Source of the DNA: Deltaproteobacteria bacterium
GTDB taxonomy: Bacteria > Desulfobacterota > Syntrophobacteria > Syntrophobacterales > Syntrophobacteraceae
NCBI GenBank assembly: GCA_012517315.1
Contig: JAAYVE010000029.1
Span: 1-64,000 of the forward strand
Direction: 5' to 3'
DNA length: 64,000 bases
The notes under the pieces are model-generated. The model was given only the letters and a program-made list of their open reading frames with translations. It ran no database searches and was not told the origin of the DNA. Both the position numbers and the translations under genes were made by a program. Positions 1-64,000 of this stretch are shown in pieces (positions within the stretch are counted from its first letter, which is position 1; the number at the start of each line of letters is the position of its first letter).

Positions 1-746
1 ACATCCTGTTGCTTGGTTTCCAGCACCTGGGTTGTCGGCGATTTCTCGATGAGCCTGCAGACCGTGTTCGGGACGAACTTGCTCAAGCTCGCCTTGATGC
101 TCTCCAGGGTCTCCACCTTCCGCATGGCCGCACTGAGGCGGTTGTATGCCTTTTCCAACTGCACATTTTGGGTTTGCAGGTACCGGTTGAGGCGTTCGAT
201 CTCCTCGAAGGAGCGGGCATTCTTGAGGCCCACCTTGAGGTTGTTGACGAGAATGCAAAGCAGTTCCTGGTCGCTGTCGTCATAGGGTTCACCGATCATT
301 TTGGCCCCCAGGGCCAGGAGCCCCATGCAGTCGTCGTCCAGTGCAAAGGGCAAAGCGCAGACGATCTCAGGGGGAAGGAAGTCAGGGTGCAGGCAGACGG
401 CATGCTGGGAGGACAACCAGGCGGGGCCCCCTGTGAGAAGAAACCTGCGGGAGGAATCCTTGAGGGAAGACAGGTCCGTCTCGTGCAGCCCTACATGAAT
501 GCAGGAGGAGATTTCCCCTGAGGGCAGTTCCACGATGATGATGAATCCTTCAGCGGCCCCGAAGTTGCCCATGGTCATGAGGAGGAAACTCCTGACCATC
601 TTGTCCGATTCCACGTAAGTGAAAATGTCTCTGCTCACGTCATAGAGCGTCTTCAGGTGGAAAACGCGGTGGTCCAGGTCCCTTTGGACCTTCTCCGCGG
701 CTTCCAGAGCCGCCCTCAGCTCTTCCAGCCGAGCCCGGTAACCCAT
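1..746 (-). CDS. GAF-domain class III adenylate/guanylate cyclase (partial)
   Basis: The frame is open from an ATG at 746 to the left edge, so the 3' end is missing. About 248 residues are visible: a short N-terminal helix, a GAF domain (roughly residues 25-190), a coiled-coil linker, and then the segment KFVPNTVCRLIEKSP. In class III cyclases fused to GAF domains that kind of segment comes directly before the catalytic domain. The cyclase assignment therefore rests on the linker and not on catalytic residues, which lie outside the window. A GGAGGGGGGTG ribosome site precedes the ATG. It is the last visible gene of a minus-strand signalling run, directly downstream of a cyclic-nucleotide-binding gene. 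An alternative is a GAF protein with another output domain. Confidence 0.6.
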   Translation of the reverse strand, partial: MGYRARLEELRAALEAAEKVQRDLDHRVFHLKTLYDVSRDIFTYVESDKMVRSFLLMTMGNFGAAEGFIIIVELPSGEISSCIHVGLHETDLSSLKDSSRRFLLTGGPAWLSSQHAVCLHPDFLPPEIVCALPFALDDDCMGLLALGAKMIGEPYDDSDQELLCILVNNLKVGLKNARSFEEIERLNRYLQTQNVQLEKAYNRLSAAMRKVETLESIKASLSKFVPNTVCRLIEKSPTTQVLETKQQD

Positions 747-770
747 CCTGCACCCCCCTCGAGGCGGGTC

Positions 771-1233
771 CTATTGGAGCGATCCCATGATGGATTTGAA
801 GTGGACGATCAACTCGCGCCGTGTCTCGATGAGGCGTTCCAAGAGTTGCCTGGCTACGTTGATCATGACGATCCGGCCGAGTTTCGGCGTCCGCCTCGAT
901 CAACCCCTGCAACGCCACCCTCGGAAACACAATGAGCGACCCCTCGTTGAGGCAGTAAGCGGAAACGCTGTACTGGTGAGGGGCTACCAGGGCCGAGGTT
1001 CCGAAGCACTGCCCGGGGTCGCGCAGGACGCTCACTGGCAGGTCAAAGTCCTCGTCCACTCGGGTCTTGAGCTCCACCGCGCCCCTCTCGATCATGTAGA
1101 TGACCTCTCCCACCCGGCCTTCGTGCATGAGCAACTCCCCCCCGGTCATGGGCGCCCTGGAGGCGATCTCTGCCAGACGTTGCAGATGCCGTTCCGAAAG
1201 ACCATACAGGAAATCCGACCGTGACGGAAACAT
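771..1233 (-). pseudogene. Cyclic-nucleotide-binding (cNMP) domain protein, frameshifted near its C-terminus
   Basis: The start is the ATG at 1233, preceded by a GGGGGAGAGAGG ribosome site. The first ~115 residues form a CAP-type effector domain (hydrophobic beta roll, GEVIYMIERGAVELK, phosphate-cassette-like segment near FGTSALVAPHQYSV). After EADAE the frame turns into Arg/Pro-rich sequence that reads on to 640, into the next gene. Removing one A from the GAAAC run (plus strand TTT at 882-884) restores ELGRIVMINVARQLLERL and a natural stop at 771-773. I therefore read this as a ~153-residue protein carrying a one-base insertion, either a real mutation or a sequencing error. There is no DNA-binding domain, so it is a sensor domain only. 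It sits between the cyclase and the STAS gene. Confidence 0.7.
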
Positions 1234-1359
1234 GCTGCCTCTCTCCCCCGGCGTCCCGGTAACCCGTCCTTTTTCCGGGTTTGGGCCGGCATGCCGAATG
1301 GGTTTCGAATGCCCCGTGATAGAGTGTGCCATGCAATGGAGCGCATGGAATCATTGGCT

Positions 1360-1704
1360 TCAAGACATCTTTTGCAGCGCCTCTTGGAGCGTGTCGTAGA
1401 TTTTGGCAAACTTCGTGATCCCGACCATGTGGAAGATCTTTTTGAAATGCGCCGAAAGACCGGTGATGGCGACCTCCTGATCCCTTGTCCTGGCCTTGGC
1501 GAGGAGCTGTATCAAAAGAGCGATGCCGCCGCTGTTGATGTAGGCGTTCCCGTCGAATTGCAGCAGGATCTTGACGGCCCCCTGGTTGCTCGCACAGGTG
1601 TATGCTTCATTGAGGAAGGGTTCGGAAAAAACGGTGATGTCTCCCTGGATTTCAAGGACTGTGACAGAGTCCCTCTGCTCGATTCTAATCTCGTTCTGTT
1701 GCAT
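1360..1704 (-). CDS. STAS-domain anti-sigma factor antagonist
   Basis: A 114-residue single STAS domain of the SpoIIAA/RsbV type. It begins with a beta strand (VTVLEIQGDITVFSE) and carries the phosphorylation loop in the segment NAYINSGGIALLIQLLAKA, where Ser58 lies at the usual position. The C-terminal helix (KIYDTLQEALQKM) is typical. In partner switching the dephosphorylated antagonist binds an RsbW-type kinase and releases its target. The neighbours upstream are an RsbW-like ATPase and a SpoIIE-type phosphatase, which are the expected partners. Confidence in the fold is high; which sigma factor or target it controls cannot be seen here. Confidence 0.9.
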   Translation of the reverse strand: MQQNEIRIEQRDSVTVLEIQGDITVFSEPFLNEAYTCASNQGAVKILLQFDGNAYINSGGIALLIQLLAKARTRDQEVAITGLSAHFKKIFHMVGITKFAKIYDTLQEALQKMS

Positions 1705-1791
1705 ATTCAGCCCTGCTTCCTTGCCGCCTCACCCCAGTGGCCTGCATTGATCAGACACAACAAAGCCGCTCCTGGGCACGGGCGCCCGCAC

Positions 1792-2262
1792 CTAATGGCT
1801 CCGGCTCATCTTGAGAACCATCCGCAGCATGTTTCCCTGATCGGACAATTTGTTGAACTCCACGTGGTCCATCAGCCGTCTGATCAGGAAGATACCTAGG
1901 CCCCTCGGGGGTTCCAGTCTCTCGATCTTCTTTTCTATGTCCGGGTCTTCGGGCAGTTCCACGATGCCTTCCCCCTCGTCCATGACGGACACGCTGAAAG
2001 TCTGGCCGTCAAAATTCATTGAGACGATGACCCGGGCATCGGAGCGCCCCCTGTTCCCGTGCTCCATGGCGTTGAGGCAGGCTTCGGCCACCGCGGTCTT
2101 CAGGTCGCTGATGCGCTCGGGAACGAAGCCGACGATCCTGGCGAACGAGGCCGTGCAGTCCATGGCGATCCGCTCATAGCCCAGCTTGTTGGGCAGGTTG
2201 ACCTCCAGGGTCTGCTCATCGAGGAACCTGATCATCTCGCCTTGATCGCTTGTAACATTCAA
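1792..2262 (-). CDS. RsbW/SpoIIAB-like anti-sigma serine kinase (HATPase_c_2)
   Basis: An ATP-binding protein of about 156 residues with a GHKL-type fold and no HisKA domain. The N box (AVAEACLNAMEHGN), the G1 box (DEGEGI) and the G2 box (RGLGIFLIRRLMD) are all visible. Proteins of this family phosphorylate STAS antagonists and sequester sigma factors or other targets. I prefer a TTG start at 2262 because GGAGG lies six bases upstream. The open frame extends to an ATG at 2295, which has no ribosome site and would place the GGAGG inside the gene. It lies upstream of the STAS gene and downstream of the SpoIIE phosphatase gene, probably in one transcriptional unit. Confidence 0.85.
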   Translation of the reverse strand: MNVTSDQGEMIRFLDEQTLEVNLPNKLGYERIAMDCTASFARIVGFVPERISDLKTAVAEACLNAMEHGNRGRSDARVIVSMNFDGQTFSVSVMDEGEGIVELPEDPDIEKKIERLEPPRGLGIFLIRRLMDHVEFNKLSDQGNMLRMVLKMSRSH

Positions 2263-2563
2263 AGAACCCTCCTCCCTCGAAGTATTCCTGTGCACTTGGC
2301 ATTTCCAATAGGGAAGGGAGACACCCGTGACTTCAGGGACCCTCCCATCCCGTTATCCTTTTGCACGTCCCGAGGCCTCCTATAGTTTCACGATTTCGTG
2401 CGGGACCCCATGAGCAAGAAACCGAGCCCATTATGCCATACCCCAAAACGTGCAGTACGCGCTACAAGAATACACGCCCAGCCCGCGCCCGTCACCTGGA
2501 TGGTGGATGCCTCCGTTCATGGAGCTGCCCTTGGATAAGCACCAGGCATCCGCAGCCATATTG

Positions 2564-5269
2564 CTACCCGGTAACAGAGAGAACGATCATGGTCAGATCA
2601 TCGTGCTGCGCGGCGCTGGCGACAAACGTATTCACACTCGCCATGATCTCCCGGAGCATTTCATCTGCTGACATGGACCCGGCTTCCTGAATGGTCTCGA
2701 TCAATCGCTCAAACCCGTATATCTCCTGCCGAGGGTTCATGGCCTCCACAATACCGTCCGTGTAGAAGACCACCCGATCCCCAAGCGCAAGCTGCAACCG
2801 AGTTTCCTGGTAGTCGGCATCTTCCAGGATTCCGAGGGGGAAAGTGTCCCCAAGTGTCTCGATAAAGCTCGCGACTCCGTTCTTCGCCGAGAAATGGACG
2901 GGTTGCGTCTGCCCGGCGCTGCATAATCTCAGGATGCGGTCCCGGGAGTCTATGACCGCATAGAGCAGGGCCACGAACATGCCGCTCTTGACATCTTTCT
3001 TGAGTCGCCGGTTTGCACGACTCATGATCCTGTCGACGGTACGTTGATCCTCGGACAGCATTCTGAACACGCTCCTGGAGGCGGACATGATGAGCGCCCC
3101 GGAGACGCTTTTTCCTGTCACATCGCCTATGAGCATACCCAGCCGATCCTCGGTCATTTCGATGAAGTCGAAGAAGTCCCCCCCCACCTCCCTGGCGGGA
3201 ATCGAGGTGGCGGCAATCTCGAACCCCTTCGCCTCGGGGCACACCGCTGGCAGCATGCTCGTTTGGAGCTCACGGGCGATGGCCAGTTCCTCCTCCATGC
3301 GCTCCTTTTCGATCACTTCATCGAGCAAGAGTGCGTTCTCTATAGCCATCGCCCCATGGCCGGCCAGAATCGCGAGCAGGTTGACGTCTTCTCGCCGGTA
3401 GAATTTTCCCGATTTCTTGTTGCCGACAGCCATGACCCCGACCAACCGGTCGCCTGAGATCAACGGGATCATCAGCACCGCCCGAAGCGAGACGAAGGTA
3501 TCCAGGTAGGCTTCCCTCCGCGCTTCGTAAAAGGGGTCCTCAAGAATATCGTAGATGGTGAGCTCGCTCTGCCTTTCGGCCATGTCTCTAATAAGCGGGC
3601 TTCCCTCATCGAGCGACATTACTGGAACCACTGGATTCCCTGCTTGCGGATTGGTCCCAATGAGTCCACCCTCATTCCGGTTCCGCGATTTCCGCGATGC
3701 GACGATGGCCAGTCCAACGGCCTGCGCCTCGGGCATCCGCATCCCTGCGGCCCGGGTTGCACCCCGGCCCCGAGGGAGGTGGTCATGTCCTTCGGGAACA
3801 TCCAGCCCGGTTCCTTCTTGCGCCCTGTGGCACTCGTAGTGGCCCGAGTGGCGGTTTCGCAGCATCACGCACATCGATTCGATGAACATGGTGCGAACAC
3901 CCGTGTTGACGATGGTCGCCACAATCTGGTCCACGCTCAACAAGGCGCGCATGGATTCCGTAATGCTTGCTACCGTTTCCTGATAGTCGTACTCAAGGCG
4001 GTAGAAAAGGCGGTCTATCAATTTTTGCACCCGACGGTAGACGGGCTGGAACAGGAACACGATAATCAGCGGGAAAATAATGGGGAACAGCACCTGCGCA
4101 TAACCACCCAGGATCGGTCTAACGACCACGGACTGTGTCAGCACTTCGACCCCGTAGAAAGAGACGCCGATCATCAAGCTCATGATAGCATAACCCACGG
4201 CCCGCTTCACGTACACATCCACGTCGAACAGATTGTGTCGAGCGATGGCATAGGCGACAGACGCCGGGAACAAGATGATGGGAATGTCGAGAAGATTGGT
4301 CTGGATAATGTTCCCTTTAGCACCCATGCCCAGATGCAGGAACAAGAGGCCGAACGCCGGAAGCGGGAAAGCCGCGGCGGCCCCCAGCAACACAACCTTG
4401 GCGCGCTGTTTCTCCAGGGCCGACTCTCCCCCGAGAAATGCGCGCAGATTGAAGAAAACCATGATCAGAGCGGTTGCCACATCATAGAAACGCACCATGG
4501 AGAACAGGGTCGTGATGACAGGGCGAGGATACAGAAACAAAACGGGCAGGGCCAGCAAAGTGGAGGCGGCATACGGGGCGAATTGCATGACGGGGTAACG
4601 TTGGATGCACCTTCTTCTGGCGGGGAACAGCAGGGCAAGGTGCAAGCCCGCCGCAGGGATGAAACTTTGGGCAAACAGGTTCAGCCTCACGATACTGAGC
4701 TGGCGACATTCGTATCCCGTCACCGTGGAGAGGCAGAGAAACACGCAGGCGGAAAGGAAAGCCCAGCTCACATCGTGCCGCGGTTTCATGATGTATACGA
4801 GACAGCCGATGAAGAGATAGGCGATCCCGGACAACACCGAAGGACCGTAGACCATGAGAAGATCGGCCCAGGTGAAGGTCATAGAGGGTATGACCATCTC
4901 CACAATCCCGCCGTTCTTTTCCACTTGGTATTGGACGGGACTGCCCGCGGGCAACCGGTTCAGGATTTCATCCAGGTCCTCCGGACAGTTCAGGAGTGTA
5001 CCCTCCGCCTTGACGATCCTGTCGGGGAATTTCAGCCCTTCCCTGATTCCGCACCAATGACTGCGGCCATAGGCATTGACAAACAGACGGCGATTGACCA
5101 CAAAGCCGCCGAAGGGCTTCCCGACGGACTCCACCGCACGATAGGCACACAGGGCGGCGAGCCACAGGGTTGCGACCACCGTGGCGCCAACCAGAATGTG
5201 CTGAAACATGCGCCCTGAAGGAACGCGCCTGTTTGCGATCGTCGCGGGCACGTCAGCGGGCACCATCAT
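2564..5269 (-). CDS. Membrane GAF-SpoIIE (PP2C-type) serine phosphatase
   Basis: A 901-residue protein. Residues ~20-45 form a first membrane helix, followed by an extracytoplasmic PDZ-like segment (about 50-125) and then about seven hydrophobic helices (about 130-400). A GAF domain follows (about 440-660), then a coiled linker beginning EKERMEEELAIARELQ, and a SpoIIE phosphatase domain (about 670-900) with EVGGDFFDF, IGDVTGKSVSGAL and YTDGIVEAMNP, which include the metal-binding Asp residues. It should dephosphorylate a phospho-STAS protein in response to a signal sensed by the membrane or GAF part, and a STAS/RsbW pair lies just downstream. Its start overlaps the stop of lnt by four bases (ATGA), so the two are probably translationally coupled. 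Confidence 0.88.
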   Translation of the reverse strand: MMVPADVPATIANRRVPSGRMFQHILVGATVVATLWLAALCAYRAVESVGKPFGGFVVNRRLFVNAYGRSHWCGIREGLKFPDRIVKAEGTLLNCPEDLDEILNRLPAGSPVQYQVEKNGGIVEMVIPSMTFTWADLLMVYGPSVLSGIAYLFIGCLVYIMKPRHDVSWAFLSACVFLCLSTVTGYECRQLSIVRLNLFAQSFIPAAGLHLALLFPARRRCIQRYPVMQFAPYAASTLLALPVLFLYPRPVITTLFSMVRFYDVATALIMVFFNLRAFLGGESALEKQRAKVVLLGAAAAFPLPAFGLLFLHLGMGAKGNIIQTNLLDIPIILFPASVAYAIARHNLFDVDVYVKRAVGYAIMSLMIGVSFYGVEVLTQSVVVRPILGGYAQVLFPIIFPLIIVFLFQPVYRRVQKLIDRLFYRLEYDYQETVASITESMRALLSVDQIVATIVNTGVRTMFIESMCVMLRNRHSGHYECHRAQEGTGLDVPEGHDHLPRGRGATRAAGMRMPEAQAVGLAIVASRKSRNRNEGGLIGTNPQAGNPVVPVMSLDEGSPLIRDMAERQSELTIYDILEDPFYEARREAYLDTFVSLRAVLMIPLISGDRLVGVMAVGNKKSGKFYRREDVNLLAILAGHGAMAIENALLLDEVIEKERMEEELAIARELQTSMLPAVCPEAKGFEIAATSIPAREVGGDFFDFIEMTEDRLGMLIGDVTGKSVSGALIMSASRSVFRMLSEDQRTVDRIMSRANRRLKKDVKSGMFVALLYAVIDSRDRILRLCSAGQTQPVHFSAKNGVASFIETLGDTFPLGILEDADYQETRLQLALGDRVVFYTDGIVEAMNPRQEIYGFERLIETIQEAGSMSADEMLREIMASVNTFVASAAQHDDLTMIVLSVTG

Positions 5270-6861
5270 CTGTCATCCGTGCATGAATTTCTGATGAAGA
5301 TAGAGAAGGCCAGGAGCAGCATCGATGCCGCAAGACAGACGAGAGCGAAAACATCCCCGTGAACCGTATAGAAGGTCTTGTGAGGAGAAATGGGGATGCT
5401 CCTCGTCAAATGGCCTTCCACAAAGAGCTCTTTGCCGCCGTTGGTGACTTTCCCCACCAGACCTCCATGGGGACCTATGAAGCAGGAAATGCCGGTGTTG
5501 GCGCATCGTACCAGGGGGACCCGGTTCTCCACGGCCCGGAAGACGCTCATGGCGAGGAACTGATAGGGTGCCGCCGTATCGCCGAACCAGGCCTCGTTGG
5601 TGATATTGACCATGAACTGCGCGCCGTTTCTGACAAACTGACGGAAATGCTTGGCAAAGATGTTCTCCCAGCAGATCGTCACCCCGAAAGGGACATCCAT
5701 GATGGAAAAGACCGTGTAGTCCTTCCCCGGAAGGAAATTTCCCGTGGCAGTCACAAAGCGCTTCGGCCAGGGCAGGTCATCGCCGTAGGGCAGGTACTCG
5801 GCGAAAGGCAGCAGCCGGATCTTGTCGTATCGCTTCAGGATGGTCCCTGCAGGGGAAATCAGGTATGCGCTGTTCAGGCGGTGTTCGTTCCTGAGCTCTC
5901 CGGGCCCGAATTTGGGGCGCTGCGCGCTGCCGAACAGAATGTGCGTCTGCGTCTGCCTGGCAAGGTCCGAGATCGTGCTTGAGAAATAGAGGTCTTTGCC
6001 GAACAGCCCCGGCACGGAGGTTTCCGGCCAGACGATCAGATCAGCCGACGCGTTGAGGCAGGCATCGAGGGTCAGGCGCGCGTGACGGTCGAGGTGCCGG
6101 TGCATGAGACCCGAATCCCACTTCAGTGCCTGCGGAATGTTCCCTTGAACCACCGTTAGGTTGATCTTCCGGGATTGGTCCTGGGCCGTTATGGCCATCC
6201 AGCCATGGAGGTACACGCCCACAGAGAGCAGCACCACGAAAATCACTTGACCCACGCGTCCAGGAGTGAGTCTCCGGTCCCCGTTTTCCGACACTTTCAA
6301 ACGGCCGAGAAGATCGGCCAGGGCCGTGTTCACCATCACGATAAGGAAGGAGATCCCGTACACTCCGGTTATCGATGCGATCTGAATAAGGGGCAGATTG
6401 CGATACTGACTGTGCCCCAGCAGTCCCCACGGAAGGCCGAGAAAACCCATGTGAGAGCGCACATATTCGAAGCTGACCCAAAGCACGGGGGCCGTGACAA
6501 GAGCGGGAAAAGGAGTGCGCTCTGTGACAAAGCGCAGCAGCATCCCAAAAACGGCAAAATAGCTGCCCAGGTAAATACCCAGGACGATGAAATCCAGCGG
6601 TGTGAAACCGTCGATTCCATTGATCCAGAAAAATATGCCCATGAAGAAGGCGATGCCCGATGCCAGAGAAAACCAAGCAGCACGGCCCGGGCTGCCGGCC
6701 TGGATCACCGTGAGCAGCGGGACAAGTGCAATCCATGCCGGCAGCCCGTGGTCGAAGGAGGGGAATGAGAGGGCGAGAAGCCCGGCGGACAGAAGGGCAA
6801 GAAACAGATCGCGCATGAGAGCCATGCTCATTTCCGAAACAGCCCATGCCACGGCACGCAT
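5266..6861 (-). CDS. lnt: Apolipoprotein N-acyltransferase
   Basis: A 531-residue inner-membrane enzyme that N-acylates the lipid-modified cysteine of apolipoproteins, the last step of lipoprotein maturation. About seven membrane helices occupy residues 15-225, followed by a nitrilase-fold domain. The catalytic triad is visible: Glu280 in WPETS, Lys347 in YDKIRLLPF and Cys397 in TICWEN. The length is usual for the family. No strong ribosome site marks the start; ATGs at 6831 or 6825 are also possible, since the family core starts near MRDLFLALLSAG. The 3' end overlaps the start of the phosphatase gene by four bases, an unusual pairing of envelope biogenesis with signalling. Confidence 0.95.
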   Translation of the reverse strand: MRAVAWAVSEMSMALMRDLFLALLSAGLLALSFPSFDHGLPAWIALVPLLTVIQAGSPGRAAWFSLASGIAFFMGIFFWINGIDGFTPLDFIVLGIYLGSYFAVFGMLLRFVTERTPFPALVTAPVLWVSFEYVRSHMGFLGLPWGLLGHSQYRNLPLIQIASITGVYGISFLIVMVNTALADLLGRLKVSENGDRRLTPGRVGQVIFVVLLSVGVYLHGWMAITAQDQSRKINLTVVQGNIPQALKWDSGLMHRHLDRHARLTLDACLNASADLIVWPETSVPGLFGKDLYFSSTISDLARQTQTHILFGSAQRPKFGPGELRNEHRLNSAYLISPAGTILKRYDKIRLLPFAEYLPYGDDLPWPKRFVTATGNFLPGKDYTVFSIMDVPFGVTICWENIFAKHFRQFVRNGAQFMVNITNEAWFGDTAAPYQFLAMSVFRAVENRVPLVRCANTGISCFIGPHGGLVGKVTNGGKELFVEGHLTRSIPISPHKTFYTVHGDVFALVCLAASMLLLAFSIFIRNSCTDDR

Positions 6862-6995
6862 TCTTCACGCAGGTCCGCGAAGCCCCAGGGGAGGCGTGGA
6901 GCTTGGAAATCACTTCACCCGACTTCCCCGGTCGTCCGCGGAAAGCTCTTGGTGGAGGTTCTTGGTGGAGGTTCAAGGTAACGAACGCCGAGAGA

Positions 6996-7466
6996 TCAGT
7001 GAACAACCGCCAGTATGACGACATCGGCCACGATAGGGCCCTGCGGGAAATCCTGCCCGGGATTGTAGAAGTCGGTGACGGTCTCGATGATGAGGTCGTC
7101 GCCGGGATCATGGCAATCTTCAGGAAGATAACTTGTGCCTCCCGGCATGCGATAATACCTCAGGTCATCTTTCGTCAAATAGGGGAAGTCCGCCGGATCG
7201 GTGCTCGAGATCACGACTTGCACGACCGGCAGGATGTCCCCCTTGCACTTGGCATCCACAATGGTGGCGAGCACTTGCTTGCCACCCGTCGCCGTGTCGA
7301 CCACGGTCAGTATCACCTTCCCCGTTATCGCCGGTCCCTGGAGATGCTCGGTACCGGTAGGGGGTTCCGGCATTTTCGCATGAGAAGTCGATATCGTGCC
7401 CACGCACAACACCGAAGCACTCATAAGAATGACCGCAACCAACATGAAGTTCGATTTGTGGCTCAT
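6996..7466 (-). CDS. Small secreted hypothetical protein
   Basis: A 156-residue protein with a clear signal peptide (MSHKSNFMLVAVILMSASV, cleavage probably near SHA-K at ~30). The mature part is rich in beta-forming residues, contains two Cys (C74 and C118) that could form a disulfide, and ends in a hydrophobic segment VADVVILAVVH. I recognise no family. A good ribosome site (AAGGAGGGTCTT) precedes the ATG. It is the downstream-most gene of the exoprotein cluster that continues up to 14.2 kb, separated from it by ~300 bases with strong hairpins. A periplasmic or extracellular location is inferred from the signal peptide alone. Confidence 0.75.
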   Translation of the reverse strand: MSHKSNFMLVAVILMSASVLCVGTISTSHAKMPEPPTGTEHLQGPAITGKVILTVVDTATGGKQVLATIVDAKCKGDILPVVQVVISSTDPADFPYLTKDDLRYYRMPGGTSYLPEDCHDPGDDLIIETVTDFYNPGQDFPQGPIVADVVILAVVH

Positions 7467-7648
7467 AAGACCCTCCTTGCCTTTCTCCGCCTGCTGAATC
7501 TCTTGAGGTTGCCACCGATGAAACCCTCAACCTACCCAAGGCCGCAATGTTCAGCCCTCCCCGTTCAGCCTCGTCCTGTCACCTCCCTTCCCGGGTTCAG
7601 GGGACCAAGTGTCTGGTGGAGTCCAGCGTGACTTCGTTTGCGGTTGCA

Positions 7649-7732
7649 GTGGGCACCATAAGAGGTGCCCACCCTGCAAAGCCATCGTGAAATATCGGAC
7701 AGTAGGGTGGGCACGGATTTACCGTGCCCACC
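7649..7732. repeat. REP-like nested palindromes in the 7467-7763 intergenic region
   Basis: Two adjacent inverted repeats. The first has 9-base arms at 7649-7657 and 7664-7672; the second has 11-base arms (GGTGGGCACGG) at 7706-7716 and 7722-7732. The inner arms of the two also pair with each other over 11 bases (7665-7675 with 7704-7714), so either two hairpins or one larger structure can form. There is no T tract, so a simple rho-independent terminator is unlikely. The form resembles the REP/BIME elements found in multiple copies between genes of many bacteria. The rest of 7467-7763 shows nothing coding. Confidence 0.7.
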
Positions 7733-7763
7733 AGAACCGGGTAAGGACATTCGCCCGACTACG

Positions 7764-9029
7764 CTAGAAGTAAGCCCTCACGCTGAACGCCAGGTACTTG
7801 GACTTCAACACGTTGTTGGACCCCGCGAAGCGGTCCCTGAAGGTGAGCGAAAAACTGAGGGGAAGGGGAAACTTCTTCTCCTGGTAGAGCGGCAGCGTGG
7901 AATAGGAGACGCCGACCATGTAGACATGTTCCGTGGAGTCGGTCTCCGCCTCGAGGGAAGGCAGTGAGTGGCCATTCTCTCCCTGCATGTCGTCCTTCAA
8001 CTTGAACCCGTACTTGTACAGCACGGCCCCCGTGAACCCCTTGAAGAATTCATATTTCGCCGAACCCTCAAATTCGAAGACGTCGCCGACATCCCGGTCC
8101 ACCCTTTCCTTGATGCGCGACAACGGCTGGTTGACATCTTCCAGGACCCTGAGGGTCTTCGTGTCGGGCAGAAGCAGATCGTAGCGGAACGTGGCGTTCA
8201 GGATCAGGTTCTTGACGCCGATGAAATCGTTGTTCAAACGGAACAGAGGGGCGAAGACCCCGTCTCCGCGGCCGAAGTCGGTGAGGTTGTCGGGATCGTC
8301 GACCTCTCCTGTGGGGAATCGCATACCGGCGGTGACGGCCAGTCGCCAGCGGTCCGTAAGCAGATACTGATATCTGAATCCGGCCTCCACATCGGAGAAG
8401 CCGTCTCCGGAAAAGGAACCGAACCTCTTGTAATCGTAGCCCGGTATGTCGACGCGCCCGTCCCCGTTGATGTCCAGGCCGGGGCCCAGGAGCCTGATCA
8501 CATCCGCGGTGGTCAGCGGCACCGTCCCCGGCATGTTCAGGGGCACGATGGCATTGAGGAAAGGATTCTTGCCCACCGTGGCGGTGGCTGAATCAATGCG
8601 CGCATCGACCTGGTTTTCCACCCACCAGTAGGGAACCAGCAGCCCCACGGAAAGCCTGTCGGTGATGCCGTACTCGAGCCCGAACTCGAGTATGTTGAAA
8701 CGGTATTCAAAGTCGACGATGCTCCTTCCCAGGGTTGCCGATCCCGGTAGCATGCCGAAAAATTTCTCCACAAGTGCGAGTGCCGGGAAGGCCCTCCTGT
8801 TCAGGTTCGTGTTGAAGTCCACCGCGGCGTCCTCGGTGTGGCCGTCGGGATCGAACCGCTTGCCGGTGGGGAAGTAGAACTTGTTGTCCAGCCCGACTCT
8901 CCAGACACCCCGTGGAAGCACTTCGGCGCTGTCGGCACGGCAAAGCTCCGTCGATACCAGGCAAAAGACCGACAGGACGCTCGTCGCCAACAGGATGGCC
9001 ATCTTCGTGGAGCCTCTCTTCATGCTCAT
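7764..9029 (-). CDS. Outer-membrane beta-barrel protein
   Basis: A 421-residue protein with a signal peptide (residues ~1-32, ending CRADS). It is built from many alternating amphipathic strands with aromatic residues at strand ends and finishes with the pattern LAFSVRAYF, a C-terminal Phe typical of barrels inserted by BamA. One internal stretch, DINGDGRVDIPGYD, is an EF-hand-like calcium loop, probably in an extracellular loop. It resembles the loosely defined transporter/porin-like proteins annotated as MetA-pathway or DUF3187-type. The substrate is unknown. It lies in the same direction as, and 24 bases downstream of, the MopE-motif gene, so one operon with the secreted proteins is likely. 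Confidence 0.75.
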   Translation of the reverse strand: MSMKRGSTKMAILLATSVLSVFCLVSTELCRADSAEVLPRGVWRVGLDNKFYFPTGKRFDPDGHTEDAAVDFNTNLNRRAFPALALVEKFFGMLPGSATLGRSIVDFEYRFNILEFGLEYGITDRLSVGLLVPYWWVENQVDARIDSATATVGKNPFLNAIVPLNMPGTVPLTTADVIRLLGPGLDINGDGRVDIPGYDYKRFGSFSGDGFSDVEAGFRYQYLLTDRWRLAVTAGMRFPTGEVDDPDNLTDFGRGDGVFAPLFRLNNDFIGVKNLILNATFRYDLLLPDTKTLRVLEDVNQPLSRIKERVDRDVGDVFEFEGSAKYEFFKGFTGAVLYKYGFKLKDDMQGENGHSLPSLEAETDSTEHVYMVGVSYSTLPLYQEKKFPLPLSFSLTFRDRFAGSNNVLKSKYLAFSVRAYF

Positions 9030-9053
9030 GGGCCCTCCCCCGCCTCTCCCCTC

Positions 9054-10595
9054 TCAGTCACGCTCTTTTTTCTTGCGATGTTTCTTGACGCCGATCCTGC
9101 TCCTGACCACCTCGGTCTTTCCCTTGTGCCGCAGGGTATGTTCCACCAGGGTGTCCACCCACTTGCTGCCCACGTCGGTCACCGTGAACTGGACAGACCG
9201 GATGCTGGAGTCGACCTCCGTCGACAGGCTGTCGTAGTCGGCCTCGAACCCTTCCGGCGGTGTCACGGCGGTGGTCACGGTCCAGTCGCCAAGGCTCTCG
9301 AAGACGAACGGGTACAGCTCCTGGGTGCCCGTCCACTCGATGTATTCGGGCTCGATGATGAGCAGTTCCGACCCGGTCTTTTGGGTGTATTTGGCCGGCA
9401 CTTTCTTCCCGTCGGCCTTGACGATGACCTGGAGGTACTTGTCTACGGTCTGGTCGGCCGCGAGATCACCCACGCTCACCCCGATGAAGAGCTCGTCGTT
9501 GGGCACCGTCCCATCGGGGTCATAGCGGCCCACGACCAGGTAATTTCCAGGGGCGACGATGAGAGCGGCGGACCCGTCGCCCTGAGTCGTGGCATACCCG
9601 GAGGGCACCGCCGCGCAGTAGGTCCAGATGTTCTGGTAGTTCTGCCAGCTCACCCCCAGCTGGGACACGCACGAGGTGGGCGACTTGTCGAAGAGCTTGA
9701 CCGGCATGCCCACAATGGGTTCCTTGGTGGAGCCCGGATGGCTGCCGGTCCCCACCGTGTGTTTCACCGCCCTGACCAGGACCGTTCCCTTAGGCGTGGG
9801 CAGGAGGTCCGCCGTAAGTGGGTCGCAGTCGTCATCGAGGCCGTTGCCGATGATCTCGGGAGCCCCGGGATGGATCAGAGGGTTGTGATCGTCGCAGTCC
9901 GAAAGCCCTATGCTCTCCAGCGCTTCAGGGTAATAGTAGCCGTCGCCGTCCTCATCGCCGACGAGGTAGAATTCCTCGCTGGCGGATTCCAGCACCCCCT
10001 GCCAGTCGGAGTTGTCGAGGACGGCGTAGTTCACCATGCCGAAGCTGTAGTCGACGGCGGGGTAGGTTCGCATGGCAATGGTGGCCTTAACCGAATAGAC
10101 GCCGGTCTTGCCCAGGATGTAATAGACATGGGCGTTGGGAATGGTGGTGGAAAGCACCCACTGACCGGGCAGGGTCTCCACCGGCTCTACCTGCAGGGAC
10201 TGATCCAAAACCGGCACCGGCAGGACCTGGGGTGGAGGCGGCTCGATCTGCCCGGTGCTCCCCAGTTCGGTGGCGGTGATGAATCCGCCGTCCGGTCCCA
10301 TGAACGTGAGCAGCAGGTGAAAAGGTTTGGCGCCGAACCCCTGGGAGGTGATCACCTCGCCGCCCTCGTTGGTGAGTGTCAGCACGATGTTGATGGGGTC
10401 CGGGTCTTCCAGGGGTGTGGTCGGGTCATCGAGGACAAAAATGCGCCGGTTGTCGGTCCATTGCCGGTTGGGGTTTGCCATGGCCAGCCCCACCGTGATG
10501 CCGGGGGGCGTCCCCGCCAGGGCCGGGCCGGACCCGGCGGTAAGATTCCCCGCCAGCAGCAGGCCCATTGCCAGTATCAAGCATGTCTTTTTCAT
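9054..10595 (-). CDS. Secreted protein with MopE-type metal-binding motif
   Basis: A 513-residue protein starting at an ATG with a GGGGGTGAGG ribosome site; an ATG three codons upstream lacks one. A signal peptide (about 1-28) is followed by beta-rich domains. Near residues 214-260 is one copy of the putative metal-binding motif of MopE type (DEDGDGYYYPEA, SDCDDHNPLIHPGAPE, GNGLDDDCD). In Methylococcus MopE this type of protein is surface-exposed or secreted and binds copper. After it come Ig-like or carboxypeptidase-regulatory-like segments and a very basic C-terminus (KKHRKKKERD). The gene sits between an outer-membrane barrel gene and a secreted protease-like gene. The role is unknown; surface metal or calcium binding is inferred. 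Confidence 0.75.
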   Translation of the reverse strand: MKKTCLILAMGLLLAGNLTAGSGPALAGTPPGITVGLAMANPNRQWTDNRRIFVLDDPTTPLEDPDPINIVLTLTNEGGEVITSQGFGAKPFHLLLTFMGPDGGFITATELGSTGQIEPPPPQVLPVPVLDQSLQVEPVETLPGQWVLSTTIPNAHVYYILGKTGVYSVKATIAMRTYPAVDYSFGMVNYAVLDNSDWQGVLESASEEFYLVGDEDGDGYYYPEALESIGLSDCDDHNPLIHPGAPEIIGNGLDDDCDPLTADLLPTPKGTVLVRAVKHTVGTGSHPGSTKEPIVGMPVKLFDKSPTSCVSQLGVSWQNYQNIWTYCAAVPSGYATTQGDGSAALIVAPGNYLVVGRYDPDGTVPNDELFIGVSVGDLAADQTVDKYLQVIVKADGKKVPAKYTQKTGSELLIIEPEYIEWTGTQELYPFVFESLGDWTVTTAVTPPEGFEADYDSLSTEVDSSIRSVQFTVTDVGSKWVDTLVEHTLRHKGKTEVVRSRIGVKKHRKKKERD

Positions 10596-10614
10596 GGTCC
10601 TCACCCCCTTACTC

Positions 10615-13600
10615 TCAGTGAAGCTGCATCTGGGCTCGAGCCGCGTCGCTGAACCTGCCGTCCCGAAGCCAGTTGTTGCTGTATTCGTACATGACGCAGT
10701 CGGCGTTGGAGTTGTGGGTCATTCCCACCGAATGCCCGATCTCGTGGGTGATGGTGTGCTTGAGCACCTGGGGCAGGCTGTACTCCCTGAACCGGGGATC
10801 GGTCAGGGTCTGCACCACGGGGAGCTCCACCAGGCCGTCGCCGTCGATGTCGAAGGCGCTGAAACCGTCACCGGGATCGTCGGGGTCGTCGCGGTCGGCG
10901 GAAGGCTTCAGAACGTCCCCATCCAGGATTCCGTTGGCATTTTTGTCTTCCTTGCTGCCGGGAGCGCCGCCGGTGTCGTCGGCGTCCTCCACCTTGCCGA
11001 TTTCATCGAGGCGGTTGTTGGTCGGCCACAGCCACGGCAGGGTCCATACCCCCGGGAAATTGCCCCCTTTCAGGTAGGGCTTGCTCCGGATGTACCCGTA
11101 GAGGGCGCGCCAGTACGTGTTGGTGGCGGTCCCGTACTTCGTGCTGTCGCCCACGTTGCTCGATCCCTTGGTGTCCCAGGTCCAGTCGCGCACCCCGCGC
11201 TTGTTGATGTAACCGTGGTCGAGGGTGGTGACGTATTCTTCCTTGTTGGTCACGGTCACCACGTGCAGGCTCAGCCAGCCGGAGTCGGCCCGAAGCATGC
11301 CCGGCGGGGCCGGGTCTGTGGAGTCCGCCGCGATGAGGGTGCCGTCCACCGCGTGCACCGTGACCTTGGCGGCGTTGAAGGCGTCACCCAATGCGAAGGG
11401 CTGGTTGACGCCGTTGATGACGCCGTAGCCCGAATAGCGGACAAAGAGGTCCTTCTTGGTGGGATCGGTGCGAAAGTGCGCGGGGGGCGCTCCGTCGGGC
11501 ACCCAGGCCGCAGTCTGGTAAATTGGGTCGCTCGAGGGCTGCAGTCGACCCCAGATGAAGCCCCGGTACTCCTGGAAATTGGTGAGGCCGTCCCGGTTGA
11601 TGGTGTTCTTGCCGTCGGGGTCCACATCCCCGTCCCCGCCGGCGGTGAGGTTCCCGCCGTATTTTTTCTCCCAGGCGTCAGGCAGCCCGTCGTTGTCGGT
11701 GTCTCTCGGAAGCACCAGGGTCTCCTCGATGTTCAACGGGCTCCCGTTCACCGTCACCGTCGCACGCGCCAGGATGGTCACCGACCCGCCGAAATCCCCG
11801 GAGAGGAGTTCAAGTGCACCGGCACTCACGGGCGTGCAGGTGAAATCGTCGTTGTCGGCCGGGTCCAGGGTCGCATCGTTGCTGTAGCGCCCGGGGTAGT
11901 GGGTCATGGCCGAACACGCGATGCTGGTCACGCTCCCCCCCGACACATCGGCGGTGATGGTGACGGTCTCCCCGTCCCTGGGCATCCAGTTTTCCAGGGT
12001 ACACGCCGCGCCCCCTTCACAGGGCATGGTGCTGGTCAGTTGAAAAACGATCTGCCCGTCCGGGGTCGCCGGGTTGCAATCGTCGTCCTTCCCGTTGTTG
12101 GGGTTCTCGAGGACCCCCGGGTGGACCAGGTGATCGTAATCGTTGCAGTCGTTGCCCGGGTCGCCGTTGGGGTAGGTGGTCCCCACGCGGTAATAGCCGT
12201 CCCCGTCGATGTCCGGGTCGCAGGCGTCCCCCGAAGCGTCGTTATCGAAGTCGGGCTGGGTATTGGTGTAGGCCGTTCCGTACTTGTTCACCCAGCTCGC
12301 CACCTTGGGGTTGTAGTCGCCGGGGCAGTTGTCCGCGTTGCCGCACACCCCGTCCTTGTCGGCGTCGTTTAGCGGGTCGGTCGGACACGGGTCGCAAACG
12401 TCGCCGAAGGCGTCCCCATCCCCATTCCCCTGACCGGCATTCTTGACGCTGGGGCAGTTGTCGTAGGGGTCCTTGATCCCGTCTTTGTCCGTGTCGGGAA
12501 TGGTCGTACTGGCCACCGGCACCGTCTCGTCCTCCGGGTCCACCACGCAGTCGTTGGGCGGTTCGGCGCCGGGATGGACATCGTCGTTCATGTCGGCGCA
12601 GTCGTCCCCCGGCCGGCCCCCGTCGTAGAGCTTCCCGATGGCGACGTAGCCGTCCCCGTCGGCGTCCGTGTCGCATTCATCCCCGAGTGCGTCGTTATCC
12701 TTGTCGTCCTGGCTGAAGTTGGGTTTGTTGATGCAGTTGTCCATCTCGTCGGGAATGCCGTCATGGTCCTGGTCGCCTGGGGCGCAGGAGTCGAAGGTCA
12801 TCATGGTCGTCTCCCCGGCGACCAGGTCCATGGGGGTACCGGCCTGGAGGTAGTCGAAACGGTCCAGCATGGTGAAAATGGAGCTCGAGTCGGCTGACTG
12901 CGCATCGCCGGGGGAGGCGGTCGGGTAGAGAAGCCAGCCGACGGTGCACCCGGGAATGGTCCCGCTTTCATCCACCTTGATCACCCATGCGTCCGTTCCG
13001 ATCATGCCGTAGGAGCCGGTATGGCCGGCCAGAATGAAGCCGTCGCCGGTGTAGGCGCCGGAGGTGGCGAAGTCACCGGAATCTCCGCCGAAGGCGCTGC
13101 ACCAGTTGACGGCACCGAGGTTGTCGAGCTTCAGCAGGAGGGCGTCCGAATCACCAATCTCCCCGGGATCCTTGCCCCTGTACCCCGCCACGAAATACCC
13201 TCCGTCCATCGTCGGGCCTATGGAGCGGCCTGTGAAATCAGGGACACTACCCGCATAATAGTCCTTCTGCCATTGGATGTCGCCATTCTCGTCGATCTTC
13301 ATCACCCAGATGGCGGAGCCAATATTCAACCTTCCTCCCAGGACAATGTAGCCCGAACTTCCACCCGTATCGAAGGTCTGCCTCACGTCCCAGGCCCACC
13401 GCGGTACGTTAAGCGTTTCAGGGCGGGACCCATAGACCTTTTGCCATACCACCGTACTGCGCCTGGTTGGTGAGGTGGTGGCATTGATCCTCGCGACCCA
13501 GGCGTTGTTCTCATGCGCGGCATTGGTATACCCACCGAGGATGTAGCCTTGGCCGTTGGAGTCGGTGACTTCCCGGGTGGAGAAAATGGATGCCAGTCCT

Positions 13601-14193
13601 CCCTGTATAGCCCACGCGCCTTGAGGGTTCCCAAGAGCATCGAGTTTTTGGAAACCCGGGCCCCAGTCACTCCAATCCCCCGCGATGAGGTATCCCCCGT
13701 CGGAGGTCTGGACGACGGAGTTGATGGAGGGACTGACAATACCGTCCGCATAATCCTGGGCAACCGGCCGTTGCCATTGGATCTCCCCGGTCGAATCAAG
13801 TTTCATCAAGGCGGAATTGGGCAGCCCCTGCCTTTTGACGAGTACGATGTAGCCGCCGTCGGCGGTCTGCTCGATGGCCTCCACCGCCATCGAATCCAGG
13901 GAGCAACTGTAACGCTTCTCCCACAGCACGCCGCCCCCGGCATCCAGCTTCACGACCAGGGCGTCGGTCATGGAGGACGCATTGAACGAGTCGGTCATGC
14001 CACCCACGATGTAACCGCCGTCCGCCGTCGGTCTCACGACATTGGCTTTGTCGTGCGCCGCCCACCCGTAGGTCGTCGCCCAGGGGGATGGTGCGGGAGT
14101 CACCTGGGTCGAGGCGTCCCGCAGGGTGAACCACCCGACCAATCCCAGCATGGGCGCAAGAAAGAGAAGACAAATCATGAGGTTCCTTTTCAT
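10615..14193 (-). CDS. Large secreted metzincin-like metalloprotease with propeller and calcium-type repeats
   Basis: 1192 residues from the ATG at 14193 (AAAGGAGG ribosome site). It has a signal peptide or anchor (MKRNLMICLLFLAP). Residues ~30-450 hold about eight propeller-like repeats with the pattern DGGYIVAGxT...D.WV.K.D..G.I.W. Residues ~470-715 hold thrombospondin-type-3-like Asp repeats (DxDxDGxxD) with two MopE-like sites (DCADMNDDVHPGAE and DCNDYDHLVHPG). A beta-sandwich and another DTDNDGLPDAWE repeat follow. The C-terminus carries HEIGHSVGMTH at 1150-1160 with a Met-turn-like CVMYEYS, i.e. the metzincin zinc site HExxHxxGxxH. Protease activity is therefore likely, at the cell surface or outside. 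It is the first gene of the exoprotein operon. Confidence 0.8.
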   Translation of the reverse strand: MKRNLMICLLFLAPMLGLVGWFTLRDASTQVTPAPSPWATTYGWAAHDKANVVRPTADGGYIVGGMTDSFNASSMTDALVVKLDAGGGVLWEKRYSCSLDSMAVEAIEQTADGGYIVLVKRQGLPNSALMKLDSTGEIQWQRPVAQDYADGIVSPSINSVVQTSDGGYLIAGDWSDWGPGFQKLDALGNPQGAWAIQGGLASIFSTREVTDSNGQGYILGGYTNAAHENNAWVARINATTSPTRRSTVVWQKVYGSRPETLNVPRWAWDVRQTFDTGGSSGYIVLGGRLNIGSAIWVMKIDENGDIQWQKDYYAGSVPDFTGRSIGPTMDGGYFVAGYRGKDPGEIGDSDALLLKLDNLGAVNWCSAFGGDSGDFATSGAYTGDGFILAGHTGSYGMIGTDAWVIKVDESGTIPGCTVGWLLYPTASPGDAQSADSSSIFTMLDRFDYLQAGTPMDLVAGETTMMTFDSCAPGDQDHDGIPDEMDNCINKPNFSQDDKDNDALGDECDTDADGDGYVAIGKLYDGGRPGDDCADMNDDVHPGAEPPNDCVVDPEDETVPVASTTIPDTDKDGIKDPYDNCPSVKNAGQGNGDGDAFGDVCDPCPTDPLNDADKDGVCGNADNCPGDYNPKVASWVNKYGTAYTNTQPDFDNDASGDACDPDIDGDGYYRVGTTYPNGDPGNDCNDYDHLVHPGVLENPNNGKDDDCNPATPDGQIVFQLTSTMPCEGGAACTLENWMPRDGETVTITADVSGGSVTSIACSAMTHYPGRYSNDATLDPADNDDFTCTPVSAGALELLSGDFGGSVTILARATVTVNGSPLNIEETLVLPRDTDNDGLPDAWEKKYGGNLTAGGDGDVDPDGKNTINRDGLTNFQEYRGFIWGRLQPSSDPIYQTAAWVPDGAPPAHFRTDPTKKDLFVRYSGYGVINGVNQPFALGDAFNAAKVTVHAVDGTLIAADSTDPAPPGMLRADSGWLSLHVVTVTNKEEYVTTLDHGYINKRGVRDWTWDTKGSSNVGDSTKYGTATNTYWRALYGYIRSKPYLKGGNFPGVWTLPWLWPTNNRLDEIGKVEDADDTGGAPGSKEDKNANGILDGDVLKPSADRDDPDDPGDGFSAFDIDGDGLVELPVVQTLTDPRFREYSLPQVLKHTITHEIGHSVGMTHNSNADCVMYEYSNNWLRDGRFSDAARAQMQLH

Positions 14194-14758
14194 GGAAAAT
14201 CCTCCTTTCATGGATTGTCCATTGATGCCGGGGCGCTGTCGTGAACAACCCGGCAATTCGGCCATCCAGGACAACCGCGGGATACCCGGCTGCCCAGCCG
14301 AAAATGGGTTTGTCCACCATTGCCAAATCGTGCGGATCCCGCATTGCCCTGGGTGACCACGCGCGAGAATTTATCTTTCTTGGAGTTTCAGCTGTCTGTT
14401 ACGAAAAGTCCTTTACCTCCACCGACGAGTAAGTTGGGATTCCAATCCCGACGCACCCATGTCGGTAAGAAACCCGACCTACGGCACTGAGCTTTTCATC
14501 GTTTAGGGTATCCCGAAGGGCCATGAGGAACTGGTAAGGGTTTCTTGGCTGTTCATGCCATTGGAAGAGGGAGTTGCAGACGCTGAACGTTCATGCCGGA
14601 ATCAAAGACCTGGAGTGCTTGGGACGATGTGGTCGGACGTGAAGGTCAATGGAAGCGTATCGATACCTGTGCGATTCTCTCGTATCAGATGCAGATGGGC
14701 CGATCAATCGGGTGATAACTGCATTCTTGTGGGTCAAAAACCCTATGTGCGGTGCTTT
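14194..14758. other. Intergenic region upstream of the exoprotein operon
   Basis: This stretch has no convincing gene on either strand. It must hold the promoter of the minus-strand exoprotein operon next to 14194, and it contains the REP-like element at 14429-14483. The open frames here have no ribosome site and no recognisable protein features. It also takes in the downstream flank of the first PAS-LuxR gene. Confidence 0.6.
14429..14483. repeat. REP-like palindromic element
   Basis: The element contains GGGATT-CC-AATCCC (14436-14449), a second hairpin around GTCGGTAAGAAACCCGAC, and outer ends (GTAAGTTGGG and CCCGACCTAC) that pair imperfectly. This matches the GTAGGTCGGG type of repetitive extragenic palindrome seen in several bacterial genomes. 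Copy number cannot be judged from one window, and its sequence differs from the hairpins at 7649-7732. Confidence 0.55.
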
Positions 14759-16096
14759 TCACAGCAATCCCTTTTCCACTGCGTGCTTCACAAGGGCCGA
14801 TGTCTTGTGCAGGTCGAGCTTGCGCATGATTTTGGAGCGATGGGTCTCGACGGTCTTCGTGCTGATGCCGAGCCTGACCCCGATCTGCCTGCTGGTCAGC
14901 CCGGATGCAATGAGCTCCAGCACCTCCGATTCCCTCGCGGTGAGGCTCTGAGAACCGTTGGCGGCAGGCCCCGGCTCTTCCCCCATTCCCATGCCCGTGC
15001 CTATTCTCTTGGAAACGGTCACCACGGCGTTCACACGACCGTTCGCGTCCCTGATGGGAGAAACGGTTTCATGGATGCGGAACGTTTCCCCTTCCCACGT
15101 GAGGTCGCGGGTCTGGCTCAAGTCCCTTCCGTTTCTCTGGACCTTCCTGACCCGCTCCATCATCCTGGACGCAGTCTCCGCATCGAACGTGTCGTAGGGG
15201 GTTTTTCCGAGGATCTCTCCAGGGCAGGCGGTCTCCGGGGGTATTGCAGTAAAAAAAATGAATTTCCCTTCCCGGTTCTGGACAAACACCATGTACTCCG
15301 CGCTCTTCATGAGCACCTTCATGGCTTCCTGTCTTCTCTTTTTTGCCGCTGCGGCCTCCTCCACACCTTTTATCTCCCGCCCCACAAACAGACACCCGAT
15401 CACCTTTCCCTTTGGGTCCTTGAGGGGAGAGATGCTGACCTGGAAGTCGCCCCCGAGGTGCCCCTCACACACTTCCGCTGCTTGCCCCCCGCTATTGGAC
15501 GCCCGTTGGGCGAGGGGGCAAAAGGAAGGGGGGTGCGCCGCCCCGTGAAGAAGTGTGTGGCAGGTGAGGCCCACCGCCCCCTGCACGGTGACGCCCAGCC
15601 TGTCGGCCATGGGTTTGTTGACCCGTTCGAAGCGGTACCGGTCGTCTACGACGGCGAGAAGATACGGCATGGTGTCTATGGCCCGCAGCCATTCCCGCCT
15701 CGAACGGGAGATCAGTTCCTCTCTCTGCTTGCGCTCCGTGATGTCGCGCCCGACGCCCAGGACCGCCCTCACTCCTCCCGTCCCGTTGTGGATGGGGGTG
15801 AAATGGGTTTCCAGCCAAAGTTCCCGGCCGGGCAGGGCAACCCTTTCCTCCAAGGAAAATGCCGCCCCTGATTGAAAAAGCGTCAATAGACGTTGGTGAT
15901 CGCTCACGCGACCGTATTTCGAAAAGACCTCTCCGATGGGTCTGCCGATGATCTCATGGGAGCCGAAGCCGAGGAATCTGGAAACGCGGCGGTTCGCATA
16001 GCACACGTTGAGGGCGGAGTCGATCAGCAGCACAAGATCCTCGGCGGAGTCCGCCACCTGTTGCAGGGCTTCCACCGCCCTTGCAAGGGAGTGCAT
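14759..16096 (-). CDS. PAS-PAS-PAS LuxR-family transcriptional regulator (paralogue 1)
   Basis: 445 residues from an ATG with a GAAAGGAGGACC ribosome site (the longer frame to 16282 lacks one). Three PAS units follow each other: about 5-125 (ends VLGVGRDITERK), about 140-250 and about 265-370. A LuxR/GerE helix-turn-helix is at about 375-445 (LTARESEVLELIASGLTSRQI, KTVETHRSKIMRKL). There is no kinase or receiver domain, so it should be a one-component regulator in which a PAS domain senses a ligand or redox state. The middle PAS carries Cys179 and Cys193 in the pattern C-x13-C-P-L, shared with the two paralogues upstream. It is the last of three same-direction copies. Confidence 0.88.
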   Translation of the reverse strand: MHSLARAVEALQQVADSAEDLVLLIDSALNVCYANRRVSRFLGFGSHEIIGRPIGEVFSKYGRVSDHQRLLTLFQSGAAFSLEERVALPGRELWLETHFTPIHNGTGGVRAVLGVGRDITERKQREELISRSRREWLRAIDTMPYLLAVVDDRYRFERVNKPMADRLGVTVQGAVGLTCHTLLHGAAHPPSFCPLAQRASNSGGQAAEVCEGHLGGDFQVSISPLKDPKGKVIGCLFVGREIKGVEEAAAAKKRRQEAMKVLMKSAEYMVFVQNREGKFIFFTAIPPETACPGEILGKTPYDTFDAETASRMMERVRKVQRNGRDLSQTRDLTWEGETFRIHETVSPIRDANGRVNAVVTVSKRIGTGMGMGEEPGPAANGSQSLTARESEVLELIASGLTSRQIGVRLGISTKTVETHRSKIMRKLDLHKTSALVKHAVEKGLL

Positions 16097-16388
16097 TGGT
16101 CCTCCTTTCTCTCGTCCAGGATGCATGGGCTGCCGGCGTGTGAAGGAGCGGGCCGGAAAAGGGAGGATCTCGACCCGCCTGATGAAGAGGGAAGGGGAGG
16201 GGGTCTTGTGATGGAGCGCAGGGGGGTCGATGACGCGGCGCCCTCTCAATGCCACTTTATCCCCATGGAAACCGTGGATCAATCAGGCCAAAAATGCATA
16301 ATCGATCCGGTGAAGGCTGTATTTTGAAGAACCGATGCAGCGGAGGCGCTCCCGGGGGGTTCTGTGCGGGGCGGCGGGAAGGGGGGCT

Positions 16389-17750
16389 TCAGATGATGCC
16401 GCAAGTCAGGGCGTAGCGCACCAGGGCGGAGGACTTGTGCAGGTCGAGCTTCTGCATGATCCTCGCCCTGTGGGTTTCAACGGTCTTCCTGCTGATGTAG
16501 AGTTTCTCGGCGATCTGTTTGTTCGTCAATCCCGATGCGATCAGCCGCAGCACTTCTGTCTCCCGCGCCGTGAGCCCCTGGATGTTGAGACAGCCGTTGT
16601 TCTCTTCCAGGTGGCGAGAGCGCCCTGAAATTCTTTTTGAAATCGTCACCACGGCCCTGATGTGTCCCGCCGAATCCCTTATGGGGGAAACCCGGTCAAA
16701 GAAGCAAAGCGGTTTCTCCCCGTCGCCGGACACGTGGGTCTCCTCGCTCAGCTCCAAGCCGCTCTCGGCCACCTGCCTCACCCTCTCGAGCATTTTCACG
16801 GCCATGGCCGTGTCGAAGAAGTCAAAGGGCGTTTTGCCAGGAAGATTCCGGGTGAGCAGACTGCAAGGGGGGACGGAACTGACGAACACGTACCTCCCCT
16901 CCTTGTTTTGTATCGTGATGATGTGGTCAGCCCGCCGCAGGAGAAGTCCCATGGTCTCCCTGTCTTTCCCCGGCAGTTCCCCCTCCCTGCTTTGGAGTCC
17001 GCTGCTCACGCACACCATGTAGAGACAGCCGACGAGCTCCCCATACCTGTCCCGTAGGGAACGGACGGTGACGAGTTGAACCTCGTCATCACAACGTTCG
17101 ATAAATTCCAGTTTCCGTTCTTTCCTACCTGATGCGGCACGCAAAAGGGGGCAGAAGTAAGGGGGCTCCGGGAGTCCTCGAAGGTGCTCGTGGCACGTAA
17201 GTCCCACGGCCGCCTGAACGGTGACCCCTAGTCTGTCCGCCATGGCCTGGTTGACTTTTCTGATGCGAAAGCGGGTATCGCTGATGGCCATGAGATGCGG
17301 CATGCTGTCGATGGCCCGCAGCCACTCCTCCTTGGAATGGGCGACCAGCCTCTCATAGGTTCTCCGCTCCGTGACGTCCCGGGCAACGCCAACGATGGTA
17401 CAGGTGATCCCGTTGCCCCCGGCGATCGGCGCAAGGCTCGTTTCGATCAAATGCTCGCGATCGTTCAGCACAATCCTGTCCTCGTGGGAAGAATGCCTGC
17501 CGGTCTCGAGCGCCGCCACGAGCCGCGGCTCCAGGACCCTGAAGACATCCGGAAGGAAAAGCCGACTGAGTTTCCTGCCGATGACCGGGCCGGTTCGGCA
17601 CAGAAGGTGCCCTTCCCGGTTGTCCGCGTATTGGACGAGGAGGTCACGGTCAACGACGAAAACGAAATGATCTGCCGTTTCAAGGTCTTGGCGCGCCGGA
17701 TGCGGCGGGTTCAGGGCGGATGCGCAATCGGCTTCCCGTTCATTCTCCAT
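16389..17750 (-). CDS. PAS-PAS-PAS LuxR-family transcriptional regulator (paralogue 2)
   Basis: 453 residues, same layout as the neighbour at 14759-16096. The ATG follows an AGGAGG ribosome site. The first PAS ends with VGVARDVTERRTYERL, the middle PAS carries the paired cysteines (GLTCHEHLRG and FCPLLRAA), the third PAS is followed by ISKRIS, and the LuxR helix-turn-helix is at about 385-453 (LTARETEVLRLIASGLTNKQI, KTVETHRARIMQKL). The middle PAS and the HTH are close between copies, while the first and third PAS differ more, suggesting shared DNA targets but different inputs. The target genes are unknown. Confidence 0.88.
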   Translation of the reverse strand: MENEREADCASALNPPHPARQDLETADHFVFVVDRDLLVQYADNREGHLLCRTGPVIGRKLSRLFLPDVFRVLEPRLVAALETGRHSSHEDRIVLNDREHLIETSLAPIAGGNGITCTIVGVARDVTERRTYERLVAHSKEEWLRAIDSMPHLMAISDTRFRIRKVNQAMADRLGVTVQAAVGLTCHEHLRGLPEPPYFCPLLRAASGRKERKLEFIERCDDEVQLVTVRSLRDRYGELVGCLYMVCVSSGLQSREGELPGKDRETMGLLLRRADHIITIQNKEGRYVFVSSVPPCSLLTRNLPGKTPFDFFDTAMAVKMLERVRQVAESGLELSEETHVSGDGEKPLCFFDRVSPIRDSAGHIRAVVTISKRISGRSRHLEENNGCLNIQGLTARETEVLRLIASGLTNKQIAEKLYISRKTVETHRARIMQKLDLHKSSALVRYALTCGII

Positions 17751-17947
17751 CTTGAAGCCTCCTGAGAAATGCGCGTGTTTCGAAGGGGAGGGTACCTCTC
17801 ATTATTATCATACCTGCGTGGGGCGGATCAGCGCAATCGAGTGCAGTGAGTATTTCTGTAAGGTGAAGATTGTATATTCGTCAGGGTGGAGCCCTTGGCT
17901 CCAGGGGAAGGACGAAGTGGGGAAAGAGGCGGCGGGCGGTTTTCGAA

Positions 17948-19327
17948 TCAGAAAAGCCCCAGTTTGATGGCGATCTTGACGAGGGCTGACGTTCGGTGGA
18001 CATCGAGCTTGCGCATCATTCGTGCCCGGTGAGTCGCAACAGTTTTTCCGCTGATGAAGAGTTTTTCCGCTATTTCCTTGTTTGTGAGGCCTGATGCGAT
18101 CATCCGGAGGACTTCCATCTCCCTTAGGGTAAGACCCTGCATATTCTGAGGCACCAGAGGCGATTGCTCCCTTGGCTGATCTTTCGCGCCAAGCTTTCTG
18201 GAAATCGTTACCACGGACTGCGCGTTGCCTGCGGCATCTTTGATGGGGGAAATCTGTTCGAAGAAACGGAACGTTTCGCCATAGCAGCATACTTCCGCCA
18301 GCCGAGTGAGGGTCTCTCCCGTTGCGGCCGCGCGCAGCAGGCGTTCCAGCATTCGGGAGGCCTGGGACGGTTCGAAGAAATCGAGGAGGGTTTTGCCGAG
18401 CACCTCCTTGGTGAGCGTGCCGACTTCGGGTGAGGCACTGAAGAAAAGGTACTTTCCCTGGAGATCATGCACGGATACCATGTGATCGGTACTCCTCATG
18501 AGCAACTTCATGCGCTCTTCGCCCCTCCTTTGCGGCTTGATAGCCCTCTCCCCCCCGGACATCGGCCGCCCGACGTAAACGCAGCCGATGATGCTCCCTA
18601 TGCGGTTCCGCAGGGAGGACACGTTCGCCAGGTAACCAGTGCCCAGGTGGCCCTCGTAAAACTCCATCGCGCACTCATCGTTTTCGGCGGCCGTCTCCGC
18701 CCGCAGCAGCGGGCACAGAGCAAGGGGCTCGTGCAACCCGTGAAGAGCTTCGTAACAGAACAGCCCAACCGCCTCCTCCACGGAGATCCCCATTTTCCGC
18801 GCCAATGGGACATTGACCCGTGTGATACGGTGCTCATTGTTGATGACCGCCAGCAAGAGCGGGAGGCTGTCAATGGCTTGTTCCCACTCGCGCTTGCCCT
18901 GGGCGATGCGTTCTTCGGTTTTTCTGTCCTCCGTGACATCCCGTGCGATACCGAGAACGCCTATGGACGATCCATTCCTGTCCAGAATAGGGGTAAGCCG
19001 GGCGTCAAACCACAATTCACCGCCATGGTTGGGGAAGAAAAGCCTGTCCCTGAAGTGACAGGTCTTGAGCGATTTGAAAACTATCCTCAGGTGTTCTTGG
19101 ACAACGCCCAGGGAGTCCGGAGGAAAAAGCTCGGTCAGATGCCGGCCCGTCATTTCCTGGGGCGAGCACCCGAACAGGGTGGCCAGCGAAGGGTTCACGT
19201 ACCGGTAGAACAAGTTCTTGTCGATGATGAAGATGAAGTCATCGGCCAGTTTGGTGAACTGCCCGAGCAGTTCCGCCGCCTCTTGCATGGGAGCGAAGGT
19301 GGTTTCGTTCTGGCCGGTCATCGCCAT
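17948..19327 (-). CDS. PAS-PAS-PAS LuxR-family transcriptional regulator (paralogue 3)
   Basis: 459 residues with the same architecture: PAS about 18-140 (ends VLGIARDVTEDRKTEER), middle PAS about 150-265 with GLFCYEALHG and CPLLRAE, third PAS about 280-385, and LuxR helix-turn-helix about 390-459 (LTLREMEVLRMIASGLTNKEI, KTVATHRARMMRKL). The C-x13-C-P-L pair is kept. The start is one of two nearby ATGs (19327 or 19321) behind AAGGG. It lies 39 bases downstream of a GAF-protein gene in the same direction and is the first of the three tandem copies. Confidence 0.88.
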   Translation of the reverse strand: MAMTGQNETTFAPMQEAAELLGQFTKLADDFIFIIDKNLFYRYVNPSLATLFGCSPQEMTGRHLTELFPPDSLGVVQEHLRIVFKSLKTCHFRDRLFFPNHGGELWFDARLTPILDRNGSSIGVLGIARDVTEDRKTEERIAQGKREWEQAIDSLPLLLAVINNEHRITRVNVPLARKMGISVEEAVGLFCYEALHGLHEPLALCPLLRAETAAENDECAMEFYEGHLGTGYLANVSSLRNRIGSIIGCVYVGRPMSGGERAIKPQRRGEERMKLLMRSTDHMVSVHDLQGKYLFFSASPEVGTLTKEVLGKTLLDFFEPSQASRMLERLLRAAATGETLTRLAEVCCYGETFRFFEQISPIKDAAGNAQSVVTISRKLGAKDQPREQSPLVPQNMQGLTLREMEVLRMIASGLTNKEIAEKLFISGKTVATHRARMMRKLDVHRTSALVKIAIKLGLF

Positions 19328-19366
19328 TGTCCCTTGGGAATGGGATCGCCGCCACTGAACCGGGGG

Positions 19367-20476
19367 TCAGAGGTTCGTGTCCCGGTACTTGACGCAAGGG
19401 GTCCATGAACCCAGCGGCCTTTTGCACCCTTTGCACGAATTTTGCCCCTGTCGCTGCTTGCAGTAACTGTCGACGACATACTCGAAAATCCTGGCGTTGC
19501 GAATTGCGAACGCGATTTCCTCGGCGATGGAGAGAAGATGGTGGTGCTCCTCCTCCGTGAAGAGCCCCCCGTCAACCTTGTTCAACACTTCAAGAACACC
19601 GATGGGCTCTTCCCCCGCAACAAGGGGTATGGCGATCATGTTCCTTGTCTTGAATCCGGACTCGGCATCGACTTTCCCATAGAAGCGGGGGTCGTTTTGG
19701 ACATCGTTGATGAGTTCCGACTGCCGCGTTCGCAGAACAAAACCGGCCAACCCCTTCTCGGCGGGAATGGTGACTCCTCGCAGCACCGCCTTTGCCGGCC
19801 CTTCGGTCCGGTAAAACAGGAAATTCTCCTTCTCGTCGTCCAGGAGCAGCACCGACGCCTCGGTGGCGGAGGCCACCTCCATACAGCAGTGCAAGGCAGT
19901 TTCCAGGAGTTCACTGAGACCGAACGACTGGGCCAGCATCGAACTGACGGTGAGGTAGGTGTTCAGGTGGCTGAGCTGCCTCTGCGCCCGTTTCCACTCT
20001 TGAAGACGCCTGAGGTGGTGAGAAAGGATCCGCAGGTATCGCTCCCAGTGCTCCGCCGGGAAAGGGACGCCACCGGCCTTCAAGCCGATCCCAAGGATCC
20101 CCGCGACCCCCTTTTCTCCTTGCAGCGGATAGAGAAGAAGCTTCTCGGCCCGTTCAACACCGTTCAGGGAGATCGTCGCTGACGGGTCCCTTGTATCCCC
20201 TCGGACCGGGATCTCCTCCAGATATCCATTGCAGAGCCCTTTCACCCAGGGCAGGAGGTCTTCGGGAAGACCGTTGTGAAAGAACTGGGGGGCCGGCAGC
20301 CTCGAGTCGACGGTACAAAAAAATGCCGCCCATGCGTGGAGTGTTGAGAGAAGGACTTTGAGCGTATTTTCAGCGAAATCCTCCAGGCTGACGGTCGTCA
20401 AGGTTTTCTCGAGGAGATCGAGGAATTGCGTGGTGTCTTGCTCGGAAGGTCCGGCTTGCCTTTTATCAGGAAACAT
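19367..20476 (-). CDS. GAF-domain protein with Cys-rich C-terminal tail
   Basis: 369 residues from an ATG with a GGAGGG ribosome site; the frame extends 6 codons further to 20494. An N-terminal GAF-like region (about 15-150) is followed by a helical linker and a clear GAF domain at about 175-335 (SSMLAQSFGLSELLETALHC through AEEIAFAIRNARIFEYV). The tail holds seven basic residues and five cysteines, including SCKGCKRPLGSWTPC, which looks able to bind a metal or cluster or to respond to oxidation. There is no output domain, so it probably works with other proteins, perhaps the co-directional PAS-LuxR regulators. The ligand is unknown. Confidence 0.75.
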   Translation of the reverse strand: MFPDKRQAGPSEQDTTQFLDLLEKTLTTVSLEDFAENTLKVLLSTLHAWAAFFCTVDSRLPAPQFFHNGLPEDLLPWVKGLCNGYLEEIPVRGDTRDPSATISLNGVERAEKLLLYPLQGEKGVAGILGIGLKAGGVPFPAEHWERYLRILSHHLRRLQEWKRAQRQLSHLNTYLTVSSMLAQSFGLSELLETALHCCMEVASATEASVLLLDDEKENFLFYRTEGPAKAVLRGVTIPAEKGLAGFVLRTRQSELINDVQNDPRFYGKVDAESGFKTRNMIAIPLVAGEEPIGVLEVLNKVDGGLFTEEEHHHLLSIAEEIAFAIRNARIFEYVVDSYCKQRQGQNSCKGCKRPLGSWTPCVKYRDTNL

Positions 20477-20791
20477 CTCAGCCCTCCATCTCACGCAGCA
20501 TGCCGGGGACGTGTATCAATATCAAAAGGGGGAAATGGCGCCTTGGCGGGGAATCCGCTGTCTTGCGCCGGCCAAAATCAAACTTTGGCCAAGCGATCCC
20601 TGTCCCGCCAGCAAAGAAAGCTTATACTGATTTTGTTATTAAAGCAAAGAAAGGCGCAAATCTCAATCGGTTAAAAGTTGTATTCTTTTCGCCAACGAGA
20701 CGGTGCATCTTGCGGCGCAAGGACCAGCAGATTCGACTCTGGCGTTGTCACCAGGGGTGAGCGTCTCAACCCACCAGGGCTTGGGCCGCCG

Positions 20792-22600
20792 TCAGACGTC
20801 CTTAAAATGCGCCACCTTGACGACCACACCCAGGTCCTGGACCTTGCTGCCGAATTCCTCCAGGAGTCGGTTGAGAGCCAGTTGGTGCTCTTCTCGAAAA
20901 ACGAAGAACATGCTCATGACCTGATGCCTTTCCAGAGCCGCTTCGTCGGATGTCCGGCACAGATCCGCGTGGAGTGGCCGGAGATCGCTCAGAGCCTCGC
21001 CGATGTATTGGTACCGATGAGCGGGGTTTCTGCTGCAGGCTTTGAGGATGAAGTTCCGAAGCGATTCAGTGATACCGGGATCCAGTTCGCACGGGTCTGG
21101 AACGTCCTGGTGGAGACGCCTCTCCACCAATTCGTTCAGGTCGTCTTCGGGATATGGCCGACGGCCAGTGACCAACTCGTATGCCGTGATGCCCAGGGCG
21201 TAGATGTCCGTGCGCACATCCACTTGATGTCCTTCCAGTTGTTCGGGGGCCGCATAGTATATGGTGCCGGCCATGTTCAAGTCCTCACTGCCGGAGGGAC
21301 AGGCCAGTCCAAAATCCAGGATTCTCACCCGATCTTCCGCCTGGACAAAGATGTTGGCCGGCTTGATGTCCTGGTGAACGATCCCCTGCTCGTGTGCGTA
21401 GGCGAGACCTTCACAGATCTGTACGAGCAAATCCACCGCCTGGGGGACAGGAATGATTCCCATGCGGGCAAGCAGACCATCCAGACCCTGACCCTCCAGG
21501 TATTCCATGATGATGAAAACAGTGTGAAAGGCCTCCTCGATGTCGTAGACGCGCACGATATTCCTGTGGTTCATCCGGGCGATGATCTTCGCCTCGTTTC
21601 TGAATTTGTCGAGGAAACTCTGCTCCATGGCCATGTTGTGCTTCAGCATCTTGATGGCCACGGGCACGTTCAAAATCTTGTGGACACCGTGATAGACGAT
21701 GCTCCAGCCCCCCTTTCCCAGTTTGTTCTTGATCGTGTACTTTCCGATTGCCCGCTCGCCGGTGAGGGGTTCCGATTCGAACCGGTGCGTCACGAGTTCG
21801 GTCAGGAAGAACCGGAGATCCGGGCACTCGGCGGAGACCATCTCGAACTGCGCTTTGCCCAGCCCCCAGAGCTTCATAGGCGTCTCGGCCTCCACGTGAG
21901 CGCTCCGCGGTTCGCCGGTCAGGACCGCCATTTCGCCAACAACGTCCCCCTCCATGAGGCGGGCCACCAGGCAGAGCTTGCCGTCTTTCGGCACCTGGAC
22001 CGTGCACTTCCCCTCCTGGATGATATAGAGCGCATCCCCCACATCTCCCTGGGAAAACAATCGATCACCGGACTGGAGGGTCTTCATGGCGAGGCTGTTC
22101 AACAGGCGGCAGACAGCGTTTTCCGGGATGGAACGGATCAGGGGGGTCGCGGTCAGGAATTGAAGGTCGTCGGGTTTCGGGATGGGGTACCCACTCAGGA
22201 GTTTCCCTACGGCTGAGGAGTCCTCCAGTCCGGCCGAGAAGGCGAGACCGACGGCGTATTGGTTTCGTGTGGAATCCCTGCGGGACCACGCTGCACGGGC
22301 ATAGCAGGCTTTCCACGCCGTGTTGGGACGGTCGAAAATCAGAAAGAGCAATTGGGGAACAGGGGTGAGGTCATACGACGATTCAACCCGTGCTCCTTTT
22401 TCACCGATGTCGCAGACAGTCAGGTAGAAAGCATGTGACGCCTGTTCGAAAGAGGAGAGGTCGGAACAGTACTCGTATGTGTCAAACTGGACCAGACCGA
22501 TGAGAGGAGTGTCCAGGGTGCTTCTCGGGCAGCCTCTGCGATCCTTGAATTCCTTCACGCCATCCCTCCGTTTGTAGCAATGGTAGAGAGGCATCGGCAT
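20792..22600 (-). CDS. PilZ - cNMP-binding - Ser/Thr protein kinase fusion
   Basis: About 602 residues. Residues ~5-125 form a PilZ-like domain (RRGCPR as RxxxR; DIGEKGARV as the DxGxxG part), which in known proteins binds c-di-GMP. A cyclic-nucleotide-binding domain follows (about 160-275, with LFSQGDVGDALYIIQEGK and GEMAVLTGEPRSAHVE). A Hanks-type kinase domain spans about 285-545: glycine loop LGKGGWSIVY, VAIKML lysine, catalytic loop HQDIKPAN, DFG intact. The usual HRD Arg is replaced by Gln, so activation-loop phosphorylation may not be needed. The last ~50 residues (FFVFREEHQLALNRLL...) are an extra C-terminal module. The start is uncertain (ATGs at 22600, 22594 and 22639). Confidence 0.85.
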   Translation of the reverse strand: MPMPLYHCYKRRDGVKEFKDRRGCPRSTLDTPLIGLVQFDTYEYCSDLSSFEQASHAFYLTVCDIGEKGARVESSYDLTPVPQLLFLIFDRPNTAWKACYARAAWSRRDSTRNQYAVGLAFSAGLEDSSAVGKLLSGYPIPKPDDLQFLTATPLIRSIPENAVCRLLNSLAMKTLQSGDRLFSQGDVGDALYIIQEGKCTVQVPKDGKLCLVARLMEGDVVGEMAVLTGEPRSAHVEAETPMKLWGLGKAQFEMVSAECPDLRFFLTELVTHRFESEPLTGERAIGKYTIKNKLGKGGWSIVYHGVHKILNVPVAIKMLKHNMAMEQSFLDKFRNEAKIIARMNHRNIVRVYDIEEAFHTVFIIMEYLEGQGLDGLLARMGIIPVPQAVDLLVQICEGLAYAHEQGIVHQDIKPANIFVQAEDRVRILDFGLACPSGSEDLNMAGTIYYAAPEQLEGHQVDVRTDIYALGITAYELVTGRRPYPEDDLNELVERRLHQDVPDPCELDPGITESLRNFILKACSRNPAHRYQYIGEALSDLRPLHADLCRTSDEAALERHQVMSMFFVFREEHQLALNRLLEEFGSKVQDLGVVVKVAHFKDV

Positions 22601-23000
22601 TCTCAAGAGGCTGACGGGCACAGAAGGGGGAAGCAGCAAGGGTTGGGGGGCAGGGGAGGATGCAAGGCCTGCGATACCGGTATAGGGTCGTTTTTAAGAT
22701 CTCACTTGCCAAGGGGCCGGGAAATCTCTCCTCTTGTCTGCCTGTCCGAAATATTTATGGGTCCCTGGAAAGGGAAAAGTCAAGTCTTTTGGTAGGGGGT
22801 GAAGGCGCGGGCAAGGAGAGGGAGAACGGCGAGATTTCCGTGACCTGAGGAGAGAGGAATTGGGAATTTGGTGGGATCTTGCCACGGCGAGGGAGCAGGC
22901 GGGGCCCGCTCCCTCCGACCCCTGCCGAACCGGTTTCGTGCCCCTCGGCTGCCGCCCGTGCTTACCCCATGTGGGGAGAATGTCCTGGTGCCCCCCGGTT
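22601..23000. other. Intergenic region, no gene seen
   Basis: About 400 bases between the kinase gene and the small Fe-S protein gene, both on the minus strand. The open frames are short, lack ribosome sites and have no coherent composition. The promoter of the kinase gene is expected here, but I could not identify a convincing -35/-10 pair. Confidence 0.5.
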
Positions 23001-23201
23001 TCAGGCGGCAATGCCTGCCATCAGTTCCTGGATGTCTCTGCGCTTGGATTCATACTCCGGGGTGAAGAGGGGTGGGCAGGCCTGCAGGGTTGTCTCCTTT
23101 TTCAGAAGCTTGCTGGCAAAAGCCATGCATGTGGGTTCCCCACACTCCTTGCAGTTGGTCCTGGGCAGATGTTTCAAGATTTCCAGAACATTGAGTTTCA
23201 T
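23001..23201 (-). CDS. Small 4Fe-4S domain protein (corrinoid/CODH gamma-subunit-type)
   Basis: 66 residues, starting at an ATG behind an AAAGGAGGACTC ribosome site. The cysteines C17-x2-C20-x4-C25-x16-C42 with CGEPTCMAFASKL match the Fe-S domain found at the N-terminus of the acetyl-CoA decarbonylase/synthase corrinoid subunit and in RnfB and related proteins. Here it stands alone. It probably binds one [4Fe-4S] cluster and serves as an electron-transfer or corrinoid-activation partner; no partner gene lies next to it. The longer reading to 23315 has no ribosome site. Confidence 0.8.
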   Translation of the reverse strand: MKLNVLEILKHLPRTNCKECGEPTCMAFASKLLKKETTLQACPPLFTPEYESKRRDIQELMAGIAA

Positions 23202-23797
23202 GGCCGAGTCCTCCTTTCTGGTTTGCGGTTCCGTGCGCTTCACCCCCTGAAATCGCGATGGGGCCACTGGAGGCGGGCACAAGAGAGGATTCACCTCAAG
23301 GAGAGTGGGAACCATGCGGAACTCGTGTCAGGCGTCAAAATGAGCCGGCCAGGCGTTGCCGGCTTGGTGTACTCAGTCCCAACAGCCGGAAGAAGAGTGG
23401 ATTGGTTTCAGCGGGGAAATCGAAAGCATCCGAACCTGCAGAGATTCTCCCGCCTCGCCAATGGATTCCCTTCGGTGGTTTCATTAGAGCCCAGAAGCAT
23501 GGGGAGGTCAAGACCATGGATTTTTGAGGGGTTCGTTATTTCGTCGGAATGGACCCGAGGGGATTTTCCGGCGGCAGGTTTTCTTGAGTCGTGTCCCGAT
23601 TTCATTGGGGGGGGCCGCAGTCCGGAACCCAACCCCGTTTCCGGGTGCTCCCAAATCAGGGGTGGGTCCGTGGGGTTTTTCGGCACCCCTCAGCTCCGCG
23701 GCCTTCGCATCACCCATTCAGTGACTTCCACGAGCCGCCGTCTTTCCTCGTGAAGCCGCCGGCTGTTTTCCCGCTCCCCGGATGCGTCTTCAGGGGG
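23202..23797. other. Intergenic region, no gene seen
   Basis: About 600 bases with no supported gene. The frames present are Pro/Arg-rich, overlap each other and have no ribosome site or domain. The stretch around 23600-23700 is G/C-homopolymer rich. A degraded gene is possible, but nothing recognisable remains. Confidence 0.5.
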
Positions 23798-23989
23798 TCA
23801 AGCCGCCTTGGCTGTAAGTGCCGAGTCTTCCTCCCGAAAGAGGTCTGCCGACTCCCGCACAAGACGCTTCAGTTGCCGAATCGCCTCCCTTTCCCTTTCG
23901 GACCACAGGATGGATTCCGCTTCGGCTGCGCTTCTCCTGTAAATGTAACAATAGAGTTTGAATATCCTCAGAGCGTGTTCCAGATCCAT
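23798..23989 (-). CDS. Small hypothetical helical protein
   Basis: 63 residues from an ATG eight bases after GAGAGGAGG; a GTG three codons earlier (23998) lies inside the ribosome-site spacing. The sequence is charged and helical (MDLEHALRIFKLYCYIYRRS, then EREREAIRQLKRLVRESADLF), without a signal peptide or known domain. It lies 43 bases downstream of hsp20 in the same direction. The good ribosome site and biased composition suggest it is real. A stress-related role is only a guess from position. Confidence 0.55.
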   Translation of the reverse strand: MDLEHALRIFKLYCYIYRRSAAEAESILWSEREREAIRQLKRLVRESADLFREEDSALTAKAA

Positions 23990-24032
23990 CTCCCTCACCT
24001 CCTCTCAGAAATGAAGGAATTCCTCCGGGGCA

Positions 24033-24587
24033 TCATTCCCTGCTGATGGTGATCTGTTTGGACTTGGTCGACACCTTCGTCTTGCGAGGGACGGTGATCT
24101 TCAGGATACCCCTCTTGAAGGTGGCGCCGATGTTCTCCTGCTCTGCATCGTCCGGTAGGGACAGGACCCGCTGGAAAGAGCCGTAGGAACGTTCCATGCG
24201 GTAATAATTCTTTTCCTTCTCCTCCTTTTCGTGCTTCTTCTCCCCCTTGATGACGAGGGTGTCGTCCAGAAGTTCCAGCTGGACATCCTTTTCATCCACG
24301 CCCGGCAGTTCCACCGAAATGGTGTATTCCCCGTCGCTCGCCGCGATGTCCAGAGTCGGCCTGAGCCATTCCGTCTGAGCCAGCGGTCCCGGATCCCGCC
24401 CAAATCCCAGTGCGGGAAAGCCGAAGCCCCTGAACAGGCTGTCGAACATGCGGTCGATTTCCTGATGAAAACGGGCGACAGGGTCAGGGTGGTGGGTCGC
24501 CAGGGAACGGTGGACCGGGAGCGCCACAGGATGCTGTTCTTCTTCCTTCTTGAACCAGTTCCACGGTGCGAGCTTTTTCAGATCCAT
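24033..24587 (-). CDS. Hsp20 family small heat-shock protein
   Basis: 184 residues from an ATG with AAAGGAGG seven bases upstream. The alpha-crystallin domain occupies about residues 78-170 (PTLDIAASDGEYTISVELPG, then GEKKHEKEEKEKNYYRMERSYGSF and KRGILKITVPRK), and the C-terminal tail holds SKQITISRE, the IxI motif that docks oligomers. It acts as an ATP-independent holdase for unfolding proteins. It lies downstream of groEL in the same direction, behind a likely terminator, so it may have its own promoter. No CIRCE is seen in front of it. Confidence 0.95.
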   Translation of the reverse strand: MDLKKLAPWNWFKKEEEQHPVALPVHRSLATHHPDPVARFHQEIDRMFDSLFRGFGFPALGFGRDPGPLAQTEWLRPTLDIAASDGEYTISVELPGVDEKDVQLELLDDTLVIKGEKKHEKEEKEKNYYRMERSYGSFQRVLSLPDDAEQENIGATFKRGILKITVPRKTKVSTKSKQITISRE

Positions 24588-24726
24588 GATGTGTCCTCCT
24601 TTCTTACTAGACCCCTGCATCACGCGTCTGAAACGGCCACCCCATGTCCCTTGCTTCTCGTTGAGGTCATGGCGGAGAAACTCCCCGCATCACCCGGGCA
24701 ATGTCCGCCATAACCCATTTTCAGTC

Positions 24727-24754
24727 TCAAAAACCGGTTTGCCGGAGCCGGCTT
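24727..24754 (-). terminator. Probable rho-independent terminator of groES-groEL
   Basis: On the minus strand, arms AAGCCGG (24754-24748) and CCGGTTT (24737-24731) form a hairpin with one G-T pair and a GC-rich loop, followed by a short T run. It lies just after the groEL stop and before hsp20. Confidence 0.5.
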
Positions 24755-24780
24755 GTCATCCAGCCCCGTTTCACATCACA

Positions 24781-26738
<1,958 letters not shown>

Positions 26739-26823
26739 ACTCCATTCCTCCACATGGTGATCATTTCCCCCCTCGACAGTGAGGGGTCAAAACAGGTGAA
26801 ACACAAAAACGAGACGCGAATTG

Positions 26824-26886
26824 CTGGCACTCTATTCAGTTGAGTGCTAACAGCAAAATTAATAAGCGGCAGACTCAGAATGTCAA
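26824..26886 (-). promoter_or_regulatory. groES promoter with CIRCE operator
   Basis: On the minus strand a TTGACA box (26886-26881) is followed, after 16 bases, by TATTAA (26864-26859). Directly downstream is the inverted repeat with 9-base arms at 26842-26850 and 26824-26832 separated by 9 bases; one arm is the consensus GAGTGCTAA and the other CTGGCACTC has two mismatches. This is the CIRCE site bound by the heat-shock repressor HrcA, encoded at 52216-53262. Confidence 0.92.
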
Positions 26887-27145
26887 GGGGGGCAGGAAGG
26901 AAAAATTTGCAGGCCGCAGGGAGTCCATGCCCATCGAGGATTGCAGGGAAGCATAGAGGATCGGGTGGTTTGGGAATCAGGCGGATAGACTTGAGTGCAT
27001 CCCCGCTGCATGGTACGGGCGTAGAACGGTGCGATGACCAAAAGCAAATCTTTTGGGCAGGCGTTGAAGGCAGGATGCGGGGCAGCAGCCAATGTTCCCG
27101 CAGGAGGCACCCGCCCCATGAAGGGAAACGGCCTTCTTTCTGAAA

Positions 27146-27244
27146 TGGCGGAAGCGCATGGGAATCGAACCCACCCAGGACACCCCTCAGTGCCCTGCAC
27201 CGGATTTGAAGTCCGGGAGCCCCACCAGTGAGCTTGGCGCTTCC
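27146..27244 (-). tRNA. selC: tRNA-Sec (anticodon TCA)
   Basis: 99 bases including an encoded CCA (27148-27146) and discriminator G at 27149. The acceptor stem has eight pairs (GGAAGCGC with GCGCTTCC), as in bacterial selenocysteine tRNAs, and there is a long variable arm. The anticodon stem-loop CCGGACTTCAAATCCGG contains TCA, which reads UGA, and the T arm GTGGGTTCGATTCCCAT is standard. Its presence shows that the organism makes selenoproteins. No selA, selB or selD is present in this window. Confidence 0.95.
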
Positions 27245-27370
27245 AGGCGCTAATCTACTCAATGCCCCCACCTTTGACAAGCCCCTTTTGGGTGGCCCCT
27301 GAAGCGAGGGGTTCAAAGGACCCTCACGGAAACAGGGGGACATGATCAGCAACCGCCTGGATCTTTTCTC

Positions 27371-27426
27371 TTGCGTTGAAAATGAAAAGGAAATATACTC
27401 GGCATAGCTGAGTGAGTGCTCAGTCA
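27371..27426 (+). promoter_or_regulatory. tetR promoter and palindromic operator
   Basis: TTGCGT (27371-27376), a 17-base spacer and TATACT (27394-27399) form a good sigma70-type promoter. The palindrome TGAGTGAGTGCTCAGTCA (27409-27426) overlaps the expected transcription start. It matches the palindrome at 33940-33953 in 12 of 14 core bases. Autoregulation by the TetR protein encoded immediately downstream is inferred. Confidence 0.75.
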
Positions 27427-27463
27427 ATTTGGTTGCGTTTGTTTCGTTCCAGGGGCGGGTCAC

Positions 27464-28078
27464 ATGTCCAAGAAGGAAGCCATCATCCAGGCTGCCATCA
27501 AGCTTTTTGCAGAGAAGAGCTTCAAGGGAGCTTCCACGGCTGAACTGTCGGCGATGACCCACGTGGCCGAAGGCACCATCTACTACCATTTCAAGACGAA
27601 GGAGGATCTTCTCGTCCACGTCCTTGAGAGGATCAAGGGGGAGATCCTCCAGGAGTATAAGCGGTACTGGACGGAGCGAGACCCTCCCAGGACGGGACTG
27701 GAACAGGTGGAAGAGGCCATGAGTCTCTATCTCTACCTTGCGGGCAAGTTCGAGGATCGGTTCCTCCTCCTGCATCGCCGCTATCTTTACGAACTCGCTG
27801 AAGTCAATGCCACCTGCAGGCAGTACCTCATCGATATCTACGACTGCTTGGTGGACATATTCGAGCAGGCTGTCCTGGCCGGCCAAAGGGACGGCTCCAT
27901 CGTCGAGGCCCCGCCCCGAAAAACGGCCCTTCTGCTCTTCACCATGGCCGACGGACTGGTGCGGTTCAAGAACTACAATCTCTATGATTCTTCGGCCCTT
28001 TTTCCGGAACTCATTGCCGCCTCGAACCGGATGCTTGCAAGAACAGCCGGGGCGCTTCCATCCCATCCGCAAGAGTGA
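27464..28078 (+). CDS. TetR/AcrR-family transcriptional regulator
   Basis: 204 residues from the ATG at 27464 (MSKKEAIIQAAIKLFAEKSF). The helix-turn-helix lies at about 8-52, with ASTAELSAMTHVAEGTIYYH as the core, and the ligand-binding helical domain follows with two possible effector-pocket regions (about 85-190). It is divergent from selC and is the first gene of a plus-strand block of signalling and transporter genes. A palindrome sits on its own promoter and a near-copy precedes the TauE transporter block, suggesting it controls both. The effector is unknown; TetR regulators with this kind of C-terminal domain often sense acyl or aromatic compounds. Confidence 0.9.
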   Translation: MSKKEAIIQAAIKLFAEKSFKGASTAELSAMTHVAEGTIYYHFKTKEDLLVHVLERIKGEILQEYKRYWTERDPPRTGLEQVEEAMSLYLYLAGKFEDRFLLLHRRYLYELAEVNATCRQYLIDIYDCLVDIFEQAVLAGQRDGSIVEAPPRKTALLLFTMADGLVRFKNYNLYDSSALFPELIAASNRMLARTAGALPSHPQE

Positions 28079-28246
28079 CCGGTTTGGGAGTGCGTGACGA
28101 TTTCGTGGTCTGCCTAAGGGGTGTCCGGCAACGCATCGAGGGGGCGAGAGCCTTTGTGAGGAACCGATCCCCAGCGCGCCGGCGCAGGTTTGCCGGGTCG
28201 GCGGGATCCGGCGAGACGAGGACCGGCTGATTCCAAAGAGTTGATC

Positions 28247-29479
28247 ATGGCCATCCTGGGATTGTTCAGGGGGGAGTTTTGCGCGGACGATGCCTTTGTG
28301 GACCGCCTTTCGGAGGCGATCGGTTACTCCCTCGTTCGGGATGATGATGTGGTGACCCGGGCCGGAGCCGACTGGGGTATGCCCGAAACCAAGCTCCGAA
28401 AGGCGTTTTCCAGCAGACCCTTCCTTTTTAATCCGTTCACGCACGAAAAGGAACGTTCCATCGCGTTTCTCCGGGTCTCCCTGGCCCAGGCGGTCACAGA
28501 CAAGGGTTGCATCGTCGACGGCTTCACCATGCATCTGCTGCCTTTCACGGTGGACCATGTCCTTCGTGTGTGTCTCGTTGCGGAGAGAGCATACCGGGCC
28601 AAGGTGGGAATGAGCCGCCTTGAGATGCCGAGGGATGAGATCATGGCGCGGGTGCTGCGGGACGATGCGGACCGTTCCGCTTGGGTGGAACGGATTCACG
28701 GGATTGCGGACCCCTGGACGCCTTCACTCTACGACATGGTGCTCCCCATGGACAAGATGTCCTCAGATGCTGCTCTGAGAGCTATCGAGGAAAATCTCCA
28801 AAAAGAGGTGCTGCAGCCCTCGGAGGAATCCTTGCGGGCCATGGATGATTTCCGGCTGGCGGCAAGGGTTGCAGCGGCTCTGGCAAGGGCGGGTCACAGC
28901 CTGGAGTTGACGGCTTCATCGGGTCAGGTGACCGTAAACGTGAGGAAATCGGTATTGCTCATGGGGCGCCTGGAGGAGGAACTGAGGGAGATCCTGTCGA
29001 CAGTGGAAGGGGTTGAAACGGTGACGTTTCGCACGGATCCGGAAGAGCGGGCGGCGGAGCCCTACCGCCGCTACGACCCCGCCACTCCGTCCAGGATTCT
29101 CCTTGTGGACGACGAAAGGGATTTTGCCCAGAGTCTCTCCGAGCGGCTCACGATACGGGACATGGGATCGATCGTCGCCTATGACGGGGAATCGGCCCTG
29201 GAGGTGGTGAAAGCGGATGAACCGGAAGTGATGGTTCTCGACCTCAAAATGCCCGGGATCGACGGCATTGAGGTGCTCAGACGGATCAAAAAGTCCCGCC
29301 CGGACATCGAGGTGATCATTCTCACGGGTCGCGGAACGGAAGCGGACCGGGAAGTGTGCATGCAACTGGGGGCCTTCGCTTACCTTGAGAAACCTGTGGA
29401 CATCGAACTCTTGAGCACAACGTTGCGTCTGGCAAACGAAAAGGTGCAAGGCAGAGGCAGGGAAGGACGGAAAGCCTGA
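28247..29479 (+). CDS. Degenerate cytidylate-kinase-like protein fused to a receiver domain
   Basis: 410 residues from the ATG at 28247. Residues ~1-190 resemble the cytidylate kinase-like family (MAILGLFRGEFCADDAFVDRL, later HLLPFTVDHVLRVCLVAERAYRAK), but the glycine-rich P-loop expected after the first strand is absent, so kinase activity is doubtful. Residues ~205-270 form a small alpha/beta region resembling a BON domain (SLELTASSGQVTVNVRKS). Residues ~281-400 are a response-regulator receiver with acceptor Asp332 in MVLDLKMPGIDG and Lys in AYLEKPVD. There is no DNA-binding output. It lies between tetR and a histidine kinase gene, so the kinase is the likely phosphodonor. Confidence 0.75.
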   Translation: MAILGLFRGEFCADDAFVDRLSEAIGYSLVRDDDVVTRAGADWGMPETKLRKAFSSRPFLFNPFTHEKERSIAFLRVSLAQAVTDKGCIVDGFTMHLLPFTVDHVLRVCLVAERAYRAKVGMSRLEMPRDEIMARVLRDDADRSAWVERIHGIADPWTPSLYDMVLPMDKMSSDAALRAIEENLQKEVLQPSEESLRAMDDFRLAARVAAALARAGHSLELTASSGQVTVNVRKSVLLMGRLEEELREILSTVEGVETVTFRTDPEERAAEPYRRYDPATPSRILLVDDERDFAQSLSERLTIRDMGSIVAYDGESALEVVKADEPEVMVLDLKMPGIDGIEVLRRIKKSRPDIEVIILTGRGTEADREVCMQLGAFAYLEKPVDIELLSTTLRLANEKVQGRGREGRKA

Positions 29480-29622
29480 TGCGTTGCCGGTTTGATGGAC
29501 ATGGGAGAGTCCTCCGGGGGGAGGGGGTGGCGGCGAGGGTGGAAATCTGGGTCGGAAAGGGCGGACGGGTGGAAGCGGGCAAAAGCGGAATCGGCCGGGG
29601 TTGATGCCCAACGAGGGTGCTC

Positions 29623-31359
29623 ATGCGCTTGATGGAATGGATCAAACCGAAATTCTGGAACCACTATGACGCGCCGGAGGGTCCTTTCCGGCTGCTGTTC
29701 AATTTCCCCCGCATTTGGAAGCTGGCGGTGCTCCTGACATCGGGGGTCACCCTCCTGCCTCTCTTCGCCATGGCCGTCATCGACTACTCAGTGAGCAAGG
29801 AAGCGATCCACTCGGAGCTTTTCTTCCGTACGACCCGCCTGGTTTCCAACTCGCGGCGCACCCTGACCTATTACCTGGCGGAACGTCATGCGGCCCTCGA
29901 TTACGTGGTGGGGGCGAACTCCCTGGAACAGCTGCTCGATGCGACGCGCCTGGAGTATATCCTGTACAATCTCCAGAGGTCGTTCCAGGGTTTTGTGGAC
30001 TTGGGCGTCATCGATCAGGAGGGGATCCAGCAGGCCTACGTAGGACCCTATCAGCTTCAGGGGGTTGACTACAGCAGGGAGGAATGGTTCCGGGAGGTGA
30101 TGGAAAAGGGGGTGTACCTCAGTGACGTTTTTTTGGGTGTTCGCCACGAACCGCACATCGTCATCGCAGTCCGTCACCCCATGCCGGAGGGACGTTTCTA
30201 TGTAGTGCGGACCACCCTGGACACGGCTCGCATCGCCGGGCTGCTCCTTGAAGTGGAAGTCACCGGTGCGGGGGATGCCTTTCTCATCAATCGGGATGGG
30301 ATTCTTCAAACCCGCTCCCGCCATCATGGCAACGTCCTGGAGAAGGTCGCTCTGCCTGTTCCCTCCTATTCGGAGAAATCCGAAGTGATGGAGTACACGA
30401 CGCCCGACGGCCGGGAGCTGGTGCTGGGCTACGCGTTCATCAAGGATTCTCCCTTCATCCTCATGATCACAAAGCAGAAGACGGACCTCATGCGGGTGTG
30501 GCGGGAAAGGCAGTGGAAGCTCCTCGTCTTCCTTACCATCAGCATCGCCGGGGCCATGCTGGTCATCGTGGGTGTGTCCACCTACCTAGTGACGCAGGTG
30601 TATGAAGCTGACGTCAGGCGCGTGGCTGCTCTGCACCAGATCGAGCACGCCAACAAGATGGCCTCCATCGGGAGGCTTGCGGCGGGAGTCGCCCATGAGA
30701 TCAACAACCCGCTCGCCATCATCAACGAAAAGGCCGGCTTGATCAAAGATCTCTTTACCTTCCGCAAGATGTACGCGGAAGACCGCAAGCTCATGGGACT
30801 CGTCGATTCCATCGTCACCTCCGTGGACCGCTGTGCCACCATCACCCGGCGGCTTCTGAGCTTTGCCCGTCATGTGGGTGGGGATTCCAAGGTGCAGCGG
30901 CTGCGGGTGGGAGAGATCATCGAGGAGGTGCTGGGGTTCCTCCAGAAGGAAGCCGACTACCGGAGCATCGATGTCTCCGTGGAGGTCGCGGACAATGTGC
31001 CGGAGGTGGAATGCGATCGGGGGCGGCTGCAGCAGATTCTGCTCAACATTGTCAACAACGCCTTTGCCGCCATGTCGGATGGAGGACATCTGGGTGTGCG
31101 CGTGCACCGGGCAGGGCCGGATCGCATCAGCATCGCCGTATCGGACGACGGGTGCGGCATTCCTGAGGGAGATCTACACAGGATTTTCGAACCGTTTTTC
31201 TCCACCAAGACCCAGAAAGGGGGAACGGGTCTGGGACTTTCGATCACGTACAGCCTCGTCAAGGAAATGGGGGGTGATATCGACGTGAAGAGTGTCCAGG
31301 GACAGGGAACCACCTTCACCATCATGCTTCCCCTCAAATCGAAGAGCACAGGAGCTTGA
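29623..31359 (+). CDS. dCache-type sensor histidine kinase
   Basis: About 578 residues. A membrane helix at about 28-52 and a second at about 298-325 bracket an extracytoplasmic sensor region of ~245 residues that looks like a double-Cache domain. The HisKA domain follows with phospho-acceptor His358 (GVAHEINNPLAII), and the HATPase domain has N box NIVNNAFAAM, G1 DDGCGIPE and G2 GGTGLGLSITYSLVKEMGG. It senses an outside ligand and phosphorylates receivers, several of which are encoded next to it. The start is ATG 29623 or GTG 29617 behind ACGAGG. The stop lies four bases before the next receiver gene. Confidence 0.92.
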   Translation: MRLMEWIKPKFWNHYDAPEGPFRLLFNFPRIWKLAVLLTSGVTLLPLFAMAVIDYSVSKEAIHSELFFRTTRLVSNSRRTLTYYLAERHAALDYVVGANSLEQLLDATRLEYILYNLQRSFQGFVDLGVIDQEGIQQAYVGPYQLQGVDYSREEWFREVMEKGVYLSDVFLGVRHEPHIVIAVRHPMPEGRFYVVRTTLDTARIAGLLLEVEVTGAGDAFLINRDGILQTRSRHHGNVLEKVALPVPSYSEKSEVMEYTTPDGRELVLGYAFIKDSPFILMITKQKTDLMRVWRERQWKLLVFLTISIAGAMLVIVGVSTYLVTQVYEADVRRVAALHQIEHANKMASIGRLAAGVAHEINNPLAIINEKAGLIKDLFTFRKMYAEDRKLMGLVDSIVTSVDRCATITRRLLSFARHVGGDSKVQRLRVGEIIEEVLGFLQKEADYRSIDVSVEVADNVPEVECDRGRLQQILLNIVNNAFAAMSDGGHLGVRVHRAGPDRISIAVSDDGCGIPEGDLHRIFEPFFSTKTQKGGTGLGLSITYSLVKEMGGDIDVKSVQGQGTTFTIMLPLKSKSTGA

Positions 31360-31363
31360 GGTC

Positions 31364-31738
31364 ATGCGAGTACTGCTGGTCGACGACGAAATCGAACTGG
31401 TTTCCACCCTGGCCGAACGCCTGGCTATGCGGGACATCGAAGCCGAATGGACATCCACCGCGGAGGAGGCTCTGGAGCTGGTGCGGCGGAACCGGTACGA
31501 TCTGGCCGTACTGGACGTGAAGATCCCACGGATGAGCGGGTTGGTTCTCAAGAAGAAAATGGAGGAGATCCAGCCTTCCCTCCATTTCATTTTCATGACC
31601 GGCCACGGTTCTGAAAAGGACTTTGCACAAGGAGCTGCGGAGGCGGGGGCAGGATTCTACCTGGTCAAGCCTGTGAAGATCGAACTGCTCATGGAGAGAA
31701 TGGAAGAGATCTTTCGCGGGCAGGGAGGACAAGAATGA
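31364..31738 (+). CDS. Stand-alone response-regulator receiver protein
   Basis: 124 residues, a single receiver domain: acidic pair DDE near residues 7-9, acceptor Asp51 (LAVLDVKIPRMSG), Thr in FIFMTGHGSEKD, and Lys in YLVKPVKIE. It has no output domain, so it may act as a phosphate shuttle or bind a partner. It starts four bases after the histidine kinase stop and overlaps the next gene by four bases (ATGA), so the three are translationally linked. Confidence 0.92.
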   Translation: MRVLLVDDEIELVSTLAERLAMRDIEAEWTSTAEEALELVRRNRYDLAVLDVKIPRMSGLVLKKKMEEIQPSLHFIFMTGHGSEKDFAQGAAEAGAGFYLVKPVKIELLMERMEEIFRGQGGQE

Positions 31739-32421
31739 AAGAAGAGGAGAGAATTCTGGCCAGGCGCGGCCTGGAATTCTTCGGCAAGGTTTCCGCCTCC
31801 ATCTCTCACGAGATCAAGAACGTCTTCGCCATCGTCGGGGAGAGCAGTGGACTGATGGAGGACCTGCTCCTCATGCATTCCAAGAAGGGCACCACCGTCG
31901 ATGCGGAACGCTTCCTGACCCTGCTCGCGCGCATTCGAAAGCACGTGAATCGGGGGGACGAGATTGTCAAGTGCATGAACCGCTTTGCCCACAGCGTGGA
32001 TGAACCCGTGAAAGTGGTGGACCTGGTGGAGCTCACCCGTCTTGTGCTTTCCCTGGCCAGCCGGTTCGCCGCATTGCAGGGAGTTGCCCTGGAACCGCCG
32101 CCGGAGGAAAAGGGGGTTGCCTTGGAGACGGACCCGTTCCTCCTGGAACAACTGCTCTGGATTAGCGTGCATGTGGCCATGGCTGCGTGTGACGACGCAA
32201 AGAGAGTGTTTGTCCACGTGAAGGGAAAACCCGGGGGGGCCGAGATTGTCCTGTCCGGTCTCCGATTGCCCCCCTCGTCTTTTCCTGAGATGCTTCCCAC
32301 TGAAACGAAAACGTTGGTGAAAAGCCTCGGAGCCCAACTGTCCACCGATGGGGGGGAGTCACGCATTCGTCTCCTGCTGCCCAGCCGGTTGAAGGATGAG
32401 CGAGGCGAGGCGGGGCAATGA
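31735..32421 (+). CDS. Minimal histidine-kinase-like protein with degenerate ATPase domain
   Basis: 228 residues, soluble. A dimerisation/phosphotransfer helix pair contains His25 in ASISHEIKNVFAIV, followed by a C-terminal domain in the place of a HATPase. The N box, G1 and G2 motifs are not recognisable (the region reads LLWISVHVAMAACDDAKRV, then SGLRLPPSSFPEM), so it probably cannot bind ATP normally. It may act as a histidine phosphotransfer protein or as a phosphatase for the neighbouring receivers. It overlaps the preceding receiver gene by four bases. Confidence 0.7.
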   Translation: MKEEERILARRGLEFFGKVSASISHEIKNVFAIVGESSGLMEDLLLMHSKKGTTVDAERFLTLLARIRKHVNRGDEIVKCMNRFAHSVDEPVKVVDLVELTRLVLSLASRFAALQGVALEPPPEEKGVALETDPFLLEQLLWISVHVAMAACDDAKRVFVHVKGKPGGAEIVLSGLRLPPSSFPEMLPTETKTLVKSLGAQLSTDGGESRIRLLLPSRLKDERGEAGQ

Positions 32422-32472
32422 GAACAAGAGCGGGATGAAGTTGGGATCAACACCAAGAGAGAGGAGCATGCC

Positions 32473-32901
32473 ATGGGAGAGAGGATCCTTTTGATCGACG
32501 ACGAAGTGGACTTTCTGGAGACCCTGTCGGAGCGCATGAGAACCAGGGGGATGGATGTGACCACGAGCACGTCTGCGGAGGAGGCCCTGGCTAAAGTGGA
32601 GGAACAGTCCTTCGACGCGGTGGTGTTGGATCTGATGATGCCGGGAATGGACGGACTGCAGGCCTTGAAGATCATGAAAGAGAAAAAGCCGGAGCTGCAG
32701 ATCATTCTTCTCACCGGTCATGCCACCGTCCAGAAAGGGGTGGAAGCCATCAAACTGGGGGCCAGCGAATTTCTGGAAAAACCGGCCAACATCGAGGTGC
32801 TCACGGAAAAGATCAAAAAGGCCCAGGCGCAAAAGATGATTCTTGTGGAAAAGCAGGCGGAGGAGAAGATAAAAAGAATCATGACGGACAAGCCATGGTA
32901 G
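32473..32901 (+). CDS. Stand-alone response-regulator receiver protein
   Basis: 142 residues with a receiver domain (about 3-120): acidic pair Asp9-Asp10, acceptor Asp53 in VVLDLMMPGMDG, Thr in ILLTGHATVQKG, Lys in FLEKPANIE. A charged helical tail follows (TEKIKKAQAQKMILVEKQAEEKI). There is no DNA-binding domain. Several segments (SERM, STSAEEAL) match the other receivers of this island, pointing to local duplication. An AGAGAGGAG ribosome site precedes the ATG. Confidence 0.9.
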   Translation: MGERILLIDDEVDFLETLSERMRTRGMDVTTSTSAEEALAKVEEQSFDAVVLDLMMPGMDGLQALKIMKEKKPELQIILLTGHATVQKGVEAIKLGASEFLEKPANIEVLTEKIKKAQAQKMILVEKQAEEKIKRIMTDKPW

Positions 32902-32985
32902 TGCTTTCCCCGGTGAAGACAGGGGAGAGGGCGTTTTTTACGGTTCTTGAAGACCGGGTGCCGATTTCAGGGCGGGAGACACATC

Positions 32986-33228
32986 ATGAAAGGCTGGCTG
33001 GAGAAATTCCAAAGAGGGTTTGTTGCAGCGGCGTTTGCGGAGGCAGATTGTCATGAAGCAGCCATGGAGATGCTTCGAACAGGAGGCAAAGCGCCGAGCT
33101 TTCTGGAGGCGGTCGGACTACGTAGCGTCCGAGAGCGCTACGGGTTGGTGCCCGTGGAGGAGGACTCTTTTGTCAACGCCGTCGGCCTTGCGGGAGTTCG
33201 TGTCCGAACCTTTACCATGTCCCTCTGA
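32986..33228 (+). CDS. Small hypothetical protein of the signalling island
   Basis: 80 residues from an ATG at 32986. It starts MKGWLEKFQRGFVAAAFAEA and holds an AAAFAEADCHEAAMEML segment that resembles the tail of the receiver encoded at 33354-33812 (VAATFAEEGDFNTARSIMD). The rest is short, without membrane helices or a signal peptide. The shared tail-like motif suggests a common binding partner. I recognise no named family. Confidence 0.6.
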   Translation: MKGWLEKFQRGFVAAAFAEADCHEAAMEMLRTGGKAPSFLEAVGLRSVRERYGLVPVEEDSFVNAVGLAGVRVRTFTMSL

Positions 33229-33353
33229 AACGGCTGTGGCTCAAGCCCTCCGATTCTTTTGGAAGTCCGGGGAACGATCCGTTTCTCGGAAAGGATGCTC
33301 CTTTGCCCGGGAGGGTGGAGGAAGGGCGAATCAATCCTGTGAGGAGAGAGAAA

Positions 33354-33812
33354 ATGAAGGAATTCAAAGTGCTTATGGTGGACGACGAGGAGGATTTCGT
33401 CAAGACGCTCTCCGAGAGGGTGTCCATGCGGGATCTGGAATCCGACGTGGCCTTCGACGGGGAGACGGCCCTGGACATGCTCAAGGGAAAGGACATTCCC
33501 GATGTCATGGTCCTTGACCTCAAGATGCCGGGTATCGACGGCATGGAGGTGTTACGCAGGGTCCGGAAAGCCTATCCCCAGGTCCAGGTCATCATCCTGA
33601 CGGGACACGGAACCGAGAAGGACGAGGAAGAAGCGAAACGTCTAGGGGCATTCGCCTATCTCCAAAAGCCGGTTGATCTGGAGAAGCTGGTCCAGACCAT
33701 GAAGGCCGCCTACAAGAAAAAGATCGAGGATGCCATGGTGGCCGCGACGTTTGCCGAGGAGGGGGATTTCAACACGGCCAGGTCCATTATGGACAAGGAC
33801 AAGAAAAAATGA
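33354..33812 (+). CDS. Response-regulator receiver protein with AAxFAE tail
   Basis: 152 residues: receiver domain (about 4-120) with acidic pair Asp10-Asp11, acceptor Asp55 in VLDLKMPGIDG, Thr in IILTGHGTEKD and Lys in AYLQKPVDLE. A helical tail follows (VQTMKAAYKKKIEDAM, VAATFAEEGDFNTARSIMD). The receiver is close in sequence to the one fused to the kinase-like protein at 28247-29479 (SERLTIRDM versus SERVSMRDL; both have DLKMPGIDG). A GAGGAGAG ribosome site precedes the ATG. Output is probably by protein binding. Confidence 0.9.
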   Translation: MKEFKVLMVDDEEDFVKTLSERVSMRDLESDVAFDGETALDMLKGKDIPDVMVLDLKMPGIDGMEVLRRVRKAYPQVQVIILTGHGTEKDEEEAKRLGAFAYLQKPVDLEKLVQTMKAAYKKKIEDAMVAATFAEEGDFNTARSIMDKDKKK

Positions 33813-33939
33813 CGGACCGGATCTGATGGAAGAGACGGCGATCATACGGTATGAGAACCTCGAACCGGGGACCGGATCGAGGAAAGGGGGGTTGTGCGAC
33901 CGATCCATGGATGGACGTCTTTTTTTATCTCTTAATTCG

Positions 33940-33953
33940 ACTGAGTACTCAGT
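33940..33953. promoter_or_regulatory. Perfect palindrome upstream of the TauE block (probable TetR operator)
   Basis: ACTGAGTACTCAGT is a perfect 14-base palindrome, closely matching the operator on the tetR promoter. The intergenic region 33813-34122 (310 bases) holds no gene. A TATAAA box at 33953-33958 overlaps the right edge of the palindrome and could be the -10 element of the transporter genes; the -35 element is not clear. Confidence 0.65.
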
Positions 33954-34122
33954 ATAAAAACGGTCACGGGCAATGCTCCGAAGCAGGGTGGGAAGCGATT
34001 CCCAGGATCGTCTTCCCAGGCTTTGGATTCCGGGAGCGTTCCCCGGCTCCTCTCTTCGTCCGTCATCGACTTGAGGGCGCTCATGATTTGCTGGATTGAA
34101 TTTGCGAGGAGGAATGACGAAC

Positions 34123-35064
34123 ATGGGTAAATCGAGGTTGCTGTTTGGTACCAGCTTCTTTCTGCTCTCACTGGCGCTCCCGTTTGGCTCAGTCCTCGCC
34201 GCGACGGAACCGGCCGCCAGTGCATTGGCTTGGTGGGTCTGGCCCCTTCTGCTCCTGGTGGTCACCTTTGTCATGGGAGTTGCCGCGGTTTTGGGAGGGG
34301 TAGGAGGGGGGGTGCTGTTCGTTCCCATCATCAGCGGGTTTTTTCCGTTTCACCTGGATTTTGTGCGCGGAACCGGCCTGCTCGTGGCCCTGGCAGGAGC
34401 CCTGGCGGCGGGACCCGGACTGTTGAAGATGAACTTGGCCAGCCTGCGTCTGGCCATTCCCGTGGCCCTCATCGCCTCTTCCTTTTCCATTGTTGGGGCC
34501 ATGATCGGCTTGGCCCTCCCCACCAACGTGGTGCAGATCGCCTTGGGGGCGACGATTCTCGGCATTTGTGTCCTGATGCTCACGGCGAAGAAATCGGCTG
34601 TGCCCGATGTGCGGCAGGCGGACCGCCTCTCGTCGGCCCTGCGGATCTACGGAGTCTACCAGGAAGCGAGCACCGGCGAGGTGATCAACTGGAAGGTTCA
34701 CCGAACACCCCTGGGCCTGTTGCTCTTCATCGCCATCGGGGTCATGGCGGGTATGTTCGGCTTGGGAGCCGGCTGGGCCAACGTTCCTGTCCTCAACCTC
34801 CTCATGGGGGCACCGCTCAAGATCAGCGTCGCCACGAGCAAGTTTCTTCTTTCCATAACGGACACCTCAGCAGCCTGGATCTATGTGAATCAGGGGTGCG
34901 TCATCCCCATGCTGGTGGTCCCCTCCATCGTGGGCATCATGCTCGGTTCTTTCGTGGGGGTGCGCTTGCTCCAGGTGGCCAAGCCCACCGTAGTGCGGTG
35001 GATTGTGATCATCATGCTGGGCTTTGCAGGGTTGAGAGCCCTCATGAAAGGTTTGGGGATTTGA
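34123..35064 (+). CDS. TauE/SafE-family sulfite/anion exporter-like membrane protein
   Basis: 313 residues. I choose the ATG at 34123 (ten bases after AGGAGG); an ATG at 34114 lies too close to that site. There is a signal-peptide-like first helix and then about eight membrane helices in two related halves, with GVGGGVLFVPIIS and GLGAGWANVPVLNLLMGAPLK as the paired family motifs. Family members export sulfite or sulfoacetate-type anions or other small organic ions. The next genes encode a DUF1634 membrane protein and a CBS protein, a common partnership. A palindrome upstream suggests TetR control. The substrate is not known. Confidence 0.88.
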   Translation: MGKSRLLFGTSFFLLSLALPFGSVLAATEPAASALAWWVWPLLLLVVTFVMGVAAVLGGVGGGVLFVPIISGFFPFHLDFVRGTGLLVALAGALAAGPGLLKMNLASLRLAIPVALIASSFSIVGAMIGLALPTNVVQIALGATILGICVLMLTAKKSAVPDVRQADRLSSALRIYGVYQEASTGEVINWKVHRTPLGLLLFIAIGVMAGMFGLGAGWANVPVLNLLMGAPLKISVATSKFLLSITDTSAAWIYVNQGCVIPMLVVPSIVGIMLGSFVGVRLLQVAKPTVVRWIVIIMLGFAGLRALMKGLGI

Positions 35065-35124
35065 TCCACGGAAACCTGGCGACGACCTCTCTATTGCGTT
35101 CGAAGACTTCACGGAGGTGCAAAA

Positions 35125-35553
35125 ATGGCCGATCATCGCGACGATTCGCTGCAGGCGGGTCCGGAGCAGGTCCTTTATGCGTACATTTTGGAAAAAGGGA
35201 TGTACTTTGGACTCCTTTTTCTCATCCTGACCTTTTTACTCTATGTGCTGGGGGTCATTTCCCCCTATATTCCCAAAGCCGATATCAGCCGATATTGGTC
35301 TCTCAACGTATCCGATTACCTCCACACGGCAAAGATCGAGGCGGGCTGGGCCTGGCTCTCCATGGTGGGGTACGGTGACTTTCTCAACTTTGTCCCCATT
35401 GTGATCCTTGCAGGAATCACCATCATCTGCTTCGCCGCCATCGTTCCGTTGCTGTGGAAGGAGAAAGACCGGGTCTATGCCTGCCTGGCGGTGCTGGAGG
35501 TCCTGATCTTGGTGCTGGCGGCGAGTGGTATCTTGGGGTCGGGAGGCCATTGA
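35125..35553 (+). CDS. DUF1634 membrane protein
   Basis: 142 residues with three membrane helices (about 25-48, 88-112 and 117-137) and a loop with ISPYIPKADISRYW between the first two. It matches the DUF1634 family, which is usually encoded next to TauE/SafE proteins; by that association it may be a small subunit or regulator of the transporter. A GGAGGTGCAAAA ribosome site precedes the ATG, 60 bases after the transporter gene. Confidence 0.85.
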   Translation: MADHRDDSLQAGPEQVLYAYILEKGMYFGLLFLILTFLLYVLGVISPYIPKADISRYWSLNVSDYLHTAKIEAGWAWLSMVGYGDFLNFVPIVILAGITIICFAAIVPLLWKEKDRVYACLAVLEVLILVLAASGILGSGGH

Positions 35554-35619
35554 ACCTATAGCTGCCGGCGTCTTGCATAGGACACTCACTGGGTGGGATT
35601 CAGGGAGAGGAGTGACGCA

Positions 35620-36168
35620 ATGCCCATTGCAAAGAAGGTGAAAGACATCATGGTGCCGCTCTCCAATTATGCGTCGGTGGGAGCGGACAAAAGCCTGAGA
35701 GATGCAGTGCTCAGTCTCAGGCGGGAATACTGTCAAATTGAAGAGGGAAAATGCACCGAAGCAGGCCATCGAAGCGTCCTCATTCTGGATGATGCCGGCC
35801 GTTTGGTGGGCGTCATGGATTTTCGGAGCATTCTGAGGGTACTCATCCCTGAGGTGGCGGGAGGGCTGACGTCATATCTGGGCGCCCTGGGGGTCAGTGT
35901 GGCCTTTGCCCAAGCGGACGCGGCCGAACTGGACGAAAGCCGCGCCAGCTTTCGGGCCCGGGTTCTGAAAAATGCGGAGGTACGGGTGACGGACGTCATG
36001 CTCAAGGTGAAGGGAACCATCACCGACGAAACCGACCTCCTGGAAGCCCTCAAGCTCATGCATCGCAACAAGATCTCCATGCTTCCCGTATATCACGGGG
36101 AGAAACTCGTGGGGGTGGTGAGGGATTCGGATCTTTTCCTGGCGGTGTCGGACATCTTTCGTGAGTAG
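35620..36168 (+). CDS. Tandem CBS-domain protein
   Basis: 182 residues from the ATG at 35620 (GAGAGGAGTGACGCA ribosome site). The first CBS motif is at about 5-75 (VKDIMVPLSNYASVGADKSL, LVGVMDFRSIL), followed by an insert of about 35 residues, and the second is at about 115-180 (VTDVMLKVKGTITDETDLLE, NKISMLPVYHGEKLVGVVRD). CBS pairs bind adenine nucleotides and gate transporters or enzymes. As the last gene of the TauE-DUF1634 set, it may couple transport to the energy state of the cell. A likely terminator follows. Confidence 0.9.
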   Translation: MPIAKKVKDIMVPLSNYASVGADKSLRDAVLSLRREYCQIEEGKCTEAGHRSVLILDDAGRLVGVMDFRSILRVLIPEVAGGLTSYLGALGVSVAFAQADAAELDESRASFRARVLKNAEVRVTDVMLKVKGTITDETDLLEALKLMHRNKISMLPVYHGEKLVGVVRDSDLFLAVSDIFRE

Positions 36169-36181
36169 GGTTCGGAGGGAA

Positions 36182-36217
36182 GGGCCGGTTTGAACCCGGC
36201 GGGCGACCGGTCCTTTT
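36182..36217 (+). terminator. Probable rho-independent terminator after the CBS gene
   Basis: Arms GGGCCGGT (36182-36189) and ACCGGTCC (36206-36213), with one G-T pair, are followed by TTTTCCTCTTTT. It lies between the convergent CBS and DUF362 genes. Confidence 0.55.
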
Positions 36218-36281
36218 CCTCTTTTCAGGGATTGCGCAATGGTTGGATCGCCCGGCTGTTTCTTTCTGCACCCTGCACCGG

Positions 36282-37427
36282 TCACAGAGGGATGAGCTGG
36301 TAGGTGCGGCTGCCGAGCCCGATGGCCTCCGCGTAATGCAATTGATGTTCCCAGTCGATGTTGGGGTAGACGGCGCGGACCTTGTCGCCGTGTGCGCCGG
36401 GGTTGTCCTTCAGGCAGGAGGAGAGCAGGGGGGGCTGCGCATTCACCAGGTCCATGGAGGCCTGATCGACGGCCACGGCGTCTCTTGAGGCGAGGATGCC
36501 GATGTCCGGCACAATGGGGGCGTCGGCAAACGGGTAACAGTCGCAGGCAGGTGAAATCTGGGTCAGGAAATTCACGAAGAGGGAGCGCTTTTCTTTTCCT
36601 TTGAGGGTCGCGGCCGTGTATTCCACCATCCGCTCCATGAAGCGGGGGAGGTCCGACGCCCAGTCGATTCCCAGGGCTCCGTGGGGGCAGGCGTGAATAC
36701 AACCTGCGCAGCCGACACAGCGTTTCTCATCGAAGCTGGCCAGCTTGCGTGCCTTCGTCGTGGGCCTCGGGATATCGGGGGGTCGGGGGATGAGTCGAAT
36801 GGCGCCGTGGGCGCACTGGTCACGACAGACGCCACAGCCGAAGCACTTCTCCGGGGTCAACTTGGGGCAGACCTCCGAATGCTGGGCCATCTTGCCCCGG
36901 CGTGACGCGGAGCCCATTCCCACGTTCTTGATGGCTCCTCCGAAGCCGGACATTTCGTGGAGCTTGAAGTGGGCCAGGGAGATGAGGGAATCGGCCCGCG
37001 CAACACCGGAAGCGACGAATGCTTCCTTGGTGTGCTTGTATCTTACGGGAACGGTTGACTCATCGCGCCCGTCGATGCCATCGGCGATGATGAGGGGAAC
37101 ATCCAGGACGGAATAAGCGAACCCGTTCATATGGGCCGTTGTGAGGTGATCGACGGCGTTGCCCCTTGTTCCCACGTAGAGGGTGCTGGCGTCCGTGAGA
37201 AAAGGTTTGCCTCCGGCCCTTTTTGCGGCGTCCAAAACAGGGCGGATGAGGAGCGGTCGAATGAAGGCCGTGTTTCCCCTTTCTCCGAAGTGGATTTTGA
37301 CTGCAACCAGTCTGTTCTTTCGCACGATTTTACCGATTCCCGCCCGCTCCACCAGTTGAGCGATTTTCTCAAGCATCCCTTGCTCGCTGCGGACCCGCAG
37401 ATCTATGAAATAAACCTCGCTGGCCAT
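36282..37427 (-). CDS. DUF362 protein with two 4Fe-4S clusters
   Basis: 381 residues from an ATG with AAAGGAGATGAAA upstream; the frame extends to 37487 without another ribosome site. The DUF362 domain (about 5-195, with KIHFGERGNTAFIRP and FLTDASTLYVGTRGNA) is followed by two ferredoxin motifs, CFGCGVCRDQC (about 205) and CVGCAGCIHACPHGA (about 245), and a C-terminal DUF362 part. Such proteins are common in anaerobes; an electron-transfer role is inferred from the clusters. There is no signal peptide, so it should be cytoplasmic. Confidence 0.9.
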   Translation of the reverse strand: MASEVYFIDLRVRSEQGMLEKIAQLVERAGIGKIVRKNRLVAVKIHFGERGNTAFIRPLLIRPVLDAAKRAGGKPFLTDASTLYVGTRGNAVDHLTTAHMNGFAYSVLDVPLIIADGIDGRDESTVPVRYKHTKEAFVASGVARADSLISLAHFKLHEMSGFGGAIKNVGMGSASRRGKMAQHSEVCPKLTPEKCFGCGVCRDQCAHGAIRLIPRPPDIPRPTTKARKLASFDEKRCVGCAGCIHACPHGALGIDWASDLPRFMERMVEYTAATLKGKEKRSLFVNFLTQISPACDCYPFADAPIVPDIGILASRDAVAVDQASMDLVNAQPPLLSSCLKDNPGAHGDKVRAVYPNIDWEHQLHYAEAIGLGSRTYQLIPL

Positions 37428-37509
37428 TTTCATCTCCTTTGGTTCATCACTGTTGTGGAAACTCGCAGGTTCCTCCTCCAGCCCCACTGACTTCGCGCTT
37501 CTCGAGCAT

Positions 37510-38181
37510 TTATGCCAGGAGGACGGCCAGGATACCCGTGAGGAAAATCCCGTCGAACGTCCCGGCTCCTCCGATGGAGGCCACGGGGGCCCGAAGGAGC
37601 TTGAGCTTGTCCAGGTGCAGCAGATCGGCCCCGATCAGCGTTCCCAGCGTTCCCGCCACGTAAGCGGTCGGGGCGGCCCAATGATAGTTGAGAATGAGAG
37701 CGGCCAGAGCCGCGACGATGGGGGGGATGAACATGGGCGTGGCGAATCCCACTCCCGGTATTGGGCGGGCGACCCTGTAGACGACGAAAGAGACGACCCC
37801 CAGGGCGAGGAGGATCCGCACCGGATTTTCGGCCTGGCTCAGCAGATAGAGGGAAAGACACGTGGGAATGACGGCTCCTCCAACGTTGACGGCCAAGATC
37901 ATTTCCTTGCGCGGCGACCACCGCGGTGGTCTGAATCGGACACCGAAAAAGGAGACCACCTCCCAATCCTGAGGCTCATTCTCCAGACGGATTCTTCGAA
38001 CGGGAATGTTCACCATGCTCCCGGCGATGCAGAGGAAGAGGAGTGAAAAGAGATATTCGGGAGCAATGCCGAGTTTGGAAAAGGCGTAAGTGAACAGGCC
38101 GAATTGAACGAGGGCGAAAACAAAGAAAAGGAGAAACAGGAAAGCGAAGAAAAAGAAGAGCAAAAACGGGGGAAAAAACAT
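37510..38181 (-). CDS. DUF1614 membrane protein
   Basis: 223 residues. An extremely hydrophobic N-terminus (Phe/Leu-rich, about 3-35) is followed by further helices at about 40-60, 88-110, 115-135, 145-165 and 170-190. The segment NVGGAVIPTCLSLYLL and the end SIGGAGTFDGIFLTGILAVLLA are typical of the DUF1614 family. The function is unknown. It lies upstream of the DUF362 gene in the same direction, 82 bases apart, so they may be co-transcribed. The ribosome site AGGAAAGGTC precedes the ATG. Confidence 0.85.
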   Translation of the reverse strand: MFFPPFLLFFFFAFLFLLFFVFALVQFGLFTYAFSKLGIAPEYLFSLLFLCIAGSMVNIPVRRIRLENEPQDWEVVSFFGVRFRPPRWSPRKEMILAVNVGGAVIPTCLSLYLLSQAENPVRILLALGVVSFVVYRVARPIPGVGFATPMFIPPIVAALAALILNYHWAAPTAYVAGTLGTLIGADLLHLDKLKLLRAPVASIGGAGTFDGIFLTGILAVLLA

Positions 38182-38287
38182 GACCTTTCCTTTCGTGTCT
38201 CGGCCACGGCCGCATAAGGCTCAATGGCGTCAAAATCCGTGGAACTGCAGGAGGGAGCCTGTCCTCGTGCTCCGGCCTTAGGTCAAC

Positions 38288-38869
38288 TCAGTGTTTCCAA
38301 GCCTCCTCCACGGCCAGGGAAAGGTTGGAGAACCTCATGAGCCCCCGTTTTTCGATCTCGCTTGCAGACACGCCGTGTGGCTGGGTCTCCTCTGAGCGAT
38401 CCAGGAGGATTGCCCTGCAGCCTGCGTTCTCTGCCGCTTCCACGTCGGTCCATCGGTCTCCGATCATGAAAGTGTTTTCCAGGGGAATACCGAAGATTCC
38501 GGATGCCTTGCGGATCATGCCCGGTGCAGGTTTGCGGCAGCGACAGTGTTCATGGGGCATGTGAGGGCAATAGAAGGCTGCGAGAACGTCCCCGCCGCAG
38601 TCCCGGATGTGCCGGACCATGCGGCGGTGGATGTCCCGGAACGCTTCGGAACCAATGATCCCTCGGTTGAGCCCGGACTGGTTGCTGATCAAAATGACCT
38701 GGACATCCATTTCGTTCAACCGTCGGAGCGCCTCCAGGGCGTCAGGGTAGAAGCGGACCTCCTCCCAGTGCTTGATGTAGTCCGGACGATCCTCATTGAT
38801 GACGCCGTCCCTGTCGAGGAAGACGAATTTCCTGGAACGCGTCTGTGCACTGTGAACCCAAAAGAGCAT
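38288..38869 (-). CDS. gmhB: D-glycero-D-manno-heptose 1,7-bisphosphate 7-phosphatase (HAD family)
   Basis: About 193 residues from the ATG at 38869; the frame runs open to 39001 and no start has a clear ribosome site. HAD motif 1 is FLDRDGVIN (nucleophile and acid/base Asp), motif 2 ILISNQSGLNRG, and motif 4 FMIGDRWTDVEAAENAG. The zinc-binding loop CPHMPHEHCRCRKPAPG has the Cys/His set of the GmhB subfamily. The enzyme removes the 7-phosphate in the ADP-heptose pathway for LPS. Other heptose genes are not in this window. Confidence 0.9.
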   Translation of the reverse strand: MLFWVHSAQTRSRKFVFLDRDGVINEDRPDYIKHWEEVRFYPDALEALRRLNEMDVQVILISNQSGLNRGIIGSEAFRDIHRRMVRHIRDCGGDVLAAFYCPHMPHEHCRCRKPAPGMIRKASGIFGIPLENTFMIGDRWTDVEAAENAGCRAILLDRSEETQPHGVSASEIEKRGLMRFSNLSLAVEEAWKH

Positions 38870-39169
38870 GGCGAATGCAGTCCTGGGGATATGGGGTGCT
38901 GTGGGGAGCGCGGCGCCGGCACGGGACCGCTTGCCGTGATGATTCGTTGCTGGGATGGGCCCCGGCGCAGGGTGCGAAACAGAGGTGCGGGCCACATACA
39001 ATCCGTTTCCCGGAGCCTCTCAAAGAAGATCGCACCGTGTTGCCGCAGATTTCGCCCGTCCTCGAGTGGATTTGTTCGCTCTTGACACCTATTGGGAATC
39101 GCGAAAAAATCAGAGTGGGCATCGTCCTAGTTGCCCGATGATCAAGGGACTTCAAGGTAACAGAAAGCC

Positions 39170-39904
39170 ATGAATCATGCAAGCCATGTTGCTCGGCTGC
39201 AAGCACTGCTGGGCTACGAATTCTCAGACTCGGAACTGCTCGAACAAGCTCTTGTCCACCGCTCTTACGCCCACGAAAACCCCGGGGAGAATTTCCGGGA
39301 CAACGAAACCATGGAATTTCTGGGGGACGCCGTCCTGGGCTTGACCATCAGTCATCTGCTCCTCGCCCGTTTTCCCGACTACTCGGAAGGCGACCTTTCC
39401 CGCTTGCGGTCCTCCATCGTCAACGAGCGGGAACTGGCTGACATTGCCCGCAAGCTCAACCTGGGCCAGTGTCTGAAATTGGGTAAGGGGGAGGAGTTGA
39501 CAGGGGGGAGACAGAAGGCCTCGCTTCTTGCGGACAGCCTCGAGGCCCTTCTTGCCGCAGTCTACCTGGACGGGGGCCTCGATGCGGCCGTCGAGGTGGT
39601 GACAAGGCTTTTTCAGCGATACCTCGAACGGGATCCCACGGAACATCCCCTCAAGACTCTGGACAAAGACTACAAGACGCAACTCCAGGAGATCACGCAG
39701 GGCAGATTCAAGATCACACCGGAATACATTCTGCAAGGGGAGGAAGGGCCGGACCACGACAAGACCTTCTACATGAATGTGATCCTGGATGGCCGGGTCC
39801 TTGCCAGTGGTTCGGGCAAGAGCAAGAAGGAAGCCCAGCAGGAGGCGGCTCAGAGGGCCCTGGAAAAGATCGCCATGGAATGCGACTCTCCACGCAACCC
39901 ATGA
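39170..39904 (+). CDS. rnc: Ribonuclease III
   Basis: 244 residues. The catalytic domain (about 8-155) has the signature NETMEFLGDAVLGL and the second acidic site DSLEALLAAVYLDGG; the double-stranded-RNA-binding domain (about 165-238) has GKSKKEAQQEAAQRAL. It processes rRNA precursors and structured mRNAs. Its stop overlaps the start of a radical SAM gene by four bases, and era follows, an arrangement seen in several deltaproteobacteria. Confidence 0.97.
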   Translation: MNHASHVARLQALLGYEFSDSELLEQALVHRSYAHENPGENFRDNETMEFLGDAVLGLTISHLLLARFPDYSEGDLSRLRSSIVNERELADIARKLNLGQCLKLGKGEELTGGRQKASLLADSLEALLAAVYLDGGLDAAVEVVTRLFQRYLERDPTEHPLKTLDKDYKTQLQEITQGRFKITPEYILQGEEGPDHDKTFYMNVILDGRVLASGSGKSKKEAQQEAAQRALEKIAMECDSPRNP

Positions 39905-40938
39905 AGGGAAGACAGCGCGTCGCGCCCATCTTCCTTCCCCACGCAGGGTGCCCCTTCCGTTGTGTCTACTGCAACCAGTTCCTGGGCACGGGGGGGATGG
40001 GGAGGCTGGAGACGGACCCTGTCCAGTATGCGGCCGAAAGGCTTCAGGAACAGGCCGGGTGGGCGCAGCGGGCCGGGGAGACCCGCGAAATCGCCTTCTT
40101 CGGGGGGACATTCACGGCCTTGCCCCATGACACCATCGTCCGCCTTCTTGAAATGGCCTCCTATTGGGTTTGTCGGGGTGTGTTTGCAGGCATCAGGTTT
40201 TCCACGCGCCCTGATGCCATCTCGGAAGAAGTGTGCGATTTGCTGGCCAATTTTCCCGTTCGGACCGTGGAACTGGGAGTGCAGAGCCTTTCAGACCCTG
40301 TGCTGCAGCAGAGCCGCCGGGGGTATGGTGCCTCCGTGGCGGCCGGCGCGGCGCAACGGGTTTGCAGGTACGGATGGAAACTGGGCATTCAGCTCATGCC
40401 GGGTCTGCCGGGGGATACCCACGGCCGTTTTCTTTCCTCCCTTGAAGAGGCGGTGGACCTCAAACCGGATTTTTTGAGACTCTATCCTACATTGGTGCTG
40501 GAGGGGACGGCGCTGGCCGACTGGTACTTAGATGGCAGATACGTACCCTTGACCCTGGAAGAGGCGATCTCCTGGTGCGCAGAAGCCTATGAAGTGCTTC
40601 GTCTCGCAGGCGTCGCCCTCGCGCGTGCCGGGCTCCACGGTGATGTGCAGAGGGGAGGTTCCCGCCCCGTCTTGGCGGGTCCTTTCCATCCCGCTTTCGG
40701 CTACCTGGTGCGCGTGCGGTGGTGGCGAAACAGGGTGGACACCTTTCTCTCCCTTTCTTCCCCGAACACCCGGGGAAAGAGATTGACATTGGTGGTTCCC
40801 GCTCATCGCATTTCGGAAGCTCTGGGCCCCGGCCAATCAAACCCCATCCACTGGCGAGCCCGGTGGGCTCTCAGGGAAATCCGGCTGAGGGGTGTGGAGA
40901 AACTGGGGGAACACGAATTGGAAGTCCGGCTGGAATGA
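39901..40938 (+). CDS. Radical SAM protein, Elp3/HemN-like
   Basis: 345 residues from an ATG that overlaps the rnc stop (ATGA). The cluster motif CPFRCVYC (C-x3-C-x2-C) lies at about 17-24, followed by the SAM-binding strand FFGGTFTALP. Later segments (VELGVQSLSDPVLQQSRRGY, IQLMPGLPGD) match the Elp3-like/coproporphyrinogen-oxidase-like branch. The C-terminal ~90 residues have no clear second domain. The substrate is unknown; a role in tRNA or rRNA modification is plausible from its place between rnc and era. Confidence 0.88.
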   Translation: MKGRQRVAPIFLPHAGCPFRCVYCNQFLGTGGMGRLETDPVQYAAERLQEQAGWAQRAGETREIAFFGGTFTALPHDTIVRLLEMASYWVCRGVFAGIRFSTRPDAISEEVCDLLANFPVRTVELGVQSLSDPVLQQSRRGYGASVAAGAAQRVCRYGWKLGIQLMPGLPGDTHGRFLSSLEEAVDLKPDFLRLYPTLVLEGTALADWYLDGRYVPLTLEEAISWCAEAYEVLRLAGVALARAGLHGDVQRGGSRPVLAGPFHPAFGYLVRVRWWRNRVDTFLSLSSPNTRGKRLTLVVPAHRISEALGPGQSNPIHWRARWALREIRLRGVEKLGEHELEVRLE

Positions 40939-40952
40939 TGGGGGGAAGTCAA

Positions 40953-41870
40953 ATGGAAGGACAGAACGCGTCGGCAGGCTTTAAATCGGGTTATGTGGCG
41001 ATCGTCGGGGCCCCGAATGTGGGCAAGTCCACACTCCTCAACAGGATACTGCGTGAGAAGATCTCCATCACCACCCCCAAACCCCAGACGACAAGAAACC
41101 GGATCCTGGGAATCCTCAACGAGCCTGACTGCCAGATGATTTTTGTGGACACGCCTGGAATCCACTCTGCCCGGGACTCCTTCAACAGGATTCTGGTGGA
41201 GACGGCCCTGTCGACGCTCCGTGAGGTGGACGCCGTGTGTTTTCTCATGGATGCGTCGGGCGGTGACCGGGACATCAACGATTTCATCGTGGAAAATCTC
41301 AGACGGCTAGAGAGTCCCATCATCCTCGCCATCAACAAGATCGACACCCTGCAGGAAAAGAGCCGCCTGCTTCCTTTCATGGAACACTGCAGAGGCTTGC
41401 TTCCTTTTCATGCCATCATCCCCATCTGCGCCCTTTCGGGGGACGGAGTGGATGTCCTCGTGGAAGAAGTTCGAGGACTTCTTCCCGCAGGGCCACGGTA
41501 TTTCCCCGAGGATTACATCACGGACATGCCGGAGCGTTTCCTGGCAGGAGAGATCATCCGGGAAAAGATCTTTCACTTGGTGCACCAGGAGGTGCCTTAC
41601 GCCGTGGCCGTAGTCGTGGAGGAATTCACGGAGGAGCCCCAAAGGAACCTCATTCGCATCCAGGCTGCCATCAACGTGGAGCGCGATTCACAAAAGGCCA
41701 TCATCATCGGGAAACAAGGGCAGATGCTGAAAGAGATCGGAAAGCAGGCGCGCAAAGACATGGAGGTGCTCCTCGGCTGCCGCATCTACCTGGGGCTGTT
41801 TGTGCGGGTGCAAAAGGACTGGCGAAAAGACAGGCGCACTCTCACGGAGTTCGGCTACTCCCCACGATAG
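40953..41870 (+). CDS. era: GTPase Era
   Basis: 305 residues from the ATG with GGGGGGAAG upstream. The GTPase motifs are G1 GAPNVGKST, G2 TTPKPQTTRNRI, G3 DTPGI and G4 NKID, and the C-terminal KH domain has VERDSQKAIIIGKQGQMLKEIG. Era binds 16S rRNA near its 3' end during 30S assembly. It follows the radical SAM gene by 14 bases in the rnc operon. Confidence 0.97.
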   Translation: MEGQNASAGFKSGYVAIVGAPNVGKSTLLNRILREKISITTPKPQTTRNRILGILNEPDCQMIFVDTPGIHSARDSFNRILVETALSTLREVDAVCFLMDASGGDRDINDFIVENLRRLESPIILAINKIDTLQEKSRLLPFMEHCRGLLPFHAIIPICALSGDGVDVLVEEVRGLLPAGPRYFPEDYITDMPERFLAGEIIREKIFHLVHQEVPYAVAVVVEEFTEEPQRNLIRIQAAINVERDSQKAIIIGKQGQMLKEIGKQARKDMEVLLGCRIYLGLFVRVQKDWRKDRRTLTEFGYSPR

Positions 41871-41895
41871 CTCAAGGAATCTCTCCTCAGCGATG

Positions 41896-43566
41896 CTAAG
41901 TTGTTGAAACCGGTTGGGGAAAACGGCCGCGCTTTGGTTGTTGGCAGGCTGCCCGGTTTGCCATCCTCTTCATCATGTTCCGGCAGTCGTCAACCGGCCA
42001 GGCGGCGCAAACGACGGTCCCCCTGCCGGGGTGGGATTCCACGGAAAAGCTTCCACCGGAGAGTTCCGTCCTCTCCTTCATCCCCGCCAGACCCAATCCC
42101 GTCTCCAATGCAGTTCCGCCCCGGTCCTTATGGAGAGGCATCCCCTGGCCGTCATCCTCGATGCGCAGGCAAATCCGCTTGTCACGTTTTGTGAGAGAGA
42201 TCCGGACCGTCTTGGCACCGCTGTGCTTGGCCACGTTGTTGAATGCCTCCTGCACGATTCTGAACAGAATGATCTTCAGGGAAACCTCGATTTCCTCCTC
42301 GCAGACATCGATCTCCTTTTCCACCCGGATATCCCCGTATACACCCTGAAATTCCCGACAAAACCAGTCGATGGTGGGCAGGATCCCCAAGTCGTCCAGG
42401 AGGGAGGGTCTCAAATCTCGAGAGATGCGTCTCACTTCCTTGAGGGTTTCCACCGCGATGGGAAGTAGGGTTTGCAGGAGTTGTGCCGCCGGTTGCCTGC
42501 GGTTTTTCCCCAAAAGGTTGATGGCGTTTTCCAGGCCGAATTTCACTGCGGTGAGGTGCTGACCCACACTGTCGTGGAGTTCGGCGGCGATTCGCTTGCG
42601 CTCTCTTTCCTGGGCTGTAAGAAGTTGGGAGGACATGTGGCGCAGCTGTCTTTCCGAATCCCGCAGTGCGTCTTCCGCCATCTTGCGATCGGTGATGTCC
42701 TCGTAGTTCATGAGGATTTTCCCGTCTCCGATGAAAACGGAGCGGATTTGCACGATTTTCTGGGTTCCATCCTTGCAGCAGATGGACACCGTTTGATCCG
42801 AAATGCTTCCTTGTTTCATCCCAGCCGGCAGGGGAGGGTTCCACAGGGACATGATGTTCTCCCTGTATTGAGGATCGGGGAATGCCAGCTCTTGCCATGC
42901 GCGCAGGTCGGGAATGTCGGATGGCGTGTATCCGAAGATCTTCTGAAACTGAGGATTGACATATTCGATGTGTCCACAGACGTCGCAGAGGGTGATCCCG
43001 AACGGGGCACATTCAGCCAACAGGCGGAAACGGCTTTCACTCTCCTGGAGGGACCGTTCCTTGGTGGCAAGGGCTTCCATGGCCACATTGCGTTCGGTAA
43101 GAAGGGCGGACAACTGCTCATTCTTTTTCCTGAGATCGGCGATCGTTTCCTTTTCGGATTTGTGGAGCTGCTGGCTGAGGTATCGCGCCATATCGTAGGC
43201 GATGCTGGGCCAACGGAGGAGAAGGGATTCGAACACGTCCCGGTTCATCACCAGGAGGCGAGCCTCAGTCCGGGTTCGAACCGTGGCGGTGCGCAGTCCG
43301 TCAGGGATGAGGAAACTCATCTCACCGATGTGTTCTCCAGGACCACGGACATTGAGCAAGCGTTCGTCGGGTGTCCCATAAGCCTTGAGCACCTCCAGTT
43401 CCCCCTCGCACACCATGTAGAAGCAGTCTCCCAGATCTCCCTCGCGGAAGAGCACCTTGGAGGCCGGGTAAACATATTGAGGCAGGGTGCTCAAAAGTTC
43501 CTGGAGTTCCATTTTGGGCACGGATGTAAAAAGAGGCGTCTTGATAATGGGGAGAGGTCTGTTCAT
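41896..43566 (-). CDS. cNMP-binding, PAS, NarL-type sensor histidine kinase
   Basis: 556 residues, cytoplasmic. Residues ~18-130 form a cyclic-nucleotide-binding domain (LFREGDLGDCFYMVCEGELEV, GEMSFLIPDGLRTATV). A coiled coil (about 140-180) and a PAS domain (about 185-305, SRFRLLAECAPFGITLCDVC through YEDITDRK) follow, then a HisKA_3 domain with His (AAELHDSVGQHLTAV) and a HATPase domain (FNNVAKHSGA, DDGQGMP, GLGLAGMKERTELSGG). Kinases of this class work with NarL/LuxR-type regulators, but none with a receiver lies adjacent. It converges on era with 25 bases between. Confidence 0.9.
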   Translation of the reverse strand: MNRPLPIIKTPLFTSVPKMELQELLSTLPQYVYPASKVLFREGDLGDCFYMVCEGELEVLKAYGTPDERLLNVRGPGEHIGEMSFLIPDGLRTATVRTRTEARLLVMNRDVFESLLLRWPSIAYDMARYLSQQLHKSEKETIADLRKKNEQLSALLTERNVAMEALATKERSLQESESRFRLLAECAPFGITLCDVCGHIEYVNPQFQKIFGYTPSDIPDLRAWQELAFPDPQYRENIMSLWNPPLPAGMKQGSISDQTVSICCKDGTQKIVQIRSVFIGDGKILMNYEDITDRKMAEDALRDSERQLRHMSSQLLTAQERERKRIAAELHDSVGQHLTAVKFGLENAINLLGKNRRQPAAQLLQTLLPIAVETLKEVRRISRDLRPSLLDDLGILPTIDWFCREFQGVYGDIRVEKEIDVCEEEIEVSLKIILFRIVQEAFNNVAKHSGAKTVRISLTKRDKRICLRIEDDGQGMPLHKDRGGTALETGLGLAGMKERTELSGGSFSVESHPGRGTVVCAAWPVDDCRNMMKRMANRAACQQPKRGRFPQPVSTT

Positions 43567-43645
43567 GGAAGGCCCTCAATTTCCCAGGAATATCAGGCTG
43601 GAGGCGGAGACGGAATGCTCGAGGCTTTCCGCTTCCATGCTGATC

Positions 43646-44169
43646 TCACTTTTGCCACCAGGGTTTGGGGAGTTTTGTGGATGCGGACTCCCCCTCCCGA
43701 CCTGTGGGAACCCTTCCTGCTTCGGACATTTTCCGGCTCAATTCGGAAACACTGCTTTCAGCAGCCTCTAACCGATTCTGAATGGTGGAAAGACGATCCT
43801 GAAGGGCGGCGATTCTTTCCTCGAGCTCCCGAACGGCTGCCATGAATTCCCCCTGCAGTTCCCGCTCTTTTCTGAGTTGACCAAGTTCCAGGAGCAACGC
43901 CTCGTAATCCGCCCTGGCCAGGAGAATGGGGTCCTGGGATCCTGCATGCCGGTGTGGGACTGCAACGCTCCGTTTTTCCTGACCTCTTCCCCCTGACTCT
44001 GACACATTGAGGGCATCCAGCTCAGAGACCAGCACGAGCGTTCTTGCACCTTCCTTCACTTTGGTCAGCAGTCCCCTGGCCAAATATCGCTGGATGGTCT
44101 TGGTGGAAACCCCAAGGAAACGCGCCGCCTCCTGAACGGTGATGCTCTCTGCTGAATGCTTCGGCTCCA
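43646..44169 (-). CDS. Helix-turn-helix (MerR/excisionase-like) protein with coiled coil
   Basis: 174 residues from the ATG at 44169 (GAGGAG ribosome site); the frame extends to 44245. Residues ~8-55 are an excisionase-like helix-turn-helix (ITVQEAARFLGVSTKTIQRYL, then a wing GLLTKVKEGARTLVLVSEL). Residues ~80-155 are a long coiled coil (QLRKERELQGEFMAAVRELE, EERIAALQDRLSTIQNRLEA). It ends in a Trp-Trp motif (KPWWQK). It is divergent from the unrecognised gene at 44373 and may control it. Such proteins can also organise DNA or replication; the function is not known. Confidence 0.7.
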
Positions 44170-44372
44170 TGAGACTCCTCATGTGCGGAGATGATATATT
44201 GGCAGACGTTTTGTTTCCCATAAAGGGAAAAATCAGGTTTTGCAAGGGATTGTGCCTTCTGAATAATCGTGGTCTTTAGTGGGGATCGTGTTATAAACCG
44301 GCAAATGGTTGGAATGGCGTGGAACGGCGAGAATAGGGAAAACAGTCCCCTTTTGGAAAGGGACCGGAAGCA

Positions 44373-45560
44373 GTGTACCTGACATCGTTCGTGCATCGCG
44401 ATGAACTCTTTGAAATCGCCAAGAGATGGTTTTGTGGGCGTGCCGAAAGTACCGACGCACTGAGACTGACAGAGATTTTCATCTGTGACGGCTATGTCTT
44501 GGGCGCGACCATGGAATCCATCGCCAAATCCCTCCTCTCAAAAGTCTACGACAGGCCGTTTCGGGCAAAGCGCATCCACTCCAAAGGCGAACTGCGCGAT
44601 GCCCTGTGCCGGGGCAACTGCCTCACAACCCCCCGTATGGAAGAGTTGTTCCTCCTCTACAGGGAAAAGCCCGATTTCTTCTACCTAGAAGCCCCCATCA
44701 ACGGGATGTTGTGTCTCAACGAGGAAGATCACCTCCTCGGACTTTACCGCATCAAGCGCCCACGGCGGATCGCCGAAAAGGCAAACCGCAAGATCGCCAA
44801 CTGGATCTTCGAAATCGTTCAGAGCAAGGCTAGAAAGATGGCCGAGGAGCGGGCATCGGCCTTCGGAGTTCCCCTGGAGATGCTGTTCACGCCGGCCGAG
44901 GAAATGGTGCGCGAGTTCATGAACGCGGAAAACGCCATATCCAAGAGCTTCATGGAAGGCACGATTGAATTCAGCCGGGAGGACATGACCATTTACGATG
45001 TGGGGGGCATGAAGGTGGTCGGTGACGAAGAAACGCTCTACCGCCTTGAAGCGGACCTCTCCCGCAACGGGGAGTTTCTGGTGACGGAACGGGAAGAGTA
45101 CACCGGGAAATACCAGGCAAAGAGCCTTATCCTTGAAACCTCTTGGGATCCGGAAGCGGTTTGCCGAAAATACGTGGACACCAAAAGCTGGGAAAAATAC
45201 AGGGACCGGGGAATTCCTGCGGAAATTCTGGCACGCGGCCTGGAGCCCCTCCTCCCCAGGGCTGAAAGCAGGATACGCATTGAAGTGATTTTGACCAGTT
45301 ATCCTGACCTCGTCGAATCCGAACTGGGAAACAGCATTCACGAAGAAAGGATTCTCGCCCAGCGGGACAACAAGAGATACAAGGGCTACATTCCCACGAA
45401 CGTGGAATTCCTTTTGGAATACCTCTTTGCCGTCGGTTTCAGCCCTAAAGTGCAGGTGGACACCATTCCCATCAAACTGTGGGGCCGTTACCTGCCTGAC
45501 ACGCTCATCTCCGAAATCCGCCGATTGTATGATCTACCCGAACAAGATCTCTTTTATTGA
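44373..45560 (+). CDS. Conserved-looking protein of unknown function
   Basis: 395 residues from a GTG start behind GGGACCGGAAGCA. It is soluble, without a signal peptide. The N-terminal half is helical and charged (IAEKANRKIANWIFEIVQSK). The centre has MTIYDVGGMKVVGDEETLYRLEA, which recalls the core strand-helix of RelA/SpoT-type nucleotidyltransferases, but the usual catalytic residues are not evident, so I do not assign it. The C-terminal part (RIRIEVILTSYPDLVESEL, then NKRYKGYIPTNVEFLLEYL) is well structured. Composition matches its neighbours. It is divergent from an HTH gene and its stop overlaps the convergent UDG-like gene by seven bases. Confidence 0.75.
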   Translation: MYLTSFVHRDELFEIAKRWFCGRAESTDALRLTEIFICDGYVLGATMESIAKSLLSKVYDRPFRAKRIHSKGELRDALCRGNCLTTPRMEELFLLYREKPDFFYLEAPINGMLCLNEEDHLLGLYRIKRPRRIAEKANRKIANWIFEIVQSKARKMAEERASAFGVPLEMLFTPAEEMVREFMNAENAISKSFMEGTIEFSREDMTIYDVGGMKVVGDEETLYRLEADLSRNGEFLVTEREEYTGKYQAKSLILETSWDPEAVCRKYVDTKSWEKYRDRGIPAEILARGLEPLLPRAESRIRIEVILTSYPDLVESELGNSIHEERILAQRDNKRYKGYIPTNVEFLLEYLFAVGFSPKVQVDTIPIKLWGRYLPDTLISEIRRLYDLPEQDLFY

Positions 45561-46153
45561 CGACGCAGTTCTTGTGACAGTTCCCTGAGTCTTCGGAAGG
45601 CGTCTTCCAGGGCTTCCCGCTTCTTGGGAACGCGGAAGTTGAGAGGGGAGGGGTGGAGAGTCACAAAAACCCTCAGGCCGTGTGCTTCCTGGATGGTTCC
45701 ATTCACTTGAGACATTTGCAGGCGGGTCTTTCCGAGGAGGGTTCGCGCCGCACTCAGGCCGAGACACACGACCAGGGGCGGGGACAGGATCCTGAGTTCC
45801 GCCAGGAGGAAGGGCAGGGCATGCCGGCTCTCCGCGATGGAAGGGGCCCTGTTGGTTCCCGAGCGGCTCAGGGGACGAAACTTGAGGAGGTTGGTGACAA
45901 AAACCTCAGCCCTTGCCAGTCCGATTCCCGAAAGGAGTGTGTCCAGGTTCTTCCCCGCCGGGCCCACGAACGGCATCCCCTTCAGTTCCTCTTCACGTCC
46001 AGGCGCCTCACCGACGAAGACGAGGCATTCATTTCCGCATGCGCCCCAGCCGGGGACGAACACTTTTCCCATTGCGTTCGAGCGGTATTCGGAGTCCGAC
46101 CGAATAGAGTCATAGAGACGCTCGAGGAGACGCAGCTTTTCTTCCTCGTCCAT
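45554..46153 (-). CDS. Uracil-DNA glycosylase family 4/5-like protein without Fe-S cysteines
   Basis: 199 residues. Motif A is FVGEAPGREEELKGMPFVGPAG, a close match in all but length to the family 4 active site (GEAPG...G.PFVG.AG), and motif B is VTLHPSPLNFR (family form HPS/HPA). Family 4 enzymes carry four cluster cysteines; here the site KCRP reads KFRP, the later Cys is His (AESRHALPF), and no C-x2-C precedes the first strand (only ACGNEC at about 38-43). The enzyme may therefore work without a cluster, or act on a different base. It removes uracil from DNA if active. The ATG at 46153 lies 64 bases from the cobO stop. Confidence 0.8.
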   Translation of the reverse strand: MDEEEKLRLLERLYDSIRSDSEYRSNAMGKVFVPGWGACGNECLVFVGEAPGREEELKGMPFVGPAGKNLDTLLSGIGLARAEVFVTNLLKFRPLSRSGTNRAPSIAESRHALPFLLAELRILSPPLVVCLGLSAARTLLGKTRLQMSQVNGTIQEAHGLRVFVTLHPSPLNFRVPKKREALEDAFRRLRELSQELRRQ

Positions 46154-46217
46154 CGCATCGTCCTTTTCCGGTGAGGCGCAAAACAGCCGCCTTCAGCGGT
46201 CCACCCCCCGACCCATC

Positions 46218-46742
46218 TCAGAATTCAACGCCTTTTTGCGCCCGAATCCCCTTTTCACGGTATGGGTGCTTGATGGCACGCATCTCCGTCACCAGGTCGG
46301 CCGCCTCCATGATTGCGTCGGGCGCATTGCGGCCCGTGAGGACAACGTGGAGATGCGGCGGCCTATTCTGGATGGCGGCAAGCACCTCCTGGACCGACAG
46401 AAGCCCATAGTCGAGGACAACGTTCAGTTCATCGAATATGATGAGGTCGTACAAGCCGCTTCCGATCGCTTCCCTGCCCTTTGCCCAGCCCTCGGCAGCA
46501 AGCTTTTGATCTTCTTCCAGATTTTCCTTTTTCCAGGTAAAACCCGTTCCCAAAGGGAGGATAGCGATCTCCTCGAGCCTCTTGAGAGACTCCAGTTCCC
46601 CGTAACGCCACTTTCCCTTGATGAATTGGAGGATCAGTGTCTTCATGCCATGACCGGCAGCCCTCAGGGCCATTCCCAGGGCTGCCGTGGTCTTTCCCTT
46701 TCCGTTACCCGTGAAGACGATCAACAGCCCCTTGGTTTTCAT
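46218..46742 (-). CDS. cobO: Cob(I)yrinic acid a,c-diamide adenosyltransferase
   Basis: 174 residues, full length for the CobO/BtuR/CobA family. P-loop FTGNGKGKTTAALGMALRA at the N-terminus, Walker-B-like DLIIFDELN, and VLTGRNAPDAIMEAADLVTE are signature segments. It transfers the adenosyl group from ATP to the corrinoid cobalt, making adenosylcobalamin or its precursors. No other cobalamin gene is adjacent. In an anaerobe this would supply mutases and corrinoid methyltransfer proteins. Confidence 0.95.
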   Translation of the reverse strand: MKTKGLLIVFTGNGKGKTTAALGMALRAAGHGMKTLILQFIKGKWRYGELESLKRLEEIAILPLGTGFTWKKENLEEDQKLAAEGWAKGREAIGSGLYDLIIFDELNVVLDYGLLSVQEVLAAIQNRPPHLHVVLTGRNAPDAIMEAADLVTEMRAIKHPYREKGIRAQKGVEF

Positions 46743-46801
46743 GGAACGGCCGCTCCTTCCAATCCCGAGGGATTCTCCAATGATTGAAGGTGAATGAAGG
46801 C

Positions 46802-46830
46802 GAAAAAAAAGCGGGCAACCACAGCCCGCT
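46802..46830 (-). terminator. Rho-independent terminator downstream of the FmdB gene
   Basis: On the minus strand arms AGCGGGC (46830-46824) and GCCCGCT (46816-46810) form a 7-pair hairpin followed by eight T. It lies 100 bases after the zinc-ribbon gene and upstream of cobO. Confidence 0.85.
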
Positions 46831-46931
46831 CTCTATCTCTTTGATTCCGCTATGATAACGACCTATAGATCCCCGCATTTCTCCCGGTGCAACCGATCCT
46901 CCGGATGCCCATTCTCCAGAGTCTTGCGCAC

Positions 46932-47195
46932 CTACTCCTTGGAGCCGGCATCCTTCTTATCCGACTTTTCCGATTTGGATGCGTCAGAACTGGAAGAGGA
47001 ACTGGTGCTTTGGTTTTTTCCGGCGTAGTCTGTAGTGTACCAACCCGAACCCTTGAGGTGGAAAGTGCTCATGGAGATCAGCTTGTGAAGTTCACCGTCG
47101 CAACATTTGCACTGGGTGAGGGGAGCATCGGAAAACTTCTGCCAGGCTTCAATCGTCTTCCCACACTTGTTGCATTTGTATTCGTAGATTGGCAT
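46932..47195 (-). CDS. FmdB-family zinc-ribbon regulatory protein
   Basis: 87 residues. It begins MPIYEYKCNKCGKTIE with C8-x2-C11 and a second pair at C29 and C31/C32 (TQCKCCDGE), giving a zinc ribbon, then the family motif SMSTFHLKGSGWYTTDY. The tail is rich in Ser and Lys. FmdB-type proteins are putative regulators named from methylotroph amidase clusters; their actual role is poorly known. A GGGAGG ribosome site precedes the ATG. Confidence 0.92.
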   Translation of the reverse strand: MPIYEYKCNKCGKTIEAWQKFSDAPLTQCKCCDGELHKLISMSTFHLKGSGWYTTDYAGKNQSTSSSSSSDASKSEKSDKKDAGSKE

Positions 47196-47355
47196 CGCTC
47201 GTAAACCTCCCTGCAGTGTTCCTCACGCAAACCGTTTTGGACCAGTCTCTGAAACGATAGAATTATAGGCCCGAATCCCTTCTTGTCAAGACACTCATCG
47301 GATGCGTGAACAAAAATCTTGATGCCGGCATCCTTGTGGGCAACGGGAGCTCGTT

Positions 47356-49314
47356 TCACCGGGCAAGCTGGATCAGTTGGCCGTTTTGAACCTGAAGAAG
47401 AAAATAATCCCGTGTCAGTGCGCCGTCGGCGGAGAAGCTGTACCCGCCGGCAATGCCCTCGTATTGCCTGATTTGGAGGAGATTCCTCAGGAAGGCTGTG
47501 CGATCCGGCGTCCCACCCGAAGGTGCAAACCGCGCTTGGGCAAAAAGCATGACAGCATCGTAACCCTGAGCTTCCAAATAAGACGGGGCTGTCTGGTAGG
47601 TCGTTTCATACCGCATCCTGAAGTCCTGGATCTGGGGCTTTCGCCCTTCCGGGATGAACGGGGTGGCAAAAATAGCCTGTTCCACGTAAACACCCCCCAC
47701 TTCCACGAGGGGGGCTTCCCCCCAAAGGTTGGTCCCCAGCAGGGTGACTCCCACCACATTGTTAAACGGGAGCTGTGGCGCAATGAGAGCCACGTTGCTC
47801 ACCTGATCGGGCAGGAAGAGGGCTTCGAAAGGGGTGGAATCGAGACCTGAAGGTGGGGCGTTCTTGGCGGCTATGTTCAGAAGCTTCTGAAGGGGTTCCT
47901 TGAAATCCGTGCTTTTCTCCTTGTAGGACACACTGGCAAGAAGGTTCACTCCCAGGTCCTGGACCACTTCGGCAAACACCTTGGATAGTTTCTGGCCGTA
48001 TCGATCGTCGGGGTACAAAGTGGCAAAACGGGTGTAACCGAGCTTTTCCTTGCAGAAGCGCACGAGGGAGCGGACCATTTCCCGATTGTCCATGAACACA
48101 TGAATGACAAAAGGACTGGCCGGGATCTCCTCATCTTTTTGGGTGAGAGTCAAAAGCGGCACCCCGTAACGGTTTGCCGCTTCCGAAACGGCTTTGGTGG
48201 ATTGAGCACCCAGGGGACCGATCACCGCCATGACCCCTTCGCCCTTGACAAGTTCTTCGAAAGACTTGACGGCCAAATCCGGTTCTGCCTGGGCGTCTTT
48301 CACCACAACGGACAATTGACGGTCCGGATATTTTGCATTCCAATCCTCAACGGCCATGGATACGCCTCTTACCACCAGGCGACCGAACTTGGCATATGGT
48401 CCGTTGAGAGGCACAAGGCAACCAATGCGGTTCGGGTTCAGAGGCGGTGCAGGCCCTGGTGGGGTAGTCGGTCCTGCCGGGGAACGCGCGGGAGCAGGGG
48501 GCTCCCTCTTGGTCAGATGAATCTCTGTGGCGATCGGATGCTGGGGATTCTGCCTCAGGATAGCCTCCAATCGCTCGGCGGCTTTGTCATGCTGGCCCTT
48601 CTGGGTTTCAATGCGGGCCAGTTGGTACTCGAGAAAAGGGGCCATGAAAGGGGAGGGATTCTTCTTGTACAGCTTCTGGATCGTGCCCTCACCCGCGTCT
48701 TTCAGGACATCCATGGCTCTTCGGACCAAGGCCTGCTTTTCTTCAGGGGTCCGAGCAAAACCCTGACCAGCCGATGCCCATTCGAAAGCCTTTTCCGCAT
48801 CTCCCTCCTGTCGGTACACATCGGCCATCAACTGACTGAGTCCGTACTGCACCTGGGGGTTTCCGGTGGAAGCCTCCCACAGGGGCATGGCCTCCTTCAT
48901 GACCTGCCGATTCCGCCCGGCGGCGCTCAGAGCCCGAAGCCGCTCGAGACGGGCGAGGTTTGCACCTTCCCATCGTGGGTATGTATAGAGGAGATAATCG
49001 AAAAATTGGAGGGCCTTTTCGGGCTGATTTTGATCCAATTGGACCTTGCCGAGCCTGTAGAAAGCCTCCGCCGCTGCAGGAGTGTTGGGGTAATTTTGCG
49101 CGACCCTCTCCCACAGGGGCACGGCCGACGTCATCCGTCCGGCCTTGCTGGCGTCATCGGCCTGTTTCAGGAGCGTTTCGGCTTCCCTGGGAGTGGACCC
49201 CATGGAGGCGGGACCGGTGGACAGATCTGCTGGTGCGGGCGTAGTAGGGCCGCACCCAACCAGAAGCGACAGGCAGCAAATGAGAAAAATAGATCCCAAT
49301 AGCGTTGTGCGCAT
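47356..49314 (-). CDS. LppC/LpoA-like lipoprotein with TPRs and a periplasmic-binding fold
   Basis: 652 residues. The signal peptide ends in a lipobox (LLVGC, Cys21), so it should be a lipoprotein. Residues ~40-280 hold TPR-like repeats (EAFYRLGKVQLDQNQPEKALQFFDYLL). A Pro-rich linker (about 280-305) leads into a type-1 periplasmic-binding fold (about 310-650; GCLVPLNGPYAKFG, AVIGPLGAQSTKAV, RFATLYPDDRYGQ). In gamma-proteobacteria LpoA of this layout activates a penicillin-binding protein; a similar peptidoglycan role is inferred, while a transport role is possible. Confidence 0.88.
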   Translation of the reverse strand: MRTTLLGSIFLICCLSLLVGCGPTTPAPADLSTGPASMGSTPREAETLLKQADDASKAGRMTSAVPLWERVAQNYPNTPAAAEAFYRLGKVQLDQNQPEKALQFFDYLLYTYPRWEGANLARLERLRALSAAGRNRQVMKEAMPLWEASTGNPQVQYGLSQLMADVYRQEGDAEKAFEWASAGQGFARTPEEKQALVRRAMDVLKDAGEGTIQKLYKKNPSPFMAPFLEYQLARIETQKGQHDKAAERLEAILRQNPQHPIATEIHLTKREPPAPARSPAGPTTPPGPAPPLNPNRIGCLVPLNGPYAKFGRLVVRGVSMAVEDWNAKYPDRQLSVVVKDAQAEPDLAVKSFEELVKGEGVMAVIGPLGAQSTKAVSEAANRYGVPLLTLTQKDEEIPASPFVIHVFMDNREMVRSLVRFCKEKLGYTRFATLYPDDRYGQKLSKVFAEVVQDLGVNLLASVSYKEKSTDFKEPLQKLLNIAAKNAPPSGLDSTPFEALFLPDQVSNVALIAPQLPFNNVVGVTLLGTNLWGEAPLVEVGGVYVEQAIFATPFIPEGRKPQIQDFRMRYETTYQTAPSYLEAQGYDAVMLFAQARFAPSGGTPDRTAFLRNLLQIRQYEGIAGGYSFSADGALTRDYFLLQVQNGQLIQLAR

Positions 49315-49382
49315 GGAAGACCTCGTGGACTATTCATCACCCGCCTGAAGGAACAAAACCACCCGTGACTCAGGCCCTTTAA

Positions 49383-49417
49383 AAAGCGTTAAGGGCACAG
49401 TCGCCCCGTGCCCTTAA
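49383..49417 (-). terminator. Rho-independent terminator of hrcA-grpE-dnaK
   Basis: A 10-pair perfect stem, TTAAGGGCAC (49417-49408 on the minus strand) with GTGCCCTTAA (49398-49389), is followed by CGCTTTTT. It lies just after the dnaK stop. Confidence 0.85.
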
Positions 49418-49449
49418 ACCATATTCCCACGACACAATCAATAACAACC

Positions 49450-51363
49450 CTATTTCTTGACTTCTTCGAAATCCGCGTCCACAACATCATCGTCGGGCTT
49501 CTTGTACGCCCCCCCGGCAGCGGCCTCTTCCCCTGCCCCGGCAGCCGCCTGCTGCTCGGACGCTCTCTTGTAAGCCTCTTCCGCCACCTTGTGAGACACT
49601 TGCATCAACTGATCCATCTGTTTCTTGATGACATCTGCCTGGTCTGACTCCATGGCCTTCCTGAGTGCCTCGATCTCGCGTTCAATGTCGTGGCGCGTCT
49701 TGGCATCGACCTTGTCTCCCATGTCCCTCATGGTCCGTTCCGTGCTGTAAATGAGGGTATCCGCCTGGTTGCGCGTCTCTACGAGTTCCCGTTTCTTCTT
49801 GTCCTCTTCCGCGTGCATCTCCGCTTCCTTCACCAAATTCTTGATTTCCTCTTCGGAGAGGCCGCTGGATGCCGTGATCTGGATGGACTGCTCTTTTTGC
49901 GTGGCCATGTCCTTGGCGGATACGTGAACGATGCCGTTGGCGTCAATGTCGAACGTGACCTCAATCTGGGGAATTCCCCTCGGGGCCGGTGGAATGCCCA
50001 CCAAGTCGAAGCGGCCGAGCGTCTTGTTGTTCGCCGCCATTTCCCTCTCTCCCTGGAGGACGTGGATGGAAACAGCGGTCTGGTTGTCGCTGGCCGTTGA
50101 AAAGATCTGGCTCTTTCGGGTCGGAATGGTCGTGTTCCGCTCGATGAGTTTCGTCATGACACCGCCGAGTGTTTCAATGCCCAGGGAAAGGGGCGTCACA
50201 TCCAGGAGCAGGACATCCTTCACATCACCCTTGAGCACCCCGGCCTGGATGGCAGCTCCCACCGCCACCACCTCGTCGGGATTGACACCCTTGTGAGGCT
50301 CCCTTCCAAAGAAATCCTGAACCTTCTGCTGCACTCGAGGCACGCGGGTCATGCCACCTACAAGGATCACCTCGTCAATCTGGTTTCGCGTGAGCCCGGC
50401 ATCACGCAGAGCCTGCTCCATGGGTGGTACCAGTCGGTCAATGAGGTCTTCCACCAGGGACTCGAACTTGGCCCTGGTGAGCTTGATGTTGAGGTGCTTG
50501 GGACCGGAAGCGTCGGCTGTGATGAAAGGAAGATTGATTTCCGTCTCCATGGTGGTGGAGAGTTCCATCTTCGCTTTCTCTGCTGCCTCTTTCAAACGCT
50601 GGAGGGCCATTTTGTCGTTACGAAGATCGATCCCGTAATCCTTCTTGAACTCTGCAGCGAGCCAGTCGATGAGGCGCTGGTCGAAGTCCTCCCCCCCGAG
50701 GTGTGTGTCCCCGTTGGTCGATTTCACCTCAAAGACGCCATCGCCGATCTCGAGGATGGAAATATCGTATGTTCCTCCCCCAAGATCGAATACGGCGATC
50801 TTTTCGTCCTTCTTCTTTTCCAAGCCGTAAGCAAGCGAAGCTGCAGTGGGCTCGTTGATGATCCGTAGCACTTCCAGCCCGGCGATCTTGCCGGCGTCCT
50901 TCGTGGCCTGGCGCTGACTGTCATTGAAGTAAGCGGGCACGGTGATCACCGCTTCCGTAACCTTCTCCCCGAGATAATCTTCCGCCGTCTGCTTCATTTT
51001 GGTCAAGACGTACGAGGATATTTCCGTGGGACTGTAGTCTCTGCCGCGTATCCGAATGTGGGCATCGCCATTCGGAGCCTTGACGATCTTGTAAGGCAGC
51101 ACTTTGACGTCCTGCTGCACTTCTTTTGAGTCGTACTTTCGACCTATGAGCCTCTTGACGGCAAAAATGGTATTCTCGGGGTTGGTGATAGCCTGACGTT
51201 TGGCGACCTGCCCCACAAGCCGCTCACCGCTGTCCGTGAAGGCGACCATGGAGGGAGTCGTTCGACCTCCCTCGGAGTTGGTGAGCACCTTGGCTTCCTT
51301 GCCTTCCATGATGGCCACCACTGAGTTGGTGGTACCAAGATCGATCCCGATGACTTTTCCCAT
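49450..51363 (-). CDS. dnaK: Chaperone protein DnaK (Hsp70)
   Basis: 637 residues, full length. ATPase landmarks include [58 protein letters not shown] and [12 protein letters not shown]; the substrate-binding domain has [14 protein letters not shown], and the C-terminus ends [11 protein letters not shown]. It refolds proteins with DnaJ and GrpE. A GGAGGATATTTAG ribosome site precedes the ATG. It is the last gene of the heat-shock operon; no dnaJ follows here. Confidence 0.98.
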
Positions 51364-51511
51364 CTAAATATCCTCCTCTTGACCCAGAATCACATTATTG
51401 TCTCATTGGCCTGGATTGCTTATCAGTTCAAAAAATAATCACACAAACTCGATTTGAATATCAGCATTTCACCGGACTTTGAACCGTCCGGCATACAACC
51501 CTGGAATCCAA

Positions 51512-52096
51512 TCACGAGTCGGAGCCCTTGGACACGATCACCGACGCGGGTCGCAGCAAGCGCTCATTGAGCGTGTAACCCTTCTGGAGTTCCTGGATGA
51601 CGCATTTCTCAGGGTGCTCTGCACTTTCCTGCTGCATCAGAGCCTCGTGGAAATTAGGATCGAAGGGCTTCCCAACGGAATCGAAAGGGGTGCATCCGTA
51701 CTTGGCCATCACGCCGAGAAACCCCTTCAACGTCATGCGAACACCGTCCAGCATCCCCTGCAGATCCGCCTCGGCCTCACCGTGGGCTAGAGCCCGTTCC
51801 AGGTTGTCGATGACTGGAAGGAGTTCCCTCAGTAGGCTCTCGTTGGCAAAGCTGATGCTCTCCGACTTCTCCCGCTCGAGTCGCTTTCTGGTGTTCTCGA
51901 AGTCGGCTGCGAGGCGCAGCAGGCGATCGTTGAGCTGCTGCACCTCCCTTTCCTTCTCGTACAGGATCTCGCTCAGGTCTTTCGACTCACCCCCCGGTGC
52001 CGCAGCTTCTCCATTCTCTCCCTCTCTCGACGGATCCGTTTCGTAAGAACCTGTTTCCTCAACGGGGTGCAATTGCTCCTTTTGCTCTTCGGTCAT
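51512..52096 (-). CDS. grpE: Nucleotide exchange factor GrpE
   Basis: 194 residues from the ATG at 52096 (MTEEQKEQLHPVEE); the frame runs open to 52219 with unrelated composition. An acidic N-terminus and a long coiled coil (DLSEILYEKEREVQQLNDRLL, RLAADFENTRKRLEREKSES) lead to a beta domain with KYGCTPFDSVGKPFDPNFHEA and the end GYTLNERLLRPASVIVSKG, typical of GrpE. It releases ADP from DnaK. The 149-base gap to dnaK is unusually long but holds no gene. Confidence 0.96.
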   Translation of the reverse strand: MTEEQKEQLHPVEETGSYETDPSREGENGEAAAPGGESKDLSEILYEKEREVQQLNDRLLRLAADFENTRKRLEREKSESISFANESLLRELLPVIDNLERALAHGEAEADLQGMLDGVRMTLKGFLGVMAKYGCTPFDSVGKPFDPNFHEALMQQESAEHPEKCVIQELQKGYTLNERLLRPASVIVSKGSDS

Positions 52097-52215
52097 CAGT
52101 CGGAACCTTTCATCCAATGCCCTTGAAAGCCCGTATCCTGAACCTTGGCGACCGGCCCATTTTTGTACTTGAAAGAAGCCATTGCCAAAACGATTCTTCG
52201 CCGGAGGTGGAGGTT

Positions 52216-53262
52216 TCACACCATCTCCGGTTCCTCCAGAAGCTCGCTCAACAAGCTTGCGGTGAATTCTACCACCGGGATGATACGGGAATAATCCATG
52301 CGAAGGGGGCCGATCACTCCCAGAACACCCAGAAGGGTGTCTCCCCGCCAGTACGGAGAGGAAATGAGGCTGATTTCCCGCAATTCCTTCAGTTCGCTTT
52401 CAGAACCCAGGGTGATCCGGACCCCGCCCGTTGTCTCCAGGGTCATGTCCAGCAGTTTCACAATCCTCGACTTGTCCTCGAGGGCCTCCAGGATTCGACG
52501 CAATCGCTGCACGTCTGAAAACTCGGGGTTGTTCAACAGATTGGTCTGGCCTTCAATAAAGACATCACCGCTTTCCAGATTCTCCTGAAACACCCTCTGA
52601 CTCATGTCCAGGGCCTTGGCGTAGAGCTCATCAAACAGCACTTTTTCCTTTTTCATCTCCTCAAGAACCCTGCGCTTCACTTCCCCCAGAGGAACGTTCT
52701 CAAGAAGGTCGTTGAGATAATGAGAATACTTGTCCAACTCATCCTGCCCGATGTCATCCTTGAGATCCAAAATGTGATTGTGCAAGAGGCCGGACTTGGA
52801 AATGAGCACAACCATCACCTGGTGGGGTCTCAAACGGATGAACTCGATGTGTCTGAAGCGGGTGGACGTGATCTTGGGCCATAAAACCACGCCTGCCTGC
52901 CTGCAAAACGTGGACAGGATTCGCGAGGTCTTGCGCAGTGTCTCTCGCAGGTCTTTGTGAATGCCCTGAAACGCCTGGCGGATCATGGTGCGTTCCGATT
53001 CTTCCAAGGACTTGTAACGCATTAAAAAGTCGAGGTAAAAGCGGAGCCCCTTGTCTGTGGGAATGCGCCCCGCCGAGGTGTGCGGCTGAAGCAGAAAGCC
53101 CAGTTCCTCGAGATCCGCCATGACATTGCGAATCGTTGCCGAGCTGACCTTGACCCCGTATCGCTTGGAGATGGTTCTCGAGCCGACGGGTTCACCGGTA
53201 TTGATGTAGTCCGTCACGACGGCATCCAGGACTTCCTGATCTCTTTTCGTCAGCTCAACCAC
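52216..53262 (-). CDS. hrcA: Heat-inducible transcription repressor HrcA
   Basis: 348 residues from a GTG at 53262 (GAGAGGAGAGGAAATCCA upstream; the protein then reads MVELTKRDQEVLDAVVTDYI). The longer frame to 53289 would start inside the CIRCE operator, which argues against it. The winged helix is at about 1-75 (GSRTISKRYGVKVSSATIRN, MADLEELGFLLQPHTSAGRIP), followed by the GAF-like domain. It represses operons bearing CIRCE, here groES-groEL and its own, and needs GroEL for activity in characterised bacteria. It is the first gene of hrcA-grpE-dnaK. Confidence 0.97.
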   Translation of the reverse strand: MVELTKRDQEVLDAVVTDYINTGEPVGSRTISKRYGVKVSSATIRNVMADLEELGFLLQPHTSAGRIPTDKGLRFYLDFLMRYKSLEESERTMIRQAFQGIHKDLRETLRKTSRILSTFCRQAGVVLWPKITSTRFRHIEFIRLRPHQVMVVLISKSGLLHNHILDLKDDIGQDELDKYSHYLNDLLENVPLGEVKRRVLEEMKKEKVLFDELYAKALDMSQRVFQENLESGDVFIEGQTNLLNNPEFSDVQRLRRILEALEDKSRIVKLLDMTLETTGGVRITLGSESELKELREISLISSPYWRGDTLLGVLGVIGPLRMDYSRIIPVVEFTASLLSELLEEPEMV

Positions 53263-53282
53263 TGGATTTCCTCTCCTCTCTG

Positions 53283-53341
53283 TTAGCACTCCACCCTGGA
53301 GAGTGCCAAGCTAACCTAGTGACGATGCCCTCAGTTGTCAA
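53283..53341 (-). promoter_or_regulatory. hrcA promoter with CIRCE operator
   Basis: On the minus strand TTGACA (53341-53336), 17 bases, then TAGGTT (53318-53313). The CIRCE repeat follows immediately: arms at 53301-53309 and 53283-53291 (TTAGCACTC on the plus strand, consensus; GAGTGCCAA one mismatch) with a 9-base spacer. It ends about 20 bases before the GTG start, which supports that start. Confidence 0.93.
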
Positions 53342-53421
53342 GTAGGTCTTGGAATTGGATGGAAGATATTCACTTTGAATTTTGGAGGAGAAGGGTTCCC
53401 GAAGGGCAAAAGACGCCGCCT

Positions 53422-55005
53422 TCAGCGCATGAAGATTTTTCCGACACTGCCCATTCTCCTCAGGAAGGGTTCCACGAGGGGCTGGGCGAAGCGGGTGGAG
53501 AGAAAAAGGAAAACAAGCGCAAAGACCATTCCGCCGACCGTGATTTCATACATGGATTTGCAATAGGGGAATGTCCCGGCGTCGATCCATTCGACGCGGA
53601 TGGTCAACCATGTCAATACTCCTGCGGCGATGGAGATGCCCAAGAGTTTCAGAGAGGCGATTCTGAGGCCGTGGAAGGCCTCGTTTCCAAACCGGCGCCA
53701 CCAGAAAACAGCAAGAAAGAAGGCATAGAGAAATATGGCAACGGCGCTTGCAAGGGCTACCCCCACAGCCTCGAATGTCATGGTGAGCACCCAGAAGAAA
53801 GGTACCGAGAGAGCCGTTACCGCAGTTCCCAGTAAGGCGGGCGAAAGCGTATCCTGGCGGGCGTAATAGCCGCGCCCCACGACCTGCTGTATTCCCCAGA
53901 AAGTCACCGCCGTGAGAAAAACCTGCAGAAGGCGGACCGTCATTTCCGTGTCCAACGATTGAAAATGTCCCTGCTGGAAAACGAGAATAATGACCGGCCT
54001 GGCGATGCACATCATCCAGACGGAAAGGGGAATGAGCAGGGTGAGCACCCCACGCAGGGCCAGATTCAACGTTTGATGGAAGGATGAATAATCTCTCCTT
54101 GAAACGAGTTCTGCCAGGAAGGGATAGGACGCCACACCGGCGGCCTGTGCCACCACGCCCACAGGAACCATCATGATGCGCCGGGCATAGTTGAGACGAC
54201 TCACTGCACCGGTCCCGGCCATGGATCCAAAAATGCGCACAAGCTGTTCATCGAGGACCACAATGGATTGCCCCAACATGAGAGGAAGGGCGATGATGAC
54301 AAACCGCTTGAGAGCGGGATGGCGTAAAACCGGCCGATAGCTGAAGCCGCCGCGCCAGACGGTGATGAAAGGCAGGAGGAAGTTGCCTGCAAAAGCCCCC
54401 GCCAAGACACCCCAGCAAAACCCCTCCATCCCTCCCTTCCTCATGAGGACGCCTCCTAAGATGATGAAGAAATTGTATACAAGGGGTGTGAGAGCGGGAA
54501 CGGTGAACTGCTTGCGGAGGAAAAGCAGAGCGGTCAAGGCCGATCCGAGGAGAAAGAAGAGTTGTGCCGGCAGGATGATGCGAAGGAAGAAGGCGAGTCG
54601 CTGCAGTTCAGAGGCACCAAGGCCGGGTGCGGCCAGAGGTGTTAGATGGGGAGCAAAAACCATGGCGGCAATGGTGAGGGGGGTCATGACGATGGCGATC
54701 CAGGTGAAAGTCGCGGAAAAGAAGCGCCATCCTTGGTGTTCACTTTCAGCGAAATAGGTGGAAAGAAGGGGAATCAGCGTGATAGAAAAGTAGCCGCCCG
54801 CCAGAAGATAATTGAGAAAATCGGGAATGACGAAAGCGGCAAAATAGAGGTCCGATTCCAGGGTCGCCCCGAAAAGATACGAAATGACCTTGTCCCGGAA
54901 GAGGCCCATGAAGCGTGAGAGGAGGACACTGAAACCCATGATGAGAGCGGCCCAGCCCATGTGAAACCGCCTGAGGAGAAAGGTTCCCCGCTTTTCCTCC
55001 GCCAA
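53422..55005 (-). CDS. murJ: Lipid II flippase MurJ (MviN family)
   Basis: About 527 residues from a TTG at 55005 with AGGAGG upstream; an ATG at 55122 would add 39 poorly hydrophobic residues without a ribosome site. Fourteen or so membrane helices are visible. Family segments include FSVLLSRFMGLFRDKVISYLFG at the start, LPLMLGQSIVVLDEQLVRIFG in the middle and GRGYYARQDTLSPALLGTAV. It flips lipid II across the inner membrane for peptidoglycan synthesis. It lies downstream of tRNA-Arg on the opposite strand and in the same direction as the hrcA operon. Confidence 0.93.
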   Translation of the reverse strand: MAEEKRGTFLLRRFHMGWAALIMGFSVLLSRFMGLFRDKVISYLFGATLESDLYFAAFVIPDFLNYLLAGGYFSITLIPLLSTYFAESEHQGWRFFSATFTWIAIVMTPLTIAAMVFAPHLTPLAAPGLGASELQRLAFFLRIILPAQLFFLLGSALTALLFLRKQFTVPALTPLVYNFFIILGGVLMRKGGMEGFCWGVLAGAFAGNFLLPFITVWRGGFSYRPVLRHPALKRFVIIALPLMLGQSIVVLDEQLVRIFGSMAGTGAVSRLNYARRIMMVPVGVVAQAAGVASYPFLAELVSRRDYSSFHQTLNLALRGVLTLLIPLSVWMMCIARPVIILVFQQGHFQSLDTEMTVRLLQVFLTAVTFWGIQQVVGRGYYARQDTLSPALLGTAVTALSVPFFWVLTMTFEAVGVALASAVAIFLYAFFLAVFWWRRFGNEAFHGLRIASLKLLGISIAAGVLTWLTIRVEWIDAGTFPYCKSMYEITVGGMVFALVFLFLSTRFAQPLVEPFLRRMGSVGKIFMR

Positions 55006-55196
55006 ATTCTCCTCCTGTCCGTTGGGTGCTTGATCGCAGGGAGTTCCACGCTGAGCCGCGGGAAGACTCGGCCCTGGAAAACGGCGCTGATCAATAAAAC
55101 TGGGAAAAAAACTATCGGACAAAACGGATGTGACTGCAACGCTTTTCTCCTTGCCTGATGGATGGAATTTTGCTATCAGAATAATCCGCTTTTGAT

Positions 55197-55273
55197 GCGC
55201 CCATAGCTCAGCTGGATAGAGTGCCGGACTACGAATCCGTAGGTCAGAGGTTCGAATCCTCTTGGGCGCACCA
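55197..55273 (+). tRNA. tRNA-Arg (anticodon ACG)
   Basis: 77 bases with encoded CCA (55271-55273). The acceptor stem is GCGCCCA/TGGGCGC, the D arm contains AGCTCAGCTGGATAGAGT, the anticodon loop CTACGAA gives ACG, and the T arm is AGAGGTTCGAATCCTCT. No integrase or attachment-site duplication follows. A terminator lies nine bases downstream. Confidence 0.97.
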
Positions 55274-55281
55274 GAAAAATC

Positions 55282-55316
55282 AAGGGTTCACAGGCGTTGC
55301 CCTGGAACCCTTTTTT
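55282..55316 (+). terminator. Rho-independent terminator of tRNA-Arg
   Basis: An 8-pair stem AAGGGTTC (55282-55289) with GAACCCTT (55305-55312), extended inward by CAGG/CCTG-type pairing, followed by TTTTTTG. Confidence 0.88.
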
Positions 55317-55536
55317 GTTGGTGTATGCACCCTGTAGGAGAACCTTTTGTAATCATAAGACGACCGTGCGGAATAGGCCTAACTCGTCAGATCAACTCAG
55401 GGCATGGGCTGTGCGGGACTCACATGCAATGCTACCACGAGCCGGTGAATGGCTGCGGGCAGGATCCGCGCGGTCTGGATATCCTGTTCAGATCGGCTGC
55501 TCCGAATGAGCGCATGTTGACTTAAGGACAACAGTG

Positions 55537-56163
55537 ATGGCCTCGAACAACTACCTGAAAGAAATCAAACAATATAACGTCCGCCAAGCCAGCCCGTCCT
55601 CTGGAAAAACCGCTCTGATCGTGGTTGATATGCAGCGCTATTTTGAGGGAGTGGCAGCTCCCATCCTGGAAAATGTCGTCGCCCTCCTGCATGCATGCCG
55701 GGCAGCGGGGGTGAGGGTTGTTTTCACGAGGCACGGACATCGTGATCCCATGAAGGATGGTGGGATGCTGACAAGATGGTGGAGTGACCTCATTGTCCAT
55801 GGTACCCTGGAATGGGCACTGATGGAGGATCTGAGCCCCAACCCGGATGAACCGATCATCGATAAGATCCGCTACAGTGCCTTTCACGGGACGAATCTGG
55901 ATGAATGGCTGCGTAGGATTGGCATCGAGGACCTGATCATCACCGGAGTGCTCACAAACTGCTGCTGCGAGACAACGGCAAGAGATGCATTCGTCCGGGA
56001 CTACCGGGTCTTCTTCGTGGCTGACGGCACCGCCACCGTGAACGAGGAGCTTCATGTCGCATCGCTAAAGAATCTCGCTTTTGGGTTTGCCCATGTGGTG
56101 GATGCCAAGAGCCTGTGCGCCTGGACCAAGTCGATCTCAAGCAGGCCGGGGGAACATGCATGA
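55537..56163 (+). CDS. Isochorismatase-family cysteine hydrolase
   Basis: 208 residues from the ATG at 55537 (TAAGGA upstream). The catalytic triad of the family is visible: Asp in LIVVDMQRYF (about 30), Lys in IDKIRYSAF (about 108), and the Cys in GVLTNCCCETTARDAF (about 146). Members hydrolyse isochorismate, nicotinamide, ureides or similar amides; the sequence does not reveal the substrate. The stop overlaps by four bases the start of a small DnaJ-type zinc-finger gene, which suggests a shared job. Confidence 0.92.
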   Translation: MASNNYLKEIKQYNVRQASPSSGKTALIVVDMQRYFEGVAAPILENVVALLHACRAAGVRVVFTRHGHRDPMKDGGMLTRWWSDLIVHGTLEWALMEDLSPNPDEPIIDKIRYSAFHGTNLDEWLRRIGIEDLIITGVLTNCCCETTARDAFVRDYRVFFVADGTATVNEELHVASLKNLAFGFAHVVDAKSLCAWTKSISSRPGEHA

Positions 56164-56369
56164 ACGTGAAAAAGAGAGACTGCTTCGTGTGTCATGGGTC
56201 GGGGACAATCAGATGTGGCGAATGCAAGGGTGTCGGGACACTCCACCTGCCGGCGGGAACCCTAGGTGAGTGGCAGACCCTGCCGCTTCCCCGGCCATGC
56301 AGTCATTGTGAAGGTGACGGAAAGATCGAGTGCCCCCAATGTCGGGGAAGGGGGCTCATCTCGGGATAA
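56160..56369 (+). CDS. Stand-alone DnaJ-type zinc-finger protein
   Basis: 69 residues, starting at an ATG that overlaps the previous stop. It consists almost only of four C-x2-C-x-G-x-G motifs (CFVCHGSG, CGECKGVG, CSHCEGDG, CPQCRGRG), as in the central domain of DnaJ, and should bind two zinc ions. There is no J domain. Small proteins of this sort (for example BSD2-like) act as thiol- or cysteine-handling chaperones. Here it may protect or assemble the adjacent Cys-dependent hydrolase, whose active site holds three Cys in a row. Confidence 0.82.
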   Translation: MNVKKRDCFVCHGSGTIRCGECKGVGTLHLPAGTLGEWQTLPLPRPCSHCEGDGKIECPQCRGRGLISG

Positions 56370-56411
56370 GCGCAATGGGCATCGCGGCGGAAACGCCGAC
56401 CAAGGTGCCGA

Positions 56412-56981
56412 TCAGGGTCCGGATGCCATCTGCCTCATCGTGGCGATGCGCTCCGAAATGCCCCAATCCTGCATCAATCGAGCGGTCTGACGGGGCACCA
56501 GGTGTTCCCATTCCAGGCCGGCAGCCATTCTTTTGCGAATGTCCGATCCCCGGATACCCTTCTCACTGAGAGGGCGATCCCACAAAACTTCCGTTCTCAG
56601 ACCGACGGAATGAAAGTGTTCCAGTTTCCGCCGGCCCCAGTCGTCGTAGATGGTGAGATAGTAGGTGGCGTCGAGTGGCACGTAATACCTGTAGAGCTGC
56701 GGCAGGTTCACGGGGAAAGGGACCGTGGAGAACTCGCGGTATGCCAGTCCCGAATCCGTGAGCACCTCTCGAACCATGATGTAGCGTTCATAGTAAGTCA
56801 GAGGATTTGCAGCGGGATCGCTTCTCTGGGGGTCGGCGGGATCGTCCCTCGTGAGGGAGGGATCGGGGTTGGTGATTCCCACCACAAGGTGCCGACATCG
56901 CTCTTTACCCGCCAGAGCGTAGGCAAGATGATCGTTGTGAAAAACCTGGAACCTTCCGTGAATGACTCCCACCTTGGTCAT
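56412..56981 (-). CDS. Nicotinamide-nucleotide adenylyltransferase-like nucleotidyltransferase
   Basis: 189 residues from an ATG with GGGGAGGAC upstream. The nucleotidyltransferase fold is shown by GVIHGRFQVFHNDHLAYAL (the HxGH site reads HNDH) and by SEKGIRGSDIRKRMAAGLEWEH (the IRGSDIR phosphate site of NadM-type enzymes). It should transfer AMP or CMP to a phosphorylated acceptor. NMN adenylylation is the closest family role. The start overlaps the stop of a CDP-alcohol phosphatidyltransferase gene by four bases, so a CTP-dependent cytidylyl reaction is another possibility. Confidence 0.82.
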   Translation of the reverse strand: MTKVGVIHGRFQVFHNDHLAYALAGKERCRHLVVGITNPDPSLTRDDPADPQRSDPAANPLTYYERYIMVREVLTDSGLAYREFSTVPFPVNLPQLYRYYVPLDATYYLTIYDDWGRRKLEHFHSVGLRTEVLWDRPLSEKGIRGSDIRKRMAAGLEWEHLVPRQTARLMQDWGISERIATMRQMASGP

Positions 56982-57688
56982 GGCGATGTCCTCCCCGTCG
57001 GTTGAGAATTTCCGCCGCGGAGGGCTGGTTTTCCGGTGCCAGTGAGGCGCCGGAACACAACGAAGTTTGTGTGAAGAGCAAGGTAGAGCACTGCGAGAAT
57101 CGGGACTTGCGGCCACAGTGCGCTTGCCCAGGCGCAGCAAATGATCACCGACGACCGTGTGCCTTTGCTTGCGAGGGTGGGTTTCCCCAAGTCGATTCCA
57201 AGGCTTTCCGCCCGGGCGCTGGAATAGCTGACAAGGTTGCTGCCCATGAGGGCAAACGCTCCAAAAAGAAGCAGCAACCAAATGGGTATTGGCCCAGGAA
57301 ACTTCACGGAGTAGAGGATGAGGCCGATCACCATGGCGCCGTCCGCATATCGGTCCAGCACCGAATCGCAAAACGCACCCCACGCGCTCTCCTTTCCGGT
57401 CATCCTGGCGAACTGGCCGTCAACGCCGTCAAGAACCTGGGCACATGCCGCGATGCAACCGGCCAGCCACCCCCATCCGAGGGCGAACAGGAGTCCTCCG
57501 AAAACCCCCAGGACTGCAGAGACCACGGTGATCATCCACGGCTCAAGGCCGCTCCAGGGGATCAGCCTTGGAGTGATGCGGGCCGATAGATGGATTTTGA
57601 TCCACCTGAGGACAAAGCGGTCCGATGGCTTCGTCCGCCACGAAAGACACTGGGACTTGACTCCTGGGTCTGTCACGATGCGCGGCAC
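56978..57688 (-). CDS. CDP-alcohol phosphatidyltransferase family protein
   Basis: 236 residues, an integral membrane protein with about six helices. The family motif D-x2-D-G-x2-A-R-x8-G-x3-D-x3-D is complete (DGVDGQFARMTGKESAW, then GAFCDSVLD) at about residues 85-107. Such enzymes swap CMP on a CDP-alcohol for another alcohol, making phospholipid or phosphodiester head groups. The exact start (GTG at 57688) is weakly supported. Its coupling to a nucleotidyltransferase gene suggests the two make and use an activated alcohol. Confidence 0.9.
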   Translation of the reverse strand: MPRIVTDPGVKSQCLSWRTKPSDRFVLRWIKIHLSARITPRLIPWSGLEPWMITVVSAVLGVFGGLLFALGWGWLAGCIAACAQVLDGVDGQFARMTGKESAWGAFCDSVLDRYADGAMVIGLILYSVKFPGPIPIWLLLLFGAFALMGSNLVSYSSARAESLGIDLGKPTLASKGTRSSVIICCAWASALWPQVPILAVLYLALHTNFVVFRRLTGTGKPALRGGNSQPTGRTSP

Positions 57689-57830
57689 TTCCTGTCATGC
57701 GTTTCAAAGGCGCCAAGGCGCGGTCCGTTTTTTATTGTGCCACGAAGCCGATGAGACTACAAACGCGGTGACAACTGGACCCTTGGTTTGCATCCCCCCG
57801 AAAGGCGGTTCGCTACAGTGGGCATGGACC

Positions 57831-58652
57831 TCAAGAACTCAGCATCCCAAGGTATTGAGCGGGCCGCTCATGCGGAACTGCATCGAAAAACTCCCGCACC
57901 ACCTGCAGGGTTGAAAACAGGGCCTCTTCCTCTCGGAGTTCCAACACCCACCAGTCACAAGGCAGACAGCTGAGCAGGTGGAGGCGTTCCCCTATTTCGT
58001 CGAGGCTTTGGGGTGCGGTGTGGCTGCCATCGATTTCCTCATGGTAAACATGAGCGTTGTGAACGTGCTCGTAATGGGGTGAGATGAAATCTTCAAAGGC
58101 ATAGTGCCGGCTCTGAATCGACGGGCTCACTCGAGCATGGCCGATATCGAGAGTCACCCCGGCATTGGTCTTGCGTACCAGTTTTTCGAACAATTCAGGC
58201 CGGCTCGACCACCCGGAAGCGAGGTTTTCGAGACAGACGCGGACACCGAGATTGCGGCCAAAGGCAACCAGGTCCGCCAAGGAACTCAAGGTGCGCTCCC
58301 AGGAGAGATCGTCGCACGATTCACGCCCCAACCCCAGGTGCACGGTCATGAACCTCCCTTCCAGGTGAGCCACCAGGCGACAGGTTTCACGGAAAATGTC
58401 CACTGCTCTGTCGGCCTTTTCAGGGTCCTCGTCCCCCATGTCGACCCCTTTGAAGGCACAATGATACCGGACCTCCAAGGGATGAAGGCGCGAGATTCTC
58501 CGAATCAGACTTTGTTTGTGCCCTTTCCCTCCAGGCACGTCTTCAAGTGTGAAAGTCCAGTCCACGCCGGAAAAACCGTGCTCCAGAGCCGTGGACCGGA
58601 GTCGTTCCACGTCGGGTATGAAGTTGCATATGGCAAGCCTGGGCTTTGGCAT
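57831..58652 (-). CDS. TIM-barrel sugar-phosphate isomerase/AP-endonuclease-2-like protein
   Basis: 273 residues from the ATG at 58652 (MPKPRLAICNF, the first barrel strand); the frame extends to 58694. The barrel has FMTVHLGLGRESCDD, VCLENLASGW and GVTLDIGHARVSP, with the Glu, Asp and His residues of the divalent-metal site of the xylose-isomerase-like superfamily, and VHNAHVYHEEIDGSHTAP. Members act on sugars, inositols or abasic DNA; here sugar or inositol epimerisation is favoured because no DNA-repair gene is near. Confidence 0.8.
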   Translation of the reverse strand: MPKPRLAICNFIPDVERLRSTALEHGFSGVDWTFTLEDVPGGKGHKQSLIRRISRLHPLEVRYHCAFKGVDMGDEDPEKADRAVDIFRETCRLVAHLEGRFMTVHLGLGRESCDDLSWERTLSSLADLVAFGRNLGVRVCLENLASGWSSRPELFEKLVRKTNAGVTLDIGHARVSPSIQSRHYAFEDFISPHYEHVHNAHVYHEEIDGSHTAPQSLDEIGERLHLLSCLPCDWWVLELREEEALFSTLQVVREFFDAVPHERPAQYLGMLSS

Positions 58653-58854
58653 GCGGTGCCGTTCCCATGGGAGGATGGAAGCACTCTCCTTCATTGGTCG
58701 AATGGACCCGCTCTCATTCCACTCCAGTAACGGCAGGCAAACGAATATTCAAATCGGTAATCCCAATTCTTTCAGATCCGCCCATTGAAAAGGTCGGCGT
58801 TTCTTCCCATCCCTTCATTTGCCCCGGATGCCGGATGGTCCACCGTCGGTGACG

Positions 58855-59616
58855 CTACGGATAGTCCTGGCGTGTGGGGCGCACAATGATGTCACTGATG
58901 TGAACGTGAGGGGGCTGCGTGACCACGTAGTGAATGGCGTTTGCAACATCCTCCCCTGTCAAGAGGGGACCGAATCGGTCTTCAAAGCTTTGGACCATTT
59001 CGTCACTATATCCCGCTGCAGCTTGAAAACCACTGAAGACGACTCCCGGTTCCACAAGGGAAACACGGACTCCTTTCGGTCCAAGTTCCCGCCGGAGCCC
59101 TTCGGCCAGGGCGTGGACAGCAAACTTCGTGGCACCATAGACGGCGCTGAAAGGCGATATGTGACGTCCCACCACCGAACCGACCATGATGATGTCCGCA
59201 GGAGTTCGCGGAAATCCGGCCTGCTGGCCGTCCACCATGTACCGCGCTGCTCGCTGAACGAGAGCAAGAGTGCCTTTCACGTTGATTCGGACCACTTCGT
59301 CAAACCGGGACAAATCTGCGTCCTTCACAGACCCCCCAAGACCCCTGCCGGCGTTGGCCACAACGATGTCAGGCAGGCGACCGTAGCGCTCCCTGCCGGC
59401 GACAAAAAGGTTTTCCAGGACCTCCTCGTCGGCCGCATCACCCGCAACGCCCCAGAAATGCGAGCCGATTTCCTTTTCAAGGGCCCCAAGCTTTGAAATA
59501 TTGCGCCCGTTGCCAATGACGCCAAACCCGGCGGCGGCAAACCTTCTTGCTGTGGCCTCACCGATTCCGGATGTGGCGCCTGTGACAATTGCTATGCGTG
59601 AAAAACCGTCCGACAT
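58855..59616 (-). CDS. Short-chain dehydrogenase/reductase (SDR)
   Basis: 253 residues. NAD(P)-binding motif TGATSGIG (about 12-19), structural NAG (IVVANAGRG), and the catalytic Ser-Tyr-Lys (GSVVGRHISPFSAVYGATKFA). It oxidises or reduces an alcohol/carbonyl with NAD(P); the substrate is unknown. An alternative annotation is a classical SDR of the YdfG type (3-hydroxy acid dehydrogenase), which the end of the sequence (HVHISDIIVRPTRQDYP) supports. Confidence 0.92.
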   Translation of the reverse strand: MSDGFSRIAIVTGATSGIGEATARRFAAAGFGVIGNGRNISKLGALEKEIGSHFWGVAGDAADEEVLENLFVAGRERYGRLPDIVVANAGRGLGGSVKDADLSRFDEVVRINVKGTLALVQRAARYMVDGQQAGFPRTPADIIMVGSVVGRHISPFSAVYGATKFAVHALAEGLRRELGPKGVRVSLVEPGVVFSGFQAAAGYSDEMVQSFEDRFGPLLTGEDVANAIHYVVTQPPHVHISDIIVRPTRQDYP

Positions 59617-59869
59617 GTTGCCTCCTCCTCAAAAAAATTGACCCGCGAAAAAAAATCGGAACACACGTGCAGCCTGAACGCGGCAAAGCCGCAATGGAAG
59701 ACCCGCCCCCCAGGACGGACCACTCATAGCACACTTGACGGCCGGAGGCGAGATGGTCGATGAACGGAAGGCGCTTCGGATGCGCCTAGTCCTCCTTGTG
59801 TCGGCACCGACGAGGATGTGGTTCATTTTGCAGGAAAACCGCCTTCCGGTCGTCCCTCGCAAAAAGGGA

Positions 59870-59916
59870 TTGACCGAATGGATGTATCGTTCTAAAAAGT
59901 CAAACGATCGTTTCGA
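59870..59916 (+). promoter_or_regulatory. Promoter and palindromic operator of the CerR-like gene
   Basis: TTGACC (59870-59875), 17 bases and TAAAAA (59893-59898) make a plausible promoter. Immediately after it is AAACGATCGTTT (59902-59913), a perfect 12-base palindrome. Its position suggests autoregulation by the TetR-family protein that follows. The region 59617-59962 holds no gene. Confidence 0.65.
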
Positions 59917-59962
59917 ACAAGTGTTTGAGTTTGAGATCGCCTGTACGCACTGGGGAGGATTT

Positions 59963-60619
59963 GTGGGAGCCTGTCCGGCCTGGGACGAGGGAACAAAAAG
60001 GCGGCTGATTCATGCGGCTGGGGAGGTCTTTTCCCAGGTGGGGTTTCGTGCCGGCACCATAAGAGAGATCTGCAGACGAGCCAATGCCAGTGTCAGTGCA
60101 GTGAATTATCATTTCCGCGACAAAGCGGGGCTTTATGGGGCGGTGTTCGAATACGCCCACTGCTGGGCCCTGGAAAAATACCCCCACGACATGGGGCTCT
60201 CGGAGACAGCGACGGCGGAGGACCGGCTACGAGCATTCATCCGCTCCTTTCTATTGCGAATTCTCGGAGATGGCTTTCCAGCCTGGCACGGAAGGCTCAT
60301 CGCCCAGGAGACTGCCAATCCAAGCGGTGTCCTGAGCAAACTGGCGGAAACTGCCATTCGGCCTATGGACGAATATCTCGACGGAATCATCAGGGAACTG
60401 ATCCGCAGGGAAAATCCTCTCCGTGAACCACAAGGCCCCTTGGTGCGACTGTGCAGAATGAACATCATCGGGCAGTGCATTTTTCACTTTCACGCGAGAC
60501 AGTTCATGCGGTTCCCCGGCTCGGAGCATTTCGAGCCTTCACAGATTGCCGACTTGGCGGAGCAAATCGCCAGGTTCTCTTTGGGGGGGGTTCGGGCGAT
60601 TGCCGCGAACAATCCTTGA
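59963..60619 (+). CDS. CerR-family (TetR/DUF1956) transcriptional regulator
   Basis: 218 residues from a GTG with GGGGAGGATTT upstream; the frame is open back to 59735, but any earlier start would lie upstream of or within the apparent promoter. The helix-turn-helix is at about 10-58 (RRLIHAAGEVFSQVGFRAGT, SVSAVNYHFRDKAGLYGAVF), and the C-terminal domain is of the type seen in YbiH/CerR regulators. It is followed in the same direction by a TolC-MacA-MacB-like set, whose expression it probably represses, as YbiH-type regulators do for adjacent efflux genes. Confidence 0.9.
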   Translation: MGACPAWDEGTKRRLIHAAGEVFSQVGFRAGTIREICRRANASVSAVNYHFRDKAGLYGAVFEYAHCWALEKYPHDMGLSETATAEDRLRAFIRSFLLRILGDGFPAWHGRLIAQETANPSGVLSKLAETAIRPMDEYLDGIIRELIRRENPLREPQGPLVRLCRMNIIGQCIFHFHARQFMRFPGSEHFEPSQIADLAEQIARFSLGGVRAIAANNP

Positions 60620-60841
60620 TGACAGATGAAGTTCTGTAACACCTTCCGTTCATGGTTTCGCATCCCGAGACGGCCCGGAGGAACACGCCGTGCTTCTGGA
60701 GTCGCAGAGGCAGGGTGCCAGGTCCTGCTCGAAGGAGTCTCATGGATCAGGATGCGGCAAATTCGTCCGGGTAATGGGTCGAATTCCCAGCAAGGCGTCA
60801 CGCAAAGAACGGAGAACCGAAGGAGGAAGCAAGGGACGCCT

Positions 60842-62287
60842 ATGGATTCCGTGTTTCGATCAGCCACCGCTCGAGCGGTCTTCTCTCTTTGTTTGCCGCT
60901 CTTCGCCATAGTCCTCGCGGGGTGCGCCGCGGTGGGGCCGGACCACGTTCGTCCGGAGATACCCCTCCGGGAGACTTGGCACTCCCGGCTAGGCAGCGGC
61001 CTGAGCAACCATGAGGCGGACGCGAGAAGCATGGCGGCCTGGTGGGCCACCCTCAACGATCCCAAACTTTCTCAATTGATGGATTACGCCGTGTCGGGCA
61101 ACCTAGACCTCAAGAAGGCGAGGGCAAGGGTTCGCGAAGCTCGCGCCCGTCGGCGCATCGCCGAAGCTGCTCTCTTTCCGTCAGTCACCGGCTCGGCCTC
61201 AGCCTCCTGGAGTGACACCTACAAGGGTGTTGGACCCGACACGACCGGTGAACTTTACACGGCAGGTTTCGATGCGGGGTGGGAATTGGACATTTTCGGG
61301 GGCGTGCGTCGTTCCGTCGAGGCGGCACAGCGCGATCTCGAGGCGAGGGAGGAGGGTCTGAGAAACGTCCTGGTGACGCTTTTGGCTGAAGTTGCGTTGA
61401 ACTATCTCGATGTCCGCACCTACCAGGAACGACTTTCGGTGGCGGAGGGGAATCTGGATTCTCAAAGTGAGACCTACCGGTTGACCCAGTGGCGCTACGA
61501 GGCTGGCTTAAGCGACGAACTCGCCGTGCAGCAGGCCCTTTACAACCTGGAGAACACGCGCTCCCAGATACCGGTCCTGCGCACCGGGCTGGAGGCGGCC
61601 ATGAACCGTGTTGCAATTCTCCTGGGTGAACAGCCGGGGGCGCTTCATGGGGAACTGGAGCAAAGAGAGCCCATAACGGTCCCGCCCCTTCAGGTGGCGG
61701 TGGGCGTGCCCGCCGATCTCGTGCGGCGTAGGCCCGACGTGCGACAAGCCGAAAAGGAACTGGCCGCTCAGACGGCGAGGGTGGGTGTGGCGACGGCAGA
61801 ACTCTATCCAAAATTTACCTTGAACGGTTCCATCGGTCTGGAGTCTCTGTCATTGAGCAATCTGTCATCGGGCACCTTGTCAGTGGTGGGGGGGCCCGCC
61901 GTCACTTGGTCCATCTTCAAGGGGGGGGCCACCCGCCAGAACATAGAGGTACAGTCCGCTCTCCAGGAACAGGCGTTGATCGAGTATGAGACCACCCTCA
62001 TGGAAGCCCTGGAGGAAGTGGAAAACGCTTTGATAGCCTATGCCGAGGTCCAGGAGAGGAGGCAGTCCTTGAGCGTTGCGACTGAAGCCGCCCAAGCGGC
62101 GGCAAGACTCGCACAGCAGAAGTACGAGGCAGGTCTGACGGACTTCACGGATGTTTTGGTCGCACAGCGCTCCGTGTTGTCCCTCCAGGAGCAACTGGTG
62201 TTGAGCAACTGGAACGTAGCGGGCAACCTGGTGCGCCTTTATAAGGCGCTGGGAGGTGGGTGGACGCTGCCTGCAAACGAGGGATGA
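60842..62287 (+). CDS. NodT/OprM-type outer-membrane efflux lipoprotein
   Basis: 481 residues from the ATG at 60842 (AAGGGACGCCT upstream). The signal peptide ends in a lipobox (IVLAGC, Cys about 25). Two OEP repeats of helix-strand type follow (YAVSGNLDLKKARARVREAR, LAQQKYEAGLTDFTDVLVAQ), with PADLVRRRPDVRQAEKELAA, the signature of the NodT family. It forms the outer-membrane channel of a tripartite pump. The next two genes supply adaptor and ATPase. Confidence 0.94.
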   Translation: MDSVFRSATARAVFSLCLPLFAIVLAGCAAVGPDHVRPEIPLRETWHSRLGSGLSNHEADARSMAAWWATLNDPKLSQLMDYAVSGNLDLKKARARVREARARRRIAEAALFPSVTGSASASWSDTYKGVGPDTTGELYTAGFDAGWELDIFGGVRRSVEAAQRDLEAREEGLRNVLVTLLAEVALNYLDVRTYQERLSVAEGNLDSQSETYRLTQWRYEAGLSDELAVQQALYNLENTRSQIPVLRTGLEAAMNRVAILLGEQPGALHGELEQREPITVPPLQVAVGVPADLVRRRPDVRQAEKELAAQTARVGVATAELYPKFTLNGSIGLESLSLSNLSSGTLSVVGGPAVTWSIFKGGATRQNIEVQSALQEQALIEYETTLMEALEEVENALIAYAEVQERRQSLSVATEAAQAAARLAQQKYEAGLTDFTDVLVAQRSVLSLQEQLVLSNWNVAGNLVRLYKALGGGWTLPANEG

Positions 62288-62372
62288 AGAGATTGACCAG
62301 CCTGCATTCGGGCTGCTTGAGGATGAGCGAAAGAACGGTTTGAGGAACACCGGTCTCTCCGGGGAGCGATGC

Positions 62373-63659
62373 ATGAAGGGAAGACAACAGGAGGAATCCG
62401 ACATTGCCGGGATCCTAGGTGGGGACGGATCCTGGGGTGATGGAAAGAGTGGAAGGTGGTGGCTGGTGGCGGGAATTGTGGCCGTTGTGGTCATGGTCAC
62501 CTTCTTCATATGGAGAGGCTCGGATTCCTCGTACACGCCCCGATACAGGACAGAACAAGCCCAACGGGGAGACCTGACGGTCATCGTCACAGCCACGGGA
62601 ACCCTGCAGGCAACCAATGAAGTGGATGTGAGCAGCGAGCTTTCCGGCATCATCAAGACCGTTGAGGTGGACTACAACAGCAAGGTGAAGGTCGGCCAAA
62701 TACTGGCGAAACTGGACACCTTGAAGCTTGAGGCGCAGGTGACGCAATCGAAAGCGGCGCTGGAATCGGCAACGGCAAAGGTCCTCCAGGCCCAGGCGAC
62801 CGTGAAGGAAACCCGCAGCAAGCTCGATCAACTGCGAAGAGTGAAGCAGTTGAGCAATAACAAGGTTCCCTCCCAGCTGGAGGTGGATGCTGCGGAAGCG
62901 GCAGTGGAACGGGCATTGGCAGATCTCGCCAGCGCCAAGGCGGCGGTTTCCCAGTCCCGGGCCACCCTCGCTTCCAATGAAACGGATCTCTCCAAAGCGG
63001 CCATCAGATCGCCCGTCAACGGCATTGTGCTCACGCGTAAGGCGGAGCCTGGTCAAACTGTGGCCGCATCGCTGGATCCCCCTGTGCTGTTCACCCTGGC
63101 GGAGGATTTGACGAAGATGGAACTTGTCGTGAATGTCGATGAGGCCGATGTGGGGCACATCCAGGAGGGGCAGGAGGCTACGTTCAGCGTTGCCGCGTAC
63201 CCGAATCGAACTTTCGATGCCCGGATTGTTCAGGCACGGTTCGGGTCTACAACCACCTCCGGGGTTGTGACATACGAAACGGTGCTGCAAGTGGAAAACC
63301 CCGATTTGTCCCTGCGACCCGGCATGACGGCAACTGCCGACATGATCGTCAAGCGAATCAAGGACGCCATCCTGATTCCCAGTGCCGCATTGCGGTTTAC
63401 TCCGCCCGTGCAGGAAGAGAAGAAGTCTTCCACCGGCTTGGTGGGATCGCTGCTCCCGCGTCCACCCATTCCCAAACCGCGTCAGCGCGAGGATACCGGA
63501 GGCAGGAAGGAACAGTATGTCTGGACGTTGAGAAATGGGCAGCTGTCAACTGTCCCTGTTACGATTGGTTCGAGCAACGGAGGCCTGACCGAAGTCGTAG
63601 GGGGTGGGATCGAACCGGGCATGGAAGTCGTGGTGGACACGGTCACGGCGGTGAAATGA
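62373..63659 (+). CDS. MacA-like periplasmic adaptor protein
   Basis: 428 residues from the ATG at 62373 (GGGGAGCG upstream). One membrane anchor (about 30-50, WWLVAGIVAVVVMVTFFIW), a lipoyl/barrel-sandwich half (TVIVTATGTLQATNEVDVSS, VNGIVLTRKAEPGQTVA) broken by a coiled coil (about 130-210), a beta-barrel domain, and a C-terminal membrane-proximal domain. It joins the inner-membrane MacB transporter to the outer-membrane channel. The start lies 85 bases after the channel gene. Confidence 0.93.
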   Translation: MKGRQQEESDIAGILGGDGSWGDGKSGRWWLVAGIVAVVVMVTFFIWRGSDSSYTPRYRTEQAQRGDLTVIVTATGTLQATNEVDVSSELSGIIKTVEVDYNSKVKVGQILAKLDTLKLEAQVTQSKAALESATAKVLQAQATVKETRSKLDQLRRVKQLSNNKVPSQLEVDAAEAAVERALADLASAKAAVSQSRATLASNETDLSKAAIRSPVNGIVLTRKAEPGQTVAASLDPPVLFTLAEDLTKMELVVNVDEADVGHIQEGQEATFSVAAYPNRTFDARIVQARFGSTTTSGVVTYETVLQVENPDLSLRPGMTATADMIVKRIKDAILIPSAALRFTPPVQEEKKSSTGLVGSLLPRPPIPKPRQREDTGGRKEQYVWTLRNGQLSTVPVTIGSSNGGLTEVVGGGIEPGMEVVVDTVTAVK

Positions 63660-63666
63660 CGGTGAA

Positions 63667-64000
63667 ATGAAGATGAGTGCCTCCTGCCAAGCGGACGGTC
63701 AACCCCTCCTTGAGCTGAAGGGTGTGACGAAAGTCTACGGCACCGGCCAAGCCGCAGTGCAAGCCCTGCGCGGCGTCGATCTGTGCATTCGTGAAGGAGA
63801 GTTCGTGGCCGTGATGGGACCGAGCGGTTCGGGCAAATCCACCTGCATGAACATTCTTGGCTGTCTGGACACCGCTACGGTGGGGACTTACACATTTAAG
63901 AGCCTTGAGGTGGGCAAGCTCACCCGGAATCAGCGGGCGAGATTGCGCCGCTTCTACCTCGGATTTGTTTTTCAAGGTTTCAATTTGCTGAACCGGACCT
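63667..64000 (+). CDS. MacB-like ABC transporter ATP-binding protein (partial)
   Basis: The first 111 residues are visible before the right edge. Walker A is GPSGSGKST (51-59), with LELKGVTKVYGTGQAAVQAL before it and the Q-loop FVFQGFNLLNRT at the end of the visible part. This matches MacB/LolD-type ATPases; whether the membrane domain is fused (MacB) or separate lies outside the window. The ATG follows the adaptor stop by seven bases, after a duplicated GGTGAAATGA. Confidence 0.92.
   Translation, partial: MKMSASCQADGQPLLELKGVTKVYGTGQAAVQALRGVDLCIREGEFVAVMGPSGSGKSTCMNILGCLDTATVGTYTFKSLEVGKLTRNQRARLRRFYLGFVFQGFNLLNRT

Follow-up and report, generated by a model that had tools for sequence, protein, structure and literature searches.

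Can a single bacterial protein place a Ser/Thr kinase under the control of two nucleotide second messengers? This question was raised by a minus-strand gene in the window (the whole stretch of 64,000 nucleotides analysed here), for which the original prediction proposed a PilZ domain, a cyclic nucleotide-binding (cNMP) domain and a Hanks-type kinase in one chain. The ORF list gave 20792-22639 as the longest open frame, opening with TTG, and the gene end first placed at 22600 proved to be an ATG inside this frame. Reading of the sequence showed a GTG at 22558-22556 with GGAGG 6 nt upstream, and most relatives, read from their own starts, were 588-590 aa long. Because of this GGAGG and the nearly equal lengths of the relatives, the GTG at 22558 is the most likely start, and we took it as the probable one. 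The promoter scan found nothing useful. The gene and its parts were laid out as follows:

20792..22558, minus strand: PilZ-cNMP-kinase coding sequence, 588 aa (ORF; probable GTG start)
22223..22540, minus strand: PilZ domain, residues ~7-112 (Pfam 0.0072 in the window copy; fold match)
21836..22084, minus strand: cNMP-binding domain, residues 159-241 (Pfam 2e-19; nearest PDB relatives PKG/PKA)
21008..21739, minus strand: Hanks-type Ser/Thr kinase domain, residues 274-517 (Pfam Pkinase 4e-55)
20795..20971, minus strand: conserved C-terminal tail, residues ~530-588 (alignment; modelled as helical; matching no named family)

From the N- to the C-terminus the order was thus PilZ, cNMP-binding domain, Hanks kinase and a conserved tail of ~60 residues, and only the PilZ score fell under its curated Pfam cut-off. 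The predicted domains and their order were right, and full-length relatives in distant genomes shared the architecture. Homology searches found such relatives patchily across Desulfobacterota: those with ~45% identity came from its own family and from one other family of the class, further PilZ-bearing relatives lay in two more families, and the named copies came from metagenome-assembled Desulfobacterota or Deltaproteobacteria. The kinase family occurred in 13 of 56 genomes of the class and, in a phylum search at a stringent cut-off, in 13 of 395 genomes of the phylum; it was absent from one congener that was searched. Judged from these patchily distributed full-length relatives, the three-domain architecture is real and maintained.

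The tree separated the cNMP-kinases from the remaining kinases of the genome (branch support 90/97), and it grouped one subfamily, whose N-terminus is Cys-rich, into a supported clade (99/100). The PilZ-bearing members required 2 changes and the place of the window row was not resolved; the proposal that they form one clade was not retained, a single origin being neither shown nor excluded. Members of the Cys-rich sister subfamily (L012, L013, L050-L054) had wholly or partly lost the Glu/Arg pair of the cNMP domain and lacked the Lys of the catalytic loop (HRDITPGN, HRDINTSN); they kept DFG and sometimes had a PP2C neighbour. Because this subfamily has lost them, the cassette residues and loop Lys kept in the PilZ-bearing branch are more telling.

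The kinase part matched the Pkinase profile and contained the Lys, Glu, HxD Asp, Asn and DFG Asp of the Hanks-type Ser/Thr kinases. K303, E322, D397, K399, N402, D415, G417 and E439 were invariant in the alignment, and the glycine-rich loop was intact. The predicted HQD loop was found where expected:

21353..21376, minus strand: catalytic loop HQDIKPAN, non-RD (sequence and alignment)

RD kinases, which read HRD, are a subclass and not the Hanks superfamily itself, and the window kinase lies outside that subclass. Replacement of the HRD Arg might point to an inactive scaffold, that is, a pseudokinase; however, this Arg is not itself catalytic, and Lys303, Glu322, Asp397, Asn402 and Asp415 are all in place and invariant, which makes a pseudokinase very improbable. 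As the catalytic residues are invariant, the kinase is probably active.

All 12 PilZ-bearing members examined were non-RD, with HQD in 10 and HLD in 2 (L045 and L046). Summed over columns, 148 genomes of the phylum contained 5 exact HQD-type loops and about 160 HRD-type loops, and 3 of these 5 belonged to the PilZ-cNMP-kinase family, so that HQD as common noise was rejected. HQD kinases also existed outside the family (L018-L020), and five other kinases of the window's genome matched the HRD pattern. From the HQD loop it had originally been argued that control may come from the ligand domains. A non-RD loop does fit a kinase with no activation-loop switch, but HRD occurred together with an intact cNMP cassette in family members L011, L048 and L058; the loop is therefore suggestive and was rejected as proof of ligand control.

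We next considered the cNMP domain, which matched its profile and carried the Glu and Arg of the CRP/PKA/PKG type in its cassette:

21899..21937, minus strand: phosphate-binding cassette GEMAVLTGEPRSA with E209 and R218 (alignment A1)

E209 and R218 were invariant in alignment A1; in CRP, PKA and PKG the equivalent Glu and Arg bind the ribose and the phosphate of the nucleotide. When the domain was searched alone, its nearest sequence relatives in the PDB were the PKG and PKA domains that bind cyclic nucleotides. Over the cNMP plus kinase part the nearest were cGMP-dependent protein kinases (PKGs), and the whole protein matched best the apicomplexan PKGs. Many proteins with a cNMP fold bind no cyclic nucleotide, and both the PilZ and the cNMP folds could be inert regulatory or docking domains, in which case partners or the C-terminal tail would control the kinase. 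Ligand-less cNMP folds are common, and the Cys-rich sister subfamily has lost the pocket residues while keeping the fold. Against this, all members aligned in A1 have the Glu and Arg of the pocket and, as described below, cyclases cluster with the kinase gene well above chance, and we consider inert domains quite unlikely.

The PilZ call needed closer inspection, as the window copy reached 17.1 bits while the Pfam cut-off is 22.5 bits. PilZ was matched by Pfam in 9 of 11 aligned members, at best with 1e-9. Six strands were predicted for the N-terminal domain (mean pLDDT 72), which Foldseek matched best to the PilZ parts of BcsA, MotI, PA0012, YcgR and Alg44, many of them solved with c-di-GMP; a PDB sequence-profile search with the PilZ alignment gave no match. 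Since relatives reached 1e-9 and the predicted fold matched PilZ structures, a chance match was rejected. The original PilZ assignment is thus supported by the relatives and by the predicted fold, although the profile match of the window copy itself is sub-threshold. Two motifs were located in the domain:

22523..22537, minus strand: PilZ RxxxR motif, R8-G-C-P-R12 (alignment A2)
22394..22411, minus strand: second PilZ motif, D50-I-G-E-K-G55 (alignment)

R8 and R12 were invariant in the 10 PilZ-bearing sequences of alignment A2. The second motif of the window copy read DxGxxG and not [D/N]xSxxG, Gly52 replacing the Ser of nearly all relatives; the canonical NxSxxG was kept in most of them. The absence of this Ser is compatible with c-di-GMP binding, because Myxococcus xanthus PixB, whose two PilZ domains both have RxxxR and lack the second-motif Ser, bound c-di-GMP when assayed in vitro as the full-length protein (PMC8316039). 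Loss of ligand-binding residues in both sensor domains, which had been named as a result that would speak against the original prediction, was not what we found: the Glu/Arg pair of the cNMP domain and RxxxR of PilZ were kept, and the second-motif Ser was lost. Dual ligand binding by the cNMP and PilZ domains is, on these residues, plausible.

Some relatives had the cNMP-kinase part without PilZ, so PilZ is dispensable for the core module. Possibly only the cNMP domain senses, the window PilZ having degenerated by decay into a structural or protein-protein interaction module unable to bind c-di-GMP. The sub-threshold Pfam score, the Ser to Gly change and the PilZ-less relatives that retain the cNMP-kinase core would all fit such a decay, as would the M. 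xanthus PilZ-kinase Pkn1, which is predicted not to bind c-di-GMP (PMC8316039). However, RxxxR is kept in the window copy, the second motif is canonical in most relatives, and PixB binds c-di-GMP despite lacking the Ser, so we regard the decay as rather unlikely. A stand-alone cNMP-PilZ protein with reversed domain order and no kinase was also observed in the window's genome (L033:1416-2483, minus strand); its cNMP cassette apparently lacks the Arg.

The neighbourhoods of the relatives were then compared. A class III cyclase was found within 10 kb at 10 of 16 kinase loci (0.63 expected), and a PP2C phosphatase within 10 kb at 9 of 21 (0.18 expected); these counts were taken over genomes, and rows within genus g21 are non-independent. 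With one row per genus, the cyclase was still found in 6 of 8 (0.45 expected). In genus g21 the kinase cluster comprised a PP2C, an HD protein and a GAF-SpoIIE phosphatase, with a CHASE2 class III cyclase directly downstream of the kinase. The class III cyclase that follows the kinase in genome G046 is of another kind and carries AAA and TPR parts. Cyclases also lay near PilZ-less members in family f61. At the window locus, no cyclase or PP2C was found near the kinase. The linkage of the relatives to cyclase and PP2C genes, a direct observation, is the strongest support for the cyclic-nucleotide-gated reading.

The HD-domain protein beside the g21 kinases (L038:4744-5610, L040:5641-6519, L041:8673-9536, L042:5036-5899) was closest to NCBIfam NF045583 (Npun_R2479, an HD metalloprotein of uncharacterized function), just under the cut-off, and had no PDB relative by sequence. 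For these two reasons it was rejected as a proven phosphodiesterase and is kept as a candidate cyclic-nucleotide phosphodiesterase.

As to which nucleotide would be bound, the neighbouring cyclases gave different indications. The CHASE2 cyclases of g21 carried the sequences LKEYVGD and YGALGD, and their best PDB match was Cya2 (2w01), with the Glu aligned to E488 and the Gly to Gly. Cya2, itself a guanylyl cyclase with CHASE2, has a Glu-Gly pair, and its E488K form is an adenylyl cyclase (PMC4215837, PMC5995499). The g21 neighbour cyclase, outside the window, has both the CHASE2 part and the Glu-Gly substrate pair of this type. Because the pair aligns with that of Cya2, in which E488K shifts the product to that of an adenylyl cyclase, the g21 neighbours are predicted to be guanylyl cyclases. 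Elsewhere the cyclase neighbours were of the K-T adenylyl type (L060, L062) or had the ambiguous N-G pair (L037). With E-G, N-G and K-T pairs in the neighbouring cyclases, a uniform cGMP ligand was rejected, and the ligand may differ between members.

Profile searches of the window's genome gave 10 GGDEF, 4 class III cyclase, 8 PilZ and 16 cNMP matches. Two of the four class III cyclases had Lys with Thr/Ser (adenylyl-type), one was degenerate and one was a small domain with Glu and Thr; none of the four lay near the kinase. As they include two of adenylyl type and none is linked, cAMP is somewhat more likely than cGMP as the ligand of the window copy. The 10 GGDEF matches and the 8 PilZ matches, which are further to the window kinase, make it very likely that c-di-GMP is present in the host.

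Around the kinase gene, further signalling genes were observed in the window. The next gene downstream was:

19367..20494, minus strand: GAF-domain protein, same strand as the kinase (ORF list and sequence similarity)

It began ~300 nt downstream of the kinase and resembled the GAF-SpoIIE phosphatase near the kinase in relatives. Further downstream of these two genes lay three tandem paralogous PAS-repeat LuxR-type regulators (14759-19327, minus strand), and a GAF-SpoIIE phosphatase related to the one beside the g21 kinases was located at 2567-5272 (minus strand). At 41899-43575 (minus strand), 19 kb away, lay a histidine kinase that begins with a cNMP domain (cNMP-PAS-HisKA_3-HATPase) and is possibly a second cyclic-nucleotide-sensing kinase. 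The gene at 28190-29479 (plus strand) showed an unusual pairing, in which a cytidylate-kinase-like domain (PF13189) shares one chain with a response-regulator receiver domain.

Taken together, we favour, with somewhat better than even confidence, a cytosolic and probably active kinase that is switched in cis by a cyclic nucleotide and receives c-di-GMP through PilZ as a second input. A cyclic nucleotide would bind the cNMP domain directly before the kinase and set it on or off in cis, as in PKG, while the N-terminal PilZ would add c-di-GMP, biasing the cNMP-kinase module or its partners. As the catalytic loop is non-RD, the main switch is probably something other than phosphorylation of the activation loop. 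Among relatives, the neighbouring class III cyclase would supply the nucleotide and the neighbouring PP2C phosphatase would reverse the kinase output; the window kinase would draw its nucleotide from a cyclase encoded elsewhere in its genome, with an adenylyl cyclase the likelier source. Domain order, conservation, catalytic and pocket residues and gene linkage were read directly; the ligand, the direction of its effect, the substrates and any part of PilZ in kinase control are inferred.

Compared with known systems, the window kinase is built like eukaryotic PKG (Plasmodium PKG, 5ezr; mammalian PKG I, 7lv3), with a cNMP domain placed immediately before a Ser/Thr kinase on one polypeptide; PKGs were also its best PDB sequence matches, and the cassette Glu and Arg are kept. 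It differs from PKG in having one cNMP domain where PKG has two or more, an added PilZ and the HQD loop. M. xanthus Pkn1 is likewise a bacterial Ser/Thr kinase fused to PilZ, but it is described as kinase and PilZ only, with no cNMP domain, and its PilZ is the one predicted to be non-binding (PMC8316039). In Xanthomonas campestris XC_0249/XC_0250, a guanylate cyclase gene is linked to a cNMP-domain effector that connects cGMP to c-di-GMP signalling, but the output is a diguanylate cyclase and c-di-GMP is product, not input (PMC3770947). A cNMP domain also allosterically controls a c-di-GMP-related enzyme in Bdellovibrio Bd1971, the output there being an EAL phosphodiesterase and no kinase (PMC6717892). 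Kinase and cyclic nucleotide-binding domain are also joined in bacterial Ser/Thr kinases of planctomycetes, and PilZ is unmentioned in the main text of that paper (PMC11032199). In our literature search, of incomplete coverage, no paper described a single chain that combines PilZ, cNMP and kinase domains. The PilZ-kinase and cNMP-kinase halves each have precedents, and the combination is apparently new.

In eukaryotes, the textbook route by which cAMP and cGMP act is through cyclic-nucleotide-dependent kinases, whereas the cNMP effectors known best from bacteria are transcription factors. We tentatively suggest that this family may be a bacterial counterpart of PKG, with cGMP or cAMP from a neighbouring cyclase, reversal by PP2C and gating by c-di-GMP in the same chain. 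The family has a PilZ domain, an intact cNMP pocket and both cyclase and phosphatase genes as neighbours, and it thereby opens two questions to direct test: do bacteria possess kinases gated by cAMP or cGMP, and does a single kinase receive both c-di-GMP and a cyclic mononucleotide? If the proposed mechanism is true, one enzyme would integrate two nucleotide second messengers into protein phosphorylation.
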